Shown here in pieces: positions 1 through 64,000 of a DNA stretch of 64,000 bases. This DNA comes from Bdellovibrio sp. ZAP7 (GTDB lineage Bacteria; Bdellovibrionota; Bdellovibrionia; Bdellovibrionales; Bdellovibrionaceae): contig NZ_CP030082.1 in the NCBI RefSeq assembly GCF_006874645.1, positions 1,364,001 to 1,428,000 of the forward strand. The letters run 5' to 3'. The position numbers were made by a program, and so were the translations under genes. Under the pieces are notes generated by a model that did no database searches, was not told the DNA's origin, and saw only the letters and a list, made by a program, of their open reading frames with translations. Position 1 is the first letter of the stretch. The number at the start of each line of letters is the position of its first letter.

Positions 1-2
1 CA

Positions 3-788
3 GGCACGTACCGAAGTATTCTCATTGAAGAAATGCGCAAGCGACAAAGAAAAAATCCCGCGTATTCCATGCGAGCATTCGCACGCGACATAGGTGTTTC
101 AGCATCGCGCTTAAGTGAGTTGTTGAATTCCAAAGTAGGACTTTCAGATTCCAGGGCAACTATCGTAGCGGACCGTCTGCAATTGAAGGGTAAGGAAAAA
201 GCATTCTTTATCGATTTGGTTCAGGCGGAACATGCTCGCAGCAAGCTTGCTAAAAAAGCAGCGAGCGAACGCGTGAAGGCTTACCTTCTGGATGCCAAGA
301 AAATTTCTGACGACGATTTCCATTTAATTTCTGACTGGCAAAACCTTGCCGTTTTGGAACTGGTTGATATTCCAGGCACACCTCACAGCTTTTCCGCGAT
401 CGCGAAAAAATTGGGAATCAGTGTCGCTGAGGCCGAAGCAACCGTAGCTCGCCTGATGAAAGTTGGATTGCTGAAAGAAGAAGGAGGCCGCTGGGTGGTT
501 TCCGATTCTGATTCTACGACGACAGCCGACGTACCATCGATTGCCATTCAAAATTATCACCGTCAGATGTTAGAACGTGCGAGTCGTTCACTGAGCGTCG
601 ATCCCGTGGAATCTCGGGACCTGTCCTCGGTGGTGTTCAGTCTTGATTCCACCCAATTGGCTTATGCCAAAGAGCGTATTCGTGAGTTTCGTCGCGTGCT
701 ATCACAAGAACTGGCAGGGATGCCCAGTAAAGATAAGGTTTATAGTTTAGCTATTCAATTGTTTGAGCTTAAGGGGGATGAAGCATGA
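3..788 (+). CDS. TIGR02147 family HTH regulator (5' end outside window)
   Basis: The reading frame is open to the left edge. An ATG at 33 is probably internal, because the codons before it (Y-R-S-I-L) fit the usual N-terminal 'YR.FL' start of TIGR02147 proteins, so the true start lies before base 1. The visible part has an N-terminal helix-turn-helix (S-M-R-A-F-A-R-D followed by S-R-L-S-E-L-L-N), a middle segment resembling a winged helix, and a C-terminal DUF4423-like half rich in charged helices. The family is abundant in Bdellovibrio and Fibrobacteres and is thought to regulate the gene next to it. The stop overlaps the next start (ATGA at 785), so the two genes are translationally coupled. 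Confidence 0.85.
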   Translation, partial: GTYRSILIEEMRKRQRKNPAYSMRAFARDIGVSASRLSELLNSKVGLSDSRATIVADRLQLKGKEKAFFIDLVQAEHARSKLAKKAASERVKAYLLDAKKISDDDFHLISDWQNLAVLELVDIPGTPHSFSAIAKKLGISVAEAEATVARLMKVGLLKEEGGRWVVSDSDSTTTADVPSIAIQNYHRQMLERASRSLSVDPVESRDLSSVVFSLDSTQLAYAKERIREFRRVLSQELAGMPSKDKVYSLAIQLFELKGDEA

Positions 789-1858
789 GGCACATGATTG
801 GCGTTTTAGTTTTATTTCTTGGTTTGAATGCGTTCGCCGTGCGCGAAGTGCAAAACGGCGGCGGTGGAGTCAATACCAATGGTCAACTGGAAACGTTTTT
901 TTCGGCCAATTTTCGTTTAGAGGACCAACCAGAAGATGCGCAGAAAATTCCGGGCTTGGCACGGTTGATCGCTGAGATCGATGCGTTACCAATTAAAGCG
1001 TACGCCAAAGGCCGCCTCCTTGAAGTGGTTTTTCCAACTGCCGATCGCAACTATTATCGCATCAAAGGCGGGGAGTTCGACCCAATCACTCGCCGCAGAG
1101 TAGCGGCAGAATATGCAAGAATTTTAGGGGTTCCTGCAGATAAGGTTGTCTTCTTTGCGGCCAGCTCTCCTCAAAGTAAAACAACTGTCTTGATGAATGA
1201 GTTTTACAAACTGAAGGAAGTTGAGCAGGCGGTGATTCTGTTGCACGAAGGGCTTTGGATTTACAATGCCACTTTGGAATATACAGATGTCCTATCTCTT
1301 GAGCAGGATGCGCAGGCTTACTTTCAGGACCACTCTAACACCAAGGCTCTTTTAAGCATGATCACAAAGCTCAGTGACGTATTTTCGGATCGCTCATTGC
1401 CTTTGAGTGCGACAATGGCACTTGACTATAAAGCGGGAATTTTCCCGGTAGCATCCTCAAACCCGAATACCGTAAGATTGGTTGATTTAGTCGGCCCTGG
1501 ATATTTGGACTGCATGTTTTTGCATGATTTTTCGAACCATAAGAGTCGCATCGCTGAAATTGATTACGTTCGAAACTGCAATCAAATCATCCAGTACTAC
1601 AGCGTGATGCAGGCAAGTAAATATCCTCAGGCCACATATTTTCAGGCCCTCACGTTGTACCTAAGTCGCTTTGGTACCATTGATGTTTTGGATACTTACC
1701 GTGACACCACTCACTTGAGTGGAAGCCTCGCCAAAATGAATTACGAAAGCTTCCGTGATAGTATTTACGTCGATATCCAACAGCCTATGGGCGGTACGAA
1801 GTTGGATTTGAAAATCTATAATGGTGAAAATGAGCAGATTGGTCGCCTGCGATTTTAG
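785..1858 (+). CDS. Secreted protein of unknown function, coupled to the TIGR02147 regulator
   Basis: I do not recognise this 357-residue protein. It starts with a short signal peptide (M-R-H-M-I-G-V-L-V-L-F-L-G-L-N-A-F-A), probably cleaved after AFA, followed by a Gly-rich stretch (NGGGGVN). There are no membrane segments after the signal. Around residue 155 the sequence V-I-L-L-H-E-G-L-W-I contains an HE pair, suggestive of a metal site but not a full zinc-protease motif. The start overlaps the stop of the TIGR02147 gene by four bases. Such regulator-plus-exported-protein pairs recur in Bdellovibrio, so the regulator probably controls this exported protein. It ends four bases before the convergent flavin monooxygenase gene. 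Confidence 0.8.
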   Translation: MRHMIGVLVLFLGLNAFAVREVQNGGGGVNTNGQLETFFSANFRLEDQPEDAQKIPGLARLIAEIDALPIKAYAKGRLLEVVFPTADRNYYRIKGGEFDPITRRRVAAEYARILGVPADKVVFFAASSPQSKTTVLMNEFYKLKEVEQAVILLHEGLWIYNATLEYTDVLSLEQDAQAYFQDHSNTKALLSMITKLSDVFSDRSLPLSATMALDYKAGIFPVASSNPNTVRLVDLVGPGYLDCMFLHDFSNHKSRIAEIDYVRNCNQIIQYYSVMQASKYPQATYFQALTLYLSRFGTIDVLDTYRDTTHLSGSLAKMNYESFRDSIYVDIQQPMGGTKLDLKIYNGENEQIGRLRF

Positions 1859-1861
1859 TGT

Positions 1862-2899
1862 CTATTTCTGAGCCAGCTTCTCGCGCACCAAAGGAACCAC
1901 TTTGGTGCCATAGAGCTCAATACACTTCATTAGATTTTCATGGGGAAGTGTTCCTAAGCTGTATTTCAAATCAAATCTTGAAACTCCCAGGTGCTTCACA
2001 GTCGTTGCGATTTTTTCTGCTACAGTTTCTGGCGAACCGACGTACAACGAGCCGTCGGCACCTATCTGTTGAATAAATTGTTCTTTTGAAATTGGCGGCC
2101 AACCACGGTCACGACCAATTCGATTCATCATCGTTTGATAATGGGGCCAGATGGTTTCTTTGGCTTCCTCGTCGGTGTTGGCGACAAATCCAGGAGAGTG
2201 CACCCCAATCGGCTGAGTGCGCTGATTAAACTGCGACAAGGACTTATAATAAAGATCTACGAAGGGTTTAAAACCTTTGGGATCGCCACCGATGATTGCC
2301 AGCATAAGAGGGAAACCATAGTGAGCGGCGCGCAGAACCGATTTTGGTGTACCGCCGACGCCGATCCAAGTGCGAAGTTTTCCTTCGGGCTGTGGAAAAA
2401 CGCTTTGCTCTGCAACGGGAACACGAGTGTTGCCCGACCAATTAACCGGATTGCCTTTAAGAATTTGTGCAAACAAATCCAGTTTTTCTTCAAAGAGTTC
2501 TTCGTACTGTTCAAGATCGAAACCGAACAGAGGAAAGGATTCGATGAAAGATCCGCGTCCCATGATCACTTCCGCGCGACCATTTGAAATGGCGTCGATG
2601 GTGGAAAATCTTTGAAAGACCCGAATAGGATCGTCAGAACTTAAAACTGTTACCGCTGAACCCAAGCGAATCCTACTGGTTTGTGCCGCGACGGCTGCTA
2701 AGACAACTTCGGGAGCGGAAACTGCAAAGTCGTCGCGGTGATGTTCGCCGACTCCGAAAAAATCCAGACCCAATTGATCTGCCAACACTCCTTCAGCGAC
2801 AACATTACGAATGACTTGAGCCTGAGAAAGTTTTTTTCCGTTTAAATCAAATGTGACATCACCAAACGTATCCAAGCCCATTTCAAGTTGCACTGCCAT
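1862..2899 (-). CDS. LLM class flavin-dependent oxidoreductase (luciferase-like monooxygenase)
   Basis: This 345-residue protein has the bacterial-luciferase TIM-barrel pattern. The N-terminal strand MGLDTFGD is followed by GEHHRDDF near residue 51, then the segment R-I-R-L-G-S-A-V-T-V-L-S, and the E-V-I-M-G-R-G-S active-site region, all typical of F420- or FMN-dependent LLM monooxygenases. The substrate cannot be told from sequence. The start is supported by AGGAG five bases upstream. It is a single gene, convergent with the secreted-protein gene and divergent from tag. Confidence 0.88.
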   Translation of the reverse strand: MAVQLEMGLDTFGDVTFDLNGKKLSQAQVIRNVVAEGVLADQLGLDFFGVGEHHRDDFAVSAPEVVLAAVAAQTSRIRLGSAVTVLSSDDPIRVFQRFSTIDAISNGRAEVIMGRGSFIESFPLFGFDLEQYEELFEEKLDLFAQILKGNPVNWSGNTRVPVAEQSVFPQPEGKLRTWIGVGGTPKSVLRAAHYGFPLMLAIIGGDPKGFKPFVDLYYKSLSQFNQRTQPIGVHSPGFVANTDEEAKETIWPHYQTMMNRIGRDRGWPPISKEQFIQQIGADGSLYVGSPETVAEKIATTVKHLGVSRFDLKYSLGTLPHENLMKCIELYGTKVVPLVREKLAQK

Positions 2900-2998
2900 A
2901 AGAACTCCTGCTGCTTTAAGTGTAGCGGGTGTTCCGGGCTTTTAGCATTGTAAAAGTTAATAAAAAAACGGTAGGATGACAAACATCCGAGGTTCTAG

Positions 2999-3625
2999 AT
3001 GTCTTACTGTTCTGCTCTGAAGCATATGTCTGATGAAAAAAAGGCGATTCACAAACCTTATCATGACAAGGCCTATGGTTTTCCAATTCATTCGGACGAC
3101 GAATTGTTTTGTCGTTTGATTTTGGAAATCAACCAAGCAGGCCTTAGCTGGGAAACAATTCTTAAAAAGCAGGACACCTTCCGTAAGGCGTATCATAACT
3201 TTGATATCAAGAAAGTTGCCGGCTATAAAGCTGCCGACCGCAAGCGCCTGATGAATGATCCCGGTATCATTCGCAATCGTTTAAAAATCAATGCAGCCAT
3301 TGAAAATGCCAAGACGATCCTAGAACTGCAGAAAGAATTTGGCTCCTTCAAAAAATGGATCGAACATCACCATCCTTTAACTAAGGAAGAATGGGTTAAA
3401 CTTTTTAAGAAAACTTTTAAATTCACCGGCGGCGAAATCGTGAATGAATTCCTGCAAAGTGCGGGATACCTGGCCGGAGCCCACGATCCAAGTTGCGAGA
3501 TTTACAAAAAAGTCCTTAAAGCTAAGCCGATGTGGAATCGCGAAATGAAAGTGAACGGCAAGGTGGCTAAGAAACCTGCTGGTACGAAATCGCCAATTAA
3601 AGCCAAACCTAAAAAGAAGAAGTAA
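2999..3625 (+). CDS. tag: DNA-3-methyladenine glycosylase I
   Basis: Excises 3-methyladenine from alkylated DNA (base excision repair). The E. coli Tag pattern is present: Cys4 and His22 (Y-H-D-K-A-Y-G) plus a C-terminal H-D-P-S-C give the four zinc ligands. L-E-I-N-Q-A-G-L-S-W carries Glu43, matching the base-recognition Glu38 of E. coli, and the following Trp. A lysine-rich tail of about 20 residues (K-P-K-K-K-K end) is an extension beyond the usual length and may bind DNA nonspecifically. GAGG six bases upstream supports the ATG. The MazG-like gene follows after 2 bp, so the two are likely one operon. Confidence 0.92.
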   Translation: MSYCSALKHMSDEKKAIHKPYHDKAYGFPIHSDDELFCRLILEINQAGLSWETILKKQDTFRKAYHNFDIKKVAGYKAADRKRLMNDPGIIRNRLKINAAIENAKTILELQKEFGSFKKWIEHHHPLTKEEWVKLFKKTFKFTGGEIVNEFLQSAGYLAGAHDPSCEIYKKVLKAKPMWNREMKVNGKVAKKPAGTKSPIKAKPKKKK

Positions 3626-3627
3626 AT

Positions 3628-3987
3628 ATGGCTCAGCAAGACTCCGTTTCAGATTTGATTAAAGTGATTCAAAAGTTTTGCGAAGAGCGGGACTGGGATC
3701 AATTTCATCCTCCCAAAGATCTAGCGATCGGCATGTCTACGGAAGCCAACGAGCTTTTGGATCTGTTTCGTTTTAAAACCGAAGCTCAAATCCAAGAAAA
3801 AATGGGTTCGCCGGAGTTTAAAGAAAAAGTGTCTGACGAACTGGCGGACGTATTTTTCTTTGTCCTGCGTTTTGCACAGATGAATCAAATCGACTTGGGC
3901 GGGGCTTTAAATAAAAAGCTCGCTAAGAATGCGGCGAAATATCCCGTTGAAACGGCTAAAGGCTCTAACAAAAAATATAACGAATAG
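3628..3987 (+). CDS. MazG-like / RS21-C6-type nucleotide pyrophosphohydrolase
   Basis: This 119-residue all-alpha NTP-PPase hydrolyses non-canonical or excess dNTPs to the monophosphate. The EExxE-(12-28)-ExxD magnesium site is visible as E-A-N-E-L-L-D near residue 38 and S-D-E-L-A-D-V-F near residue 71. Length and the R-D-W-D-Q-F-H-P-P-K-D-L-A segment match the RS21-C6/DCTPP1 subgroup, which prefers dCTP analogues. It follows tag closely, which suggests a shared role in keeping damaged bases out of DNA. Confidence 0.88.
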   Translation: MAQQDSVSDLIKVIQKFCEERDWDQFHPPKDLAIGMSTEANELLDLFRFKTEAQIQEKMGSPEFKEKVSDELADVFFFVLRFAQMNQIDLGGALNKKLAKNAAKYPVETAKGSNKKYNE

Positions 3988-3989
3988 TT

Positions 3990-4640
3990 TTACGCCAGTT
4001 CCATGGAAAGCATTTTGGCCATCGGTCCGATAGTCATATCACTGTCTTCATTGGCTGCGCTGATATATAAATCCACTTTGGGAAAATAGCGAACCGTAAT
4101 ATTGGCATCCAATGTGTCGCAATTTTTTGCAGGCGTGGTCACTGAATGTCTGCGGCACATCACCGGACGATGTTCATAGATGCTGCAAGAACCTTCACCA
4201 TTTAAAAATACACAAGGGTTATCAAGATTGCGCTTTCCTTGTTTCCACTGGGGATCCTGCAGTTCGCGCTGGCTTTGCTTTTTTAGTCGTTCACGATCAA
4301 TTGCGTGACCCTCTTTTACCAAATTTCCCAAGATGCGGGCCTCGTGGCTGGTCACTTCCACTTCCATATGGCAACAAGCCGAACAACCTTTGCGGCAGCT
4401 GATTTGAATATCTTTTTCGGAATCAATTTCTTCTTCGACCAGGGCGTGAAGGGCGCGGGCGCGCAAGCTTCCGGTTGGCACTTCCATTAAGTCATCTCTG
4501 ATGCGGGAAAGCTCGTTATCCAAGGATAAGAGGAAAGCTTTAAAAGTTTCAGCATCCAACTGAGTCTCGTAACCATGCACGAACTCTTTAAAAGACCGTG
4601 TCAGGCGGGGATGCTGCTTTAAAAAATCAGGAAGTGTCAT
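3990..4640 (-). CDS. YkgJ-family cysteine cluster protein
   Basis: This 216-residue protein has the YkgJ/UPF0153 cysteine pattern: a central C-R-K-G-C-S-A-C-C block and later C-V-F, G-S-C-S-I-Y-E-H-R-P-V-M-C-R and N-C-D cysteines. These probably bind zinc or an Fe-S cluster. The 'Y-x-x-R-P-x-x-C-R' segment is the family hallmark. The N-terminal about 70 residues are helical and variable. The function is not established for the family. It is convergent with the MazG-like gene, 2 bp apart. Confidence 0.85.
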   Translation of the reverse strand: MTLPDFLKQHPRLTRSFKEFVHGYETQLDAETFKAFLLSLDNELSRIRDDLMEVPTGSLRARALHALVEEEIDSEKDIQISCRKGCSACCHMEVEVTSHEARILGNLVKEGHAIDRERLKKQSQRELQDPQWKQGKRNLDNPCVFLNGEGSCSIYEHRPVMCRRHSVTTPAKNCDTLDANITVRYFPKVDLYISAANEDSDMTIGPMAKMLSMELA

Positions 4641-4674
4641 TGTAAGAGTTTAACTTTGTTTGCTAGGATATGCC

Positions 4675-5061
4675 ATGACTTTGCCACTTCAGTACTTTCA
4701 GCTTTGGTTGCTGAAATTCTTCACATTTCTTTTGGGATGTATGTCCTGTTTTTACTTTCAAGCACAACTGGGGATGACGCCAGTAATGGGGGCCGCCTTG
4801 ACGGGGCTGCTGGGGACGTTTATTCCAGAAACCAAGCGCATTGAAAAAACTCATGTGCACGCCAATATCTACATGGGTGCATTTGTGGCGATGGGTTCTA
4901 AAATTACGGATCAAGGTTTTTGGCAGATCCTTGTGGTCTCGGCCATGGGCAGTTTGATTTACTTTGCAATGAGTCGTTATTTCAAAGGCATGGGCGGCCG
5001 TTTGGGGTTGATTGCGTTTATCTCTTCGCTTTTGGGACTCGCGCTAAAGGTGATGGTATGA
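4675..5061 (+). CDS. Small integral membrane protein, paralogue of the next gene
   Basis: About 128 residues, mostly hydrophobic, with three or four predicted membrane segments and a G-M-G-G-R-L-G-L-I-A-F motif near the C-terminus. I chose the ATG at 4675 over an upstream TTG (4660) because TAGGA lies six bases before it. The stop overlaps the next start (ATGA). The two proteins share the pattern G-A-F-V-A-M ... F-K-G-M-G-G-R-L-G, so they look like a duplicated pair that may form a heteromeric membrane complex. I do not recognise the family. Confidence 0.7.
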   Translation: MTLPLQYFQLWLLKFFTFLLGCMSCFYFQAQLGMTPVMGAALTGLLGTFIPETKRIEKTHVHANIYMGAFVAMGSKITDQGFWQILVVSAMGSLIYFAMSRYFKGMGGRLGLIAFISSLLGLALKVMV

Positions 5062-5447
5062 CCCTTTTCGGTGTGATGGCTGTTGCGTCTTTAAGTGCGC
5101 AGGTTACTTATTATTTAATTCATACAAAACATTGGCCGACGGTGCGTGCTTCCGCTTTGCCGACGTTGATATTCGTCGTGATCTTGCAACATTCTGGTAT
5201 CAATTGGGACGGAGCTTTACAGGCGGCTTTTTTCGGAGCCACCTTCGTCGGCATGACTGATAGATCCCGCCTGGGCTGGAGAAGAGTGCTAATTGCCAGT
5301 TTGATTTTTTCTCTGGTGTTCACTTTCCTCATTCCTTATGCGAAAGGCATCGGGGGAGGTTTGGGAGCGGCGGCGTTTGCCTCGTGCTCTGTGGTTTATT
5401 TTTTAACAAATGCCGTAAAGAAGATGGTGAAGTTCGCAAGGCCTTAA
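5058..5447 (+). CDS. Small integral membrane protein, second of a paralogous pair
   Basis: About 129 residues starting M-T-L-F-G-V-M. It has four hydrophobic segments and the motif A-K-G-I-G-G-G-L-G-A-A-A-F, which aligns with G-M-G-G-R-L-G-L-I-A-F of the preceding protein. G-A-T-F-V-G-M also matches G-A-F-V-A-M there. The start codon overlaps the preceding stop (ATGA), so the two are translationally coupled. The role is unknown; a small transporter or channel of two subunits is possible but unsupported beyond topology. Confidence 0.7.
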   Translation: MTLFGVMAVASLSAQVTYYLIHTKHWPTVRASALPTLIFVVILQHSGINWDGALQAAFFGATFVGMTDRSRLGWRRVLIASLIFSLVFTFLIPYAKGIGGGLGAAAFASCSVVYFLTNAVKKMVKFARP

Positions 5448-5523
5448 GAGTCCAAAGTGTGTACTATGCGGGACTTGATATTGTTTTCTTGAGCGTCTCT
5501 CCGCCAGTGCATACGCTTAAGGC

Positions 5524-6174
5524 ATGAGTAATAATTATTTTGCATCCCCTTTTGCAGGCAAATCTCTTAAAGAGCAAACTACAAATCCTAATATTATTGT
5601 TGGCGAGTACAGCTACTATTCCGGCTATTATCATGGGCATTCTTTTGATGATTGTGCTTGGTATTTGCCAAACGATCGTTCTGATGTGGATAAACTTTAT
5701 ATCGGGAAGTTCTGTTCCATTGGTTCTGGTGTCAGCTTTCTGATGGGCGGGAATCAAGGGCATCGTAAAGAATGGGTTTCAACCTATCCCTTTGCTTTCA
5801 TCACCCAGGATCCCACGTTTCAAAAAGCAGCGAACTCCTATCGTCCTGCCGGTGACACGGTTATCGGTCATGACGTGTGGATCGGCGCCGAAGCGATGAT
5901 CATGCCGGGAGTTCGAGTGGGAAATGGTTGCGTGATTGGTGCTCGGACTATGGTTACCAAAAATATTGAGCCCTATACGATTGTTGTTGGTGGGGGAGAG
6001 GTCGTCCGCAAAAGATTCTCGGATCCTGAAATTTCCATGCTGATGGAAATGAATTGGTGGGATTGGTCAAAAGAAACCTTGGAGGAAGCGATGCCACTGC
6101 TGACTAACAATGACATCGTCGCTCTTTATCGCTTTTGGGAAAAACGTAAAACTCAGGCGCCCGTGGTTTTGTAG
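5524..6174 (+). CDS. catB: CatB-type (xenobiotic) acetyltransferase
   Basis: A 216-residue hexapeptide-repeat (left-handed beta-helix) acetyltransferase. The N-terminal [16 protein letters not shown] segment, [11 protein letters not shown], the loop G-G-N-Q-G-H with His80 as expected catalytic base, W-V-S-T-Y-P-F, and the I-G-H-D-V-W-I-G coil are the signatures of type-B chloramphenicol/xenobiotic acetyltransferases (CatB, Vat). Chromosomal members often have unknown physiological substrates, so drug resistance is possible but not shown. The 3' end overlaps the convergent SRPBCC gene by 22 bp. Confidence 0.87.
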
Positions 6175-6608
6175 GCGCCTTTTCTTAGATTGATTCCATA
6201 TTCCAAATACGCCTTCATAGCACAGATCATTTGTGACCAGCCCATGCAGTTGCCATAGGAATTCTTGATATCTTTTTCGGTTTCTTGCCAGCCGGTTTCA
6301 GAGACCTTCACTTTGGTTTCGCCGGCGTTTAAGGCTTCAAACCGAAACTCGACGGTATTTTGGCCCTCGCCCGATGGATTTCCCCATTCAATGACGATTA
6401 ATTTGTTTGTAATGATTTGTTTTGATTTAACTGGAAAAGGCCCTGGGAAGTCAGCGAATTCCCATTGCACCGTCGTGCCTTCTTTCAGCGGAGCAGACGC
6501 GCCTGCGGTGGAGAAGTACTTGCTGATTTGGTTGTTATCGTAAACGGCATTGAAAACATCTTGGATAGGTTTTTGTATGATGATCCAGACTTCAAATTCA
6601 GGAATCAT
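6153..6608 (-). CDS. SRPBCC (AHSA1-like) domain protein
   Basis: 151 residues with the START/Bet v1-like AHSA1 fold: an N-terminal strand with [17 protein letters not shown], a central F-R-F-E-A-L segment, V-S-E-T-G-W, and a C-terminal long helix with [15 protein letters not shown]. These proteins bind small hydrophobic ligands; the ligand is unknown. GGAGG five bases upstream fixes the start. The 3' end overlaps catB in convergent orientation. Confidence 0.83.
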
Positions 6609-6721
6609 AGTGGCCTCCGTTTTCGAGTTAGAGCTGATTTGCCAGCATTCAAATGCTGTTTTAGTGGGATTCTAGATTCTTTAATGATTGAATGAAGTCG
6701 ATTTCATTGTAAAGTGTTTGT

Positions 6722-7330
6722 ATGACGTCATTTGAGAAACAAATTGAGTGGATTGAAAAAAACTTTCGTGAAATCAAGGAATCTGATCAAGTTTCATTGG
6801 AGCTTAAGTACGCAACGGTTGATAACTTTATGAACTTTGATGTCTATCACGGGTTCAATCGCTGTTTTGTTTCTCCCTTGGCTTATGAAATGTTCATGCG
6901 GGCTTGTGCAGAGTTGAAACGCAAACATCCACGCTTGAAGTTTTTAATCTGGGATGCTCTTCGTCCTCGTACAATTCAGGCGCAGTTTTACAAGCACCTG
7001 GAAGGTACACCTTTTCAAAATTATGTCGCTCCTCCATTTCCAGGTTCTTTGCATAATTTTGGCATGGCCCTGGATCTGACTTTGAAAGAACGTGACGGAG
7101 ATTATTTGGACATGGGCACTGGCTTTGATGATTTCAGGGATCTTGCTCAGCCCAAATTGGAATCGCAATTTTTGAAGTCCGGCGAATTGACTCAACTGCA
7201 GTACAGTAACCGTATGATTCTGCGAACCTTGCTCGAAGACCAAGGATTCAAAGTTCTGGAGCACGAGTGGTGGCACTTCAACGCTCTTCCCAAAGACCAA
7301 GTTCATGGTAAGCATCCGATTTTGGAGTAG
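6722..7330 (+). CDS. ddpX: D-alanyl-D-alanine dipeptidase (VanX/DdpX family, M15D)
   Basis: A zinc dipeptidase hydrolysing D-Ala-D-Ala. The M15 zinc motif S-L-H-N-F-G-M-A-L-D gives His111 and Asp118, and E-W-W-H-F gives Glu182 (base) and His185 (third zinc ligand). R-P near residue 81 (D-A-L-R-P) matches the VanX transition-state arginine. No signal peptide is seen, so it is probably cytoplasmic. There are no van ligase or sensor genes nearby, so vancomycin resistance is unlikely. Recycling of D-Ala dipeptides, perhaps from digested prey wall, is an inference. Confidence 0.88.
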   Translation: MTSFEKQIEWIEKNFREIKESDQVSLELKYATVDNFMNFDVYHGFNRCFVSPLAYEMFMRACAELKRKHPRLKFLIWDALRPRTIQAQFYKHLEGTPFQNYVAPPFPGSLHNFGMALDLTLKERDGDYLDMGTGFDDFRDLAQPKLESQFLKSGELTQLQYSNRMILRTLLEDQGFKVLEHEWWHFNALPKDQVHGKHPILE

Positions 7331-7674
7331 TTCAGCTGCCAGGGGGGCAGGCTTAGTAAAATCCGTCGTCTCATTTGGAAGATAGATCTTCCCCTAGCTG
7401 GCGTAAGATTTAAAATTTACCCGCTCTACCAAGAAAAGATGTGTCATTAAAAGTAATGTAATTGAAAATTTATTTGACGTGATTTTGCAATTTCTTATGG
7501 GCTTTGTCAGAGTGTTTTATCGTTATTGCGAGAAGCTTGGTGAATTCCAGAAATTCTATTCCAGGATAGGCTTATAGAACGTATACGAACGCCTTTTGAA
7601 TGCTTTTGTAAACCGGGGCAGCAAACTCAATTGACCGAATAATTCGTTTTTAAAACCCATGCTATAAATCCTAA
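7331..7674. other. Intergenic region without a clear gene
   Basis: No convincing coding frame or RNA gene. It is AT-rich toward the HNH gene. A 16-bp perfect palindrome (7377-7392, GGAAGAT-AG-ATCTTCC) sits about 50 bases after ddpX and could be an operator or chance. Confidence 0.4.
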
Positions 7675-7710
7675 ATGCAAATGGCCAACCCTAAAGCAAA
7701 ACGAGGAAGT

Positions 7711-8703
7711 ATGGATTTAACATCGGTATCAAATGCGGAGCTTTTAAATCGAGTGGAGAAATTGGCGCGGACTGAGCGTAAAATCACTCATTTGATTTTG
7801 AGGCATCTGGTTGAGGTTGAGACTCGTCGGCTGTATTTGGATTTGGGCTTTACCTCTCTGTTTAAATATATGATCAGCCATTTGCAATACTCCGAAGACG
7901 CGGCCTATCGTCGGATTCAGGCTGCGCGACTTTTAAAGAAAGTTCCTCAGCTAAATCAAGCGATTGAAAATGGCGATCTTAATTTGACTCAGCTTCACCG
8001 GGTGCAGAAATGCCTAACCAAAGAGCTGGAAAATGGTAATGCAGTCTCATTGGAAAAAACTGAAGAGGTGCTTGAGTTGATTCAGAAGAAATCCAGTATG
8101 GAAACTCAGAAAATTCTAGCAATTGAATTTAACCAGCCAATTCAAATGCATGAAACAATCAAATCTCAACGTGATGATTCCCTCCGTATGGAGATCAGTT
8201 TTTCGCCAGAGCAAATGGCGGATCTTGAACACGCCAAAGATTTGCTATCGCACGCATTGCCGAGCCCAACGTGGGCAGAGTTATTTGCATATTTGGCGAA
8301 AAAGCAAATCCAAACGAAACTGGGTCAAAAGAATAACAAGGATCTAAACTCAGTGAAACCTAATGTTGCGAATGAAAATAGGCAACGCGCTTCAGTGGAC
8401 GTAGCCGCGAAAGATTCAAAATCTGCAGAATTTGTTCTTAAGAAAAATGCAAACGAAGGCGAGAGAATTAATAAACGCAAGCACATCAAAACAACCAATC
8501 GTCGCATGCTCTTGGCAAAATCAAATCATCATTGTGAATACGTTCATGGGGATGGGCAACGCTGTTTAAGCAAGTATCAGCTTCAAGTGGATCACAAGCT
8601 ACCTTTGGCAATGGGTGGGACAAATGATATCCAGAACTTCCGTATTTTGTGCCGGACGCACAATCTGTCAGAGGCTCGCAGACTAAGACTATCAAAATAT
8701 TGA
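7711..8703 (+). CDS. HNH endonuclease domain protein (DUF222-like architecture)
   Basis: About 330 residues. The N-terminal part is helical, with the DUF222-like pattern L-L-N-R-V-E-K-L-A-R-T-E-R and Y-L-D-L-G-F-T-S-L-F-K-Y. A low-complexity linker follows, and the C-terminal HNH nuclease has H-C-E-Y ... C-L-S-K-Y-Q-L-Q-V-D-H-K-L-P-L-A-x-G-G and N-F-R-I-L-C-R-T-H-N. The paired cysteines and histidines suggest a zinc-stabilised beta-beta-alpha-metal fold. I prefer ATG 7711 (GAGGA just upstream) to ATG 7675, which has no ribosome site. Similar multi-copy genes are common in Bdellovibrio. The role is unknown. Confidence 0.8.
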   Translation: MDLTSVSNAELLNRVEKLARTERKITHLILRHLVEVETRRLYLDLGFTSLFKYMISHLQYSEDAAYRRIQAARLLKKVPQLNQAIENGDLNLTQLHRVQKCLTKELENGNAVSLEKTEEVLELIQKKSSMETQKILAIEFNQPIQMHETIKSQRDDSLRMEISFSPEQMADLEHAKDLLSHALPSPTWAELFAYLAKKQIQTKLGQKNNKDLNSVKPNVANENRQRASVDVAAKDSKSAEFVLKKNANEGERINKRKHIKTTNRRMLLAKSNHHCEYVHGDGQRCLSKYQLQVDHKLPLAMGGTNDIQNFRILCRTHNLSEARRLRLSKY

Positions 8704-8731
8704 TGCAGCATTTCTGGGTAGCGCGAGTTAA

Positions 8732-8760
8732 AATCCCCGGTTACGGAAGCCGGGGATTCT
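8732..8760. terminator. Bidirectional hairpin terminator
   Basis: Perfect 9-bp stem AATCCCCGG / CCGGGGATT with a nine-base loop, 30 bases after the HNH stop. T-rich tracts flank it on both sides, so it can end the HNH transcript and the convergent minus-strand small secreted gene. Confidence 0.7.
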
Positions 8761-8823
8761 ATTATTAGAAGATAAATTGTCGCCAAGGTTGGATTTGGCT
8801 TCGTAAAAGAAAGAATAAGAAAA

Positions 8824-9096
8824 TTATTTCCCCATCGGTGGAGATACAGGTTCATCGGTGCTTGTTCCCTTAGGCTTCGTTTGGCTACCTCGACTTGCAT
8901 CGCCTCGGTGCTTTTTAAAAGCTGACGAGGATGGGTCTTTGCGTTCTTTTGTCGCGTCTCCGTTGTGCATGTTTTCTCTCTCCGCTGGAGAGTTGGTATT
9001 GGCGGTTTGCTCCGAGGATGACTTCGTATTCGATTTATCATCGGCATGTGACAGAACTGGTGCAATGAACATTAAAACGACTAAAAGTAACTTCAT
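8824..9096 (-). CDS. Small secreted disordered protein
   Basis: 90 residues. The signal peptide M-K-L-L-L-V-V-L-M-F-I-A-P-V-L-S-H-A is probably cleaved after SHA. The mature part is Ser/Thr/Lys-rich, without hydrophobic segments or cysteines, and looks intrinsically disordered. AAAGGAG lies upstream of the ATG. No family is recognised. It is a monocistronic minus-strand gene ending at the 8732-8760 terminator. Confidence 0.65.
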   Translation of the reverse strand: MKLLLVVLMFIAPVLSHADDKSNTKSSSEQTANTNSPAERENMHNGDATKERKDPSSSAFKKHRGDASRGSQTKPKGTSTDEPVSPPMGK

Positions 9097-9239
9097 GGTG
9101 AACTCCTTTGGTTGAATATTTCTCAGGTGTGAACATGCGGACCATCAAAGCGAAATATCGAATGTGATTCGTTGTGAACGCCTGTACAAACATTTCAACG
9201 CTGACGATGACAGAACTTGTCGTCAAGGTGACATCCCGA

Positions 9240-9360
9240 AAACCCGTCAACCCACAAAAAAAATGGCCCTGGGAATGAAGGGTTTCACCAGGGCCTAGAG
9301 GGACTCTTGTTCTTAAGGAACTTGTATTTTTAAGGGAAGAGCGAAGGACCATAATTACTC
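9240..9360 (-). ncRNA. Candidate small RNA ending in an orphan terminator
   Basis: No believable protein lies between 9097 and 9471. On the minus strand the stem GGCCCTGG / CCAGGGCC (9265-9296) is followed by eight Ts, a canonical Rho-independent terminator, yet no gene lies upstream of it on that strand. A short transcript starting near 9350-9420 would explain it. No promoter is clear. Low confidence as an RNA gene, higher as a terminator. Confidence 0.3.
9258..9296 (-). terminator. Rho-independent terminator (minus strand)
   Basis: An 8-bp GC-rich stem GGCCCTGG/CCAGGGCC with a 16-base loop, followed on the minus strand by a run of Ts. It does not follow any annotated minus-strand gene. Confidence 0.65.
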
Positions 9361-9471
9361 AAGGTGTTCGGTAACACGAGTTAAATGTCCGTAAGATTTT
9401 GCCAAATATAATTAAAAATACGTCATCAAATTCGCTTTCATAACGCCGCAACCACCAGGATAACATTGGCG

Positions 9472-9922
9472 ATGCTTTTAAAATTTATCTTCAGCTTATT
9501 GATGATGTTTGGTGGAGCAGTCGCAGTGGCCCAGTCTGAAAAACAAGCTCCTACCAAAACCTTGGTGATTTTGTTTGTGAACTCAGGCAACGCCCTGATG
9601 TCAAAAGATGATATGGCCAGGGTCGTTCGTGCATTCTAGGAGCTGGTACGAGTTCGGGAGTGTAGAAGAACCTATAGTCGCCGCGATTTTTTCAATCTAT
9701 GCAAAGCCGGGAAAGAAAATCCCCTGCAACTGGGGTGAGCTGGTTCGTTCTAACCTGCGCATTGATTATCAGCGGCGTGTTTTCTATTTCGAAACGAATT
9801 TGAGAGAGCATCTTTCCGCGCGCATTCAAGGAGTGGAGTGGATCACCCCCGGCTTGGCCAAAAAGTTACCTGCTGAGTTTCGTCGTATCAAAAAGGATCC
9901 AAGGTCTCTCAGGAAGAAATGA
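9472..9922 (+). pseudogene. Probable frameshifted secreted protein gene
   Basis: An ATG at 9472 opens a 55-codon frame with a good signal peptide (M-L-L-K-F-I-F-S-L-L-M-M-F-G-G-A-V-A-V-A) ending at TAG near 9637. From about 9600 a second frame, shifted by +1, stays open to 9922 and encodes protein-like sequence (W-G-E-L-V-R-S-N-L-R-I-D-Y-Q-R-R-V-F-Y-F; W-I-T-P-G-L-A-K-K-L-P). The second part has no ribosome site or signal of its own. The simplest reading is one secreted protein of about 150 residues broken by a frameshift around 9600-9640, unless it is a sequencing error. No family is recognised. Confidence 0.45.
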
Positions 9923-10060
9923 TGTTTTGCGTTAGATAGACTCGATTCCTGGATGTGTGACTAGGGCTGTCTACTAGCATTAAACGTGCATTTTCTAAGT
10001 CCTTGATTATACACGGCAAAAATAACTGCTTCAGAGACTTGAAAAAAAGTAATCGGGCAG

Positions 10061-10091
10061 CTTGACGGAATGCCATCCGAACCCACATTTA
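10061..10091 (+). promoter_or_regulatory. Sigma-32-like heat-shock promoter of dnaK
   Basis: CTTGAC (10061-10066; consensus CTTGAA) is followed after 16 bases by CCACATTTA (10083-10091; consensus CCCCATNTA). This is a good match to the enterobacterial sigma-32 promoter, leaving a leader of about 75 bases. No CIRCE inverted repeat is present, so control by an RpoH-type sigma factor is more likely than by HrcA. Confidence 0.5.
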
Positions 10092-10174
10092 TCCTGTGTT
10101 ATTCAAGCTTTAAACCACGGTTGCCTACAGCAGAAGAAGTTCCAAAGTAGGCTGTTATTCAAGGAGATTCAAAC

Positions 10175-12088
10175 ATGGGTAAAATCATTGGTATCGACTT
10201 AGGGACGACTAACTCATGCGTCGCTATTATGGAAGGCGGAGAAGCCAAAGTTCTTGTGAACGAAGAAGGCGCCCGCACGACTCCCTCAGTTGTCGCATAC
10301 ACTAAAGACGGTGACCGTCTTGTAGGTCAAATCGCTAAACGTCAGGCTGTGACGAATCCAGAGAACACAATTTACTCTGCGAAACGTTTCATCGGTCGTC
10401 GTTTCGAAGAAATCGCTGAAGAAATCAAACTTGTTCCATACACTGTTGTCGCTAAAGGCAATGACTGTGCATTCAAAGTTCAAGGCAAAAACGTATCTCC
10501 AGAGGAGATCGGTGCCGCAGTTCTTGCGAAACTTAAAAAAGTTGCGGAAGACTATTTGGGCGAGCCGGTAACTGAAGCAGTTGTGACTGTTCCAGCTTAC
10601 TTCAACGACTCTCAACGCCAAGCTACGAAAGATGCTGGTCGTATCGCAGGTCTTGAAATCAAACGTATCATCAATGAGCCAACAGCGGCGGCATTGGCGT
10701 ACGGTATGGATAAGAAAAAAGAAGAGAAGATCGCTATCTTCGACTTCGGTGGTGGTACATTCGATATCTCCATCCTAGAAGTTGGTGACGGTGTTGTTGA
10801 AGTTCGTTCTACGAACGGTGACACTCACTTGGGTGGTGACAACTTCGATACAGTTATCTTGGAATGGTTGATCACTGAGTTCAAAAAAGACCAAGGTATC
10901 GATTTGAAAAACGATAAAATGGCTCTTCAACGTTTGAAAGAAGCAGCTGAGAAAGCAAAAATCGAACTTTCATCTGCTCAAGAGACTGAAATTAACTTGC
11001 CGTTCATCACGGCAGATCAAACAGGTCCTAAGCATTTGCAAACGAAATTGTCTCGCGCAAAATTCGATCAAATGACTGAAGATCTAGTAAAACGCTCTAT
11101 GGAGCCTTGCCGCAAAGCTTTGGCTGATGCTGGCTTGAAAGCTTCTGAAATCGACGAAGTGGTATTGGTGGGTGGTTCAACACGTATCCCTTCAATCCAA
11201 AAAGCAGTTAAAGACTTCTTCGGTAAAGAGCCAAACCGCACAGTGAACCCAGACGAAGTTGTTGCGATCGGTGCAGCAGTTCAAGGGGGCGTCCTTGCCG
11301 GTGACGTGAAAGACGTATTGTTGCTAGACGTAACTCCGCTTTCACTTGGTATCGAAACTTTGGGTGGTGTGATGACTCCGCTTATCGAGCGCAACACAGC
11401 GATTCCTACTAAGAAATCACAAGTGTTCTCGACAGCAGCAGACAACCAACCAGCAGTGGACATCCACGTTCTTCAAGGTGAGCGTAAGATGGCTGGCGAC
11501 AATAAAACGCTAGGTCGTTTCGAACTAGTGGGTATTCCACCAGCTCCACGTGGCGTTCCTCAAGTTGAAGTAACATTCGACATGGACGCGAACGGTATCT
11601 TGCACGTATCTGCGAAAGACATGTCTTCTGGTAAAACTCAGCAGATCAAAATCACGGCACAAAGTGGTTTGTCTGAAGAGGAAATCAAAAAGGCCGTAGC
11701 AGATGCTGAAGGTCATGCTGACGAAGATAAAAAGAAAGCGGAGGCAGTGACTCACAGAAACAACTTGGACAACTTGGTTTACCAAACTGAGAAATTGATC
11801 AAGGATTCTGGATCTCAATTGCCAGAGGCTGAAGTTAAAACTGCGAACGATGCGATCGCCGATGCTAAAAAAGTTCTTGAGAACAAAGGTGCATCTGCTG
11901 ACGAATTGAAAGCAGCTTTCGACAAGCTTCAATCTTTGACTCACACAATGACTTCTGAGCTTTACAAAAAGCAAGGAGCTCAAGGTGGTGACGCTGGTCA
12001 AGGTGGTGCAGCAGGTGCTGAAGCCGGTGGCGAGAAAAAAGCTGACGGCGACGACGTGATCGACGCTGATTACAAAGACGTGAACTAA
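10175..12088 (+). CDS. dnaK: Chaperone DnaK (Hsp70)
   Basis: 637 residues, near E. coli DnaK (638). The ATP-dependent Hsp70 folds nascent and stress-damaged proteins in the cytoplasm with DnaJ and GrpE. Signatures are [11 protein letters not shown] near the start, [10 protein letters not shown] near residue 190, [10 protein letters not shown] near residue 330, and a Gly/Ala-rich C-terminus before acidic [14 protein letters not shown] precedes the ATG. It stands alone here, with neither grpE nor the canonical dnaJ adjacent. Its codon choice is strongly biased, as expected for a highly expressed gene. A terminator follows. Confidence 0.98.
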
Positions 12089-12123
12089 TCGTTCCTCCCG
12101 TAATTACTTGTAAAAAACCACTA

Positions 12124-12155
12124 AGCCCCCGGCGGAAACTCCGGGGGCTTTTTTT
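12124..12155 (+). terminator. Rho-independent terminator after dnaK
   Basis: AGCCCCCGG / CCGGGGGCT stem with a short loop, followed by seven Ts, about 35 bases after the dnaK stop. Confidence 0.85.
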
Positions 12156-12238
12156 GGGTGCCAAGTCCTGTTTCTTGTTGCATCGCAAAGATGTGTCCTT
12201 CCTTGCTTAGGTAAGTCCGTACCTTTTAAAATAGGTCT

Positions 12239-12835
12239 ATGGAATTGATTCAGATCTTTCAAGATGCTCGTGTTGAGAAATTCAAACGAGGCGATGTGAT
12301 TTATAAGATGGGTGAAAATCCCCAAAATATCTATTTTTTGAAAGAAGGGTTGGTCGGCCTCGTCGTGTGGGGTGAGTCCGGTAAAGATCATTTGCTGCGC
12401 TTATTTAAGAAGAATCAGATTTTTGGACACCGCAGTTTTTTCGCTCAAGAACCTTACCATGCCTCTGCGACAGTTCTGGACGATACCACCGTCTTGGTTT
12501 TATCGAAGGATGAGATGCGCGTGCGTATGAAGGGAAACTGTGATCTGGCCGAGAAGCTGTTGCAAACGCTGGCCACCGAGCTTCGTCGTTCTGAAGAAAA
12601 GCAAGTGGTATTGACTGAAAAAGATGTGACCGCGCGGATTGCGGAGTCCGTGGTCTATTTCAAAGATCTTCATCCCACGCATTCATGGACTCGCCAGGAA
12701 ATCGCGGACTTCTGTGGCACCACAGTCGCCACCGTCATTCGCACTCTGGCAAAATTTGTGGAAGACGGCCTCATTGAACAACGAGGCCGTGAAATTGTGA
12801 TTTTGAAAAAAGAAGAGCTACTGTCTCAAGGGTAG
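12239..12835 (+). CDS. Crp/Fnr family transcriptional regulator
   Basis: 198 residues. The N-terminal cyclic-nucleotide-binding-like beta-barrel (G-D-V-I-Y-K-M-G-E-N-P-Q-N-I-Y-F-L-K-E-G near residue 30) is followed by a dimer helix and a C-terminal Crp winged helix (W-T-R-Q-E-I-A-D-F-C-G-T-T-V-A-T-V-I-R-T). It lacks the N-terminal cysteine cluster of Fnr and the full cAMP pocket of Crp, so the signal is unknown. Its 3' end overlaps the convergent persulfide dioxygenase gene by 18 bp. Next to a sulfur-metabolism cluster, a sulfide-sensing role (as for FisR or BigR elsewhere) is an inference. Confidence 0.88.
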   Translation: MELIQIFQDARVEKFKRGDVIYKMGENPQNIYFLKEGLVGLVVWGESGKDHLLRLFKKNQIFGHRSFFAQEPYHASATVLDDTTVLVLSKDEMRVRMKGNCDLAEKLLQTLATELRRSEEKQVVLTEKDVTARIAESVVYFKDLHPTHSWTRQEIADFCGTTVATVIRTLAKFVEDGLIEQRGREIVILKKEELLSQG

Positions 12836-13684
12836 CTTGATATAGCTGGTTCCGTTGTCTTCGGGAGCCGGCAAGTGACCTGCGCGAATATTAATTTGAA
12901 TACTCGGTAGCAATAGTTTTGGTGCACTTAACGTGGCGTCGCGCTTGGTTCTGAACTCTATAAACTGATCTTTTGTGGTCTCTGCTTTCAGTTGAATGTT
13001 CTTAGCCTTTTCCTCACCCACGGTTGTTTGATATTGCAGCTCGCGACCTTGCGGTTGATAGTCGTGACAAACAAAAATGCGGGTTTCGTCAGGCAACGTA
13101 TAGATTTTGTTAGTGATCGAATCAAACAAAGCCTCGGCACTTCCGGCGGGGAAGTCACAACGGCCAGTTCCAGAGTCCGGCATAAAAATCGCGTCTCCCG
13201 TGAACAATGCATCTTCTATCAAATAGGAAGCGCAGGCGGGAGTGTGGCCGGGAGTGAAAAATGTTTTGATGCGAATCGATCCGGCGTTTAGAACTTCATT
13301 TTCTTTCAACAAGATATCAAAGTCGGCCCCAAAGACGTTAAAGTCTTTGGGCATGTTGAAGACCGGCTTAAACAGTTTTTGCACTTCAGTGATTCGTTCA
13401 CCAATCGCTACTTTGATTCCGGGAAAAATATTTTTAAACAGTTGCGAGCTGGAGAGGTGATCCGCGTGGGCATGTGTTTCTAGCACAAAGTGGGGAGTCA
13501 GCTTATTTTCTTTGATATAAGCGACGACCTGATCCATGGATTGAGTTGAAAGCTTTGATGTTGCAGGATCATAGTCCCATACAGGATCGATAATAACAGC
13601 ATCAAGGGTGCTTGGGTCGTGAACGACATAGGTCAGTGTAAATGTCGCCGAGTCAAAGAAGTGTTGAATACGGATCTTGTTCAT
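12818..13684 (-). CDS. blh: Metallo-beta-lactamase-fold persulfide dioxygenase (Blh/ETHE1-like)
   Basis: 288 residues. Members oxidise glutathione persulfide to sulfite with one Fe(II). The metal motif T-H-A-H-A-D-H lies at residues 70-76, P-G-H-T-P further on, T-G-D-A-I-F carries the Asp ligand, and V-C-H-D-Y the last His. The G-T-G-R-C-D-F segment is shared with the ETHE1/Blh group. GGAG sits upstream of the ATG. It is divergent from the rhodanese-YeeE-TauE operon, matching the gene content of BigR-type sulfide detoxification loci. Sulfite produced here could leave through the TauE/SafE protein. Confidence 0.88.
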   Translation of the reverse strand: MNKIRIQHFFDSATFTLTYVVHDPSTLDAVIIDPVWDYDPATSKLSTQSMDQVVAYIKENKLTPHFVLETHAHADHLSSSQLFKNIFPGIKVAIGERITEVQKLFKPVFNMPKDFNVFGADFDILLKENEVLNAGSIRIKTFFTPGHTPACASYLIEDALFTGDAIFMPDSGTGRCDFPAGSAEALFDSITNKIYTLPDETRIFVCHDYQPQGRELQYQTTVGEEKAKNIQLKAETTKDQFIEFRTKRDATLSAPKLLLPSIQINIRAGHLPAPEDNGTSYIKLPLRQ

Positions 13685-13816
13685 AAAGAGACTCCTTTTT
13701 TGTGCCTTGGCTCATGTCCCACAATATTCCAAATCGAATGGGGTTCGTTATGTCGGTCATCATAATGGGTCTGCCAAGAATAGCTTTAGGATGTCTACAT
13801 GTGAAGGAGAAAAAAT

Positions 13817-14131
13817 ATGCGCGAAATCACATGTGAGGATCTGCATAAAATGCTCAAAAAGATCAGAATCATCGATGTGCGTACACCCGAGGAGTATCGG
13901 GGCGAGCTCGGGCATATTAAGGGCTCTGAGCTTGTCACTTTGGGGCCAGCATTGGAGAACTTTTTAAAGACCCAAAGACATGATCAGGAAATGGTCTTCG
14001 TATGTCGCAGTGGGGCTCGCTCTGGACAGACGACTCTGGCAAGTGAAGAGTTAGGCTATAGAAACACCTATAATCTGGTCGGAGGGATGCTCCGCTGGAA
14101 TGAGCTGGGTTACGAAAAGGAGAATCAATAA
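13817..14131 (+). CDS. Single-domain rhodanese (sulfurtransferase)
   Basis: 104 residues, one rhodanese domain. The R-I-I-D-V-R-T-P-E-E-Y motif opens it. The active loop C-R-S-G-A-R-S places the persulfide-carrying Cys at residue 63, and the C-terminal N-L-V-G-G-M-L-R-W is typical. It moves sulfane sulfur between thiosulfate, glutathione and thiols in the cytoplasm. AAGGAG upstream supports the start. First gene of a tight operon with two YeeE/YedE halves and a TauE/SafE protein. Confidence 0.92.
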   Translation: MREITCEDLHKMLKKIRIIDVRTPEEYRGELGHIKGSELVTLGPALENFLKTQRHDQEMVFVCRSGARSGQTTLASEELGYRNTYNLVGGMLRWNELGYEKENQ

Positions 14132-14132
14132 T

Positions 14133-14555
14133 ATGATGCAATCAATTCTTATGGCACTTGCGGGCGGTGCTTTGATCGGGCTCGCGGCTTCGTTGATGCT
14201 AGTTTTAAATGGCCGCGTGACGGGAATCAGTGGCATAGCGAATGGGCTCTTAACTTTGCAAAAAGGCGACTACTTGTGGAGAGCCACCTTTGTTGTGGGT
14301 TTGATTGCGGGTGGAGTAGTATTGGCGTATTTCCAAGCCGAGATGTTTGCGAACACGAGTGCACGTTCCGAGGTGATGATCGCCATCGCCGGAGTGATTG
14401 TGGGATTTGGTACAGTGCTGGGAAGCGGCTGCACCAGCGGGCATGGCGTTTGTGGAATTTCAAGATTATCCCCACGCTCCCTGATCGCAACGATTATTTT
14501 TATGTTGGTGGGTATGATCACGGCGACGATTTTAAAGTCGTTCTTGGGGGTGTAA
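14133..14555 (+). CDS. pmpA: YeeE/YedE family half-transporter A (PmpA-like)
   Basis: About 140 residues with four membrane segments and the DUF395 signature G-S-G-C-T-S-G-H-G-V-C-G. The cysteine is thought to carry sulfur through the membrane, as in the thiosulfate transporter TsuA. AAGGAGA nine bases before ATG 14133 fixes the start, which follows the rhodanese stop by one base. The protein is half the size of full YeeE and is completed by the next gene. Role inferred: uptake of thiosulfate or another sulfur species. Confidence 0.87.
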   Translation: MMQSILMALAGGALIGLAASLMLVLNGRVTGISGIANGLLTLQKGDYLWRATFVVGLIAGGVVLAYFQAEMFANTSARSEVMIAIAGVIVGFGTVLGSGCTSGHGVCGISRLSPRSLIATIIFMLVGMITATILKSFLGV

Positions 14556-14556
14556 A

Positions 14557-14991
14557 GTGAAGCGACAACATATTCAGGCTGGAGCCTCCCTTATCGTCGG
14601 ATTTATTTTCGCATTGGGATTGGGAATCTCTGGAATGACTCAACCTCAAAAGGTCATCGGATTTCTTCAGTTAGGACAAGGCTGGGACCCCTCGTTGATG
14701 TTTGTTATGCTGGGAGCGATCCCGGTGAATGCCGTGGTGTATTTTTTAGTCAGAAGAAAGACTTCTCCTTTGTTAGATACTCGATGGCATGTTCCGACTT
14801 CCCGTGAAATCACCAAACCGTTGATGCTTGGGAGTGCCTTGTTTGGTTTTGGTTGGGCCCTCGGTGGATATTGTCCTGGGCCCGCTTTGACTTCGTTAGG
14901 TGCTGGCTCGAACAGTGCGATTTTATTTGTCGTATTTATGTTTTTAGGAATGATTTTGCAGCGTGGATATCAGCGCTGGATCAAGTCTTAA
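14557..14991 (+). CDS. pmpB: YeeE/YedE family half-transporter B (PmpB-like)
   Basis: 144 residues, GTG start one base after the previous stop. Four hydrophobic segments and the second-half signature G-G-Y-C-P-G-P-A-L-T-S-L contain the conserved sulfur-relay cysteine. Together with the preceding gene it should form a full YeeE-like transporter. The pmpA-pmpB split and its linkage to blh and tauE match BigR regulons of Alphaproteobacteria and Xylella. Confidence 0.87.
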   Translation: MKRQHIQAGASLIVGFIFALGLGISGMTQPQKVIGFLQLGQGWDPSLMFVMLGAIPVNAVVYFLVRRKTSPLLDTRWHVPTSREITKPLMLGSALFGFGWALGGYCPGPALTSLGAGSNSAILFVVFMFLGMILQRGYQRWIKS

Positions 14992-15007
14992 GGTTAAGGG
15001 AGGCCTC

Positions 15008-15793
15008 ATGGAACTGCTCGGATACTTTGGCGCAACCCTTATTGGGGTGTCTTTAGGATTTCTTGGGGGCGGGGGCTCGATTTTGGCTGTTCCCTTGTTA
15101 GTGTATATTTTTAAACTGCCAGCCGCGACCGCCACATTGTACTCTCTTTTTATTGTCGGTTTGACAAGTTTAGTGGGCTTTGTGCGTGCGGCCCGCCTTA
15201 AGCAAGTAAGTTTCTCTGCAATGATGAGTTTTGCGATTCCAAGCCTTGCGGGTGTTCTTTTAGTTCGGCGAGTGCTCCTTCCTCTGATGCCGGGTTTTTT
15301 GGATTTTGGCTTTATGACTCTCAGTAAAGACACTTTGATAATGACGGCCTTTGCGCTGGTCATGTTGTTGGCGTCTATTGCCATGATTCGCCCGGGTAAG
15401 AAAGATGTGGAACAAAAACTTCAGGATCCGTGGTGGCTGTCCGCTGTGAAAGCCTTGGGTGTCGGGGCGGTGACTGGATTTGTGGGGGCCGGGGGGGGAT
15501 TTCTGATTGTGCCAGCTTTGGTCGTTATGAGTCGTTTGCCGATGAAGATTGCTGTCGGTACTTCGTTGGGAGTGATCGCCTTCAATTCACTGTTTGGATT
15601 CTTAAGCGATGCTATCAGCGGTGTGGCGATGGATTTTGTGTTTGTATTGAAAATTTCAATCCTGGCAATTGCCGGAATCATCGTAGGATTAAAGTGGGGA
15701 CAAAATACTTCTGATGTAAAATTAAAACCTCTCTTTGGGTACTTCGTTCTTATTGTCGGTGCGTTGATTTTTATGTCGCAGTTTTCTTATTGA
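15008..15793 (+). CDS. tauE: TauE/SafE family sulfite exporter
   Basis: 261 residues, eight hydrophobic segments in two repeats. Each repeat carries the family glycine motif: G-F-L-G-G-G-G-S-I near residue 20, and [10 protein letters not shown] near residue 160. I chose ATG 15008 because GGGAGG lies just before it. Last gene of the rhodanese-pmpAB operon. Export of sulfite made by the persulfide dioxygenase is the likely job; organosulfonates are an alternative. Confidence 0.88.
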
Positions 15794-15836
15794 CCTCACT
15801 CTCGAGGGGAATAGGATAAATATTCGAGAGGTTTCT

Positions 15837-17771
15837 ATGCACAATGAAGTTTATCCCATCAATCCTTCTTTAGAAAAAAATGCGATCATCACACCAGAAA
15901 AATACAAAAGCATGTATCAAAAATCCGTTCAGGATCCTGAGGGCTTTTGGGCCGAGCAAGCCGAGCGTCTGCACTGGTTTAAAAAATGGGACAAAGTTAA
16001 AAATACTTCTTTCAAAAAGCCCGTTAGCATTAAATGGTTCGAAGGTGGGAAACTGAATGTTGCCTACAACTGTATTGATCGTCATCTGGCAACCAAAGGC
16101 GACAAAGTCGCGTTGATCTGGGAAGCGGATGATATCAATACCGCCGCTAAAAAAATCACCTATAAACAACTTCACCAAGAAGTTTGCCGTTTTTCCAACG
16201 TTCTTAAAAAGATGGGCGTGAAAAAAGGCGATGTGGTGACAATTTATATGCCGATGATTTTGGAAACAGTTTATGCGATGCTGGCTTGCGCGCGTATTGG
16301 TGCTGTTCACTCGGTGGTCTTTGGTGGGTTCGCTCCGGACTCTATCAGCGATCGCTTGTTGGATGGTAAATCTAAGTTCATCATCACTGCAGACTCTGGA
16401 TGCCGCGGTGGTAAATCAGTTCCCCTAAAAGACAACGTCGATAAAGCGGTGGCAAAAGCTGGCATTGTTGAAAAAGTTTTGGTGGTGAAGTACTCCAACT
16501 CTGCAGTGCAAATGAATGCTGTCGATGTTTGGTATCACGACATGGTTCAAGGAGTGAGTGATCAGTGTGAAGCTGAACAAATGGATGCAGAAGATCCTTT
16601 GTTTATTCTTTATACGTCCGGTTCCACAGGGAAACCCAAGGGTGTGTTGCACACGACAGGTGGCTACTTGCTGTGGGCCAGTGTGACTCACCAATACGTA
16701 TTCGACTATCATGATAAAGATATTTACTGGTGCTCGGCCGATGTGGGTTGGGTGACGGGTCACAGTTATATCGTGTATGGACCTTTGGCAAATGCCGCGA
16801 CGACACTTTTCTTTGAAGGTGTTCCAAACTATCCAACACCGTCGCGTTTCTGGCAGATCATTGAAAAACACAAAGTGAATTTGTTCTATACTTCGCCAAC
16901 TGCGCTTCGCTCGCTCATGCGTGAAGGAGATAAATGGGTGAAGGACTGTGATCGTTCTTCATTAAGAATTTTGGGAACTGTCGGCGAGCCGATCAATCCT
17001 GAAGCTTGGATTTGGTATTACGAAGTGGTCGGCGACAAACGTTGTCCGATCATGGATACTTGGTGGCAAACGGAAACGGGTGGTTTTATGATCACGCCGA
17101 TGCCGGGTGCGACACCGCTTAAGCCTGGTTCAGCAACTTTGCCGTTCTTTGGTGTGCAGCCTCATTTGCTAACGCCTGAAGGTAAGAAAATTGACGGTGC
17201 CGGCGAAGGAGTTTTGGCGATCGCTGATTCTTGGCCGGGTCAAATGCGCACGGTTTACGGGGATCACAAACGTTTTGAAGAAACTTATTTCTCAGCTTAT
17301 CCAGGATACTATTTCACGGGTGATGGATGTCGCCGCGATGACGATGGATATTACTGGATCACCGGCCGTGTTGACGACGTGATCAATGTTTCAGGTCATC
17401 GCATGGGAACCGCGGAGGTGGAATCGGCCTTGGTTGCAAATCACAACGTCGCAGAGGCTGCTGTTGTGGGGTATCCTCACGATATCAAAGGGCAGGGGAT
17501 TTATGCTTTCGTGACCCTGAAAACGGGAATCACACCATCAGAAGACCTGCGTAAAGAGCTGATTCAAACGGTCCGTAAAGAGATTGGGCCCATCGCCACC
17601 CCGGATTTAATCCAGTGGGCGCCGCGTTTGCCAAAGACCCGTTCGGGCAAAATCATGCGTCGAATTTTGCGAAAAATCGCGGAAAATCAACCAGATCAGC
17701 TGGGTGACATCACCACGCTTTCTGAGCCCGGAGTGGTTCAGGAGCTTGTAGACAACCGAATGAACAAGTGA
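15837..17771 (+). CDS. acsA: Acetyl-coenzyme A synthetase
   Basis: 644 residues (E. coli Acs 652). Activates acetate to acetyl-CoA through acetyl-AMP in the cytoplasm. The adenylate-forming P-loop [28 protein letters not shown], the hinge [13 protein letters not shown], and the C-terminal [10 protein letters not shown] with the acetylation-controlled lysine are all intact. The preceding gene ends 43 bases earlier. A link to the sulfur operon is possible by read-through but not functionally obvious. Confidence 0.97.
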
Positions 17772-17784
17772 TAGGTTCCTGGGC

Positions 17785-18303
17785 ATGACTACACGCATGA
17801 TGACTCTTATCGTAATGGTTTTGGGCGCGGCATTTTCTCGTATGATCCCGCACCCGTGGAATTTCACTGCAATTGGTGCCATGGCTTTATTCGGTGGCGC
17901 TTATTTTTCTGACAAAAGATTGTCGATGGCAGTTCCCTTGGCAGCGTTGATGTTGAGCGATTTGTTCTTGGGTGGTTTTCACTCCACAACATTCTTTGTC
18001 TATGCCGCTTTCGCGTTGATCGTGATGATGGGCTGGTATTTGACTGAGAAAAAATCAGTGGCGCGCATCGGTGGTTTGTCTTTGGTTGCAAGCTCGGTGT
18101 TCTTCCTGATTTCAAATCTTGGTGTTTGGATCATGGATGGCATGTACGCTCCGACTTTCAAAGGTTTGGTTGAGTGCTACGTCGCTGCGATTCCATTCTT
18201 TGGTTATCAAGTAGCAGGGGACTTGTTCTTCTCTGCGGTGATGTTCGGTGGTTATGAGTTGGTGAAAAAGTACGCTTTCTCTCCAGCGGGTAAATTGGCG
18301 TAA
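17785..18303 (+). CDS. DUF6580-type integral membrane protein
   Basis: 172 residues with about five membrane helices. The pattern R-M-I-P-H-P-W-N-F-T-A-I-G-A-M-A-L-F-G-G near the N-terminus followed by P-L-A-A-L-M-L-S-D is that of DUF6580, which resembles substrate-binding S components of ECF vitamin transporters. The substrate is unknown. It starts 13 bases after acsA, so the two are probably co-transcribed and end at the following terminator. Confidence 0.8.
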   Translation: MTTRMMTLIVMVLGAAFSRMIPHPWNFTAIGAMALFGGAYFSDKRLSMAVPLAALMLSDLFLGGFHSTTFFVYAAFALIVMMGWYLTEKKSVARIGGLSLVASSVFFLISNLGVWIMDGMYAPTFKGLVECYVAAIPFFGYQVAGDLFFSAVMFGGYELVKKYAFSPAGKLA

Positions 18304-18336
18304 AGCTGAGTTATCTAAATTAAAGTATTTTTTAAG

Positions 18337-18359
18337 GACTCCCGCTTGGGAGTCTTTTT
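18337..18359 (+). terminator. Rho-independent terminator
   Basis: GACTCCC / GGGAGTC stem with a four-base loop and five Ts, 33 bases after the DUF6580 gene. It also lies directly before the next gene's ATG. Confidence 0.8.
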
Positions 18360-18372
18360 GTTTCTGGCGGTT

Positions 18373-19440
18373 ATGAGTTCGGTAAAACTAGGTCTGCATA
18401 GACCGATCCTAAATGGCAAAGTTAACTTCCCTCTGTGTTTGGCACCGATGGTAGGGCTGACTCACGTGGCTTTACGTGAAGTGATGCGCGAGTATTTGCC
18501 TGAGGGAGCCTACACGATCTGGCCGACTGAAATGTTGAACTCTCGCCGTATTCCTGATGAAAATCTTGAAACGACTCCTGAAACCATGCGTGCGGCCCAC
18601 GAGCCGGGCCTGGTTCCGCAAATCCTTGGTAACGAGGAGCAAGCTATCACAGACAGCGTAAAGCGTCTGATCGAGTGGGGTGCGGAAGCCATCGACATCA
18701 ACATGGGTTGTCCTGTGCAAAAAGCTTTAAAGCATAATTACGGTGTGGCCCTGATGGGTGATCCAAATTATGCCGCCGAAGTCGTGCGCATGACCGTCAA
18801 AAATTCCACAGTTCCTGTTAGTGTGAAGCTTCGTGCAGTGGGTTCGACCAAAGAGTTGGATGAATTGCTAACGTTTGTAGGTGGCTTAAGAAACTCTGGT
18901 GCTGCGTGGGTGTGCTTGCATCCGCGCACGGCTGCGCAAAAGCGTCGTGGCTGGGCGGACTGGGAGCAAATCAAACTTTTGCATGCAGCGGTGGATTTCC
19001 CCGTGATCGGGAACGGCGATGTGCAAACGGTCGAAGACGCAATCTTGATGTTAACTGAAACCGGCTGTGACATGGCGATGTCGGGGCGTGCATTGGCCGC
19101 TCGTCCATGGATGTTGTGGCAATTGGGTGAGGAGTTGGGTTTTGCAGCTCCCGCTGGTAAAGAAGGCCTTAAAGCTCCGCGCACTGCTGAAGAAGAGGGT
19201 GCCGAGTACGGTCGCGTGTTAGTGAAGTTGATCGAACGCAGTCGTCATTATTTTGGCGAAGAGCGCGCGATGAGAAAAGTGCGCTTCTATGTGCGCACAA
19301 CCAGCGTGTGGTTGGCGTTTGGTAATGCGTTAACCGGGGTGTGTGCGAAGGCACGTAATGTTGACGAAATGCTTGAAGGTGTCGCAAAGTTTTTCGCAGT
19401 CCCGCATGAGATGTCTTTACGAACAGAGCTTCGCCAATAA
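18373..19440 (+). CDS. dus: tRNA-dihydrouridine synthase
   Basis: About 355 residues. A flavoenzyme reducing uridine to dihydrouridine in the tRNA D-loop. L-C-L-A-P-M-V-G-L-T-H near the start binds FMN. D-I-N-M-G-C-P-V-Q-K supplies the catalytic Cys. V-S-V-K-L-R and I-G-N-G-D-V and M-S-G-R-A are the other barrel motifs. I chose ATG 18373, since an earlier in-frame start would lie within the terminator stem. A second Dus protein is encoded at 30392-31342. Confidence 0.88.
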   Translation: MSSVKLGLHRPILNGKVNFPLCLAPMVGLTHVALREVMREYLPEGAYTIWPTEMLNSRRIPDENLETTPETMRAAHEPGLVPQILGNEEQAITDSVKRLIEWGAEAIDINMGCPVQKALKHNYGVALMGDPNYAAEVVRMTVKNSTVPVSVKLRAVGSTKELDELLTFVGGLRNSGAAWVCLHPRTAAQKRRGWADWEQIKLLHAAVDFPVIGNGDVQTVEDAILMLTETGCDMAMSGRALAARPWMLWQLGEELGFAAPAGKEGLKAPRTAEEEGAEYGRVLVKLIERSRHYFGEERAMRKVRFYVRTTSVWLAFGNALTGVCAKARNVDEMLEGVAKFFAVPHEMSLRTELRQ

Positions 19441-19521
19441 CTTCGTCTCAAATTGGGATCTTACGTTCCCTGAAATTGTGAAAGATAAAAATCCCTTTTA
19501 TGCTTATCGAGCGGGGGATTG

Positions 19522-20463
19522 ATGACATCTAATCGTTTCACTTTGTCGGATTCGCTATTCAGTGCCAGAGCTTTTTTCGGCATTTCTGTTTTACCCATTT
19601 TTCTTTTATATGCCTCGGCTCTTTTTCTTTACGAGGTTATTCAAAAGCCTGATTTTGAGAGCATCTTGGTGGTCTGTGGTTTTTTCCTGGTGACTGCTTT
19701 TTGCATAGCGGTCATGAAGCGTGGTTTAGAGCCCACTGTCGCTGATTTTGAAAACGACACATTGAATATTCAAGCACATGGGCTAAAAAGCTTTTCAGTT
19801 GCAGTTCACTCAATTAAATCAGTTTCGTTTCTCCAACGCTCCAATCTTCAATTTAGATTAGAGAACGGAAAAAAAGTCTTGTTAGCTCGAATGCTTTATA
19901 GCCCAGAAGCGCTTCCCTTTATGCAGGAGCTATTACATCGCAATCCTTCTATCGACGCTGCAGAAGTGATGCGGGAGTTGGAAAAGGCAAAAGCTAAGAT
20001 CGCCCCGAAAGGGCAGTATTCCATGCAAATAACGAGTCTCACGCGCATGGTGTCGGTGGTGTTTCTCGTTAACTTGGTTGCCTTCATTTTATATTTCACT
20101 ATTTTCCCTTTTGCGGTCGGTGCGACAGTTGAAAAATTGCATCGGTTCACGTCGTGCACTTGGGCAAAGGTGTTTTTAGGAACTTGGGCTGCTTGCATGG
20201 CGGCCTGTGTGGGCACCGTCCTGTTAGGAATGTTCACTGTATCTTTAGAAGATCTTCTGTATTGGCGCCGTTCCTGGGCTGATAAGGCGCGAGCTATGGC
20301 TCAGCTATTAATGCAGCCAAAAAACTTCACTTTTTTTTATATCGGAATTTTTTTCGTCAGCATGCTGGCGTTAGTTGCGCGGGTTGATTCTTCAAAACCG
20401 TCAAGAAACGTCGCGACTTCCGTTTCGGCATCGACCTCTTCAACTGAGGTTTGCAAAAAATAA
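19522..20463 (+). CDS. Integral membrane protein of unknown function
   Basis: About 313 residues. Two hydrophobic segments near the N-terminus (residues about 15-70) are followed by a PH-like soluble region of roughly 100 residues (H-G-L-K-S-F-S-V-A-V-H-S-I-K-S-V). Three more membrane segments come in the C-terminal half, with a Ser/Thr-rich tail. The soluble part resembles bacterial PH (YdbS-like) domains only in strand pattern. ATG 19522 is preceded by GGGGGA. Standalone gene, convergent with a methyltransferase. Confidence 0.65.
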   Translation: MTSNRFTLSDSLFSARAFFGISVLPIFLLYASALFLYEVIQKPDFESILVVCGFFLVTAFCIAVMKRGLEPTVADFENDTLNIQAHGLKSFSVAVHSIKSVSFLQRSNLQFRLENGKKVLLARMLYSPEALPFMQELLHRNPSIDAAEVMRELEKAKAKIAPKGQYSMQITSLTRMVSVVFLVNLVAFILYFTIFPFAVGATVEKLHRFTSCTWAKVFLGTWAACMAACVGTVLLGMFTVSLEDLLYWRRSWADKARAMAQLLMQPKNFTFFYIGIFFVSMLALVARVDSSKPSRNVATSVSASTSSTEVCKK

Positions 20464-20488
20464 TCTGGTGGGTTTTTGAGAGGTCGAA

Positions 20489-21139
20489 TTACTTTTTAAA
20501 AACCCAGTAAGGGCTCTTGGCCTTCACTGTTTTCAAATTATATTTCTGCGCAAACCACTGCATTGTCTTTTCAGAAAAGAACGACACGTGAGTCAGATCA
20601 CGGCGGTAGTGCCAGTCATGAAAGTGCGCCTCGCCTTTGTGAGCGGAAGTCATGACTGCTAAGATGCCGCCGTTTTTTAGCATGCGCAGTTGCTGTTCGA
20701 TATCGATTTTAGGATTTTGCAAATGCTCCCACACTTCGGTAGAGGTCACGATGTGGTACGATTTCTTTAAAGCATCCTGGTCGGGCTGATAATACAAATC
20801 ATAGTTCGTAACTTGAAAGTCCTTGGCGACGAAGCACGCCCCCAAGAAAGCCGTCGGTCCGCAGCCGTAATCCAAAAGCTGAAGATCGTTCGCAGCTTTT
20901 CCTGATTTTGCAGCGTAGTCTTCAACATCTTTCATCAGTGGGGAAAGAAAGGCCCGATAACCTGCCTGATCCTCATTTTGATGAAAATCGTAGCGCGCTT
21001 TTTCCTCGACCGCGGTCATGCGCTCCTCAGGAGCCATAAATATCAAATCACAATTGTCGCAGTGAAAATAACTGCGCTCAGGTTTTTTTGTGACCTTGAA
21101 ACGGGCTGAATCTGGGTTTTCGCAGAGTAGACACTTCAT
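20489..21139 (-). CDS. Class I SAM-dependent methyltransferase with N-terminal zinc ribbon
   Basis: About 217 residues. An N-terminal C-L-L-C ... H-C-D-N-C-D zinc ribbon precedes a Methyltransf_23-like domain: L-L-D-Y-G-C-G-P-T is the SAM-binding motif I, and T-S-T-E-V-W-E-H-L the post-I acidic loop. Proteins of this layout act on sugars, lipids or small metabolites; the substrate is unknown. ATG 21139 and an in-frame TTG nine bases upstream are both plausible starts. Confidence 0.83.
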   Translation of the reverse strand: MKCLLCENPDSARFKVTKKPERSYFHCDNCDLIFMAPEERMTAVEEKARYDFHQNEDQAGYRAFLSPLMKDVEDYAAKSGKAANDLQLLDYGCGPTAFLGACFVAKDFQVTNYDLYYQPDQDALKKSYHIVTSTEVWEHLQNPKIDIEQQLRMLKNGGILAVMTSAHKGEAHFHDWHYRRDLTHVSFFSEKTMQWFAQKYNLKTVKAKSPYWVFKK

Positions 21140-21202
21140 ACTGTCCAAGACCTTGTCCTTTTCTGGAAATTATGTCAAAAAGAAACTGGAAAGAGGTGTC
21201 AC

Positions 21203-21457
21203 ATGGCTAAAGTGCTTATGTATAAAAAGAATCCATGCCCTTACTGTGATCGCGCAACGACTTTTATGACGAATAAGGGAATCGATTTCGAAGTGATCGA
21301 CCTCACTGACAAACCTGAAGAAATTGATCGCATCAAAAACGAAACAGGTTGGAGAACAGTACCCATCATCCTGATCAACGGCAAACTTGTTGGTGGCTAT
21401 ACGGATTTGAAAGCTCTCGATGAAGAGGGCAAGCTTGATGAAATGTTAAAAGGCTAA
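21203..21457 (+). CDS. grxC: Glutaredoxin 3
   Basis: 84 residues. Glutathione-dependent thiol-disulfide oxidoreductase with the dithiol site C-P-Y-C at residues 12-15, the cis-proline T-V-P at about 55, and the GSH-binding G-G-Y-T-D. Size and motif match GrxC. AGAGGTG precedes the ATG. A glutathione peroxidase at 62609-63154 and glutathione-persulfide chemistry at 12.8 kb suggest an active glutathione system. Confidence 0.94.
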   Translation: MAKVLMYKKNPCPYCDRATTFMTNKGIDFEVIDLTDKPEEIDRIKNETGWRTVPIILINGKLVGGYTDLKALDEEGKLDEMLKG

Positions 21458-21698
21458 TTCCATCCTACTTAAGACTGGGTTTCACTCGGGAGTCCTTACG
21501 AGTCCCTTGTGAAACGAGTCTAGTTCCATTCTTCCGCGCAGTTAGATTTTCTCCATCTGATACACCCGCGCTAAACTATAAAAGTGTCTAGAGTTTACAA
21601 CAGTTGCAAAGTTTCTTCGCAGCTGACTCCAATCTAGAGCAGGTAGGACGGGTCCCTAACTTGCAGTACTTTTCTGAATGCTAAAGGGAAGATTTCTT

Positions 21699-22337
21699 AT
21701 GAAGTCCATTCTAACGATTTTAGTTGCTATTCTTGCGGGCGAGTCTGCTTTTGCGCTGTGCCCGGGTAATATCGCGACCACAACTCTGTACAATATGGAT
21801 GGGCTTTCACGTCAAGGGTGTAAAACTGGTAGAGGTAAAGCTGGTACCTGCATTATTCCGTTTATTTCCATTGCTGCGGATGAAGACTTCAACAGGATGG
21901 GGACGGTGATCTCTATGCCTGCAATGCACGGAAAAAAAGTGAAGCTACCCAATGGAAAAATCGTATCTCATCCAGGATATTTTCTGATCGAAGACACGGG
22001 TGGGGCTGTTCAAGGTCGCAATAAATTTGATTTCTTTGTCGGCAATCCTCCCGTCAATGCGACTTCCTTTGGTAACGTCGAAAATCAAGATGTTCCGTTG
22101 GTGGATAAGACAGTTTGTATCGATGCTAAAAAGTTTGTGAAAATTCCCAAGTACAAGCCTTCTGAGATGAAAAAGAGAGAAGAAGACCGTGTGATCAATC
22201 CAGAATATAAAAGAGCTGTGCGCAAAATGGAGGTTTTCTGGAAAGCCGCCAAACTGAAGCGCCCGGATCTGGAAGAGATCATTCAAAGCGGTGGTTCTGA
22301 TGCGGCTCCAACTCATTCGGGCCAAGGGGTGCAATAA
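21699..22337 (+). CDS. Secreted 3D-domain-like protein
   Basis: 212 residues starting at ATG 21699 (GGGAAGA upstream). A signal peptide (M-K-S-I-L-T-I-L-V-A-I-L-A-G-E-S-A-F-A) is followed by a Cys-containing region. A segment P-G-Y-F-L-I-E-D-T-G-G-A-V-Q-G-R-N-K-F-D-F-F resembles the 3D (three-aspartate) double-psi barrel found in MltA-type lytic transglycosylases. If so it may act on peptidoglycan. Its stop overlaps the next start (TAATG), so the two are coupled. Confidence 0.7.
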   Translation: MKSILTILVAILAGESAFALCPGNIATTTLYNMDGLSRQGCKTGRGKAGTCIIPFISIAADEDFNRMGTVISMPAMHGKKVKLPNGKIVSHPGYFLIEDTGGAVQGRNKFDFFVGNPPVNATSFGNVENQDVPLVDKTVCIDAKKFVKIPKYKPSEMKKREEDRVINPEYKRAVRKMEVFWKAAKLKRPDLEEIIQSGGSDAAPTHSGQGVQ

Positions 22338-22708
22338 TGAAAAAGTTTATTAGCCTCATGATGATTTTGAATTTAAGTGTCATCGCCCACGCAGCCCCTC
22401 CAGCTGAAGAAGAAGGTGTCGAGCCTGAAGACGGTCCATTTTATGTGATGGATTATGATGAGTTTAAAAATATCACCAAAGAACAAAAGGCTTATTACTT
22501 AGGAAAATTGATTGTGGAGATTCCGAAAGTTTCTGCGCTGAACGATATTTCTAAGGATGATATTTTGGCTGCTGGCAAAAGCCTGCAAAAGTGGAGTGAC
22601 ATGTCCCAAAAGATTAGCAAGGTCTGCTATGGTAAATCGGCCCCAGCTTCTTGCCAAGGCCTTCGCAAAGCTCGTAACGATGCTTTCCATCAGGGGGAAA
22701 AGCGCTAG
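22337..22708 (+). CDS. Small secreted protein of unknown function
   Basis: 123 residues with signal peptide M-K-K-F-I-S-L-M-M-I-L-N-L-S-V-I-A-H-A, an acidic start to the mature part, and two cysteines near the end. No family is recognised. The start codon overlaps the stop of the 3D-domain gene, so it probably works with that exported protein. Confidence 0.68.
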   Translation: MKKFISLMMILNLSVIAHAAPPAEEEGVEPEDGPFYVMDYDEFKNITKEQKAYYLGKLIVEIPKVSALNDISKDDILAAGKSLQKWSDMSQKISKVCYGKSAPASCQGLRKARNDAFHQGEKR

Positions 22709-22710
22709 TT

Positions 22711-23403
22711 CTAGAACTGCGATTTTCTCTCTAACACGTACAAATAGGTTCCGGTTCCAAAATCTTCGCCGCCACCTGTGCAAATGCGAATATCTTCATC
22801 CACATATGTGTTAGCTAAAAATCCTTTTTTACCAATCGGGCCAGGTGTGGGAATTTTATCATAAGTTCCAACTTCCGCACGCATTGCCAGCAAATAGGAT
22901 TCAGTTCCTGCGGCAACCCAGTTGGGTGCGCCCACGGATTTTGTAAATTCAATATTGAGTTTGTCAGTGTCTATAGCAAACTTTCCTCGTAAAAATCCCA
23001 TGGCTTCAATACCAGCAAATTTATTCTTTGCCACATTCCAGTAGTAACCATCAGGAAATACCACTTGGAAAACTGCATTGGCTAAAGCTCCGGCGCCAGG
23101 CACTCCGCCACCGGGGCCGTCCGACCAAACTTGCTGCCACGATCCCACGACTTGGGGAAGTTTTTCTGTTTCAGTGCGGGCAGGGACGAGGCTCACAAGT
23201 TCGGTGACTAACGGATTTAATTGCGCGCGCACATCGGCGCTGTTGTCGTCGCCGTCAAACTCTCCTTGAGCCGCGCGAGAAATTTCCAATATCTGTTGTT
23301 TAAGTTCGGCGACGCGATCGCGACTGCCGCCGGCCATGGCGTGGGATGTGATTCCCAATGATAGTGCCATTAAGATCGCGGTGGCTAAACGTTTCATTTT
23401 CAT
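22711..23403 (-). CDS. Secreted protein, PAP/fibrillin-like (weak)
   Basis: 230 residues. Signal peptide cleaved near H-A-M-A-G-G. A mature helical stretch is followed by a beta-rich domain beginning G-S-W-Q-Q-V-W-S-D-G-P-G-G-G and ending G-T-G-T-Y-L-Y-V-L-E-R. The 'G-x-W-x-x-x-W/Y-T/S' opening and closing strand resemble the lipocalin-like PAP/fibrillin domain, but the match is weak. GGAGG six bases before ATG fixes the start. Convergent with the preceding secreted pair, 2 bp apart. Confidence 0.6.
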   Translation of the reverse strand: MKMKRLATAILMALSLGITSHAMAGGSRDRVAELKQQILEISRAAQGEFDGDDNSADVRAQLNPLVTELVSLVPARTETEKLPQVVGSWQQVWSDGPGGGVPGAGALANAVFQVVFPDGYYWNVAKNKFAGIEAMGFLRGKFAIDTDKLNIEFTKSVGAPNWVAAGTESYLLAMRAEVGTYDKIPTPGPIGKKGFLANTYVDEDIRICTGGGEDFGTGTYLYVLERKSQF

Positions 23404-23597
23404 ACAGGACCTCCTGGAATTCAGAGTATGAAGTCTCTAATTGAGGCTGAAAAGTGAAGTTCAATTGTATTCCCGCACTCTGAACACATGTCTGGAGTCG
23501 CATCAAAGAGTTTTGACAGTTTCCCTCTGAGAATCGCTATATTTCATCTCACAAATTGCCGATCAATATGTAATCAAAAAATATTCAAGGAAGTTGA

Positions 23598-25949
23598 TTG
23601 CAAGTGCGCGTTTTGGTCCTGATTTTCATAATCCTGTTCGGCAAACATACGTGGGCTGTCGCCGACGTGGGTGTACTTGCTGCGTGCACAAACGTGGCGT
23701 GCTCGCCACAGTCCTCTTCGTCCAGTGTCCTTGCACAATTTGCCAATCAGTGTGCGATTGAAAGTAAAGCTTTAAAGTGCGATGAGTTGGCGTCGGAAAA
23801 TTCTGCTCATGCTGGTTTGATAGCGAAGTGTGACGTTGCTAGTTTATGTTCACAAGCAGAAGAAAACACCGCCGCTGATGAAGTGAAGTCTTGCCTTCGC
23901 GGTTACAAAAACTCTTTAATCGATACAGGTATCGCTTTGAAAGACATGGTCGTCGGGCTGGGTAATCAGATCGATGCTACTTGGGAAAATATTAAAACCA
24001 ACGAAAAACTTCGTTCCGAATTTGTATCACAGTGTAATCAGTCCTTGGCCTGCAAAAAGGATCTGGTAAAAGATGATCCACGTTACGCCTCGATGTCGGA
24101 TGAGGCATTAGGAAAGATCTCTGCAACCGCTTTGTTTGTTCAAGTTCAGGATCGCAAGGCCTATTTGCAATCGATGCACAGAAGCGTGCCGAATACGAAA
24201 CCACCAGAAATGCATCCGCAGGACAATGAGCTGACAGAATCCCAAAAGGCAAAGCTTGCGGATTTGTCTGCGATCATCAAAGCGAAGTTGAAAAAAGAAT
24301 ACCAGAAGTTCAATTGCTATACTTCCAAGGCACAAGCCGAGATGGCTTGTTATGCTGTGGGGCAGGTGATTGATCCTACTTTGCTGGCGGGTGCTGCTTT
24401 TAAGGGTGCTCGGGCAGTTAAAGCCTTGAGTAAAATGGAAGCCCTTGATGCGGAAGCTGTAAAAGTAAGTGCTTTCGCGGGGCGTACGGATTTTATCAAA
24501 AAGTACGTGGACTATAATCCCACGACCGTTGCCCAGAATGAAAAATTCATCGCCTTGGCTGAGAAAGGCAAAGACGCCAACGCCTATTTCGTGAATATCG
24601 AAAACAGTCAGATGAAATATTTAAATGACAATCTGAAAGACAAGAACCTTGTGACTAGTTTAACGAACTATCACAAAGACCTCGTCTTAAAACGTATGGA
24701 AGACCTGCAAAAGGAATTCCCGGACTTAAAAATTTCCGAGTATTCCGATTTCAAGTCTTTGCGCTTTGCTTTTGAGGGTAAAGTTCCTAAAGATTTGGAA
24801 AAGCGTCTGGCGACTCTTTTCAAAGAATCCAATGACGAGTTTTCCAGGTACATGAAGGACAACGACCTTTTGCGTTCCAGTGATAGGCCGCAGGACTATT
24901 TCAAAGCAGGTTTCGGCAAAACCGCGGATGAGGCGGGAATTGCCGCTCGCTATGCCAGAAAAACAGAACCGGGCGAGCTGGTTTCCTATAGTGATTCAAA
25001 ACTGAAATCAGACTTAAACGCCAAAATTCAATCCGTTGAACAAGACCGCGTTTCTTTGCAGCAGCAACTGGGGCAGACGAAATTGGTAGAGGGTGATACC
25101 TTTAAGCCCGAGGTTTTTGATATCGTTCGTAAGAACATGGGCGACTCTGCGACGATTAAGTCAGCATTGTCAAATCGCTATAAGCTTTCAACTCTTTCCG
25201 ATAAAACTGTTGAAGATCTGCAGCGCTATGTGAAAACCAGCGATGAATTTTCACCGGGCCTGATGATCGCCAAGCGTGAAAGTGCCAATTTGAATGATGC
25301 CGCCCAAGGTGGTTTCACTATGGACTTTGTTGGGTTGGGTGCTTCCAACATGAAAGGCACCGCTGATGCTTTGGCTAAATCCAAAGATTTAGATATGGCA
25401 TTAAGCGAGGCTCGTAAGGCTGAAAAAACTGTGACCCACGACGTAAACACTCAAAAGCAGTTTTTCACAAAGGTCGTGACTGAATCCGTGGAACCTGGAA
25501 AAATCAAATCCGTTTGTTCAGGTGATGACTGCGTGGCGATTGCAACCAAGCCTTTAAGTGAGCAGGAGAAAGTCAAAGTTCTAAGCCGAGTGGCAGATAG
25601 CAAGTATGCGTCTAAAATGCGTTTTGCTTTTGTTAATGACGGGGTTAAGTCAGCGGAGGCTAGAAACTCTTTAAGTACGCACGGGGAGTCGATTGAAAAG
25701 CTTCTGCGTAAAAACTTGGGTTCTGTCATGGATCCAAATAAGCTCGAGGGTGTTACTTTCGGTATCGACATGCGTACGGATACACTTAATCAGGGCTCCG
25801 TAAAACTCCTGATGGGGCAAAGCCCTGACCTTTATCTAACCAAGCTTGAGCAAAAGCGAATCAAAGAAGCATTCAAGCAATCCGTCGCTGAATTTAACAA
25901 GACCGCCTATAAAAAAGGACCTGCGGCTCGATACGAGGCGTCTCCTTAG
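23598..25949 (+). CDS. Large secreted protein of unknown function, candidate effector
   Basis: 783 residues, TTG start with AAGGA six bases upstream. Signal peptide M-Q-V-R-V-L-V-L-I-F-I-I-L-F-G-K-H-T-W-A. The N-terminal 250 residues hold about ten cysteines (C-T-N-V-A-C, C-A-I-E, K-C-D-E, K-C-D-V, L-C-S-Q, S-C-L-R, Q-C-N-Q-S-L-A-C), consistent with disulfides in an exported domain. A short hydrophobic helix (V-G-Q-V-I-D-P-T-L-L-A-G-A-A-F-K-G-A-R-A) comes next, then a long helical middle part and a distinct C-terminal domain. The layout (conserved-looking export module plus separate C-terminal domain) recalls polymorphic toxins, but no catalytic motif is recognised. Confidence 0.7.
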   Translation: MQVRVLVLIFIILFGKHTWAVADVGVLAACTNVACSPQSSSSSVLAQFANQCAIESKALKCDELASENSAHAGLIAKCDVASLCSQAEENTAADEVKSCLRGYKNSLIDTGIALKDMVVGLGNQIDATWENIKTNEKLRSEFVSQCNQSLACKKDLVKDDPRYASMSDEALGKISATALFVQVQDRKAYLQSMHRSVPNTKPPEMHPQDNELTESQKAKLADLSAIIKAKLKKEYQKFNCYTSKAQAEMACYAVGQVIDPTLLAGAAFKGARAVKALSKMEALDAEAVKVSAFAGRTDFIKKYVDYNPTTVAQNEKFIALAEKGKDANAYFVNIENSQMKYLNDNLKDKNLVTSLTNYHKDLVLKRMEDLQKEFPDLKISEYSDFKSLRFAFEGKVPKDLEKRLATLFKESNDEFSRYMKDNDLLRSSDRPQDYFKAGFGKTADEAGIAARYARKTEPGELVSYSDSKLKSDLNAKIQSVEQDRVSLQQQLGQTKLVEGDTFKPEVFDIVRKNMGDSATIKSALSNRYKLSTLSDKTVEDLQRYVKTSDEFSPGLMIAKRESANLNDAAQGGFTMDFVGLGASNMKGTADALAKSKDLDMALSEARKAEKTVTHDVNTQKQFFTKVVTESVEPGKIKSVCSGDDCVAIATKPLSEQEKVKVLSRVADSKYASKMRFAFVNDGVKSAEARNSLSTHGESIEKLLRKNLGSVMDPNKLEGVTFGIDMRTDTLNQGSVKLLMGQSPDLYLTKLEQKRIKEAFKQSVAEFNKTAYKKGPAARYEASP

Positions 25950-25981
25950 TCTTTACACAATTCTTCTATACTCTAAATATG

Positions 25982-26030
25982 AGCTTCGGAACACTGCGGG
26001 AAGTTTGACTTCCCCTCGTATTCCGGAGCT
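25982..26030 (+). promoter_or_regulatory. Two-level hairpin in the leader of the efflux operon
   Basis: AGCTTCGGAA (25982-25991) pairs with TTCCGGAGCT (26021-26030). Inside it GGGAAG pairs with CTTCCC around a five-base loop. It is 27 bases before the tolC start and is not followed by a T run, so it is more likely a leader structure than a terminator. Confidence 0.45.
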
Positions 26031-26056
26031 AATGGTAAGAGGAAAGAGGATCTGCT

Positions 26057-27334
26057 ATGCGTAGTTGCAGAGTGTTTTTCATCACGATTTCAATGACGGT
26101 CTGTTCGTCACTTGTGTGGGCCCAGCAGCCTTTGACATATCAAGAGGCTCTTAATCTTGTTAAAAAGAATAACGCCGATTTGCAGTTTTCTGAAGAGTCT
26201 TTGAATGCCAGCAAATACACCGTTGAAAGTAACAAGAGCGGATATTTCCCACAACTTTCAGCGAACCTGGGTTATGCGCAAACGGGTACCACGGACAACA
26301 CCACTGGAGCAGACTCCTCATCAGGGGGAGCTTACTCTGCCTATTTAAGTGCATCGCAAAATGTGTTTAAGGGATTTGCGGATTCATCTAAGGTCGAACA
26401 AGCTCGTGGACAAATGAAGGTTTCAGACGCCGCCTTGCGCACGACACGTTCACAAGTGAGCTATGATCTTAAGTCTGCTTTTGCGTTTGCCATTTTCGCG
26501 ACAGATTCCATTAAGATTTCTGAAGAAATCGTAAAGCGCCGTAACGACAATTTGCGTATTGTTCAACTGCGCTATGAAAGTGGTCGCGAGAACAAAGGTT
26601 CCTTGCTTTTATCGCAAGCGAACTACAAGCAAGCGCAATTGGATAACTTGAAAGCCAAGCATGATCGTGATACCAGCGAAGCGGATCTTAAAAAAGTAAT
26701 CGGTTTCGATGGCGACGAACCACTGAACATCAAGGAAGAAATTCCTTTGATGAGTCCACCATCAAAAGAGCCGGATTTCAAATCGATTGCTGCGTCAACG
26801 CCGGACCGTCAAACTTACCAGGCGCAAGTGGAAGTTTCAGAGGCTTCGGTTAAAAATGCGCGCTCAGGATTTTTCCCAAGTTTGGATCTGTCAGCAACAA
26901 TGGGTGATTACGGTAATAACTTTTATCCCAACAATCAGGATCGTTGGACGTTGGGGGCAACTTTGACTTTGCCTTTGTTTAACGGTGGCCGTGATTACTA
27001 TGCGACCAAAAGTCAGACATCCCAGCTGTATGCTGCGAAAAGCAATCTGGCGGGTATTGATCGCACCCTGCTATCCAGTTTAAAGAAAGCATACAAAGAC
27101 TATGTCGAAGCAGTTGAGCAATTGTCAGTCTATGAAGCTTTTGTGCAAGCGGCGCGTACACGTGCTGATATTGCACGCGCCAAATACAACAATGGTCTGA
27201 TGTCTTTTGAGGACTGGGACAATATTGAAACCGATCTGATCAATAAAACCAAACTGTATCTAGCCTCGAAACGCGATCGCATTGTTGCGGAAGCCGCGTG
27301 GGAAAGAGCTCAAGGTGTGGGAGCGTTGCTATGA
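26057..27334 (+). CDS. TolC family outer membrane efflux protein
   Basis: 425 residues with signal peptide ending A-Q-Q. Two internally repeated halves of the OEP family are seen: L-T-Y-Q-E-A-L-N-L-V-K-K-N-N-A-D-L starts the first, with S-G-Y-F-P-Q-L-S-A-N; S-G-F-F-P-S-L-D-L-S-A-T starts the second, with L-T-L-P-L-F-N-G-G. It would form the trimeric outer-membrane channel of the tripartite pump. GAGGA before the ATG. The stop overlaps the next gene's start (ATGA), so tolC, the adaptor and macB form one operon. Confidence 0.93.
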   Translation: MRSCRVFFITISMTVCSSLVWAQQPLTYQEALNLVKKNNADLQFSEESLNASKYTVESNKSGYFPQLSANLGYAQTGTTDNTTGADSSSGGAYSAYLSASQNVFKGFADSSKVEQARGQMKVSDAALRTTRSQVSYDLKSAFAFAIFATDSIKISEEIVKRRNDNLRIVQLRYESGRENKGSLLLSQANYKQAQLDNLKAKHDRDTSEADLKKVIGFDGDEPLNIKEEIPLMSPPSKEPDFKSIAASTPDRQTYQAQVEVSEASVKNARSGFFPSLDLSATMGDYGNNFYPNNQDRWTLGATLTLPLFNGGRDYYATKSQTSQLYAAKSNLAGIDRTLLSSLKKAYKDYVEAVEQLSVYEAFVQAARTRADIARAKYNNGLMSFEDWDNIETDLINKTKLYLASKRDRIVAEAAWERAQGVGALL

Positions 27335-28332
27335 AGAATCTATTTAAAAATAAAATCACCTGGGCCGTTGTCGCTGTGTTAGTTCTGGGCGGTGGTGGAT
27401 ACTACTCCTGGAATCAAAGTAAGCAAAATGAAGTGACATACAAACGCCTGCCCCTAAAAAAAGGCAATATCGAAGTTACGATTTTGGCGACGGGAACGGT
27501 GCAACCCGAAAACCGTCTTGAGATCAAAGCTCCGGTGGCGGGGCGTATGGAGCAAGTCCTGGTTCGTGAGGGACAAAAGGTCGTGAAAGGTCAAATCATC
27601 GCGATCATGAGTTCGACGGAAAGAGCTGCGATGCTGGATGCAGCCCGAGCGAAAGGTGCTGAAGAGTACAAGCGTTGGGCGGATCTTTATCTTGCCACTC
27701 CGATCATGGCGCCGATTTCAGGAACGATCATTTTAAGAAGTGTTGAACCCGGTCAAACTTTCACCACGGCTGACGCGATTTTGACGATGTCAGATCGCTT
27801 AACCGTCAAAGCCCAAGTGGACGAGACTGATATTTCCCAAATCAAATTAAAAGAACAGGCCGAAATCGTTTTGGATGCTTATCCCGGCGAGAAAATCAAA
27901 GCCACGGCTGACCAAATTGCTTTCGACTCAAAAACCGTCAACAGTGTGACGACTTATATCGTTGATGCTTTACCGGAAGGTAAAACTCCGGAGTTCATGC
28001 GCTCGGGGATGACAGCGAACGTGACTTTCTATGTGAAGAATAAAAAAGATATCCTGGTTGTAGCCAGTGAAGCTCTGCGTGTGCAAAGTGGATCCACGTA
28101 CTTGATGATCCAGGGTGCTGATGGCAAGCCTCAGAACCGTGAAGTTAAAGTCGGTATCACTGACGGAAAATTGACGGAAATCCTAGAGGGCGCAGAAGAG
28201 GGCGAAATTGCCATGGTTCAGGAAGTGAAATTGTCTTCCGGTGGCAAACAAGGTTCAAATCCCTTTTCACCATTCGGCAACAAGGGTGGCAGCAATCGTA
28301 AATCTGGAGGCGCCGGCGGTCCTCCAAGATAG
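27331..28332 (+). CDS. macA: MacA-like periplasmic adaptor (membrane fusion protein)
   Basis: About 333 residues with an N-terminal membrane anchor (A-V-V-A-V-L-V-L-G-G-G-G-Y-Y). The lipoyl halves are visible as V-A-G-R-M-E-Q-V-L-V-R-E-G-Q-K-V and A-P-I-S-G-T-I-I, then the beta-barrel (V-D-E-T-D-I-S-Q-I) and membrane-proximal domain. Only about 40 residues separate the lipoyl halves, so the long coiled-coil hairpin that normally docks to TolC is almost absent. The C-terminus is Gly/Ser/Asn-rich. I chose ATG 27331, which overlaps the tolC stop. Confidence 0.9.
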   Translation: MKNLFKNKITWAVVAVLVLGGGGYYSWNQSKQNEVTYKRLPLKKGNIEVTILATGTVQPENRLEIKAPVAGRMEQVLVREGQKVVKGQIIAIMSSTERAAMLDAARAKGAEEYKRWADLYLATPIMAPISGTIILRSVEPGQTFTTADAILTMSDRLTVKAQVDETDISQIKLKEQAEIVLDAYPGEKIKATADQIAFDSKTVNSVTTYIVDALPEGKTPEFMRSGMTANVTFYVKNKKDILVVASEALRVQSGSTYLMIQGADGKPQNREVKVGITDGKLTEILEGAEEGEIAMVQEVKLSSGGKQGSNPFSPFGNKGGSNRKSGGAGGPPR

Positions 28333-28367
28333 TTTTAAGTTATTAAACGTTTGATTGTGAGCAGATT

Positions 28368-30314
28368 ATGATTGAAATTAGCGGCATAAAAAAATCATAT
28401 AAAATGGGAGACAACATCGTCGAGGCCCTTCGAGATGTGACTTTGACCATTGAAGATGGCGACTTTGTCGCAATCATGGGACCTTCGGGCTCTGGTAAGT
28501 CGACGCTGATGCATATCTTGGGTTTATTGGACGTGCCGACAGCGGGCTCCTATAAACTTCATGGTCGCGAGGTTTCAAAACTTTCTGAAGATGAGCTCGC
28601 GATCTTACGCCGCGATGAAATCGGTTTTATCTTTCAGCAGTTCAATCTGCTGCCAAGAATGCCGGCGTGGCAAAACGTGTCTTTGCCGCTTTTATATTCT
28701 GAAAAGAAATTTGATTTCTCTAAGGCCGAAGTGCTTCTGGGAAAAGTAGGCTTGGGCACTCGGGGTGATCATAAACCGAATGAGTTATCAGGTGGTCAGC
28801 AGCAACGTGTGGCAATCGCACGGTCTTTAATTAATAATCCTCGTATCATTTTCGCCGATGAACCCACAGGAAACTTGGACTCGAAAAGTGAAAAAGAGAT
28901 CATGGATATTCTAAAATCCTTGAATGCTCAAGGTATCACGGTCGTTATCGTCACCCACGAAGAAGAAATCGGGGCGCAAGCCAATCGCTTGATCCGTATG
29001 CGTGACGGCGTCGTGCAAAGTGACGAGCGTAAAGTGCCTTTGAATAAAAGCAACGCCCCGCTATCGGATCAGTCCTTGGATTCAGCTTTTCACTTTGGCG
29101 AGTTGATTGAGCACTTCCACCAAGGTTGGAAAACGTTGGCAGCCAACAAAGTTCGTTCAGGACTTTCCATGCTGGGTATTTTGATTGGTGTCGCAGCAGT
29201 CGTCACTATGCTGGCATTGGGCGCAGGCGCGCAGCAATCGATTGAAAAGCAATTGTCATCTATGGGCTCTAATCTTTTAATTTTGCGCGCGGGGAATGTG
29301 CGTGTGGCGGGGGTTGCCCAGGAGTCGGGCGTAAGGATTCGTATAACCACCGATGACGTGGCAGCCTTGAAAGCCCAAATCCCTTCGATTAAAAATATTG
29401 TTTCAAATGTAAATGGACGGGGCCAAGTTACTTATCTTAATAAAAACTGGAATACCTCCGTTGTAGGGGTATCGACGGCATTTGTCGAGGTAAGAAACGC
29501 AGAACCTGTGTTAGGCCGTTTTTTTTCGGATGACGAAAATCAACGCCGCGCTTTGGTGGCGGTCATTGGCAGAACTGTTTCAAGAGAGCTATTCGGTGAT
29601 AAATCCCCGATGGGCGAAGTGATCAAAATTAATAAAATCAATTTCACCGTGATCGGAATGCTCCCAGAAAAAGGTGCGCAAGGTCCGAATGACCAAGACG
29701 ACCGCATCGTCATTCCCGTGCAAACCGCAATGTATCGCATGTTTGGTAAGAACTACGTGGACTCTGTCGACGTTGAGGTTGCGCAAAAAGAATTGATCGA
29801 CGAAACTCAATCCTCACTGAAGGAAGTTTTAAATAAACGCCATCGGGTGCCTTTGTCTGCTCAAAGCGATGCGTTCCAAATCTTCAACATGGCGGACCTT
29901 CAGCAAGCGATCGAAAGCAGCAGTAAAACCATGTCGATGCTTTTAAGCTCCATCGCCGCTATTTCATTGTTGGTCGGTGGTATCGGGATCATGAACATTA
30001 TGTTGGTGTCGGTCACAGAAAGAACTCGTGAGATCGGTCTGCGCAAAGCCGTCGGCGGCCGCAAGATAGATATCTTAATGCAATTCCTGGCAGAATCCGT
30101 CGTGGTTTCGGTGATCGGTGGATTGTTGGGGATTGCTCTGGCCTGGGGAGTAACTGCAGGCTTAGCGGCAGCAATGGGTTGGCCCATGTCCATCTCTGCA
30201 AATGCAGTGGGCCTGTCCTTCTTTTTCTCTGCCTTCATCGGCATCGTCTTCGGTCTTTACCCGGCAAAGAAAGCCTCAGAACTTCATCCGATCGATGCCC
30301 TTCGCCACGAATAG
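28368..30314 (+). CDS. macB: MacB-type ABC transporter (ATPase plus permease)
   Basis: 648 residues, the length of E. coli MacB. The N-terminal ATPase has Walker A G-P-S-G-S-G-K-S-T, signature L-S-G-G-Q-Q-Q-R-V, and Walker B I-I-F-A-D-E-P-T-G. A first membrane helix near residue 265, a large periplasmic domain, and three C-terminal helices with R-E-I-G-L-R-K-A-V-G-G-R-K follow. It drives export of macrolides, peptides or lipoprotein-like substrates through the adaptor and TolC. The last codon and stop lie inside the long inverted repeat at 30309. Confidence 0.94.
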   Translation: MIEISGIKKSYKMGDNIVEALRDVTLTIEDGDFVAIMGPSGSGKSTLMHILGLLDVPTAGSYKLHGREVSKLSEDELAILRRDEIGFIFQQFNLLPRMPAWQNVSLPLLYSEKKFDFSKAEVLLGKVGLGTRGDHKPNELSGGQQQRVAIARSLINNPRIIFADEPTGNLDSKSEKEIMDILKSLNAQGITVVIVTHEEEIGAQANRLIRMRDGVVQSDERKVPLNKSNAPLSDQSLDSAFHFGELIEHFHQGWKTLAANKVRSGLSMLGILIGVAAVVTMLALGAGAQQSIEKQLSSMGSNLLILRAGNVRVAGVAQESGVRIRITTDDVAALKAQIPSIKNIVSNVNGRGQVTYLNKNWNTSVVGVSTAFVEVRNAEPVLGRFFSDDENQRRALVAVIGRTVSRELFGDKSPMGEVIKINKINFTVIGMLPEKGAQGPNDQDDRIVIPVQTAMYRMFGKNYVDSVDVEVAQKELIDETQSSLKEVLNKRHRVPLSAQSDAFQIFNMADLQQAIESSSKTMSMLLSSIAAISLLVGGIGIMNIMLVSVTERTREIGLRKAVGGRKIDILMQFLAESVVVSVIGGLLGIALAWGVTAGLAAAMGWPMSISANAVGLSFFFSAFIGIVFGLYPAKKASELHPIDALRHE

Positions 30315-30397
30315 GTACGGACACACTTTGTCCATAACCGATTGTTCTTTTTAATTACCGGGAACGGTTTATGGACAAATGGTGTCCGTACCTATTC
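30309..30397. repeat. Long inverted repeat between convergent genes
   Basis: Left arm 30309-30340 and right arm 30365-30397 are reverse complements except for one AC/CA swap and one extra base; both outer ends read GAATAGGTACGGACAC. The loop is about 24 bases. Both convergent genes (macB and the Dus gene) end with GAA-TAG inside the arms. It probably acts as a bidirectional terminator or mRNA stabiliser. The arm sequence looks like a dispersed (REP/MITE-like) element, which needs a genome search. Confidence 0.85.
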
Positions 30398-31342
30398 GGT
30401 AACTTTTAGAAGGTGGGAGTGGAATTCTTGGGGTTTTTTTAAGATCTTGATTTGGTCGAAAACTTCTTTTGCCTCGGTATTTTTCAACGACAAAGCCTTC
30501 AACCACTGTTTCGTGCGGGAAACTGCGAAATAGTCATTGATGTACTCAGTGCTGGCAGCAAAGAACTGCGGAAGCAAAGGCTTCGCACGTTGCCAGTTCA
30601 TTTCTTCGACAGTCTCTTGTTTGAGGCTTTGTTTGATCTGTTTAAAAATAAACGGGTTGCTCATCACTCCACGGCCAATCATGTAATCGTCGCAGCCCGT
30701 GACTTCCACGCAGCGGTGAAAATCATGAACATTCCAGATTTCGCCATTCGCGATAATCTTGATCTTAGTTTTTTCTTTAATGCGAGGGATCCATTCCCAG
30801 TACGCAGGTGGTTTGTAACCATCTGTCTTTGTACGGCAGTGGATCGTCAGCCAGGAAGCGTTCGCTGCTTCAACTGCTTGCGCAATGTCAATACATTTTG
30901 TGGGATCGTCAAAACCCAGACGGATTTTCGCAGTCACTGGTACGTGAGCTGGTACAGCCTTACGAACTGTATCCACGATCGTGTGAACACGGTCGCAGGA
31001 TTTTAGCAACGAAGCGCCACCATCGTGACGGTTCACAGTTTTAGCTGGGCAGCCAAAATTCAAATCAATACCTAAGGCTCCGAGTTTGACGGCACGTTCA
31101 GCATTCAAAGCTAACGGCTCGGCTTGACCTCCTAAAAGCTGTACGAACACCGGTGTGCCCCAGCGTGTGCGGGAGCCCGTGCGAAGTTCAGGACAGTTTT
31201 TAAGAAACACGCTCTCGGGATGCAGGCGATCGGTGACGCGTAAGAATTCTGTCACGCACTGATCCACGCCACCGATCTGAGTAAGAGTATCTCTCATCAC
31301 CCAGTCGACAACACCTTCCATCGGAGCCAAGAAAAGCTTCAT
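30392..31342 (-). CDS. dusC: tRNA-dihydrouridine synthase (DusC-like)
   Basis: 316 residues. L-F-L-A-P-M-E-G-V-V-D starts the FMN barrel. L-N-F-G-C-P-A-K-T-V-N carries the catalytic Cys. V-T-A-K-I-R-L-G, I-H-C-R-T-K and M-I-G-R-G follow. M-E-G-V-V-D and D-L-N-F-G-C-P match the DusC branch, which modifies U16 of tRNA. It is the leading ATG-start gene before the EVE and YchJ genes on this strand, each only 0-3 bp apart, so they likely form an operon ychJ-EVE-dus transcribed leftward. The last codons lie in the inverted repeat. Confidence 0.92.
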   Translation of the reverse strand: MKLFLAPMEGVVDWVMRDTLTQIGGVDQCVTEFLRVTDRLHPESVFLKNCPELRTGSRTRWGTPVFVQLLGGQAEPLALNAERAVKLGALGIDLNFGCPAKTVNRHDGGASLLKSCDRVHTIVDTVRKAVPAHVPVTAKIRLGFDDPTKCIDIAQAVEAANASWLTIHCRTKTDGYKPPAYWEWIPRIKEKTKIKIIANGEIWNVHDFHRCVEVTGCDDYMIGRGVMSNPFIFKQIKQSLKQETVEEMNWQRAKPLLPQFFAASTEYINDYFAVSRTKQWLKALSLKNTEAKEVFDQIKILKKPQEFHSHLLKVTE

Positions 31343-31344
31343 GT

Positions 31345-31803
31345 CTAGAGTCCGCCCATCTTTTTCACGATATCAAAATGCTTTTTATCCACAGGCTGCA
31401 CGGAAAGGCGGGAACCTTTGGCCAAAACCAGCATGTCTGACAATTTCGGGTTATCGCGAAGCTCTTGCAAAGAAACGATCTCAGAAAATTTCTGAACGTA
31501 TTCCACTTGCGTGCAATACCAGATGGGTTTTTCTTTGGTCGCTTTGGCATCAAAGTATTCAGATTTTTTATCAAACTGGGCTTTATCTGGCTCTGCCACG
31601 TGAGAAATACGGGCAAGGCCAGCGACACCAGGTGGTTCGGCATTGGAGTGATAGAACAAAACCATATCGCCCACTTGCATATCTTTTTGCATAAAGTTGC
31701 GAGCTTGGTAATTGCGCACACCTTCCCACCAGGTCGTTGAATCTTTTTTCAACTGATCGATGGAGTAAACGTCAGGCTCAGATTTCATCAACCAATATTT
31801 CAT
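31345..31803 (-). CDS. EVE domain protein
   Basis: 152 residues. The EVE (PUA-like) fold is recognised by M-K-Y-W-L-M-K-S-E-P at the start, W-W-E-G-V-R-N-Y-Q-A-R-N near residue 26, V-L-F-Y-H-S-N near 49 and P-P-G-V-A-G-L-A. EVE proteins are thought to bind modified cytosine or adenine in nucleic acids. Its start overlaps the YchJ stop by 4 bases, and the Dus gene follows by 2 bp. Confidence 0.9.
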   Translation of the reverse strand: MKYWLMKSEPDVYSIDQLKKDSTTWWEGVRNYQARNFMQKDMQVGDMVLFYHSNAEPPGVAGLARISHVAEPDKAQFDKKSEYFDAKATKEKPIWYCTQVEYVQKFSEIVSLQELRDNPKLSDMLVLAKGSRLSVQPVDKKHFDIVKKMGGL

Positions 31804-32201
31804 GACTGCGCCTCTTTAGTTTCTTTCACTTTGCCGGATTTAAAGAACCATTGGCCCTCTTGACGGCGGAAAGTGGAAACTTCGTGATGAACGTATTCTT
31901 CGTCATCAACGGAATAGAAAGCTTTGAATTCAACAGTTCCTTTGTTGGCTTTTTCTTCAGCTTTAATAATTTCAAGTTTTAAGAATTTAGCGCGCTCGGC
32001 CCATTCTTGGTTCGCTTCATCATCGATGTCGCCCAAAGATTGAGGGTCGGTTGTATCGCGCAAGTACTGCATTTGATTTTTCGCAAAAGCAGCATAACGA
32101 GAACGCATCAAGGCTTCCGCCGTTGGCGCTGTCGCTTTTCCAGAGTGGTAGACACCACAACATTCACTATAGTTTTTGTCGGATCCGCATGGGCATTTCA
32201 T
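31800..32201 (-). CDS. ychJ: YchJ family protein with SEC-C zinc motif
   Basis: About 133 residues. The N-terminal C-P-C-G-S-D-K-N-Y-S-E-C-C-G is the SEC-C zinc motif, and L-M-R-S-R-Y-A-A-F with W-F-F-K-S-G-K define the YchJ/UPF0225 (NTF2-like) domain. The function is not settled. I chose ATG 32201; an in-frame GTG 18 bases earlier is possible. It heads the leftward operon with the EVE and Dus genes. Confidence 0.87.
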   Translation of the reverse strand: MKCPCGSDKNYSECCGVYHSGKATAPTAEALMRSRYAAFAKNQMQYLRDTTDPQSLGDIDDEANQEWAERAKFLKLEIIKAEEKANKGTVEFKAFYSVDDEEYVHHEVSTFRRQEGQWFFKSGKVKETKEAQS

Positions 32202-32255
32202 AGGGAGGCAACCTAACACAGTGCGCGCCCAAAAAGCACCTGCAAAAGCAAAATT

Positions 32256-32333
32256 GCCCTCTCTTTGGGAGTCCAGATTCGGCAGGGAACGCGGCGCATC
32301 CCCAATGGGTACGGCGTACCTTTTTGAGAGGGC
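32256..32333. promoter_or_regulatory. Structured intergenic element (three-helix fold)
   Basis: GCCCTCTC (32256-32263) pairs with GAGAGGGC (32326-32333), closing a 62-base interior that contains GGTAC-GGC-GTACC and a possible TTGGG/CCCAA helix. It lies between the divergent ychJ and SDR genes. It could be a leader RNA for either. I could not match it to a known riboswitch. Confidence 0.35.
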
Positions 32334-32365
32334 AGGCCCTACAATAATTTCATTGTGAGGTGCGT

Positions 32366-33127
32366 ATGCAAAGATGGGCTCTGATTACTGGGGCAACGGC
32401 GGGTATTGGTTGGGCGACAGCAGAGGCTTTAGCGGCTCAACATTTTTCATTAATTATCACAGGTCGCCGCATGGACAGGCTTGATGAATTGGAAGCCACT
32501 CTTCATAAAAAATTCCCTCAGATCAAAGTCATCAAAGCCAGCTTTGACGTTTCTGATCGTTTTGAAGTGAGTGAATTTATGAAAGCCCACCAAGCGGATT
32601 TGCCAAACGTGGAAGTGCTTGTGAATAATGCGGGCCTGGCAAAGGGCACCGACAAAATGCAAGACGGCTCTTTGGATGACTGGGAGACGATGATCGATAC
32701 GAACATCAAAGGTTTGCTTTTCATCACTCGCGGAGTGGTTGAACACATGGTCAAAAAAAATTCCGGCCACATCGTAAACTTGGGTTCCGTTGCGGGCCGA
32801 TGGACCTATCCGGGCGGGGGAGTGTACTGTGCTACTAAATTTGCCGTGCGTGCACTTTCAGAGGGCCTGCGTATGGATTTGCTGGGCACGAAAGTCCGCG
32901 TAACCAATATTGAGCCCGGCATGGTTCACACTGAGTTTTCATTTGTACGATTTGATGATCAAAAGAAGGCAGACAAAGTTTACGAAGGTATGATGCCACT
33001 TGAACCCAAGGACGTGGCAGAAACAATTGCTTGGTGCGTGGCTCGTCCGGCGCATGTGAACATACAAGAACTTGTGATTTACCCAACGGACCAGGCGCAT
33101 GTTGGAATGGTCAACAGGAGGTCGTAA
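32366..33127 (+). CDS. SDR family oxidoreductase (YdfG-like)
   Basis: About 253 residues. The cofactor loop T-G-A-T-A-G-I-G near residue 10 with R-R after strand 2 predicts NADP(H). N-N-A-G, the catalytic Ser in L-G-S-V-A-G, and Y-C-A-T-K form the tetrad. E-P-G-M-V-H-T-E-F-S-x-V-R-F resembles YdfG, the serine/3-hydroxy-acid dehydrogenase. GAGG five bases upstream supports ATG 32366. It is followed with no gap by fumC. Confidence 0.92.
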   Translation: MQRWALITGATAGIGWATAEALAAQHFSLIITGRRMDRLDELEATLHKKFPQIKVIKASFDVSDRFEVSEFMKAHQADLPNVEVLVNNAGLAKGTDKMQDGSLDDWETMIDTNIKGLLFITRGVVEHMVKKNSGHIVNLGSVAGRWTYPGGGVYCATKFAVRALSEGLRMDLLGTKVRVTNIEPGMVHTEFSFVRFDDQKKADKVYEGMMPLEPKDVAETIAWCVARPAHVNIQELVIYPTDQAHVGMVNRRS

Positions 33128-34510
33128 ATGAGTTTCCGTACAGAGAAAGACACCATGGGGGATGTGCAAGTTCCCGCTGATAAATTTTGGGGCGCGCAAA
33201 CCCAACGTTCGACTGAAAATTTCAAAATCGGTGGCGATAAATTCCCGCGCGAGATGATTCGTGCCTTGGGCATCCTTAAAAAAAGTGCGGCCCTGACAAA
33301 TCAAAAGCTGGGCATCTTGGATGCGAAAAAAGCCGACGTTATTGTCAAAGCCGCCGATGAAGTGATCTCTGGAAAACTTGATGCGCATTTCCCGTTGGTT
33401 GTGTGGCAAACAGGTTCGGGCACTCAGACCAATATGAATGCCAATGAAGTTATCGCCAATCGCGCCATGGATATGATGGGCGTAAAACTTCCCTCCAAAG
33501 AAATTCATCCGAATGATGACGTGAACAAAGGCCAGTCCTCGAATGATACTTTCCCGACGGCGATGCACATTGCAGTCGGCGAACAGGTTTATCACCGTCT
33601 GATTCCGATGATGGAAAAACTTTATCTGGCTCTTTCAGAAAAACAAAAAGAGTTTAACGATATCGTAAAAATCGGTCGCACACATTTGATGGATGCAACT
33701 CCGCTTACGTTAGGACAAGAGTTTTCAGGTTACTCGACACAAGTAAAACATGGCATTCGCCGAATTAAAAACACTCTGCCGCATCTTCATGAGTTGGCAC
33801 TGGGTGGAACTGCCGTTGGGACGGGACTTAATACTCATCCAAAATTCGCAGTCGAGGCAGCCGCGGAAATCGCACGCGAGACAAAAATTCCATTTGTATC
33901 CGCAGAAAACAAATTTGAAGCCTTAGCCAGTCACGATGCCTTGGTTGAAGTCAGCGGGGCATTAAACACCATCGCCGTTTCTTTGATGAAAATCGCGAAT
34001 GACATTCGCTTGTTGGGTTCTGGACCACGTTGTGGTATTGGAGAGTTGCATTTACCAGAAAACGAGCCGGGCAGTTCGATTATGCCGGGCAAAGTGAATC
34101 CCACTCAGTGCGAGGCTATGACTATGGTCTGTGCGCAGGTGATGGGAAATCACGTCGCTGTGACTATCGGAGGAGCGACGGGGCACTTTGAATTGAATGT
34201 GTTTAAGCCTGTGATCGTGTTTAACGTATTAAACTCAATACGTTTGATCTCAGATGCCTGTGAGTCGTTTGTCGATCACTGCGTGTCGGGAATTGAAGCG
34301 AATCAGAAGCAAATTAAAAAGCATCTCGACAACTCGTTGATGCTGGTAACGGCGCTGAATCCTAAGATTGGGTACGACAATTCGGCGAAAATCGCTAAAA
34401 CTGCCCACAAAAATGGCACTACGCTGCGCGAAGAAGCCATCAATCTTGGACTCCTCAGCGGCGAAGAATTTGATAAACTAGTTAGACCTGAAGATATGGT
34501 TGGCCGATAG
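33128..34510 (+). CDS. fumC: Fumarate hydratase class II
   Basis: 460 residues. TCA-cycle enzyme converting fumarate to malate; no iron-sulfur cluster. Signatures are [34 protein letters not shown], and the superfamily signature [11 protein letters not shown] with the catalytic Ser. AGGAGG lies within the end of the SDR gene, whose stop abuts the ATG. Confidence 0.97.
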
Positions 34511-34534
34511 GCCCCTTAAGACCGGAGTACGTAG

Positions 34535-35470
34535 TTGATTAATGAGTTACTGAAGAAGGCAAGTTGGTTGAGCAATGAGGACATCCGTCCTTACGTGTTC
34601 GTGCGTGAAGAAAATGAAATTGCTCAGCCTGGCTCTTTTCATAAACTCGATTGGTTCAAACAAAGTCCGATCTTTAAAGATCCCCTCGACATCACTGAGA
34701 TTGCTTTTGCTGATCGTATTTTATCCATCGAAGAGCGGGCATTTGGTCCCTCCAATATGGCGATGCCTCGTTGGGTTTTCTATGACTGTGCGGTGATGCC
34801 AGGATTTGTTGCGGGATTTGCGGCTCGCCCAAAGGTGCTTTCCAAGCTGGTTCGCGAGGTTTTGGATCCGAAAAAATACCCCGCGTCACTGAGTCCCATC
34901 AAAGCTTCCAAAGTTTTAAAGGAGATCGAATCCCTTGACGAGATGGATTGGGTCCCACTTTCTTTGTTTATTATTATCCCCACAATGCACAAAGGGGAGT
35001 GGGTGGCTCACAACCTATGCTCGGTTAATTCGTTATTACCGAAGGAAGAGCAGTTTTATGGGCTGGGCTTCCTCTCGAAAGCCTTCGGTTTGTGGTATGC
35101 CAATGTCGAGCAGTGCTCTGGGATGACTCAATGGGGCAGCCCAGCATTGAAGCTTCATTCGCATTATGGACATTTAGAGGTGATTGGGGCTTACGCTCCG
35201 GTGCATTCTCATGCTAAAACTATAACTTACCGTGTTCGAGTTAATACTCATTGTTGGGAGAAGTTTTTCAATAAAGAGGAAGACTTGGCGTTTTTGGAAC
35301 ACTACGGACCGACAGGGACGTTCATTGATCCAAAAGACGAAACCAGCATGTTGGGCTTCCAACAACGTATCGAACGCGAAGAGGGTCCTTTCTTTTTAAG
35401 CGCCGGTGAAATTGCGCAGAAAAAGTTAGAGGACAAGCTAATGATTTATCAATTGAAACAACAATACTAG
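34535..35470 (+). CDS. Protein of unknown function
   Basis: 311 residues, TTG start with CGGAG eight bases upstream. There is no signal peptide. A hydrophobic stretch near residue 145 (W-V-P-L-S-L-F-I-I-I-P-T-M-H-K-G-E-W) is probably a buried strand. H-Y-G-H-L-E-V-I-G-A-Y-A-P-V-H-S-H-A-K-T contains several histidines and might bind a metal or ligand. No family is recognised. It is 24 bases after fumC and 13 bases before the Zn-ribbon gene, so it probably shares their transcript. Confidence 0.75.
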   Translation: MINELLKKASWLSNEDIRPYVFVREENEIAQPGSFHKLDWFKQSPIFKDPLDITEIAFADRILSIEERAFGPSNMAMPRWVFYDCAVMPGFVAGFAARPKVLSKLVREVLDPKKYPASLSPIKASKVLKEIESLDEMDWVPLSLFIIIPTMHKGEWVAHNLCSVNSLLPKEEQFYGLGFLSKAFGLWYANVEQCSGMTQWGSPALKLHSHYGHLEVIGAYAPVHSHAKTITYRVRVNTHCWEKFFNKEEDLAFLEHYGPTGTFIDPKDETSMLGFQQRIEREEGPFFLSAGEIAQKKLEDKLMIYQLKQQY

Positions 35471-35483
35471 GATAGGAATAGAA

Positions 35484-35921
35484 ATGACGATGAATACTTT
35501 GCCGCCAGTAGCGAAATCTTTTTTTGCATTCTGTAAAAAATGTGATGCTGATAGATACCATGTAGTTTTGGCACACACGTCGGCAACTTCTGCAAAAATC
35601 AAATGTGAGATTTGCGGTTCTCAAAAAACTTATTCTCTTCCTAAAGCTCAGACTAAAACTGGCAAACCTTTGACAGGTGCTGCAGCTAAAAAACGCGAAC
35701 AAACTTTGAACTCGCGCAAATCATCTCATAAAAACGAATACGAAATGTTGATGGCGAACGGTGGTTCCACTGCGACTTACAACATGAAGGGCAAATTCGA
35801 GAAAAACACGAAATTGCAACATCCTAAATTCGGTTTGGGTTTCATCAAAGATGCAGCTTCTGACAAAATCGAAGTTGTTTTCGAAGATGAGGTTCGTACA
35901 CTTATCCACAACCGCGTATAG
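35484..35921 (+). CDS. Zinc-ribbon protein with PcrA/UvrD-type C-terminal Tudor-like domain
   Basis: 145 residues. Cys17, Cys20, Cys41 and Cys44 form a zinc ribbon (C-K-K-C ... C-E-I-C), followed by a basic linker (A-A-K-K-R-E). The C-terminal about 40 residues (L-Q-H-P-K-F-G-L-G-F-I-K-D ... I-E-V-V-F-E-D-E-V-R-T-L) resemble the Tudor-like domain that ends PcrA/UvrD and binds RNA polymerase. The next gene is a UvrD-family helicase that lacks that domain, so the two may act together. Function inferred, not shown. Confidence 0.7.
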   Translation: MTMNTLPPVAKSFFAFCKKCDADRYHVVLAHTSATSAKIKCEICGSQKTYSLPKAQTKTGKPLTGAAAKKREQTLNSRKSSHKNEYEMLMANGGSTATYNMKGKFEKNTKLQHPKFGLGFIKDAASDKIEVVFEDEVRTLIHNRV

Positions 35922-35989
35922 GCAATTGCCTGCGAAATAAGCTCCAGGAGCGAATTTCGTGAGTTACGCTTAACAGCAAACATTGATTG

Positions 35990-36020
35990 GCGTCGCATGA
36001 AAGTGCGACGCTTTATTTTT
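35990..36020 (+). terminator. Rho-independent terminator (first of two)
   Basis: GCGTCGCA / TGCGACGC stem with a short loop and TTTATTTTT tail. It is immediately followed by a second terminator. Confidence 0.75.
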
Positions 36021-36024
36021 CTAA

Positions 36025-36060
36025 TGCGTCGTACGGAAGTACGACGTTTTTGTTTTTTTA
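36025..36060 (+). terminator. Rho-independent terminator (second of two)
   Basis: CGTCGTAC / GTACGACG stem around GGAA with a TTTTTGTTTTTTT tail. The tandem pair isolates the helicase gene from upstream transcription; its own promoter must lie very close to its start. Confidence 0.75.
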
Positions 36061-36076
36061 AGATAGACTGGATTTC

Positions 36077-38086
36077 ATGGATTGGTTGAAGGGGTTGAAC
36101 CCTGAACAGCAAAAAGCTGTTAAACATAACTTCGGTCCCTTGCTGATTCTGGCAGGGGCGGGTTCCGGCAAAACGACGGTGTTGGTTTCACGTACAGGAA
36201 GAATGATTTCTGAACGTGTGGCGCAATCATCGGAGATCTGCGTTTTGACCTTTACCAACAAAGCCGCACGCGAATTAAAACATCGTGTAAAGCAAAAGTT
36301 GGGTGGAGCCGGGGACGGCTTGTGGGCTGGTACCTTCCACTCCTTCGGTTTGCAAATCCTGCGTCGCTTTCATAAACACGCGGGCCTTTCTCCGCATTTC
36401 GGTATCGTCGATCAAACGGACTGTAATGCTGTTCTGAAAGAGCTCATCAAAAACATCGCAAATTCGGGCAAAGACAAATTCGACATCGATAAGATTTTAT
36501 CGATGATCAATGACCGTCGTACAGGAGTGGCACACACACACGAAGGTTTTGACGAATACCACGAGATGGTGGAAGTGCTGGCGCCAAAATTCGAAAAACG
36601 TCTGGAGCATCTGGGTGTGGTGGATTTTGAAGGTTTGTTGATCAAGCCCTTGCAGCTTTTTAAGCAGCATCCGGAAATTTTAGAAAAAGTCCAAAGTCAG
36701 TTTTCTCAAGTCATGGTCGATGAGTTCCAGGATACGAATCGCATGCAAATGGATTTAATCCAGCAAATCGTGAAACCTCACAGCAATATCACTGTGGTGG
36801 GCGACGATGACCAATCGATTTATGGTTGGCGTGGAGCTGAGATCAAAAACATTTTGAATTTTCCGCATGAACACAAAAAATGTGAAGTGATTATGCTTGA
36901 GCGTAATTACCGTTCGTCGGGGGAAATCCTGGCGGTTGCCAATGCGGCGATCTCTAAAAATAAAAATCGTCACGGCAAAGTTCTGCGCGCCGAAGCCGCC
37001 AAAGACACAGGTGTTTTGCCTGAGGTCTTTATTCTTGAGCGCGAGGAAGACGAATGTGAATTCGTCGTACAGGAAATCCAGCATTTCTTAAAAGAAGGTT
37101 ACAAGCTGAAAGACTTTGCAGTTTTGTATCGTTCCAACACTCAGGGTGGTCTGATCGAGGCGTCTTTGCGTCGCGCCGGTATTCAATACAATATCTCGGG
37201 CGGGACTTCGATCTTTGATCGTAAAGAGATCAAAGACATCATGGCTTATTTAAAACAGTCATTCTCTCCGAATGAAGTTTCGCTTCGTCGTATTATCAAC
37301 GTTCCCAACCGCGGGGTGGGTGATACGACAATTGAAAAGCTGACGGAGTTTTCGCAGAAACGCAGAGTCAGTTTCCTGGACGCTTGTCGTCTTTGGAGGG
37401 ACGCCGAAATCCCGGAAAAAACGGGAGAGGCGATCGAGGACCTATTAGGTTTCATCGAATATCTGCCAACGCATATTTTGGATTTCAGTGTCGGCTCGTC
37501 ACCAGGTGGAAAACTTGTCGAGTTGTTCGATCAATTGGGATACAAAGAATATGTGATGAATACCGCCGCTGATCCAGCTTCTGCCGAGAAAAAGTGGATC
37601 GTGGTCGAAATCTTGGGTCGCATTCTGGATGCTTACTTAGGTCGTCGTGCCCACGAAGTGGAGTACATCAAATCGTTCGTCGATTCGATGATGCTTCGTG
37701 AAGATCACAACGAAGAAGAAGATCAAAACAAAGTTCAACTGATGACATTGCATGCGTCAAAAGGATTGGAATTCCCCGTCGTTATTTTGGCAGGGATCGA
37801 GGAAGATTTGCTTCCGCATAAAAACCTGGGCTCTGATATCGATGAAGAACGTCGTTTGTTCTATGTCGGTGTCACACGTGCGAAAAATCGCCTGGTGATG
37901 TCTCGTTGTCAGCAGCGTAAAAAGAACGGTGTGGTTCGTCCTTCAGTTCCTTCGCGTTTCTTGTTGGAAATCCCGACAGAACTTTACAAAGAATACCCAT
38001 TGGGCGCACGCCCGGTAAGTGGACAAGCCCGCGACGACCTGGTCGCAAGCTTCCTATCAAAATTAGATAGTAAAATTGGAAAATAA
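36077..38086 (+). CDS. UvrD/Rep family DNA helicase
   Basis: 669 residues, SF1A 3'-5' helicase. Walker A G-A-G-S-G-K-T-T near residue 30, motif II V-D-E-F-Q-D-T near 213, motif III G-D-D-D-Q-S-I-Y-G-W-R, motif V T-L-H-A-S-K-G-L-E-F, and motif VI V-G-V-T-R-A. Length resembles E. coli Rep (673) and there is no C-terminal Tudor-like domain. Likely roles are replication-fork restart or repair. The gene begins only 17 bases after the second terminator, which suggests a leaderless or very short leader transcript. Confidence 0.94.
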   Translation: MDWLKGLNPEQQKAVKHNFGPLLILAGAGSGKTTVLVSRTGRMISERVAQSSEICVLTFTNKAARELKHRVKQKLGGAGDGLWAGTFHSFGLQILRRFHKHAGLSPHFGIVDQTDCNAVLKELIKNIANSGKDKFDIDKILSMINDRRTGVAHTHEGFDEYHEMVEVLAPKFEKRLEHLGVVDFEGLLIKPLQLFKQHPEILEKVQSQFSQVMVDEFQDTNRMQMDLIQQIVKPHSNITVVGDDDQSIYGWRGAEIKNILNFPHEHKKCEVIMLERNYRSSGEILAVANAAISKNKNRHGKVLRAEAAKDTGVLPEVFILEREEDECEFVVQEIQHFLKEGYKLKDFAVLYRSNTQGGLIEASLRRAGIQYNISGGTSIFDRKEIKDIMAYLKQSFSPNEVSLRRIINVPNRGVGDTTIEKLTEFSQKRRVSFLDACRLWRDAEIPEKTGEAIEDLLGFIEYLPTHILDFSVGSSPGGKLVELFDQLGYKEYVMNTAADPASAEKKWIVVEILGRILDAYLGRRAHEVEYIKSFVDSMMLREDHNEEEDQNKVQLMTLHASKGLEFPVVILAGIEEDLLPHKNLGSDIDEERRLFYVGVTRAKNRLVMSRCQQRKKNGVVRPSVPSRFLLEIPTELYKEYPLGARPVSGQARDDLVASFLSKLDSKIGK

Positions 38087-38090
38087 ATAA

Positions 38091-38116
38091 AAAGCCGGAA
38101 GAGATTCCGGCTTTTT
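38091..38116 (+). terminator. Rho-independent terminator after the helicase gene
   Basis: AAAGCCGGAA / TTCCGGCTTT stem, GAGA loop, T tail. Its symmetry lets it also stop the convergent RluA-family transcript. Confidence 0.85.
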
Positions 38117-38142
38117 ATTTGTTCGAGATCTTTTTTCTTTTG

Positions 38143-38796
38143 CTAGAATTCGCGGGGAGCTTCGAAGGTGTGTTCTTTTCCGCTGATGGAAATTTTTAAT
38201 TTTCCGGCGTGCAGGAACATTCTGTCGGTTTTATAAATCTCCGCGATGCGCTTATTGAATTTTGGGTCCCCGTAACGGGTATCCCCTAAGATTGCGTGTT
38301 TGGCGAGGGCGGCGTGTTTACGAATTTGATGTTGTCGGCCCGTGAATAGTTTCACTTCGATTAACGAGGTATACTGATCTGATTTAATAACCTTAAAATC
38401 TGTGCGCGCTTCCACGCGGTCCTTCGCCAGTCCCTGAGGATTGTTGCGTCCCTCGGCTTTGTCTGAAATCGGCGTGTTCCAGTTTTGCCACTCTTCAGTT
38501 ATCGGCATCGAGCCACGCAACAAAGCGAAATAATACTTTTCACAGCTGCGGGCTTGAAGCTGCTCGGCCAATTCTTTGGCCATGCGTGTGTTTAAGGCTA
38601 ATAGCAGCAGTCCGCTGGTCTCTTTATCCAGGCGGTGCACAGGGTGGATGCCCTCGAAAGTTCCGGGAATTAATTGCTTTTCTAAAATGTGGACGACATC
38701 GCGGGGGTCGTTGTGAACAGAAACTCCTGGAGGCTTGTTGATGAGAAGCCAACCTTCACCGCGTGCGACAATTTCTAATGATATCACGCTTCGCAA
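38143..38796 (-). CDS. RluA family pseudouridine synthase
   Basis: 217 residues, catalytic domain only, without an S4 domain. The H-P-V-H-R-L-D-K-E-T-S-G-L-L-L-L-A motif carries the catalytic Asp, and F-T-G-R-Q-H-Q-I-R-K-H is motif III. It isomerises uridine in tRNA or 23S rRNA; without an S4 domain it resembles TruC/RluA. The start overlaps the stop of the upstream small membrane gene by 13 bases. Confidence 0.92.
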   Translation of the reverse strand: MRSVISLEIVARGEGWLLINKPPGVSVHNDPRDVVHILEKQLIPGTFEGIHPVHRLDKETSGLLLLALNTRMAKELAEQLQARSCEKYYFALLRGSMPITEEWQNWNTPISDKAEGRNNPQGLAKDRVEARTDFKVIKSDQYTSLIEVKLFTGRQHQIRKHAALAKHAILGDTRYGDPKFNKRIAEIYKTDRMFLHAGKLKISISGKEHTFEAPREF

Positions 38797-39197
38797 TCCT
38801 TTAGGATTATTTCAATTTCTGCAGCAGAAAGATTCTTCGTGCAAAGTTCAGAAGCGAAAACCTTTTGTTCAAAGCGGGAAATTGCCAGTTTGCGAGTCGA
38901 AGCCAGAACGATCATGTTAAACATGAATCCCACCCAGCTTAAAAATGCAAACAATGACCCCATGATGTACAAACTGGTTTTAAAAGCCTCGTGATCTTGG
39001 GCTCGAGAGTTTTCTTCTAAGGGCAAAATGCGGCTTTGAGATTCACACCAGTACTTTTGCACCGTCGCCAGGTTCTTTTGCAGTTGTTGGAATGCAGAAC
39101 TTTTAGTTTTCTTTTGATGAAACCAATAGTGCGCACCCGTAGTAGCTAAGGAGGGGAAGATTCCGATGATATAGCTTGCTGCCATTTCAGGAGCCAT
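38784..39197 (-). CDS. Small membrane protein of unknown function
   Basis: About 137 residues from ATG 39197 (AAAGGAA five bases upstream). A hydrophobic N-terminal segment (Y-I-I-G-I-F-P-S-L-A-T-T) and a second near residue 85 (S-L-F-A-F-L-S-W-V-G-F-M-F-N-M-I-V-L) flank a helical region, and a soluble acidic end follows. No family is recognised. Co-transcribed with the pseudouridine synthase gene. Confidence 0.65.
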   Translation of the reverse strand: MAPEMAASYIIGIFPSLATTGAHYWFHQKKTKSSAFQQLQKNLATVQKYWCESQSRILPLEENSRAQDHEAFKTSLYIMGSLFAFLSWVGFMFNMIVLASTRKLAISRFEQKVFASELCTKNLSAAEIEIILKDCEA

Positions 39198-39316
39198 GGT
39201 TTTCCTTTGTAATAAAGAGTCCTCATTATAGGTGCTTGGGATGATTTTTGGCAAGTTTACCCAGAGAATCTCGAGACCAGGGCCCTGAAGTTTTAAAATA
39301 AACTTCAGGAGGAATC

Positions 39317-39598
39317 ATGAATGCGGATATCGAGGTGTTTTTAGAGTTTTTAAAAAATGAAGACGATTTGGACTATGGTGACTTCAAACGCGAAGTGGAT
39401 TTGCACCTGATGCGTCTTATAGAGAACTTAAGACCTTTAAATCGGGAACAGCAACTTCGCCTGGCCCGAGTTCGTGAAGAGCTTCTATGGATGTATAACG
39501 ACGATATAGAGGACATGAGAGCCTATTTGGCTGATGAAGTCGCCCGCCTAGACCCAGAGCGAGTTCGTAGTGCAAGCGACGCGCCTTTTCAATTGTGA
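39317..39598 (+). CDS. Small acidic helical protein of unknown function
   Basis: 93 residues, strongly acidic (runs such as N-E-D-D-L-D-Y-G-D and D-D-I-E-D-M), predicted all-helical, without cysteines or a signal. AGGAGGAATC directly precedes the ATG. No family is recognised. Confidence 0.65.
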   Translation: MNADIEVFLEFLKNEDDLDYGDFKREVDLHLMRLIENLRPLNREQQLRLARVREELLWMYNDDIEDMRAYLADEVARLDPERVRSASDAPFQL

Positions 39599-39658
39599 CA
39601 GGGACTTCCCAAGCCCTGGTAAAAGGCGCTACGCTTAAGGAACGTCAGAGGAGGACTT

Positions 39659-40246
39659 ATGTCCAAAAAGCATCATCATAAATCTTCGCATAAAAATTCT
39701 TCTTCATCGACACCGGCAAACAGTGTGGGGCAAGAGATGCATCCATCCGAAGTGGAGTATGATTCTGCCGTGGAAAATACCATCGACAAAGCCGATGAGA
39801 TCGCAGTTTCCTCTTCTGACGATATTAATACAGAAGCCCAAAATGAGGGCGTCCCGCATCCAACTCACGAACCACATCATGACAGCGGCACTTTCAATGC
39901 GGGTTCCGCTGATGATAAATTGGCTCCAGAGGAAATGTCCTATGAAGGCGGACCTACGGAAGAGCACCATGAAAAATCCCATGTGGAATTTTATGGGTCG
40001 GAAATCATTCGTATGAAAGCTCCAAAAGTTATGGAGATAGCTGACACGGTTGTGGACGAGTGGAAAAAAGACGGCGACTTTGAATCCCTGCCTGTGGGGC
40101 ATCCCCTGGCTGCGATGGCAGCAGGCCGTGCTCTTCGTAAAGCGAAAGAAGTGGAAAAGAAGCTGGAAGAAAAAGGTGTCTTTGCCATGGCGAAAATGGG
40201 TTTGGATTACGTGAAATCTGAAATTGAAAAACGAAAAAAGCAGTAA
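39659..40246 (+). CDS. Histidine-rich acidic protein of unknown function
   Basis: 195 residues. The first about 110 residues are low-complexity: a His/Lys/Ser tract (M-S-K-K-H-H-H-K-S-S-H-K-N) and an acidic, His-containing linker, probably disordered and able to bind metal. The C-terminal 80 residues are helical and more conserved-looking (D-T-V-V-D-E-W-K-K-D-G ... H-P-L-A-A-M-A-A-G). GGAGG is upstream. It is 6 bp before bolA, so the two share a transcript. Confidence 0.68.
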   Translation: MSKKHHHKSSHKNSSSSTPANSVGQEMHPSEVEYDSAVENTIDKADEIAVSSSDDINTEAQNEGVPHPTHEPHHDSGTFNAGSADDKLAPEEMSYEGGPTEEHHEKSHVEFYGSEIIRMKAPKVMEIADTVVDEWKKDGDFESLPVGHPLAAMAAGRALRKAKEVEKKLEEKGVFAMAKMGLDYVKSEIEKRKKQ

Positions 40247-40252
40247 TCCCCA

Positions 40253-40576
40253 GTGAATCGCGAAGCACGTATTTTCGAATCTTTGACAAAAGCTCTTGCT
40301 CCTTCGGTTCTGGAAATCGAAAACGAGAGCCATATGCACTCCGGTCCGGCAAGTGAATCGCACTATAAAGTTTTGATCGTATCGTCTGCGTTCGAAGGAA
40401 AATCTCGTGTTGATCGTCAGCGCAGTGTTAATGATGCCTTGAAATCTGAATTTAGTGCAGGTTTGCATGCCCTGACGCAAAAGGCCCTAACCCCTGCAGA
40501 GTTTGAAATGCACAAAGACGCACTTAATTTTATTTCTCCTGAGTGTCGTGGTGGTTCCAAAAGACTTCCCAAATAG
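40253..40576 (+). CDS. bolA: BolA family protein
   Basis: 107 residues, GTG start. The BolA fold is marked by I-E-N-E-S-H-M-H and S-H-Y-K-V-L-I-V-S-S-A-F-E-G-K-S-R-V-D-R-Q-R-S-V-N, ending with the H-A-L-T-Q-K-A helix. The invariant His residues that coordinate a [2Fe-2S] cluster with monothiol glutaredoxins are present. Roles in other bacteria are iron-sulfur handling and stress-dependent morphology. Confidence 0.92.
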   Translation: MNREARIFESLTKALAPSVLEIENESHMHSGPASESHYKVLIVSSAFEGKSRVDRQRSVNDALKSEFSAGLHALTQKALTPAEFEMHKDALNFISPECRGGSKRLPK

Positions 40577-40602
40577 CATTCGCTCCTGATCTAATATTCC
40601 AG

Positions 40603-41334
40603 ATGAAATTTGTGTTTCTGTTTCTTATTTTTTTCAGTCTGTCGTGTCCGGCGATAGAACCACTTAGGGTGGCTGCCGTGCAGGGGCCGCCTCACGTGAT
40701 GAATGCGGAGGCTAATCCGGCACAGGGGTCGGGCCCGGATTTCATGATTAAGTATGTTTTTTCGGAGTTAAAAAAGAAATTCAAAATCGATGTGGTTTGG
40801 AAAAGTTCTCCTTTTAAAAGAGAACTTCGCGATTTGGAAAACAATCAAATCGATGTTTTATTTTTCATCGTCAAGACTCCGGAACGAGAAAAGGTTTTCG
40901 ACTATTCAGCAGAACCTTTCATTTCTGAGCACGCTGGAATCATCGTACCTAAACATTTTCATAAAGGTAAAAACTTTGCGTCGATAAGTGATTTTGCCGG
41001 TAAGACGGTGGGTCTGATGGCCGGTGCCTCAATGCCCCCAGAATTTAAACAATATAAAATAAAGACGATCACATTGTCGGGAATTGATCTGGGGGAGCGT
41101 CTTTCTAACCTAGTGGAAACGAATCGAATTGATGGTGTTTTTGTTCATCTTTCATCGGTGACTCGGGAAATGGTTGAATCACACAAGTACCCCAATTTAA
41201 AGAGTGTCGAAATTACGGATATCCCTATGTTCAATGTGTACGTGGCGTTTAGCAAAAAGCTTTCCCCTGAAATCAAAAGTGAAATTGATAGCCTGCTTAA
41301 GGCGAACCGCAAATTTTACCGTGCTAAAAATTAA
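40603..41334 (+). CDS. Periplasmic substrate-binding protein, family 3 (orphan)
   Basis: About 243 residues with a signal peptide (M-K-F-V-F-L-F-L-I-F-F-S-L-S-C-P-A). The SBP_bac_3 two-lobe pattern is seen: F-S-E-L-K-K-K-F, L-E-N-N-Q-I-D-V-L-F-F near residue 80, F-A-G-K-T-V-G-L-M-A-G, and R-I-D-G-V-F-V-H. No permease or ATPase is nearby. Three relatives lie in this window (48556, 59452, 63245), also without transporters. A sensory or modified role is possible. Confidence 0.82.
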   Translation: MKFVFLFLIFFSLSCPAIEPLRVAAVQGPPHVMNAEANPAQGSGPDFMIKYVFSELKKKFKIDVVWKSSPFKRELRDLENNQIDVLFFIVKTPEREKVFDYSAEPFISEHAGIIVPKHFHKGKNFASISDFAGKTVGLMAGASMPPEFKQYKIKTITLSGIDLGERLSNLVETNRIDGVFVHLSSVTREMVESHKYPNLKSVEITDIPMFNVYVAFSKKLSPEIKSEIDSLLKANRKFYRAKN

Positions 41335-41352
41335 GCGCCGCCCCAGCTTCGA

Positions 41353-41616
41353 TTAGTCTTCAAATTGTGCGAGCTTGGATTTCAACTCACCCAGAAGTTT
41401 TTTGACTTCCTGCAGCTGTTCCTGCTCAGGGGACACTTTGTTGGTCATTGTCTCAGTGATAACATCCCACGAATCCAGAGCCTGTTTAAGGTCTGCATTG
41501 AGATTGCCAAAGAGGCTTTTTTTGCCTGTCTCTTTAGCAGTGGAAGCAGTCGTTGCTTCTTTCTCAGTTGTGTTAGCGCGCGTCGTACGTGCCGTTTCAA
41601 TGATGTCGTTACTCAT
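41353..41616 (-). CDS. Small helical protein of unknown function
   Basis: 87 residues. A Thr/Ala-rich disordered start, then a coiled-coil C-terminus (E-Q-E-Q-L-Q-E-V-K-K-L-L-G-E-L-K-S-K-L). No signal peptide or membrane segment. No family recognised. Confidence 0.55.
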   Translation of the reverse strand: MSNDIIETARTTRANTTEKEATTASTAKETGKKSLFGNLNADLKQALDSWDVITETMTNKVSPEQEQLQEVKKLLGELKSKLAQFED

Positions 41617-41744
41617 GAACCAATTCTGTAAATTTAATGTATCGGACGTGCATCATGCACGAAGGCGATAGTGTTATCGTAGGAACTCCATTTGACAAGC
41701 ATTTTCACTCTTAATAAATTGGCGCTTTCAAACGGGGTGACATC

Positions 41745-43415
41745 ATGTCTCAAGAGATTATCTACACAATGAAAGGTGTAAGTAAAGTATATCCTCCAAA
41801 TCGTTACGTTTTGAAGGACATTTACCTTTCTTACTTCTACGGAGCTAAAATCGGTGTTCTGGGTCTGAATGGATCTGGTAAATCCACTTTGCTTAGAATC
41901 ATGGCAGGAACAGACAAAGACTTTTTGGGGGAAGCTTTCCCTTCGAAAACGATGAAGGTGGGTTACTTCGAGCAAGAACCTCAACTGGATGACGCTTTGA
42001 CTGTTAAAGAAAACATCTTTGCGGGTATGGGCGAGCTTCCTAAGGTGATGGCGGAATACAATGCGATCAACGATAAGTTTGCAGATCCAGATTTGGATCC
42101 GGATGAAATGAATAAACTCATCGATAAGCAGGGTGCTCTTCAGGAAAAATTGGATGCTTTGGGCGCATGGGACGTCGATCAAAAGATCGAAATCGTGATG
42201 GATGCTCTTCGTTGTCCAGATGGCGACATGGGTGTGACGAAGCTTTCCGGTGGTGAAAAACGCCGTGTGGCTTTGGCTCGTTTGATCATGTCGGAGCCAG
42301 ATATCTTGCTTTTGGATGAGCCAACGAATCACTTGGACGCAGAATCTGTGGCATGGCTTGAGCAATATCTTTCTAAGTTCCCAGGAACTGTTATTGCCGT
42401 TACCCATGACCGTTATTTCTTGGATAACGTTGCGGGTTGGATTTTGGAATTGGACCGCGGTGAAGGTATTCCTTGGAAAGGGAACTACACTTCTTGGTTG
42501 GAACAAAAAGACAAGCGCACAGCGAACGAACAAAAAGATCAGGCTCGCAAAGCTAAAACTTTGGAAAAAGAGTTGGATTGGATTCGTCAGGGAGCTAAGG
42601 CTCGTCAGGCGAAATCTAAAGCGCGTATCTCTAACTACGAAAACCTGTTGAAGGAAGCATCTCCGGAGAAAATTCAAGAGATGTCTATCTACATCCCACC
42701 AGGGCCTCGTTTGGGTGATATCGTTGTTGAAGCCAAAGGTATTACGAAGGCTTATGATCACAAAGTTCTTTTGGACGACGTCAGCTTTACGATTCCTCGT
42801 GGTGCGATCGTGGGTGTTATCGGGCCGAATGGTGTCGGTAAATCCACTTTGTTCCGTATGATCACAGGCAAAGAATCTCCAGATTCTGGAACGTTCAAAG
42901 TCGGTGAAACAGTGAAGATTTCATACGTGGATCAAACACGTGAGACCTTGGATCCGAACAAAACGATCTTTGAAGAGCTTTCTGGTGGCGCCGATGTGAT
43001 CCAATTGGGTACACGTGAGATTCCATCTCGTCAGTACGTTTCCTGGTTTAACTTCTCTGGTTCTGACCAACAAAAGAAAGTCGGTCAGTTGTCAGGTGGT
43101 GAGCGCAACCGTGTGAACATGGCGAAAATCCTTAAAGAGGGTGGAAATCTTTTGCTTCTGGATGAGCCAACGAATGATTTGGACGTAAACACAATGCGTG
43201 CCCTCGAGGAAGCGCTGTTGGAGTTCGGTGGATCTGTTGTGGTGATTTCGCATGATCGTTGGTTCTTGGACCGCGTCTGCACTCACATCATGGCGTTCGA
43301 AGGGGATTCTAAAATTGAATTCTATCCTGGAAACTTCACGGAATACGAAGAAGACCGCAAAAAACGCCTGGGCGAAAATGCAGGGCCAAAACGTATAAGA
43401 TTTAAGATGGTTTAG
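41745..43415 (+). CDS. ettA: Energy-dependent translational throttle protein EttA (ABC-F)
   Basis: 556 residues with two ABC cassettes on one chain and no membrane part. Walker A G-L-N-G-S-G-K-S-T and G-P-N-G-V-G-K-S-T; signatures L-S-G-G-E-K-R-R-V and L-S-G-G-E-R-N-R-V; D-E-P-T-N-H-L-D and D-E-P-T-N-D-L-D. The arm and linker (P-tum) region lies near residue 270. EttA binds the ribosomal E site and gates the first peptide bond by ADP/ATP ratio. Codon use is strongly biased, as in other highly expressed genes. Confidence 0.95.
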   Translation: MSQEIIYTMKGVSKVYPPNRYVLKDIYLSYFYGAKIGVLGLNGSGKSTLLRIMAGTDKDFLGEAFPSKTMKVGYFEQEPQLDDALTVKENIFAGMGELPKVMAEYNAINDKFADPDLDPDEMNKLIDKQGALQEKLDALGAWDVDQKIEIVMDALRCPDGDMGVTKLSGGEKRRVALARLIMSEPDILLLDEPTNHLDAESVAWLEQYLSKFPGTVIAVTHDRYFLDNVAGWILELDRGEGIPWKGNYTSWLEQKDKRTANEQKDQARKAKTLEKELDWIRQGAKARQAKSKARISNYENLLKEASPEKIQEMSIYIPPGPRLGDIVVEAKGITKAYDHKVLLDDVSFTIPRGAIVGVIGPNGVGKSTLFRMITGKESPDSGTFKVGETVKISYVDQTRETLDPNKTIFEELSGGADVIQLGTREIPSRQYVSWFNFSGSDQQKKVGQLSGGERNRVNMAKILKEGGNLLLLDEPTNDLDVNTMRALEEALLEFGGSVVVISHDRWFLDRVCTHIMAFEGDSKIEFYPGNFTEYEEDRKKRLGENAGPKRIRFKMV

Positions 43416-43430
43416 TTAAAAACGGAGCTC

Positions 43431-44693
43431 TCACTCGGCTAGGGGTAGCTGTAAGGTGACCTTGGTTCCTTGCGGGTGAGAGTCGGTCACGGTCTCGGCG
43501 GATGTGACTTCGATCGATCCGCCCAGCATTTGAATGTATTCCTTCACCAAAGGCATACCATAGCCGGTGCCTTTTTCGCCATGAGTCCCAGCACGATTGG
43601 TCTGGCAGGCAATGTTGAACAGATTTTCCAGAATCTCTGGTGGGATGCCCACACCATAATCCTGAATAACAATTGAAACGACCTGTTCCTTGGTGAATAC
43701 ACGGATATCGATGCGATCACCTGGATGAGAGAACTTAACGGCGTTGCTGATGATGTTTAAAAGCACCACGTTCCCTAGAATCGTTTTTTCAGCGTTCACC
43801 AACATCTTGTCTCGGGACATATCTAAAGAGAGCTTAATACCCTTTGGGGCCGCTAAAGCCTCGGCATTTTCATAGATGTCGTTCAGGATTTTTGCCAAAG
43901 ACATCGGGCGCAGGGGGAGTTTCGCTTTTCCATCCTTAACCGATTTTAAGTGGCGCACCTGATTTAGGAGATTGTTGATCTCCTGAACAGCGCGTTCCAT
44001 CTTTTCCAGCTCATTGCCTCCCGTAGACTGCTCTTCTTTGGCGCGAATCAGCTGGAGAGTCATGGATGACAGGGTGTTGGCGATATCGTGCAATAGCACG
44101 CGCAAAAGGTTTTCCACGTCGTTGTGCTTTTCACGCAGGTTCTGGGTGTAAGCGGCTTCGTTACGCAAATAGACATGAGTAGTGAAGCTTGTGAAACCAA
44201 TAAAGACGATCAAATTCAAAATCAGTTCTTCCCGAAACACTTCGGGGGAGGGAATCAGATTGGGGCCCGTTTGCATATTGTGGTTTAGCCAAAACACTGT
44301 GAAGGTGGCGGCGACACAAAAGTATCCCGAGATCGCGCCCCGAGTTCCGAATAGAATCGCCGTCGCCAGTGGAACCACTGCCAACCAATAAATCCCCGGG
44401 GCAAACAGCCCGCCAGTCAAATGAATCAGCATGATCATCACGAACACTAAAGAGAGCAATAACAGAACAGCTGCATGGGCATAGAGCTTAAAGCGGTACC
44501 ATAGCAATGGTGGGCCCAGCAGGATCGTCACAAATAGCGGCACCAGGATGTGATTATATTGAGGAGCAGCAAATGCGTAAGAGAAACGATATATATAGAA
44601 CAAAGACATGAGGGAGCCCACGAAGTACATTATCTTCAAATAGAGCAGACGTTTGCGATGGTCCTCGAACGGGAGGGAAGTAAATACCTTCAT
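43431..44693 (-). CDS. Membrane sensor histidine kinase
   Basis: 420 residues. Six hydrophobic segments in residues 20-175 form a membrane sensor without a large periplasmic loop. The HisKA-like motif L-L-H-D-I-A-N-T-L places the phospho-His at residue 202. The ATPase N box N-I-I-S-N-A-V-K-F-S, G1 D-Y-G-V-G-I-P and G2 G-T-G-Y-G-M-P-L-V-K are intact. No response regulator is adjacent; the stand-alone receiver (55202) and the NtrC-type regulator (52461) are candidates by proximity only. Confidence 0.9.
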   Translation of the reverse strand: MKVFTSLPFEDHRKRLLYLKIMYFVGSLMSLFYIYRFSYAFAAPQYNHILVPLFVTILLGPPLLWYRFKLYAHAAVLLLLSLVFVMIMLIHLTGGLFAPGIYWLAVVPLATAILFGTRGAISGYFCVAATFTVFWLNHNMQTGPNLIPSPEVFREELILNLIVFIGFTSFTTHVYLRNEAAYTQNLREKHNDVENLLRVLLHDIANTLSSMTLQLIRAKEEQSTGGNELEKMERAVQEINNLLNQVRHLKSVKDGKAKLPLRPMSLAKILNDIYENAEALAAPKGIKLSLDMSRDKMLVNAEKTILGNVVLLNIISNAVKFSHPGDRIDIRVFTKEQVVSIVIQDYGVGIPPEILENLFNIACQTNRAGTHGEKGTGYGMPLVKEYIQMLGGSIEVTSAETVTDSHPQGTKVTLQLPLAE

Positions 44694-44728
44694 GTGTATT
44701 TAAAGTTTCGGATTAACGTAAGTTATTC

Positions 44729-45133
44729 TTAAGACTGGAAAATGGATCTTAGAGTTTCGAAATGTTCCTTTAGCTCCATGAACTGCTGAGCGTTTCCGCC
44801 GTGGTCGGGGTGGAGTCTTAAAGCTGCCTGACGAAAGGCTTTTCTCAATTCAGTCTCTGTAAAACCCTCTGACAAACCATGGATCCAGCATTTGAAAAAC
44901 TCAAAAGCTTGGCTTTGTGCCGGGGAAAAAGAGTGGGGCTTGCGCTGTGGACGAACTGCTGGGCGAGGATATTGTCCACGTGGAGTTTGCAGTTCTGTCT
45001 TATTAATCTGACCTAAAAGATAGGCTAAATGGATCGGATCGGAGTCCATGACAGAAGAGTAATTTGCTTGGATCGTTGGGGTCTCACCCATCTTTTCGCG
45101 CAAAATTTGTTTGAAACTCGTCTGAAAACTCAT
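44729..45133 (-). CDS. J-domain protein (C-terminal DnaJ domain)
   Basis: 134 residues. Unlike canonical DnaJ, the J domain is at the C-terminus: E-L-R-K-A-F-R-Q-A-A-L-R-L-H-P-D-H-G-G contains the H-P-D tripeptide that stimulates Hsp70 ATPase. The N-terminal 70 residues are basic and Pro/Gln-rich. It would recruit DnaK (10175) to a specific client. A 16-bp perfect palindrome (45147-45162) sits 13 bases upstream of its start. Confidence 0.85.
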   Translation of the reverse strand: MSFQTSFKQILREKMGETPTIQANYSSVMDSDPIHLAYLLGQINKTELQTPRGQYPRPAVRPQRKPHSFSPAQSQAFEFFKCWIHGLSEGFTETELRKAFRQAALRLHPDHGGNAQQFMELKEHFETLRSIFQS

Positions 45134-45146
45134 GCCTTTCTATTCG

Positions 45147-45162
45147 GAAAACCATGGTTTTC
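45147..45162. promoter_or_regulatory. 16-bp perfect palindrome, operator-like
   Basis: GAAAACCATGGTTTTC lies just before the J-domain gene (minus strand) and could be a dimeric repressor site. No regulator can be assigned. Confidence 0.4.
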
Positions 45163-45191
45163 AAGGAGTCTAGAGGTGTGAGGTGGATCAA

Positions 45192-45296
45192 AATTAGACC
45201 TTTTTCCCTCGAGAAAAGGCGGTTTCTCGAGGGAAAACAGGCGTTTTTCGACGTGAAAAGGCCGTCTTCAGAGGGAAAAATGCGGTTTTTAGAGGG
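45192..45296. repeat. Five degenerate 21-bp tandem repeats
   Basis: Units at 45192, 45213, 45234, 45255 and 45276, each 21 bp, with the consensus GAAAA-N2-GCGGTTTTT-N-GAGGG in the best copies. Because the period is a multiple of three, the minus strand stays open and would encode a seven-residue repeat (P-S-K-N-R-I-F). Copies 1 and 2 contain a perfect 15-bp inverted repeat (45202-45216 with 45223-45237). It lies between the divergent J-domain and SWIB genes. Confidence 0.75.
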
Positions 45297-45330
45297 GGTG
45301 CGAAAAAAAATGGGGGTCCTGCATTTTTTT

Positions 45331-45359
45331 TTGGACAAACGCCTAGACTTGGATACACA
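45331..45359 (+). promoter_or_regulatory. Sigma-70-type promoter of the SWIB gene
   Basis: TTGGAC (45331-45336), a 17-base spacer and TACACA (45354-45359). The leader of about 45 bases ends in GGAGG before the ATG. Confidence 0.55.
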
Positions 45360-45410
45360 CTTAACTCATTCGAGATAAACAAGACAATAATCCTAACGGA
45401 GGAATTAACA

Positions 45411-45824
45411 ATGGCAAAAGCTACTAAAAAAGCTACTACTAAGAAAGCTGCTCCAAAAAAAGCTGCAGCTAAAAAAGCAACTACTAAAAAAGCTGCTCCA
45501 AAAGCAAAAGCTACTACTAAAAAAGCAGCTCCTAAAGCTAAAGCAGCAAAAGCTCCTAAAGCTAAATCTGCTCGCAAACCAAATGCAGCATTCATGAAAG
45601 CTTTGACTCCATCTGCAGCTTTGGCAGCAGTTGTTGGTGCTTCTCCACTTCCACGTACTGAAGTTGTTAAAAAACTTTGGGCTTACATCAAGAAGAACAA
45701 TCTTCAAGATTCTAAAAACAAACGTAACATCAATGCAGACGCAAAACTTAAAGAAGTTTTCGGCGGCAAAACTCAAGTTAGCATGTTCGACATGACTAAA
45801 CTAGTTTCTAAGCATCTTAAATAG
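45411..45824 (+). CDS. Histone H1-like / SWIB-domain DNA-binding protein
   Basis: 137 residues. Residues 1-60 are almost only Lys, Ala, Thr and Pro in short repeats (K-K-A-T-T, A-A-P-K), like the C-terminal tails of eukaryotic H1 and chlamydial Hc proteins. Residues about 65-137 form a SWIB/MDM2 domain (L-P-R-T-E-V-V-K-K-L-W-A-Y-I-K-K-N-N-L-Q-D ... V-S-M-F-D-M-T-K-L-V-S-K-H-L). The same combination is known in Chlamydiae and some environmental bacteria and is assumed to bind DNA. A strong ribosome site and a terminator suggest high expression. Confidence 0.88.
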   Translation: MAKATKKATTKKAAPKKAAAKKATTKKAAPKAKATTKKAAPKAKAAKAPKAKSARKPNAAFMKALTPSAALAAVVGASPLPRTEVVKKLWAYIKKNNLQDSKNKRNINADAKLKEVFGGKTQVSMFDMTKLVSKHLK

Positions 45825-45844
45825 ATCTTAGTTATCTAAGAGTG

Positions 45845-45875
45845 AAAAAAGCCCGGGTGACCGGGCTTTTTTTTT
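45845..45875 (+). terminator. Rho-independent terminator after the SWIB gene
   Basis: GCCCGG / CCGGGC stem around GTGA, flanked by six As and nine Ts, 20 bases after the stop. Confidence 0.9.
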
Positions 45876-45886
45876 GCCTTCGTGTC

Positions 45887-46011
45887 GGGATGGTTGAAAA
45901 GCGGCCATCTGCTGCGTTGGAGCGGGCCGTCCTCGCTCCAACGTACATTGAGTACGCCTGCGCTGCGGGCGGCCCACTCCGCCTTGCAGCTGACCACTTT
46001 TGAACCATCCC
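45887..46011. repeat. 125-nt imperfect palindromic element
   Basis: The ends GGGATGGTT (45887-45895) and AACCATCCC (46003-46011) are exact inverse complements. The next about 35 bases of each arm pair with scattered mismatches (AAAAGCGGCCA / TGACCACTTTT, GGGCCG / CGGCCC). The GC-rich centre holds a further imperfect hairpin (TCCAACGTAC ... GTACGCC). No gene lies here. It resembles dispersed palindromic repeats seen in other proteobacteria. Confidence 0.75.
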
Positions 46012-46019
46012 TCGGGCCA

Positions 46020-46260
46020 GTGTTTTACGATCACGGTATTCTATGGCTGGCTGGCCCTTTCGGGCGCCGCTGTTTTGGCTGGCCGTCGCCTTTCGGCGAC
46101 TTGGCGCCGCTTTTGGGGTGGGAGTGGGGAGCTTGTTCCTTAGGAACTCGCTGATTGTTCAGGTTTTTGTCTCAGTTTTTTGGGGTGGACTCGGCTTTTG
46201 GTTCTGGGGTTGCGGTTCTTTCGTTTGGGTAATCCTTGGCTTGGAAGTGGGAGGGGGGTG
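46020..46260. other. G/T-rich non-coding stretch
   Basis: No gene seen between the palindrome and map. The plus strand is unusually rich in G and T, and small hairpins occur (GGCCCTTTCGGGCGCC; GTCGCCTTTCGGCGAC). It may be decayed repeat DNA. Confidence 0.4.
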
Positions 46261-46269
46261 TGTTATACC
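46241..46269 (+). promoter_or_regulatory. Promoter of map, predicting a leaderless mRNA
   Basis: TTGGAA (46241-46246), a 17-base spacer and an extended minus-10 TG-T-TATACC (46261-46269). A start point 6-8 bases later falls at or next to the ATG at 46278, and no Shine-Dalgarno sequence precedes that ATG. Confidence 0.55.
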
Positions 46270-46277
46270 TTCTTCCT

Positions 46278-47042
46278 ATGGGAATTAAGCCTCTTTCTCT
46301 TGAAGAGATCAAAAAAATGACTGTGGCCTGCAGGATTGCGGCTGATACTCTTACTTATCTTGAAAAGTATGTGAAAATTGGAATCTCTACTCAGGAGATT
46401 GATGAGCTTGCTAATGATTTCATGCAAACTCGTGGGGCTAAGTCGGCTTGTCTTGGTTACCATGGATACCCTAAGTACACTTGTACGTCTGTGAATGAAG
46501 TTGTTTGTCATGGGGTGCCTGATTCTTCTGTAATTCTTAAAGATGGCGACATCATCAATGTGGATGTGACGGCTTGGATTGATGGGTTCTTTGGGGATAC
46601 TTCGCGTATGTACATGATTGGTGATGTTTCTGATGAAGCACGCGATCTTGTGGAAACTGCGCAGTTGGCTCGTGACAAGGGGATTGAGGCGATCACTCCT
46701 CGTGGTTTTACGGGTGATATTGGATTTGAAACTTATAAGTATGTGACTCGCAAAGGCTACACGGTCGTTAAAGAGATCGGTGGACATGGCGTGGGGCGTA
46801 CTTTCCACGATGAACCTTTTGTTCCCGCATTCGGTAAAAAGGGTAAGGGCGAGCGCCTGGTTCCTTTTCACTGTATCACTGTGGAACCGATGGTGAATCA
46901 AGGTGTTGAGGATGTGGTGGAGTTTGCTATTCCGAATTCTTCTATCAAGTACTACAACACGGCGGATGGGAAATTGTCGGCTCAGTATGAGCACACCGTG
47001 CTTGTTACGGATACCGGCTACGAAATCCTGACTCTTCCATAA
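46278..47042 (+). CDS. map: Methionine aminopeptidase, type I
   Basis: About 254 residues. Removes the initiator methionine from nascent proteins. The five metal ligands can be placed: D-V-T-A (Asp), G-F-F-G-D-T-S (Asp), G-H-G-V-G-R-T-F-H (His), T-V-E-P-M (Glu) and Y-E-H-T-V (Glu). The substrate His is in E-V-V-C-H-G-V-P. ATG 46278 gives the expected N-terminus (M-G-I-K-P-L-S-L-E-E). The codon use differs from its neighbours (many T-ending codons). The next gene, ahcY, starts 43 bases later. Confidence 0.95.
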   Translation: MGIKPLSLEEIKKMTVACRIAADTLTYLEKYVKIGISTQEIDELANDFMQTRGAKSACLGYHGYPKYTCTSVNEVVCHGVPDSSVILKDGDIINVDVTAWIDGFFGDTSRMYMIGDVSDEARDLVETAQLARDKGIEAITPRGFTGDIGFETYKYVTRKGYTVVKEIGGHGVGRTFHDEPFVPAFGKKGKGERLVPFHCITVEPMVNQGVEDVVEFAIPNSSIKYYNTADGKLSAQYEHTVLVTDTGYEILTLP

Positions 47043-47085
47043 ATTTTAAATTTAGATTTTTTTAATTAACAAAGGACGTTTTCAA

Positions 47086-48498
47086 ATGGCTCTTACAACG
47101 ACGAATGGAAAAGCGATGAAAAAGAACGCAAAAGCTGCTGTAGCGGCGAATTCTAAAACAACAACTTCTAAGAACAACCGTGACTTCATGGTTTGCAAAG
47201 AGGCTATGGAAAACCCAGAGGTTTTCGCTAAGCTTGCTAAGTGGGGTCGCGAAGAGATCTCTATTGCTGAAACTGAAATGCCAGGTTTGATGGCTCTTCG
47301 TAAAGAGTACGGAAAACAAAAACCATTCAGAGGTGCCAAAATTGCTGGTTGCCTTCACATGACTATCCAAACTGCCGTGTTGATCGAAACACTTGTAGAG
47401 CTTGGTGCTGAAATCCGTTGGTCTTCTTGCAACATCTTCTCTACTCAAGATCACGCTGCTGTGGCAATTGCTGCTGCGGGTATCCCAGTATTCGCGTGGA
47501 AAGGTCTGACTGAGACTGAGTTCAACTGGTGTATCGAACAAACTATCACTGGCTGGGGTAAAGATGGTTTCAACTTGATCCTGGACGACGGTGGTGATTT
47601 GACGAACATGATGCATGAACCACGCTTCGCAAAAGAATTGAAGAAAATCATCGGTATCTCTGAAGAGACAACGACTGGTGTTCACAATCTAGAAGTTATG
47701 TTGAAAGCAGGAAAGTTGAAAGTTCCAGCAATCAACATCAATGACTCTGTCACTAAATCTAAATTCGACAACTTGTACGGTTGCCGCGAATCACTTGCTG
47801 ACGGTATCAAGCGTGCAACTGACGTTATGATCGCTGGTAAAGTGTGTGTGGTTGCTGGTTACGGCGACGTAGGTAAAGGTTCTGCGCACTCTATGCGTGG
47901 TTTGGGTGCTCGCGTTCTAATTACTGAAATCGATCCTATCTGCGCATTACAAGCAGCTATGGAAGGTTTTGAAGTTGTGACTATGGAAGAAGCAGCTCCA
48001 CTAGGCGATATCTTTGTAACTGCAACTGGTTGCTGCGATATCATCACTGAAAAGCACTTCACTAAAATGAAAAACAACGCGATCGTTTGTAACATTGGTC
48101 ACTTCGACATCGAAATCGATATGGCTTGGATGAACAAAAACTCAAAAATCCGCGAAGTTAAACCACAAGTGGACATCCACACTTTGAAAAACGGCAACCA
48201 AATCATCATCCTTGCAAAAGGTCGTTTGGTGAATTTGGGCTGTGCTACGGGGCACCCAAGCTTCGTAATGTCGAATTCATTCACGAATCAAGTTTTGGCT
48301 CAGTTGGAGCTTTACACAAATCGCGACAAATATCAGGAGATCGCTGTTTACCGTTTGCCTAAGCACTTGGACGAAAAAGTGGCAGCTCTTCACCTTGGTA
48401 AATTGGGCGTGAAGTTGACGAAGCTTTCGCAAAAACAAGCTAAGTACTTGCACATGAATCCATCTGGTCCATTTAAACCAGACCACTACCGTTACTAA
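47086..48498 (+). CDS. ahcY: Adenosylhomocysteinase (SAH hydrolase)
   Basis: 470 residues. NAD-dependent cleavage of S-adenosylhomocysteine to adenosine and homocysteine in the methyl cycle. [30 protein letters not shown] (NAD-binding) and the C-terminal F-K-P-D-H-Y-R-Y are typical. The first about 30 residues are a Lys/Ala/Asn/Thr-rich extension. AAAGGA lies before the ATG. No SAH riboswitch fits in the 43-base leader. A terminator follows. Confidence 0.97.
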
Positions 48499-48521
48499 GT
48501 TCTTTTTTTAACAAAAGAATC

Positions 48522-48553
48522 AAAGCCTCGTTGGTAACAGCGGGGCTTTTTTA
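48522..48553 (+). terminator. Rho-independent terminator after ahcY
   Basis: AAAGCCTCG / CGGGGCTTT stem (one G-U pair) with a ten-base loop and six Ts. Confidence 0.8.
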
Positions 48554-48555
48554 TT

Positions 48556-49275
48556 TTAAGGGCTCGTATTCAAAGCGGGGCGGATGTTGGGATATTTGCT
48601 CAGATCACCGTGTAGGCGCTCTTTAAGTGCCGCTTCGAATTTAGGAAGATCTTTTTCGAATTTCTTTTTCATAGAAACGTAAACGGGGACTTTTACAAAG
48701 GGCTTATCCATTGCCAGGATGGTGCCCCTTGCTTCGGGATTGGCGTTGACGGTAGCTTTGCCGACCTCTCTGATGGTAATACAATAGTCGGTCTTTTTTT
48801 CGATGACGGTTTGAATGCAGTGAAATGGATTTGAAGTTTGAATGAACTTCAAGCTCTTTTTTTTTGCCTCGCGAATGATGGCTGCATTGTTTTTAGAGAT
48901 CGCACCACGATATTTGCGGAGTTTTTTTTCTTTTATAGGGCGAACTTTGGAATAAAAGACGGTCCCTTCCGTTAGCGCCACCGGAAATGAAGTAGTAATG
49001 ATGGTATCGCGGCCATCTTGGTCAGCTAAGTCATCATAAGCGACTGTGTCCACACTTCCTGATTTCAGCATTTCGTGAGAGCTGTGAATCGGAACGGGTG
49101 TTAAGACCACTTTGTAACCAATATCCGAAAAAGCTTGAATCAGAATATCGTGATACTCTACCAACGCTTTATTGCGCGCGTATTTATAAGGAATCCCCAT
49201 CGAGACCTCTTGCATAGATTCCGCACTGGCAGCGAATGCCGTCGTCACAAATAGGGATAAGAGCCAATTTAAAAT
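48556..49275 (-). CDS. Periplasmic substrate-binding protein, family 3 (possible ATT start)
   Basis: SBP_bac_3-like protein (M-G-I-P-Y-K-Y-A near the start of the mature part, G-S-V-D-T-V-A-Y-D-D near residue 75, D-Y-C-I-T-I). The first usual start codon, GTG 49248, has no ribosome site and leaves only about nine residues of signal peptide. In the same frame an ATT at 49275, five bases after AGAGG, gives a complete signal peptide (L-N-W-L-L-S-L-F-V-T-T-A-F-A). I therefore extend the gene to 49275. No transporter genes are linked. Confidence 0.72.
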   Translation of the reverse strand: MLNWLLSLFVTTAFAASAESMQEVSMGIPYKYARNKALVEYHDILIQAFSDIGYKVVLTPVPIHSSHEMLKSGSVDTVAYDDLADQDGRDTIITTSFPVALTEGTVFYSKVRPIKEKKLRKYRGAISKNNAAIIREAKKKSLKFIQTSNPFHCIQTVIEKKTDYCITIREVGKATVNANPEARGTILAMDKPFVKVPVYVSMKKKFEKDLPKFEAALKERLHGDLSKYPNIRPALNTSP

Positions 49276-49386
49276 AGGCGCCTCTGAGTATTAAGTTTTA
49301 GATGTTTGGAATTTACTAAAGGAAATGACGTTTACAAGAATTTTTTGAATCTTAACTGAATCGTCATGAAGTGAGGGGTGGGGGAA

Positions 49387-49427
49387 AAAGGAACGGGCAG
49401 CCCGGCTCAACGAAGCTGCCCGCAGTG
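49387..49427 (-). terminator. Rho-independent terminator after the beta-barrel gene
   Basis: GGGCAGC / GCTGCCC stem with a 14-base loop, followed on the minus strand by TTCCTTTTT. It closes the unit that begins at 50400. Confidence 0.7.
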
Positions 49428-49437
49428 TGAAGGGAGT

Positions 49438-50097
49438 TTAGAGATTGACAGGGAAGGACAAGCTTACGATATAGCTTTTGTTTTGTCCGTCGATGCCATC
49501 TAGGTTCCCAGACAGGGGACCGGCTTTTTCAATTGTAGTTTTGTCATAAGTTGCGTCTTGATACTCAAGGTTTATGCTGACGCTTTTTACGTAAATACCA
49601 GCGCCGATGCGGTAACCTTTAAGATCAGAGAACTTCGCGTCCACGCTGTTGATCTCTTGCGGATTCAAAGCGCCCGTCATGATGTAAGTACCCCAAACGC
49701 GGATGCCAGCCAGTGGTGTTTGCACACCCAAAGTCAAACCAGCGTCATATGCATCTGAAGATCCATCTCCATTCAATGCTGAAGAGTGATAAGTTGGTTT
49801 TGAATAACGACCGTCCACGCCCAAGAAAAGGGATTCATAGACATGCACGCCAAAGCGCAGACCTAAACCGAACCCTTTAAGGTCTTCTTTGGATTCATTG
49901 AGTGGTGATGGCCATTTAACTGTTACATCACCAGTTTGATATGTCAGCATCGGCTCGATGAACATACCACCAGGTTTAATATCGCTCGATGATGAAGATT
50001 CGGTCGTAGTTTCTGTCGTCGTTTTATCTTGGGCAAATACGGAAGGGGTTGCCAAGAAAGTGATTGCCGCGATACTAAGTGCTTTTTTAAAATTCAT
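49438..50097 (-). CDS. Outer membrane beta-barrel protein
   Basis: 219 residues. Signal peptide (A-T-P-S-V-F-A) then a Thr/Glu/Ser stretch. Alternating strands follow (G-M-F-I-E-P-M-L-T-Y-Q-T-G-D-V; G-F-G-L-G-L-R-F-G-V-H-V; Y-I-V-S-L-S-F-P-V-N-L at the end), typical of an eight-stranded OmpW/opacity-like barrel. The C-terminal aromatic pattern is replaced by V-N-L. It follows the small secreted gene by 57 bp and probably shares its sigma-54 promoter. Confidence 0.8.
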   Translation of the reverse strand: MNFKKALSIAAITFLATPSVFAQDKTTTETTTESSSSSDIKPGGMFIEPMLTYQTGDVTVKWPSPLNESKEDLKGFGLGLRFGVHVYESLFLGVDGRYSKPTYHSSALNGDGSSDAYDAGLTLGVQTPLAGIRVWGTYIMTGALNPQEINSVDAKFSDLKGYRIGAGIYVKSVSINLEYQDATYDKTTIEKAGPLSGNLDGIDGQNKSYIVSLSFPVNL

Positions 50098-50154
50098 TTT
50101 GTGCTCCTGTAAAAAAAGTCCTGAAATGAGAGTCGGCGAGATTCCAAGGCGAAA

Positions 50155-50400
50155 CTAGTTCGCCATGTCTTTTACTTCTTCCTTAACTTCGCCAGCGCGA
50201 TTTTTAATTTTTTTACCTGCGCACTCCATTTTTCCATTCACCATTTCGCAACCAGCTTCCTCAACACGGTTTGCACCTTTTTTGAAATTTTTCTTAGTGT
50301 CTTGTGCTGCTTCTTTCGCAGTCTCTTTGATGTCGTTCGCGAAGCTGTAAGATGTGCCAAGCAACAAACCAGCCATTACAAGTGAAGTGAAAAATTTCAT
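50155..50400 (-). CDS. Small secreted lysine/glutamate-rich protein (CsbD/entericidin-like)
   Basis: 81 residues. GGAGA seven bases upstream selects ATG 50400 over one 6 bases earlier. A signal peptide (M-K-F-F-T-S-L-V-M-A-G-L-L-L-G-T-S-Y-S-F-A) precedes a charged helical mature part with two cysteines (G-C-E-M-V-N-G-K-M-E-C). The A-G-K-K-I-K-N-R-A-G-E-V-K-E-E-V end resembles CsbD repeats. A sigma-54 promoter match is 68-83 bases upstream. Likely stress-induced envelope protein. Confidence 0.72.
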   Translation of the reverse strand: MKFFTSLVMAGLLLGTSYSFANDIKETAKEAAQDTKKNFKKGANRVEEAGCEMVNGKMECAGKKIKNRAGEVKEEVKDMAN

Positions 50401-50467
50401 AAACATTCTCCTTTATCTCAATTAAACGGGGTTATTTTCCCGTGCATGTTTCATACAGAATGGATAT

Positions 50468-50483
50468 TGCAACTGGGATGCCG
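50468..50483 (-). promoter_or_regulatory. Sigma-54 promoter (small secreted protein / beta-barrel unit)
   Basis: On the minus strand GGCATCCCAGTTGCA matches the sigma-54 consensus TGGCAC-N5-TTGCA with the invariant GG-N10-GC spacing. The predicted start point gives a leader of about 55 bases to the gene at 50400. Confidence 0.65.
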
Positions 50484-50639
50484 AGTGTGAAATGCAAATT
50501 AAGCAGATTTCAAACCAAGACTGCCAAACGACGGGGCAAGATTCCACAATGCGAGGTAAAATTGTCACCCCAAATAGGTCCTTGATGATTTCTGGGACTT
50601 TCATTTAGAATGTGTGCATATCAACATGTGGGGTACATT

Positions 50640-50930
50640 GTGAGTGATGATGATTTCAAAGTTTCACCCGAAGACCAAATTCGCTATTTGCTTCGCCGCA
50701 TAGGCGAGCTGTCTCGTGTCGAAGAGGGTGGAGTGATTGATTTTGAATTGGCAAAAAAGTTGGGTCATCAAATTAAGGGGAATGCCGACACTTTTGAATT
50801 TCCCAATTTGACGGCGGCAGCGAAAGAGTTGGAAGCGATGGCTCTGAGCCAGAACGAACTAGGAGTTAAGAACGTAACTCGCACGCTTTTGAATTCTATG
50901 CGCGAACAGTTGAAACAACTTGCGCCGTAA
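50640..50930 (+). CDS. Histidine phosphotransfer (HPt) domain protein
   Basis: About 96 residues from GTG 50640 (GGGG upstream); ATG 50610 would add ten residues but lacks a ribosome site. The segment L-G-H-Q-I-K-G-N-A-D-T-F-E-F-P-N-L fits the HPt pattern HxxKGxxxxxGxxxL, with His43 as phospho-acceptor, followed by a helix rich in Ala/Glu/Leu. It would pass phosphate between a hybrid kinase and a receiver. Nearby receivers are the NtrC-type regulator (52461) and the stand-alone receiver (55202). It sits between two sigma-54-type units. Confidence 0.75.
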   Translation: MSDDDFKVSPEDQIRYLLRRIGELSRVEEGGVIDFELAKKLGHQIKGNADTFEFPNLTAAAKELEAMALSQNELGVKNVTRTLLNSMREQLKQLAP

Positions 50931-50937
50931 AAAAGAA

Positions 50938-50980
50938 AAAGCCACGGTGTCGAGTCTTCAGGTGACACCGTGGCTTTTAA
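50938..50980. terminator. Bidirectional terminator
   Basis: GCCACGGTGTC / GACACCGTGGC stem with a ten-base loop, preceded by As and followed by Ts. It serves the HPt gene and the convergent YqjD-like gene. Confidence 0.85.
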
Positions 50981-50995
50981 AGTTTTGATCTAGGA

Positions 50996-51256
50996 CTAGT
51001 TTTTGCGATTTCCGCGCATCAATAAGCCACCGATAAGCAGTCCCAAGCCAGCAGCGCCAGCGGCCACGTAAAGTGGATTTTTCTTAGCAATTTTCACAGC
51101 TTTATCAGCATATTCCATCGCTGAATCTTTAAAATCAGCTGCGTAATCACTTGCGGCTTGTTTGGCATCGTTGAAATCAACGCTGTTCACTGCATCTTTA
51201 GTTTTATTATATGTCGATTTACCTGTTGATACCATTTGGTCTGTAGTTTGTGCCAT
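50996..51256 (-). CDS. YqjD/ElaB-like (DUF883) small membrane-anchored protein
   Basis: About 86 residues from ATG 51256 (AAGGAGGCC upstream). An amphipathic helical part (Y-A-D-K-A-V-K-I-A-K-K-N-P) is followed by a C-terminal membrane segment (V-A-A-G-A-A-G-L-G-L-L-I-G-G-L-L-M-R-G). The P-L-Y-V-A-A-G-A-A-G end matches DUF883 proteins, which anchor ribosomes or coat the inner membrane in stationary phase. Third gene of the lipoprotein-CsbD unit. Confidence 0.8.
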   Translation of the reverse strand: MAQTTDQMVSTGKSTYNKTKDAVNSVDFNDAKQAASDYAADFKDSAMEYADKAVKIAKKNPLYVAAGAAGLGLLIGGLLMRGNRKN

Positions 51257-51296
51257 GTGGCCTCCTTGTTGAATCGTCATGGTTGTGAGAGAGAGA

Positions 51297-51337
51297 CCGC
51301 CCCCTTGGTTTCTCGGCGGAGAAATCCAAAGGGGCGG
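51297..51337 (-). other. Long intercistronic hairpin
   Basis: CCGCCCC / GGGGCGG extended by TTGGTTTCTC / GAGAAATCCAA gives a stem of about 18 bp between the CsbD and YqjD-like genes. It has no T run, so it may be an mRNA-stability element, or a partial terminator uncoupling the third gene. Confidence 0.5.
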
Positions 51338-51391
51338 CGGAGAACCCGTGACCGCTGAAGGATCCAGTCACGGAGCGAACAATAACTTTAA

Positions 51392-51652
51392 TTAGTGATT
51401 GCGTTTGCGTTCTGCTTCGTCGCGTCCTTGACGAAGTGAATCCTTAGTCGATTCCGCATAGCGATTCATCAAAGAAGATACTTTTTCCGAAGCGTCTTCT
51501 TTAGCAAGGCCGTATCGTTGTTGCACGATACCGGCGATCGCTTGAGCATCACCTTTTGTTTTTTCAAATTCGTCGTCAGTGATATTGCCCCACGTTTTGC
51601 GAAGCTCACCTTTGATTTCATTCCATTTTCCTTGGATGACATCTTTATTCAT
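51392..51652 (-). CDS. csbD: CsbD family stress protein
   Basis: 86 residues. The CsbD opening M-N-K-D-V-I-Q-G-K-W-N-E-I-K-G-E-L-R-K is followed by W-G-N-I-T-D-D-E-F and G-D-A-Q-A-I-A-G, and a charged helical tail. Family members are strongly induced by general stress; the molecular role is unknown. AAGGAGG precedes the ATG. It lies 19 bases after the lipoprotein gene in the same unit. Confidence 0.92.
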   Translation of the reverse strand: MNKDVIQGKWNEIKGELRKTWGNITDDEFEKTKGDAQAIAGIVQQRYGLAKEDASEKVSSLMNRYAESTKDSLRQGRDEAERKRNH

Positions 51653-51671
51653 AACTACCTCCTTCGGTTGG

Positions 51672-52247
51672 TTATTCGTATTTTACTAGGATTACTGCTT
51701 TAGAAGCTTTGTTTCCTACCAATGCTTGGCGGTTGCCCACGTCGTTTGGTGCGGCGCCAATGTTTTCAAATGTGGATTTTGTTTTGTTGTCGTCTGAGTT
51801 TACTAGCTCAGCGAAAAAGCCTGGGCGTTTAGCCATGTTGTGGCCGTCGATATCAGCGTCAGTTTGAAGATCTTTTTTAAAGAAGTCTTTCACAGCTGCC
51901 ACGCGATCGTCCGCTAGCTTTTTGTCATTGCTCGCAACTTTTTGTCCCTCAGCAGGGTATTCACGGTCAGCCCAAGCCAAAACTTGGATCTCTTTCACTT
52001 CGCCGCGAGCATTTGCTACGCCAGCAAGCTGACGAAGTTTTTGCTTCTCGGTGTCTGTCACAGTGTTTTTACCTTGAGGGAAATCTATCACTGTATAATA
52101 AGTCGCGCCGACTTCAGCCGCTGCTTGAGAAACTTTGGATGGAGTTTCTTGTTTTGCTTCTTTTGGTTCTGTTGTTGCGCAACCTACTGCGAATGCTGCT
52201 GTAGCTGCCAATGCCGCCGTTCCGAAAAGTACTTTTTTATGCAACAT
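51672..52247 (-). CDS. OmpA-like lipoprotein
   Basis: About 191 residues from ATG 52247 (GGAGA upstream). The lipobox F-A-V-G-C gives Cys near residue 23. The mature region Y-Y-T-V-I-D-F-P-Q-G-K-N-T-V-T-D-T-E-K-Q-K-L-R-Q-L-A resembles the start of an OmpA C-terminal peptidoglycan-binding domain, but the central N-x-x-L-S-x-x-R-A motif is altered (N-D-K-K-L-A-D-D-R-V-A-A-V). First gene of the unit with csbD and the YqjD-like gene, behind a sigma-54 promoter. Confidence 0.78.
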   Translation of the reverse strand: MLHKKVLFGTAALAATAAFAVGCATTEPKEAKQETPSKVSQAAAEVGATYYTVIDFPQGKNTVTDTEKQKLRQLAGVANARGEVKEIQVLAWADREYPAEGQKVASNDKKLADDRVAAVKDFFKKDLQTDADIDGHNMAKRPGFFAELVNSDDNKTKSTFENIGAAPNDVGNRQALVGNKASKAVILVKYE

Positions 52248-52304
52248 AATCGTTATCTCCTTCTTGTCATTTACAGGGCCTAACGCCCCGGACAAAATAT
52301 CATT

Positions 52305-52321
52305 ATGCATTTCGAGGGCCA
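52305..52321 (-). promoter_or_regulatory. Sigma-54 promoter (lipoprotein-csbD unit)
   Basis: On the minus strand TGGCCCTCGAAATGCA keeps the invariant GG-N10-GC of sigma-54 promoters (TGGCAC-N5-TTGCA). The start point falls about 45-50 bases before the lipoprotein ATG. The divergent neighbour encodes a sigma-54 activator. Confidence 0.6.
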
Positions 52322-52460
52322 CTCGACTTTTTTGCTCAAATCAAAATTATAGCTAACAGAATCTGTAAAACATTACGTTTGGGGCAGAAATGGACTTTTG
52401 AGTTGTAGCTAAATGCCTCATGGGTTTTTAATTGGCTCATCAACTGGGGGTACAAAAGTT

Positions 52461-53870
52461 ATGAATTCTCCAAAACATATTCTACTTATTGAAGACGATT
52501 TGGATCTTGCGGAACTGGCGGTTGCCTATTTCCGACAAAAAGATATTTCGGTTCATCATTGTTCTGAACCGCTCGAAGCACTTCAAAAAATTAAATCTGG
52601 CCGAGTCGCGCCAGATGCGATTATCACGGATTTGAATTTGCCACAGATGTCAGGTGTCGATTTCATTCGACAAATGCGCAACGAAGGATTGATGGTACCA
52701 ATTATTTTGGTCACTGTTTCTAATGACGTCGACACAGCTGTGTCAGCGATTGAAGCCGGCGCTTACGACTTCGTGGTAAAGCCAATTCATTTCCCGCAGT
52801 TATTAATCTCTGCACAGCGCGCCTTTAAGTATAACTATTTAAATCGTGAAAATAAAAATCTGCGCGATGCCATCGATCAATCGAAAGGTTTAAGTCCTGA
52901 CGGTATCATCGGAAAAAGCGAAGGCATTCGTCGCATCATCGAGCTTTCAAAACGCGTCGCAAAAAGTTCTGCGACAGTTTCCATTACGGGAGAGTCGGGT
53001 ACAGGGAAAGAAGTCTTTGCGAAAGCCATCCATAAATGGAGCACTCGCGCTGACAAACCTTTCGTTGCGATCAATTGCTCTGCCATTCCTGAAAACTTGC
53101 TGGAATCTGAACTTTTTGGTCATGCCAAAGGTTCGTTCACCGGAGCTCACGATAAAAAGCTGGGCTTATTCGAAGAGGCGGATGGTGGAACCTTGTTCTT
53201 GGATGAAATCGGTGACTTAAATCTTTCACTTCAAGCAAAACTTTTACGCGTGCTTCAAGAAAAAGAAATCAAAAGAGTCGGTGAAAACCAATCACGTTCC
53301 ATTGATGTGCGCGTGGTAACGGCGACTCACAAGGATTTGCGGGCCGAAGTTCAAGCCAAACGTTTCCGTGAAGACTTGTTCTTCCGTTTGAACGTGATTC
53401 CGATCACGATCCCGCCATTGCGCGAGCGCCGCGAAGACATTTTGCCATTGGCGGAGTTCTTCCTGAAAAAATTTGCAGATCTAAATAACTCCGGTATCAC
53501 CGGCTTTAAGAAATCTGCAAAGGAGTTCTTGCTAACACAAAATTGGCGCGGGAATGTCCGTGAGCTGGAAAACGCGGTGGAACGTGCCGTGGTCCTAAGC
53601 TCCGGTCCCGAAATCGATGTTTCGGCCTTCCTATTATTTGATGATGGTCCGATTCAAGAGGAAGCTGACGTGGATGATCGCAAAAATGCGTTTGTCTTCC
53701 GTTACGGGGAGACAGTGGCGCCATTGCAGGAGCTCGAGAAAAAATATATCCAGTTCGTCTATGAAAAATGCGACCGAGTTAAAGACCTTACGGCAAAGAC
53801 CTTGGGGATTGACCGTAAGACCTTGTATCGCAAACTGCAAGATGAAGTCGGTGCTGAATTATCGCACTAA
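52461..53870 (+). CDS. NtrC-family sigma-54-dependent response regulator
   Basis: About 469 residues. Receiver domain with Asp11/12 and phospho-Asp57 (T-D-L-N-L-P). AAA+ domain: Walker A G-E-S-G-T-G-K-E, loop 1 G-S-F-T-G-A (consensus GAFTGA, here Ala to Ser), and G-G-T-L-F-L-D-E-I-G-D. The C-terminal Fis-type helix-turn-helix is T-A-K-T-L-G-I-D-R-K-T-L-Y-R-K-L. No kinase gene is adjacent. It is divergent from the lipoprotein-csbD unit, which has a sigma-54 promoter, so it is the natural candidate activator. A terminator follows. Confidence 0.94.
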   Translation: MNSPKHILLIEDDLDLAELAVAYFRQKDISVHHCSEPLEALQKIKSGRVAPDAIITDLNLPQMSGVDFIRQMRNEGLMVPIILVTVSNDVDTAVSAIEAGAYDFVVKPIHFPQLLISAQRAFKYNYLNRENKNLRDAIDQSKGLSPDGIIGKSEGIRRIIELSKRVAKSSATVSITGESGTGKEVFAKAIHKWSTRADKPFVAINCSAIPENLLESELFGHAKGSFTGAHDKKLGLFEEADGGTLFLDEIGDLNLSLQAKLLRVLQEKEIKRVGENQSRSIDVRVVTATHKDLRAEVQAKRFREDLFFRLNVIPITIPPLRERREDILPLAEFFLKKFADLNNSGITGFKKSAKEFLLTQNWRGNVRELENAVERAVVLSSGPEIDVSAFLLFDDGPIQEEADVDDRKNAFVFRYGETVAPLQELEKKYIQFVYEKCDRVKDLTAKTLGIDRKTLYRKLQDEVGAELSH

Positions 53871-53876
53871 AAAGAA

Positions 53877-53902
53877 AAGCCGGGGAAACCCGGCTTTTTT
53901 TA
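53877..53902 (+). terminator. Rho-independent terminator
   Basis: AAAGCCGGG / CCCGGCTTT stem around GAAA with seven Ts, seven bases after the NtrC-type gene. Confidence 0.88.
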
Positions 53903-53962
53903 TTTCCGGTAAGGACATTCGTAATATAAACTTAATACAGTTTTTAAGGAGTACTCGAGGCT

Positions 53963-54217
53963 ATGTCGACTGTAAAAGCCGGTTTTATTGCGTTTTCCAT
54001 AGCGACGTGTATTGGAGCTCTAACATATTATGGGTCTGGTTGTGTTCAGTTTCTTGTTAGAGGTAAAGTCTGTGGTGATGAAGCCATAGGACCACTGTTA
54101 ATTTTGGAGTTCGTAACAATTCTGTTTGCCGTCACATATCTGGTTAAGATGGTAGCAGAAGCAAAAAAGAACAAGCATTTCAAAAATCCATTTAACAGGG
54201 ATGATGGTAAGCTTTAA
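53963..54217 (+). CDS. Small membrane protein of unknown function
   Basis: 84 residues with two hydrophobic segments (F-I-A-F-S-I-A-T-C-I-G-A-L-T-Y-Y; P-L-L-I-L-E-F-V-T-I-L-F-A-V-T-Y-L-V) and a basic C-terminal tail. AAGGAG precedes the ATG. No family is recognised. Confidence 0.6.
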   Translation: MSTVKAGFIAFSIATCIGALTYYGSGCVQFLVRGKVCGDEAIGPLLILEFVTILFAVTYLVKMVAEAKKNKHFKNPFNRDDGKL

Positions 54218-54236
54218 TATTGACGAGATGTCTTTG

Positions 54237-54626
54237 TTATCTGGTATTTGCTTCTGATACTTGACTGTTCAACGTCCAGAAGTCCCAAAGATAACCGATT
54301 CCAAAAAGGCCTACGGTCAGTAACCAGATGATTCCCGTGACCCATTTACCCAGGTAAAAGCGGTGAAGGCCGAAATATCCCAGGAAGGTCAAAAGGATCC
54401 ACGCAACGGTGTAATCGTTTTTTCCGCTGCGATAATTTCTGGCGGCGTCTTTACTCATGCCGGGAATCAGAAAGATATCAATCAACCAACCTAGGCCCGC
54501 TAAACCCAACGTCAAAAACCAGATGGTGCCGGTGATCGGTTTGCCATAGTAAAAACGATGAGACCCGGTAAACCCGAAAATCCACAGAATATAACCGATG
54601 GTTTTAGAGTGAGTTGGAGTTGGCAC
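54237..54626 (-). CDS. TM2 domain protein with two copies
   Basis: 129 residues made of two TM2 units. Each has F-G-(F/Y)-x-G-x-H-R-F-Y-x-G-K followed by two membrane helices and a D-x-F/W (G-S-H-R-F-Y-Y-G-K and G-L-H-R-F-Y-L-G-K). Single TM2 domains are usual, so this is an internal duplication. Function unknown. Same strand as orn, 26 bp away. Confidence 0.85.
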
Positions 54627-54652
54627 CAGTGTCTCCTATCAAATGAAAGAAA

Positions 54653-55180
54653 CTATTTTTTAAAACTCAAATTATCACAATAATGACGAAGTTCTTGGAT
54701 GCTCTCGCGGATATCATCCAAAGCGCGGTGGCTGTTGGTTTTTTGATAAACGTATTTGAACTTGTTATTGATGATCACTTTCCACGAAGAGACATCGACC
54801 TGGCGATAGTGCAGGCGACCCGCAAGATCTGGCATGTACTTATTAATAAACAGACGATCCTGCATGATCGAGTTACCACCCATGACCGGGCGATCTTTGG
54901 GATCGGGCCAATGCTTTTTTACCAAATCCACAAGCTTTGCTTCAGCTTGGTCTTCGGGCATTCCATTGGGAACTTTGGCAGTCAGACCGGATTTCTTATG
55001 GTGCTCGGTATTCCAAGCATCCATGCTGTCCAAGAATTTTTGCGGTTGCTTCACAACGGTTTCAAAAACATCCAGCTCTTTAAAGTTTAAATCTGTGACG
55101 ATTGCTGCGACCTCGATGATGCGCTCTTTTTCAACATCAAGTCCCGTCATCTCCATATCAAGCCAAAAAATTTTATCCAT
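54653..55180 (-). CDS. orn: Oligoribonuclease
   Basis: 175 residues. Degrades 2-5-nt RNA ends to mononucleotides, including pGpG from cyclic-di-GMP turnover. DEDDh motifs: W-L-D-M-E-M-T-G-L-D, then N-S-I-M-Q-D-R-L-F-I, and H-R-A-L-D-D-I. Length and motif order match Orn. Confidence 0.95.
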   Translation of the reverse strand: MDKIFWLDMEMTGLDVEKERIIEVAAIVTDLNFKELDVFETVVKQPQKFLDSMDAWNTEHHKKSGLTAKVPNGMPEDQAEAKLVDLVKKHWPDPKDRPVMGGNSIMQDRLFINKYMPDLAGRLHYRQVDVSSWKVIINNKFKYVYQKTNSHRALDDIRESIQELRHYCDNLSFKK

Positions 55181-55201
55181 GTGATTTCCCGTCGTTAAAA
55201 C

Positions 55202-55603
55202 TTATTTTGGCGTAGCGGTGCCAGTTTGCAAAGCTGTTTCAACTGTCTTGATCAGCTTTTTCTCGTCCCAAGGTTTATCGATCAACGCAAACACTCCCAG
55301 CCTTTGTGCTTCCTGGATAATGTCTTTCTGACCGTATCCCGTGTGCATGATGAATGGAGTGTTCAGACCGTTCTCACGCATCCATTTAAGAACCTCAATA
55401 CCGCTTTTCTTGGGCATCTTTTCATCAGACAAAACGGCGTCGTAATGGCCTGATTTAAGCTTTTCGATGCCTTCAATGCCGTTGGCTGCGGTATCGATGG
55501 ATTGGGCAGAATCTTCTAAAATGGCGGTCAGAACTTCGCGAAGATCTTCTTCGTCATCAATGATTAGGAGTTTGCCGGTACGTACAGGTGCTTGAATAAT
55601 CAT
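55202..55603 (-). CDS. Stand-alone receiver (response regulator)
   Basis: About 133 residues, one receiver domain, no output domain. Acidic pocket D-D-E at residues 16-18, phospho-Asp60 in L-S-D-E-K-M-P, Thr in H-T-G-Y, and Lys in D-K-P-W. The P-W-D after the Lys is typical of RpfG-like receivers. I chose the ATG at 55603 since the earlier residues in the frame are not receiver-like. It may work with the HPt protein (50640) or the histidine kinase (43431). Confidence 0.85.
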   Translation of the reverse strand: MIIQAPVRTGKLLIIDDEEDLREVLTAILEDSAQSIDTAANGIEGIEKLKSGHYDAVLSDEKMPKKSGIEVLKWMRENGLNTPFIMHTGYGQKDIIQEAQRLGVFALIDKPWDEKKLIKTVETALQTGTATPK

Positions 55604-55804
55604 GGGACAAGTATGTCTGAAATAAGTGGGGGAGTCATCGGGTGAACCCCGCAAAAACAGCGGAATCCGCTGTATAGTTGCAAAGAAAAGCCTGAGATTT
55701 CCTATGTTTGCACAAAAATGCAGCATCTAACCCCGAATCGGTGTCTATGGTGCATCAGCGAATCGACTGAACTAAAAGAATCATTAAAATTTTTAAAATT
55801 AATG

Positions 55805-55833
55805 TTGATCTGCTGGGGCCGAGTAGCTATAAC
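55805..55833 (+). promoter_or_regulatory. Sigma-70-type promoter of the tRNA gene
   Basis: TTGATC (55805-55810), a 17-base spacer and TATAAC (55828-55833), about 20 bases before the tRNA. Confidence 0.65.
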
Positions 55834-55853
55834 AAGTCTTCCAAAACACCACT

Positions 55854-55930
55854 GGGGTGGTAGTTAAGTTGGTTATAACGTCCGCCTGTCACGCGGAAGG
55901 CCGCGGGTTCGAGTCCCGTCCACCCCGCCA
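55854..55930 (+). tRNA. tRNA-Asp (GTC)
   Basis: Acceptor GGGGTGG (55854-55860) pairs with CCACCCC (55920-55926), then discriminator G and encoded CCA. The D stem is GTTA/TAAC, the anticodon stem TCCGC/GCGGA with loop CTGTCAC (anticodon GTC), and the T arm GCGGG-TTCGAGT-CCCGT. All four stems close. Confidence 0.97.
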
Positions 55931-55958
55931 TTTTTTCTCAGAAAACATGGCCAAAATC

Positions 55959-55984
55959 ACCGAAGCTTAGTCTTCGGTTTTTTT
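55959..55984 (+). terminator. Rho-independent terminator after tRNA-Asp
   Basis: ACCGAAG / CTTCGGT stem with a five- to six-base loop and seven Ts. Confidence 0.85.
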
Positions 55985-56035
55985 ATGCCTAAAATCTATT
56001 TTGCTAAATTCATCATAAGCTGGCTTCCACTCTTT

Positions 56036-59000
56036 TTACTGCACGTCAAATATAGGCGTCGGCACCATCAAACGCGGGAAGGGCACCACGTTGTTGAGTC
56101 TTGTATCATATTTAAAAACCAAATTTCCGACGGCGAATAAAGCGTAGGGTGCAATCACAGAGCCTCGGAACTCTCCCACATATCGACTGTGAATTTCTTT
56201 GGCATTAAGGCGAACGTGATCGAAAATAGTGGAGCGTCGATAGGAATTAATCACGCTGGAGCCGACCCAAGCTGGAAGCTCGCCCCATTTTCCTGCCCAC
56301 TGCCAATTATAAGAGGTGTAATTGGACATTTGCGCCCCTCCGTTGAGGCGGCACATAGTTTCGTAGGCAATGACAGGATTAACCAAAGTTCCCCCGCGAT
56401 TGATGACCCTATTATCTGTCACAAGATCGTAACCACTGACGGCATTGTGGGACCCGCTAAAAAGCTCTCTGGCGTAGGCGCACTTGCCTAAATCTACAGA
56501 GGGATCGCAGGCAGCGTAATTACCATTCGAGATATATTTAGTGTCCAAATAAAGCGAGTGCTCAGGTCTCAGCGGACATCCCATCCACTCCCAGGCGCTC
56601 GCATTGCCATTTGATTTGACCGTGATAACGTCGCCCGCCGCATCCTTCAGTCCTGACGGATTATTGGGGTTCATGATCTTTTGGGCATCAATCCAGTTGT
56701 TATTAGACTTGCGCACGTAACTGACTTCGTAAAGACCTACACCCAAATGAATATTTTTAGAGCTTGTGATTTGCAGTGTGGGGGAAGTGGCAGATCCCGT
56801 ATATTGAATCGCCTGGGCTCGGTCCGTCTCAATAAAAATATTTCCTGCAGCATAAATAGAGCAGCCCACGTCATCAGTTTCGACGTTCAGGTTTTTGAAA
56901 AAGACGGTGCCACTCAGAATAATACTGCCATAGCAAACTAAGGTTCCAGAGTTGGTGATATAGTTGCCATATCCATTATTCACGATACTAAGACCACTTA
57001 AGCCGGGTTTTGAATTTGGTCCTTTGAACACAAATGAGGTCGTGGAAGCAGATAAACTTGAATCCAAACCAAGAATCTCGGCATCACTCGGAGCCCGAAT
57101 GACGATCGAAGATTTCTTTTTCAGACCACCTTGTACATAGGGTGGAACTAACTGAGCGGATTCAACGGAGGGAGTGGTATTGATTTGAACAAATCCATCT
57201 GTATCCATCAAGATCGAGCCTTGGGAGTCGGTAAGGGGGCGATAGTTATTCCAGGAATTGGTTAAAAAATTAAATAGATTGATTGGCGAAGAATTTGGAT
57301 CACCGGTTGCCTGTTTAATAAAGTTTTTATCCGTGACCGTGATATCGGGTATATAAATCGATCCCGTCACGCTAAAGGGAACATCGCTGTTGTCGACGTG
57401 ATACATGGTCGAAGATTGTAAAAAGCCAACCCCTAAAATCCCCGAGGCATTGGTGTAAGCATTGCTGTTCACATTAAAGTCTGTAATCACATCGGCCTGA
57501 ATCGTCGCATGACAAAGAACGCAGGAAAGAGGATTGCGTAATGCGAGAGCCGGGTACATGCTCATCACATAATTATCCACGTGTACGCCGAAGGATTTGA
57601 TCACTGTGGTGATGCCGTCTGTTACTGAAAACGTGATAGCGGTAGTATCAGTGGCCGAACCGTGTGCCTGTCCCATTTGCAGTGACAATGTCCCCGTAAA
57701 ACCACTGACATTGCAACTTGCAATATCCACGTAATATCCATCCGCTGTCGACGCAGAACAGGTCACATTCTGTGGGTCGGGAAAATTAACATCTCCACCG
57801 GGATTTACGGTAAAACTCAAATCAAAGACTGCATTTTGAAAACACTTATTTCCGCATTTCTCGGCAGCTGTCCCATTGGCGCCGGGCCACGCGGTCACCG
57901 TGAGAGGTTCGTCGACAAAGTTCACTGTCACCGCAATATGTTTTACAGCCGAATGAGGAAACGGTGTCACTTGATCTGAAAATCTAACGGCAATATCGCA
58001 TGGACCTCCGTTGTGATCGGCTCCCAGATAGCGATTGAAATAATGAGTTGTGGGAACAAATCCCACTTCGCCAGTTGCTGAATCAATAGTGACGCTGCCA
58101 TAGTCGGAACACTTAGGAGAGTTCGCAGTTCCCAACGCGTAGCTGCCAGCTCCCTCTTCATCTGAAGAGACATCGACGTCCCCCAGAATAAATGATGGAG
58201 TTTCATTTCGATCAATAGCGACACTAGAGATCACGTTCAAGCTGGGCGTGACCGTATCTAAAGTGACAGACACATCTGGACTAACAGTGACATTTCCGGC
58301 TTCATCACGAACCCAAAGACGAATTGTATGAGTGCCGTCAGGCCCCGGCAAGTTCACATAGTGACTGCCGACCGCACAGCTGGTCCAGGCTGTGCTGTTT
58401 AATGCAGGCATTGTTGCTCCGTCCGGAACAAAAGCAATTTGATAATAGGAAGCTCCGCCCTGATTGGTATCAGTACAAGAGTGCAGAGTCATGTCCACAG
58501 GATTATCAGAGATATCCGTATAGGTAAGTGAGATACTTGGAATGGAAGGAGCTGTTTGATCCAAAATATAGGCAACAGGAAGAGGGTAACAATAAATATT
58601 GCCTGCCGCATCTTTAGCCAAAACACTCATCGCATAACTGCCCTCGGTGGCTAGGGCGGGGAATACTTCCACCTTATAATTTCCACTGTTATCTGCTTTC
58701 GTATCACCAAGAACTTGCCCAGAGCAGGTGATTGAATTGTACAGCGTGATTACGGCACCCGGTTCTGTCGTACCCTGCACAGAAGGCGTCGGATTAGGAC
58801 TTACCGCGGCTGGAAACATATCAGCGGTATCAATCACGGGGATCGTATTATCATAAAAAACGTCAAATGGATTTGCCCCCGAAAGGTTCACATTGTTGTG
58901 GTCAACGGCTGCTCCCGGAGGCAGCGTTAGAGAAACCTCACCCACGCCCGTCGGAATCAAAACCACCTTATAGACGGTTTCAGACTGCTGAATAATTTGA

Positions 59001-59227
59001 TCCAACGTAGCGTTCTGAATGATAAAGCGCTCTGAATTGAGTTTTACAGGAGGGTTATTAAACGTAACTAGAACTTCAACCGGTTGTTGATTGGTGTAGT
59101 AACCTAGGATGCCGACTGATTTTAGTTCTGCTTTGAGACTGGGATGCTTCACATTGACATTAAGAGAGCACGCACTCACGAAGAGCGCGACAGCGACCCC
59201 TAAAAGATAACATGCAAATACGTACAT
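56036..59227 (-). CDS. Large Ig-like lipoprotein with one CxxCH heme-binding motif
   Basis: 1063 residues. A lipobox (F-V-S-A-C) near residue 20 predicts an outer-membrane lipoprotein. Residues about 50-450 hold bacterial Ig-like/Big units (P-S-V-Q-G-T-T-E-P-G-A-V-I-T-L-Y; D-A-A-G-N; D-E-A-G-N-V). C-V-L-C-H at 569-573 is a c-type heme attachment motif in an otherwise adhesin-like chain. The C-terminal half is polymer-forming/PilX-like (E-F-R-G-S-V-I-A-P-Y-A-L-F-A-V-G-N ... Y-D-T-R-L-N-N). Probably displayed on the cell surface or in the periplasm; role unknown. It is a single gene. Confidence 0.8.
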   Translation of the reverse strand: MYVFACYLLGVAVALFVSACSLNVNVKHPSLKAELKSVGILGYYTNQQPVEVLVTFNNPPVKLNSERFIIQNATLDQIIQQSETVYKVVLIPTGVGEVSLTLPPGAAVDHNNVNLSGANPFDVFYDNTIPVIDTADMFPAAVSPNPTPSVQGTTEPGAVITLYNSITCSGQVLGDTKADNSGNYKVEVFPALATEGSYAMSVLAKDAAGNIYCYPLPVAYILDQTAPSIPSISLTYTDISDNPVDMTLHSCTDTNQGGASYYQIAFVPDGATMPALNSTAWTSCAVGSHYVNLPGPDGTHTIRLWVRDEAGNVTVSPDVSVTLDTVTPSLNVISSVAIDRNETPSFILGDVDVSSDEEGAGSYALGTANSPKCSDYGSVTIDSATGEVGFVPTTHYFNRYLGADHNGGPCDIAVRFSDQVTPFPHSAVKHIAVTVNFVDEPLTVTAWPGANGTAAEKCGNKCFQNAVFDLSFTVNPGGDVNFPDPQNVTCSASTADGYYVDIASCNVSGFTGTLSLQMGQAHGSATDTTAITFSVTDGITTVIKSFGVHVDNYVMSMYPALALRNPLSCVLCHATIQADVITDFNVNSNAYTNASGILGVGFLQSSTMYHVDNSDVPFSVTGSIYIPDITVTDKNFIKQATGDPNSSPINLFNFLTNSWNNYRPLTDSQGSILMDTDGFVQINTTPSVESAQLVPPYVQGGLKKKSSIVIRAPSDAEILGLDSSLSASTTSFVFKGPNSKPGLSGLSIVNNGYGNYITNSGTLVCYGSIILSGTVFFKNLNVETDDVGCSIYAAGNIFIETDRAQAIQYTGSATSPTLQITSSKNIHLGVGLYEVSYVRKSNNNWIDAQKIMNPNNPSGLKDAAGDVITVKSNGNASAWEWMGCPLRPEHSLYLDTKYISNGNYAACDPSVDLGKCAYARELFSGSHNAVSGYDLVTDNRVINRGGTLVNPVIAYETMCRLNGGAQMSNYTSYNWQWAGKWGELPAWVGSSVINSYRRSTIFDHVRLNAKEIHSRYVGEFRGSVIAPYALFAVGNLVFKYDTRLNNVVPFPRLMVPTPIFDVQ

Positions 59228-59451
59228 AAAACGTTCCTACCAAAAGTTTCCAAAGGACCGACTCTTTTATTACGGAACGTTTCTTGTTTAGCTAAAGACC
59301 ACTAATGAGATAAATAGGATTTTATTTTGAGACTGCACAAATGATCGTATTCTTCTTGCTCATATCTAAATAAGAGGCTTATTGAGATCTACCTGTTAAA
59401 GATGTTTTACTAAAGAATGCTTTACAGGCGGTCCTTTATGGGAAATCTAGG

Positions 59452-60195
59452 TTAGTCGATGTAGGAGCTGCCATATTTTTGAAATATGGCCTTTAATTTG
59501 CCCGAAGTTTTGATTTCGGTGATGGCTTTATCCAAATCTGCTTTTTTTACACGACCTTTTCGACTGACAGAGCAAACTATAGGGTAATCGCGCAGGAAAA
59601 ACTCTTCTCTGTTCTTAGTGATGTCGGGATTGTCCAGGCGGAAGTAATCGATAAATATTTGATCCGTGACGACGTACTGGATACGGCCGCTATTAAGCTT
59701 CTTTAGATTGCCTTCTTCAGATACGTTGTCTTCACGTTTTATTTTGCCGGACTCAAAATAGGGGTCCAGCGATGGGTAAACATATTGAAGAATTGTTCCG
59801 ATGGTTTTGCCCTCTAACCCACTTAATTTTTTCGGCATAGGTGAGGGACCTAATATAATTTCTCTTTTGATAAAAAGTGTTTTCGAGAAATCATGCTTCC
59901 CAACCGCATCATCCCACACGGTGCTTGTATAACAGAGAATATCTAATTTGCCCTTGAGCAAATAGCTATTCAGTCGATAATGCGTCACCATACTGAAACT
60001 TGCTTTGCGTCCCATGGCCTCGGCCAAAGCATTGACATAGTCGACGACAAGGCCTTCGTACTTTCCTTTTTTTTCAAATACTAAAGGAGGAGCAAGTCCC
60101 TCCGGAATGGCCGCACGAATTTCAGTCTTGTCCTCTGCCAGTCCTGGATGTGAATGCATCAGAATGAAAAAAAACGATAAGAAGATCTGTTTCAT
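59452..60195 (-). CDS. Periplasmic substrate-binding protein, family 3 (orphan)
   Basis: 247 residues. Signal peptide M-K-Q-I-F-L-S-F-F-F-I-L-M-H-S-H-P-G-L-A. Family-3 pattern: F-E-K-K-G-K-Y-E-G-L-V-V-D-Y-V-N-A-L-A, L-L-K-G-K-L-D-I-L-C-Y, L-E-G-K-T-I-G-T-I, and T-S-G-K-L-K-A-I-F-Q-K-Y-G near the end. It binds an amino acid or related small molecule in its family. No ABC permease nearby. Confidence 0.88.
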   Translation of the reverse strand: MKQIFLSFFFILMHSHPGLAEDKTEIRAAIPEGLAPPLVFEKKGKYEGLVVDYVNALAEAMGRKASFSMVTHYRLNSYLLKGKLDILCYTSTVWDDAVGKHDFSKTLFIKREIILGPSPMPKKLSGLEGKTIGTILQYVYPSLDPYFESGKIKREDNVSEEGNLKKLNSGRIQYVVTDQIFIDYFRLDNPDITKNREEFFLRDYPIVCSVSRKGRVKKADLDKAITEIKTSGKLKAIFQKYGSSYID

Positions 60196-60368
60196 TTATG
60201 CTATTCATTTTATGCGACCCCTTAGTGAACCGCAACAAATGACAAAGACGAGGCAAGTTTTCAAGCGTATTTGTAATTTTCGGCTCCAATCTCGTCCCAT
60301 GGCCGCCATTTTTTCTAACTTGGATAGCACTAAGTGCTTGAGATCAGAGAGATGGATGCTTTAAGTAA

Positions 60369-60402
60369 AAAAAGCCAGGTCTTCAATAGGGATCCTGGCT
60401 CT
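60369..60402 (-). terminator. Rho-independent terminator
   Basis: AGCCAGG / CCTGGCT stem with a 14-base loop and a T run on the minus strand, just after the gene that starts at 60805. Confidence 0.8.
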
Positions 60403-60415
60403 AGGGGACTGCTTT

Positions 60416-60805
60416 TTAATTTAATACCGTCAATGCGATAATATATTTTCCGTTCACTTCGATCAATTTAAGTACAGAGATGTCGATCAAAGTGTCTTCG
60501 TAAAAGTTGGTCAGGGCGACGTCTTCATATGATGGCTTGGTTTCTCCACGAAAAACAACATCACCGTATAGAGCTCCATTCTGATTTTTCAAGTTTGTAG
60601 CGAAGCAAGTAACCCCGTCACAACCTAGCTCTGGAGCGACTACGCCCAAGCTTCCAGAGGAAATCCATTTGGTCGCACCTGTTTCAGTATTTTGAATTTG
60701 CACCGCAATACTTTGCTTGGATAAGTGGGCGTTGACGATTTTGCTACCTGCGAATGCAGGCAAAGACGAGACGATAGTAATCAAAAGTGTAAGAATGCTT
60801 TTCAT
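60416..60805 (-). CDS. Secreted protein of unknown function
   Basis: 129 residues. Signal peptide M-K-S-I-L-T-L-L-I-T-I-V-S-S-L-P-A-F-A, beta-rich mature part with a C-D-G-V-T-C pair that could form a disulfide. AGGAG precedes the ATG. No family recognised. Confidence 0.68.
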   Translation of the reverse strand: MKSILTLLITIVSSLPAFAGSKIVNAHLSKQSIAVQIQNTETGATKWISSGSLGVVAPELGCDGVTCFATNLKNQNGALYGDVVFRGETKPSYEDVALTNFYEDTLIDISVLKLIEVNGKYIIALTVLN

Positions 60806-60945
60806 GTTAACTCCTGTTTTTGTTTAGGAGTGATGTATACAATAGAAAATTTATTTTTTCTGCGGAACCGTTTGGATTTATTGTTCCGTTTTTGAGGAAT
60901 AATTTGGAGCAGTTGGTTTGTTGTGCCTGGTCGCGGAGGCCGCTT

Positions 60946-61872
60946 TTAGATTAACCCGCCTTCAGTTAACAGCGCGGCTCCAGAAATTCCAGGCAGCTCT
61001 TCAGTCAGATTTTTAACCAAGAACTCAAAGCGTTCGATGGCTTGTTCTTTGCGAGCGGCATCGGTGCTTTCTAAGCCATCAGCCAGTTCTCGCCACTCTG
61101 GAGAGCGCAACAAAACTTCTTGCAGGGATTTCGTGAACACATCAGCCCAGGTAGGCTGGCTGAATGTAAAATTCAAAGACAAAGAGTCCTCTTCGGTGGT
61201 GGTCTCGTGCCAGTAGCCTCGCGGAACGAATAAGACGCAACCGGGTTTCATGACACAAGTCATGCTGTCTTCCGGTAACTCTTCAATCAAATGGGCGTGA
61301 CATTGTTTTTCCAGGGCAGCAGGCATTTCCAAAGAACCTGTCGTAAATCGCTCTGTAGGGAAATCAACCGATTCATTCGGAGCTAAACGCCACGTCTTAG
61401 TGCCTTGAATTTGAATCACGAAATTGGCATTCGCATCGAAATGCAGTCGAGTGCCACATCCTGCCGGAGTCGCATAGGCGATCGAGCGCGCCTTGCACAG
61501 ATCATTTTCTTCTCCGCCCGTGACCAAGCCCAAATCCCGGCGGATTTGTTTTAAAGAAGCCGCGATGGTTGCATCCTGACTTTGCATGGAATCAAAAACC
61601 AAAGTCATATTATTGCGATAAGCCTTTAACGCGTCGGAGGGCTCTAGGTGAATGGAACTGTATTCGTCATCAAAGTCAGGCAGGCAAGCGCGTACTTTGC
61701 GCTGGCGGGCCGCAATCAACAGTTCCAGATCTTGTAATTGTGGCAGATCAAAGATGGTTTGAAGCTTGCCCGGTGTGGGCTGAATGAACAAAGGCTCCAG
61801 TGGCCAGTTGGAGCTAAAGAATTCTTGAACACTAATGGGAGCTATAAGATCTGCCAGGCCGATTTTTTTCAT
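60946..61872 (-). CDS. JmjC/cupin-fold 2-oxoglutarate oxygenase (RoxA/YcfD-like)
   Basis: 308 residues. The Fe(II) facial triad is visible: H-F-D at residues 144-146 (L-H-F-D-A-N-A-N-F-V-I-Q-I-Q-G-T-K-T-W) and a distal His in P-R-G-Y-W-H-E-T. The F-x-x-Q-I-x-G-x-K-x-W pattern is that of cupin_4/JmjC ribosomal-protein hydroxylases. The C-terminal helical part could be the winged-helix dimer domain. The substrate is inferred only. Confidence 0.85.
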   Translation of the reverse strand: MKKIGLADLIAPISVQEFFSSNWPLEPLFIQPTPGKLQTIFDLPQLQDLELLIAARQRKVRACLPDFDDEYSSIHLEPSDALKAYRNNMTLVFDSMQSQDATIAASLKQIRRDLGLVTGGEENDLCKARSIAYATPAGCGTRLHFDANANFVIQIQGTKTWRLAPNESVDFPTERFTTGSLEMPAALEKQCHAHLIEELPEDSMTCVMKPGCVLFVPRGYWHETTTEEDSLSLNFTFSQPTWADVFTKSLQEVLLRSPEWRELADGLESTDAARKEQAIERFEFLVKNLTEELPGISGAALLTEGGLI

Positions 61873-61963
61873 GGACTGACTGTAGCAAATTGCTGATGGG
61901 GCTTCAATAAAAAGACCATCCGTTATAAAATCTGGTAATGGCTTAAAACAAAGGACATCAACT

Positions 61964-62488
61964 ATGGACGCCCACTACGGCAAAGTGATGCAAGCAAGAG
62001 ATCAAATCAAAGATAACGGCAGCAGAATGTATTTTGCTTATTCGGGAGTATTGGATCGCGAAGCTTTCGAAATTTGGCTGGAAGAACACAGCTATCAGTT
62101 TTTCACCTTACCTGAAGGCCAAGTGGCCGAAGCTAAGGGCGTCGATTTGATTTTTGACTTTCCCTCGCGCTGGTGGGGAGGGCGTGTGGCTGGGTTGGTT
62201 AAAAAAGAAGGCTCTTCTGTTTTCGGCAGACTTTTTGAAATTCCCGCGAAAGAGTGGCCGATTGTTCAGCACAAAGAAGGCGTTGTGACGGGAATGTCCG
62301 TCGAAACGACTTTGCGCGTTTCAGTTAACGGGCAAGAGTTTGAAGCAACGGCCTTTGTAACGTCACCGAATCGTCGCAGTCTTGAGGGACCTGTTAGTGA
62401 ACGTTATCTAGAGGCCTTGGTGCGTGGTGCTCAGGCTTCGGGATTGCCAGCTGAGTACGTGGCTTCATTACCGGCTAAAGCTCGATAG
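61964..62488 (+). CDS. Gamma-glutamylcyclotransferase-like (AIG2/GGCT) protein
   Basis: 174 residues. M-Y-F-A-Y-S-G-V-L-D-R-E-A-F is the GGCT opening (Y-F-A-Y-G-S-N in typical members, here Y-S-G-V). D-L-I-F-D-F-P-S-R-W-W-G-G-R-V-A-G-L matches the P-x-R-x-x-G strand, and V-F-G-R-L-F-E-I-P continues the fold. Gamma-glutamyl peptides or glutathione are possible substrates. AAGGAC upstream of the ATG. Divergent from the JmjC gene. Confidence 0.75.
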   Translation: MDAHYGKVMQARDQIKDNGSRMYFAYSGVLDREAFEIWLEEHSYQFFTLPEGQVAEAKGVDLIFDFPSRWWGGRVAGLVKKEGSSVFGRLFEIPAKEWPIVQHKEGVVTGMSVETTLRVSVNGQEFEATAFVTSPNRRSLEGPVSERYLEALVRGAQASGLPAEYVASLPAKAR

Positions 62489-62608
62489 CCACTCTACCAA
62501 TTTGGAATCAGTATAAAAATTTGGTGGAACATTTGCCAAGAATCTGCGTCTTAAGCAGTCTGGAAGTGACGCGGGCAGCAACCGCAGCGGGTGTGCGGTC
62601 GTCCGCAT

Positions 62609-63154
62609 TTACTTCAATGCGTTCTCGATCGCATCGATCAACATCGGATCATCAGGTGTTACATTGGGTGCAAAACGAGCGATGATTTTGCCGTCACGAC
62701 CAATCAAAAACTTTTCGAAATTCCATAGGATGTCGTTTTTGTTTTCGCGGTGAATGCCGTAACCTTTAAGAACTTCTTCAAAGTCTTCGCCAGCTTTTTT
62801 ATTCGCATTAGGTTCAGTCTCGGTCAGAAATTTATAAAGCGGGTGCTGACCTTCGCCTTTTACCACGATCTTTTCAAACATCGGAAATTTGACTCCGAAG
62901 TTCGCACGACAGAATTCTTGAATCTCGGCATTTGTGCCAGGCTCCTGGCCTTCGAATTCGTTAGCGGGAAAACCCAAAACCGCAAAGTCTTGAGAGTGGT
63001 ATTTTTCAAAGACTTTTTCCATAGCCTCATACTGAGGTGTGAGACCGCATTGAGAGGCTACGTTCACAACTAACAAAACTTTACCTTTATATTCGCCCAG
63101 ATTCGTGTTGATGCCGTTGATGTTCTTTAACGAAAAATCATAGATAGAATTCAT
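62609..63154 (-). CDS. btuE: Glutathione peroxidase (cysteine type)
   Basis: 181 residues. N-V-A-S-Q-C-G-L-T carries the peroxidatic Cys36 in place of selenocysteine. V-L-G-F-P-A-N-E-F-E-G-Q-E-P-G (usual Q/N pattern slightly altered, Ala for Cys/Ser) and W-N-F-E-K-F-L-I (catalytic Trp/Asn) complete the site. It reduces peroxides with thioredoxin or glutathione. AAGGAG lies before the ATG. Confidence 0.93.
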   Translation of the reverse strand: MNSIYDFSLKNINGINTNLGEYKGKVLLVVNVASQCGLTPQYEAMEKVFEKYHSQDFAVLGFPANEFEGQEPGTNAEIQEFCRANFGVKFPMFEKIVVKGEGQHPLYKFLTETEPNANKKAGEDFEEVLKGYGIHRENKNDILWNFEKFLIGRDGKIIARFAPNVTPDDPMLIDAIENALK

Positions 63155-63244
63155 GGTCTAGCTCCTTAGGTCAGCGATGCGTGGATTTTCTATGATTATG
63201 CAGGACGATTTATTCCGTACAAGAACATGCTATGTCGCAGGCAG

Positions 63245-64000
63245 TTACCGAAGCGCGGAGACTGACGCGTACTTGTCTTTGATTTTTTTCCAGGTCCCGT
63301 CAGCCACGATTTCATTCACGGCCTGGGTGATGGAGGTAAGGTCTTCAGGCCTTATAATGGAACGGTAGTAAATAACGATATCATAATTTTTTGATTGATC
63401 CGCAATGCGAGTGAAATCTGATTTCATATCCAACGTATTTTGAAAGTACTGATTTACGAAATCAGTCTGTATCACCGCCGAGTTCTTTGTTCGTTTCAGA
63501 ACTTGGAAAGTGTTTTGAATGGAGGGGGCCGTTACAAATCGCTGCTCGCGTTGCAGTTTTTCAGTTTCTTCCGGGGTGAAGTAAATTGTTACGGCTGGAA
63601 GTACAAGAAAGCGAATAGAGGGATCATTCATGGCCTCTTCAATACTCTTAATTTTATTCTTAAGAGTAGAAGAGATCAGCATTTCTCTGGGGACTGACTC
63701 AATTTTTATGGACTTGGCAACTTGATCAAAGGTCGGATTTTTTACGGTCATAACCACCAAATCCACACGATGGGCTTTTAGCTCTATCAGCAGTCGCGAG
63801 CGGTTTAACGGGGTTGAAGAAAATTTACAGCCTGTTCGTTTAACTAGTTCATCAAGGAATTCGACGCTGATCCCGGAGTCGCGTCGATTCGCGCTATCGC
63901 GCATATACAGAGGTTCCGATTCATTTAACGCCACTTTATAGGATCCGATACAAGAGGTTGGAGAACCTTGAGCAAAACAACAGGTTAAAAATGATAGAAC
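63245..64000 (-). CDS. Periplasmic substrate-binding protein, family 3 (start beyond the right edge)
   Basis: The frame is open to base 64000. An internal GTG at 63934 gives 229 residues, but the upstream codons (L-S-F-L-T-C-C-F-A-Q-G-S) are a signal peptide, so the true start lies beyond the window. Family pattern: S-V-E-F-L-D-E-L-V-K-R, L-I-E-L-K-A-H-R-V-D-L-V-V-M, and D-G-T-W-K-K-I-K-D-K-Y near the end. Fourth orphan SBP in the window. Confidence 0.82.
   Translation of the reverse strand, partial: VLSFLTCCFAQGSPTSCIGSYKVALNESEPLYMRDSANRRDSGISVEFLDELVKRTGCKFSSTPLNRSRLLIELKAHRVDLVVMTVKNPTFDQVAKSIKIESVPREMLISSTLKNKIKSIEEAMNDPSIRFLVLPAVTIYFTPEETEKLQREQRFVTAPSIQNTFQVLKRTKNSAVIQTDFVNQYFQNTLDMKSDFTRIADQSKNYDIVIYYRSIIRPEDLTSITQAVNEIVADGTWKKIKDKYASVSALR

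Follow-up and report, generated by a model that had tools for sequence, protein, structure and literature searches.

A palindromic DNA repeat oriented with replication in Bdellovibrio, with relatives in several phyla

Several families of short palindromic repeats have been described in bacterial chromosomes. MITEs such as Correia/NEMIS, ERIC, Chunjie and QMITE2 are reported as short, non-coding sequences with inverted-repeat ends and many intergenic copies, with QMITE2 mostly in 3′ UTRs (PMC10969869). REP, BIME and REPIN sequences and TIR repeats, associated with RAYT and TIRYT, are dispersed palindromes behind genes (PMC3733652, PMC6006769), and GTAG REPs often provide the stop codon (PMC3733652). 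The R0 and R2 repeats of Pseudomonas fluorescens SBW25, intergenic hairpins of 89 and 110 bp, are termed MITE-like, the bias reported for them being toward convergent gene pairs (PMC2718517). Intergenic multicopy sequences, some of them palindromic in Geobacter bemidjiensis, have also been described in G. bemidjiensis and Pelobacter carbinolicus, in the same broad group (PMC2996986, PMC3543383).

The repeat analysed here works like a MITE in being short, non-coding and amplified, with an enzyme that would act in trans. It is below 500 bp, has no coding capacity and occurs in many dispersed copies, as MITEs do, but since Bdellovibrio copies showed neither fixed terminal repeats nor duplicated targets, full membership is not established there. 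In contrast to the MITEs described in PMC10969869, its arms covary instead of forming a fixed repeat, its copies are polar with respect to replication, and the same core recurs in several phyla; the words "orientation", "leading strand" and "replication" do not occur in the available text of that review. Like REP and TIR repeats, it is a dispersed palindrome found behind genes, but it exceeds 120 nt, compared with the 20–40 (or 21–65) nt described for them. At 125–127 nt, without a GTAG/CGTC tag and with no linked Y1 transposase found, it does not fit the REP/RAYT description. Likeness to the SBW25 repeats and to the Geobacter and Pelobacter sequences was judged from their descriptions, not from sequence, and the latter are unnamed and not tied to polarity in the parts of those papers that describe them. 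Although E. coli carries ERIC (PMC10969869), an E. coli collection gave no blastn match at E ≤ 0.01, and we rejected identity with that repeat. Polarity, covarying arms and hairpin-length duplications set the element apart from MITEs and REPs as these sources describe them (PMC10969869, PMC3733652, PMC6006769, PMC2718517, PMC2996986, PMC3543383).

Structure of the palindrome and its family

The window, a 64,000-nucleotide stretch of Bdellovibrio sp. ZAP7, contains one copy between a SWIB-domain gene and an M24 metallopeptidase gene, which is named map (methionine aminopeptidase) from its family and from the name used in the first-pass annotation (Table 1). That annotation had described a 125-nt imperfect palindrome with exact 9-bp ends and long mismatched arms before map, and this is confirmed. 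The arms, at 45887–45912 and 45986–46011, 26 nt each, are 85% complementary with 73 nt between them, and the outermost GGGATGGTT/AACCATCCC pair exactly over 9 bp. Conservation across the family extends to several of the inner mismatches. Its view of a cruciform-capable, dispersed and non-coding intergenic element also holds, as the segment 45880–46018 beats 200 of 200 dinucleotide shuffles when folded as RNA (z −5.9) or as DNA (z −4.9), only short six-frame ORFs (68 and 90 aa) cross it, and many copies exist. An Rfam scan of 45000–47000 gave 21 matches at E ≤ 10, none at its gathering score. No terminator was called between 45800 and 46320, in a scan that also missed the visible SWIB hairpin; an intrinsic terminator would have a short, GC-rich stem-loop with a T run immediately after it, whereas the element forms a hairpin of 125 nt that includes conserved mismatches. 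The window copy is atypical in its position, 62 nt past the SWIB stop and behind the terminator-like hairpin. Its orientation, TGAAAA side first, is the direction of replication.

Other imperfect repeats lie nearby. Upstream of the SWIB gene, at 45190–45300, short units resembling CTCGAGGGAAAA and AAAAGGCGGTTT can be recognised by eye, and the gap between the element and map contains species-variable GGCTGGC/GGCGCCGC repeats (46044–46114).

Table 1. Features of the element and its surroundings (positions in the window)
Feature	Position	Strand	Basis or remark
Upstream gene, SWIB/MDM2-domain protein (PF02201)	45411..45824	+	
Terminator-like hairpin of SWIB gene, 12-bp stem then T run, just upstream of element	45845..45872	+	
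Element core, 125-nt imperfect palindrome	45887..46011	+	Arm pairing, blastn copies, covariance model
5′ outer arm GGGATGGTT	45887..45895	+	Complementary to 3′ outer arm; sequence varies between copies
TGAAAA	45895..45900	+	Invariant in 17 aligned copies
Central hairpin CGTACATTGAGTACG	45942..45956	+	Retained across phyla
TTTTG (invariant) and A (nearly invariant), 3′ side	45998..46003	+	17 aligned copies
3′ outer arm AACCATCCC	46003..46011	+	Partner of 5′ outer arm
Probable T-rich 3′ tail	46012..46032	+	Inferred by comparison with other copies
Downstream gene, M24 metallopeptidase (PF00557, E 2e-43)	46278..47042	+	

The family has a layered anatomy. An outer stem of 7–9 bp, variable in sequence, encloses TGAAAA/TTTTGA, in which a conserved G-G mismatch breaks the symmetry; further inward are a long stem with conserved mismatches and the motifs CTG.TGCGTTG, CGTAC...GTACGCC and CCGCCTTGC, and, at the centre, a small hairpin. 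In many copies the 3′ arm is succeeded by a T-rich tail, for example TTGGTTTTCGGTTTTGCG, and a similar tail stands behind both units of a tandem pair in genome G012 (L404).

Copies with covarying arms, for which the first-pass annotation had proposed a genome-wide search, were found in sets of 17 and of 46. Among the 17, 23 of 39 pairs changed on both sides, and the covariation score was 0.492, compared with 0.170 for shuffled data (0 of 500 shuffles reached the observed value) and 0.07–0.12 for slid structures. The larger set comprises 46 distinct copies of the genus, limited to those of L025–L077 and L403–L422 with an intact TGAAAA/TTTTG core. Its outer 8 bp are variable, occurring as 37 arm sequences, and are Watson-Crick paired in 344 of 368 cells, as against 197.6 ± 8.2 with swapped arms; only 4 cells are G-U, and pairing drops to chance past about 9 bp. 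The scarcity of G-U pairs would fit a DNA hairpin, or correction of one arm from the other as template, better than an RNA helix.

Orthologous copies at nine loci gave 118 compensated and 62 one-sided pairwise position differences, counts in which identical changes appear in several pairs and from which G010 at the map locus, where one base is deleted in each arm, was omitted; a degenerate copy in G025 (L035) was scored as one-sided. In the closest pair, the ZAP7 genome (G000) and G027, changes are compensated at L033 and L027 and one-sided at map, L042 and L029, the recent one-sided mutations lying in G027 at map and L042 and in G000 at L029. One arm carries an extra hairpin-like insertion at L008, L015 and L021, and in G024 at the map locus.

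Copies, age and orientation

The first-pass annotation had made its reading depend on a second copy in this or a related genome, and the ZAP7 genome contains about 25–29 copies at 71–84% identity by blastn, a range taken from the 20 matches other than the element itself, down to E 0.006. With itself included, there are 24 matches at E ≤ 1 and 22 at E < 0.01. A covariance model built from 17 copies (R1) gave 40 rows at E ≤ 0.1, some of them reverse-strand shadows, and matched 13 of 20 genomes, the ZAP7 genome included; at E ≤ 0.001 it had no match in G003 and G004, which are of the same genus. Within the phylum, a cross-phylum model from 39 sequences had matches in 40 of 144 genomes, representing 21 of 93 genera. 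In the GTDB collection, a search with a pattern of 26 fixed bases found at least 120 rows, from which 80 loci were retrieved, and the matches listed came from Deltaproteobacteria/Desulfobacterota, Methylomirabilota/Rokubacteria, Gemmatimonadetes (Gemmatimonadota), Peptococcaceae, one Bdellovibrio (MAG) and a few others. Eight MAGs from this set have 12–146 matches each at E ≤ 1e-5, possibly including reverse-strand doubles, and in the Geobacteraceae-type family 11 of 35 genomes, counting the central one, were matched at E ≤ 1e-8. The sole plasmid match is on pBdHAGR2 of Bdellovibrio sp. HAGR004 (L426; AP029178.1, 32509–32616), where the copy starts exactly at the end of an annotated CDS. Phage sequences gave no match at E ≤ 0.01. 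Searches of the open-access literature yielded no description of the repeat, and the family is an old, widespread and apparently unnamed group of short non-coding DNA repeats.

The Bdellovibrio copies are old: the best pairwise alignment score is 0.84 among 19 copies of the ZAP7 genome and 0.87 among 24 of G012, and no recent insertion or duplicated target was found within the genus. The suggestion in the first-pass annotation that presence and absence be compared among relatives proved productive. At the map locus, where orthologous loci were read by eye in 16 of 24 genomes, 10 contain the element and 6 lack it. When 18 of 27 ZAP7 copies were compared with G027, G025, G011 and G010, sites were occupied, empty or partly deleted, and some absences are losses, since arms are shared at L030 and a remnant of L034 persists. 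We also considered whether the outer arms were palindromes already present at the insertion site. Element-free sites in Bdellovibrio show no such palindromes by eye, and the finding that both arms change together in orthologous copies also counters this reading.

Many copies lie directly behind genes. In 31 of 46, no more than 8 nt separate the base of the stem from the stop codon of an open frame in the same orientation (TAA in 18, TAG in 12, TGA in 1); 3 more are within 40 nt, and 12 have no co-oriented stop in that range. Of the 30 TAA or TAG stops, 16 are preceded by C, 6 by G, 5 by T and 3 by A. Among genes of this genome, C precedes TAA or TAG in 25%, and TGA makes up 16% of stops. YTAR is present at 21 of the 30 TAR sites of the Bdellovibrio copies, although the ends of the element differ there from IS5-family-like ends.

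Orientation follows replication. The ZAP7 chromosome opens, as read from the sequence, with a DnaA frame followed by DnaN, RecF and GyrB, and its GC skew switches between 2.07 and 2.15 Mb; 28 of 29 copies are on the + strand before the switch and on the − strand after it, and the sole exception, L044, follows its upstream gene. This count omits reverse-strand shadow rows and five weak rows at four places (E 0.004–0.09), of which one would be an exception, two agree and one matches both strands. With the origin assumed at base 1 and the terminus at half length, all 86 copies listed in three further genomes are polar (G002, 26/26; G006, 21/21; G012, 39/39), as are 5/5 in G005, but only 3/7 in G007. 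These are the listed among 36, 32, 52, 17 and 13 matches, respectively, totals that may include reverse-strand doubles, and counts across the Bdellovibrio genomes are partly dependent because copies are shared by descent. Under the same assumption, three genomes read by eye and kept out of the polarity totals gave 19/19 (G021, one clean switch), 7/12 (G024) and 0/8 (G025); if its origin is at base 1, G025 is fully polar but deposited the other way round.

Elsewhere the pattern varies. Two Geobacter-type genomes are largely polar: 19 of 21 copies listed among 26 matches in G066, which has a DnaA frame at its start and a switch set at 2.9 Mb from noisy skew, and 11 of 13 listed among 18 in G047, with origin at about 0.95 Mb and terminus at about 2.7 Mb by skew; each has two exceptions. 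In a Methylomirabilota MAG, GC skew read in the orientation of the element is positive for 16 of 20 flanks (p 0.012), in an analysis in which two of the 20 G032 stretches overlap. Near-identical copies in a Peptococcaceae MAG show no polarity (12/20). A first look at orientation in 78 of the 80 cross-phylum loci (L225 and L238 omitted) gave 52 to 26.

Gene orientation as the sole cause of this polarity was ruled out. By simple ORF calls in 20 sampled stretches, only 219 of 364 genes (60%) are co-directional with replication, too few to yield 28/29, and elements with an opposed upstream gene (L029, L036, L043, L051 and, less clearly, L031) are nonetheless oriented with replication. The polarity suggests that the element is mobile and that its movement or survival is linked to copying of the chromosome.

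Younger relatives and the search for an enzyme

Relatives in other lineages look mobile. The Peptococcaceae MAG has 34 matches, 27 of which span at least 175 of 187 nt at 98–100% identity. CTAG stands at both ends, with unrelated flanks, in 7 of 8 copies of one set and at 15 of 15 loci of another, in which at least two loci represent a single place found on two contigs. Most Methylomirabilota copies start with YTAR-CAGGCTGCTGAAAAA and end with its inverse, and several, but not all, have the same YTAR on both sides. Terminal inverted repeats are exact in Peptococcaceae and largely so in Methylomirabilota, whereas the Bdellovibrio arms are complementary but variable.

In the Geobacter-type genome G066, six of 20 fetched copies have the start GAGTCTGATGAAAAAG in common, and the six best pair scores among the 20 (0.89–0.94) all fall inside this set. 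Five of the six (L467–L471) have a complete terminator hairpin on both sides, of 27, 19, 30, 19 and 28 nt, with left and right identical or one base apart and T-rich sequence after the right-hand hairpin; in the sixth, L474, the hairpin is visible on the left only. Flanking direct repeats of at least 12 nt occur in 7 of 157 copies scanned in mixed lineages, namely these five, L212 (14 nt) and L281 (12 nt); no Bdellovibrio locus is among the seven. The flanking hairpins in G066 appear to be a target duplication whose length is set by the hairpin.

If the element moves, which enzyme moves it? No autonomous partner was found in the element-bearing genomes searched. Ten Y1 genes are present in the ZAP7 genome, two of them within about 400 bp of a copy, but a Y1 partner was rejected: G012, with 52 element matches, has no Y1 gene at E ≤ 0.001, the element is matched, and weakly, at only 1 of 20 Y1 loci, and the neighbouring genes have repeats of their own. 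A home-made Y1 profile, seeded by 14 of the 20 loci, missed two known Y1 genes and carries little weight. Inside and around the two neighbouring Y1 (PF01797) genes, at L038 (about 525.6 kb on G000:C1) and L025 (about 3041.1 kb), are the repeats TGACCGATACCC and GGGTATCGGTCA, which are probably the recognition repeats of those genes. Reverse transcriptase was rejected as a common partner, 5 of 14 element-bearing genomes having no PF00078 match at E ≤ 0.001.

Ends resembling those of the younger relatives occur on IS5-family insertion sequences (NF033581) with CTAGCAGGCTGTTGAAAAA ends, which have the end sequence and the YTAR-type target of the Methylomirabilota and Peptococcaceae copies. Three of 133 plasmid records were examined for this comparison. 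On a Microvirga lotononidis plasmid (L424), a transposase that passes the NF033581 model lies in an insertion sequence bounded by CTAGCAGGCTGTTGAAAAAGTC and, on the opposite side, its inverse, and a Rhizobium gallicum plasmid (L423) has, by eye, an open frame and flanking ends that resemble these. Neither of the two insertion sequences was seen to contain the core palindrome, and the Bdellovibrio arms do not match their ends. A Paracoccus ferrooxidans plasmid (L425) carries an element of about 160 bp whose ends are similar and which lacks such a frame. The Microvirga transposase had no relative in 16 element-bearing genomes, in a search run without a positive control, and an end-only match in G031 was rejected as an autonomous copy, as no open frame recognisable by eye as a transposase was present.

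Origin of the element

The explanation that we favor, at somewhat better than even confidence, is that the palindrome is an old copy of a non-autonomous, MITE-like mobile element that used a transposase supplied in trans and whose entry or survival was coupled to replication. An element of about 127 bp with a tail of roughly 17–30 nt would have spread through bacterial chromosomes in this way. In Bdellovibrio and Geobacter-type lineages, the lagging-strand template may be where the strand reading TGAAAA...TTTTGA entered or persisted, since it can form a hairpin there. Among insertions at [C/T]TA[A/G] or at the feet of terminators, those immediately behind stop codons would have survived, as these did not damage the gene, and pairing of the arms may be maintained at the DNA level, either by a need for the hairpin or by template-directed correction between the arms. 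Direct support comes from the multicopy family, its common anatomy in several phyla, presence and absence at loci, covarying arms, starts directly after TAA/TAG in most copies, and polarity; only young relatives show exact ends flanked on each side by CTAG or YTAR, or a terminator hairpin duplicated in full. Against this explanation stand the young Peptococcaceae copies without polarity, the age of the Bdellovibrio copies, the finding of no recent insertion or duplicated target in the genus and of no partner enzyme, the empty sites that look like losses, the recent one-sided arm mutations, the exceptions to polarity in G000, G066 and G047, and the mixed orientations of G007 and G024 under an assumed origin.

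An unlikely alternative is that the host keeps the element as a polar chromosome site, at which the hairpin serves replication, segregation or nucleoid organisation and wrong orientations are removed by selection. This would fit the near-absolute polarity of old copies alongside its absence in young Peptococcaceae ones, as well as the conservation of inner sequence and mismatches across phyla, but the distribution is patchy at the level of genomes and genera, same-genus genomes without a match exist, and the same locus is present, absent or decayed in close species. Still less probable is a transcribed element at mRNA 3′ ends, a terminator, stabiliser or RNase target selected behind genes. The closeness of most copies to co-oriented stops, the stable RNA fold and the T-rich tails speak for this reading; against it, copies beside opposed genes follow replication and not the gene, leading-strand genes are too few to account for the polarity, G-U pairs, common in RNA helices, are rare in the arms, and the window copy sits behind an intact terminator-like hairpin and matches no Rfam family at its gathering score.

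Two further alternatives concern the enzyme. It is improbable that the repeat is a REP-type element mobilised on the lagging strand by a Y1 (HUH) transposase in the manner of IS608 and ISDra2. Its polarity, its hairpin form, the two Y1 genes close to copies and the lagging-strand insertion described for Y1 enzymes (PMC6006769) speak for this reading. Against such a partner stand the genomic distribution of Y1 genes, the separate repeats of the neighbouring ones and the lack of a GTAG/CGTC tag, and Y1 transposition is not known to duplicate targets. A possible but doubtful attribution, which overlaps with the MITE-like explanation and names its enzyme, is that the repeat is a MITE of an IS5-family (DDE) element. 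The ends CTAG-(C/G)AGGCTG(C/T)TGAAAAA and YTAR flanks of the Methylomirabilota and Peptococcaceae copies and the plasmid insertion sequences argue for it, but the Bdellovibrio arms are too variable for a fixed terminal repeat, the Microvirga transposase remained unmatched, and polarity and hairpin duplications are left unexplained.

Returning to the MITE-like element with replication-coupled entry or survival, one may tentatively go further and envision a cross-phylum class of non-coding elements that moves by recognition of DNA structure and not of sequence, inserts at the feet of hairpins such as terminators while duplicating the whole hairpin, enters a single replication strand in some lineages, and keeps its freely drifting arms complementary by correction at the DNA level.

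Replication polarity, position at stop codons, the 3′ tail and spread over several phyla all go beyond what the first-pass annotation had noted. Where the origin of a Bdellovibrio genome is known or plausible, the replichore of a copy can be told from its strand, which makes the element a practical marker, and the question arises whether polarity is set at insertion, into a single-stranded lagging template, or by later loss. The element would represent a repeat family that is widespread, apparently without a name, and naturally informative on the replication strand, and its combination of a conserved core, free but complementary arms, polarity and hairpin-length duplications makes the origin of bacterial palindromic repeats directly testable.
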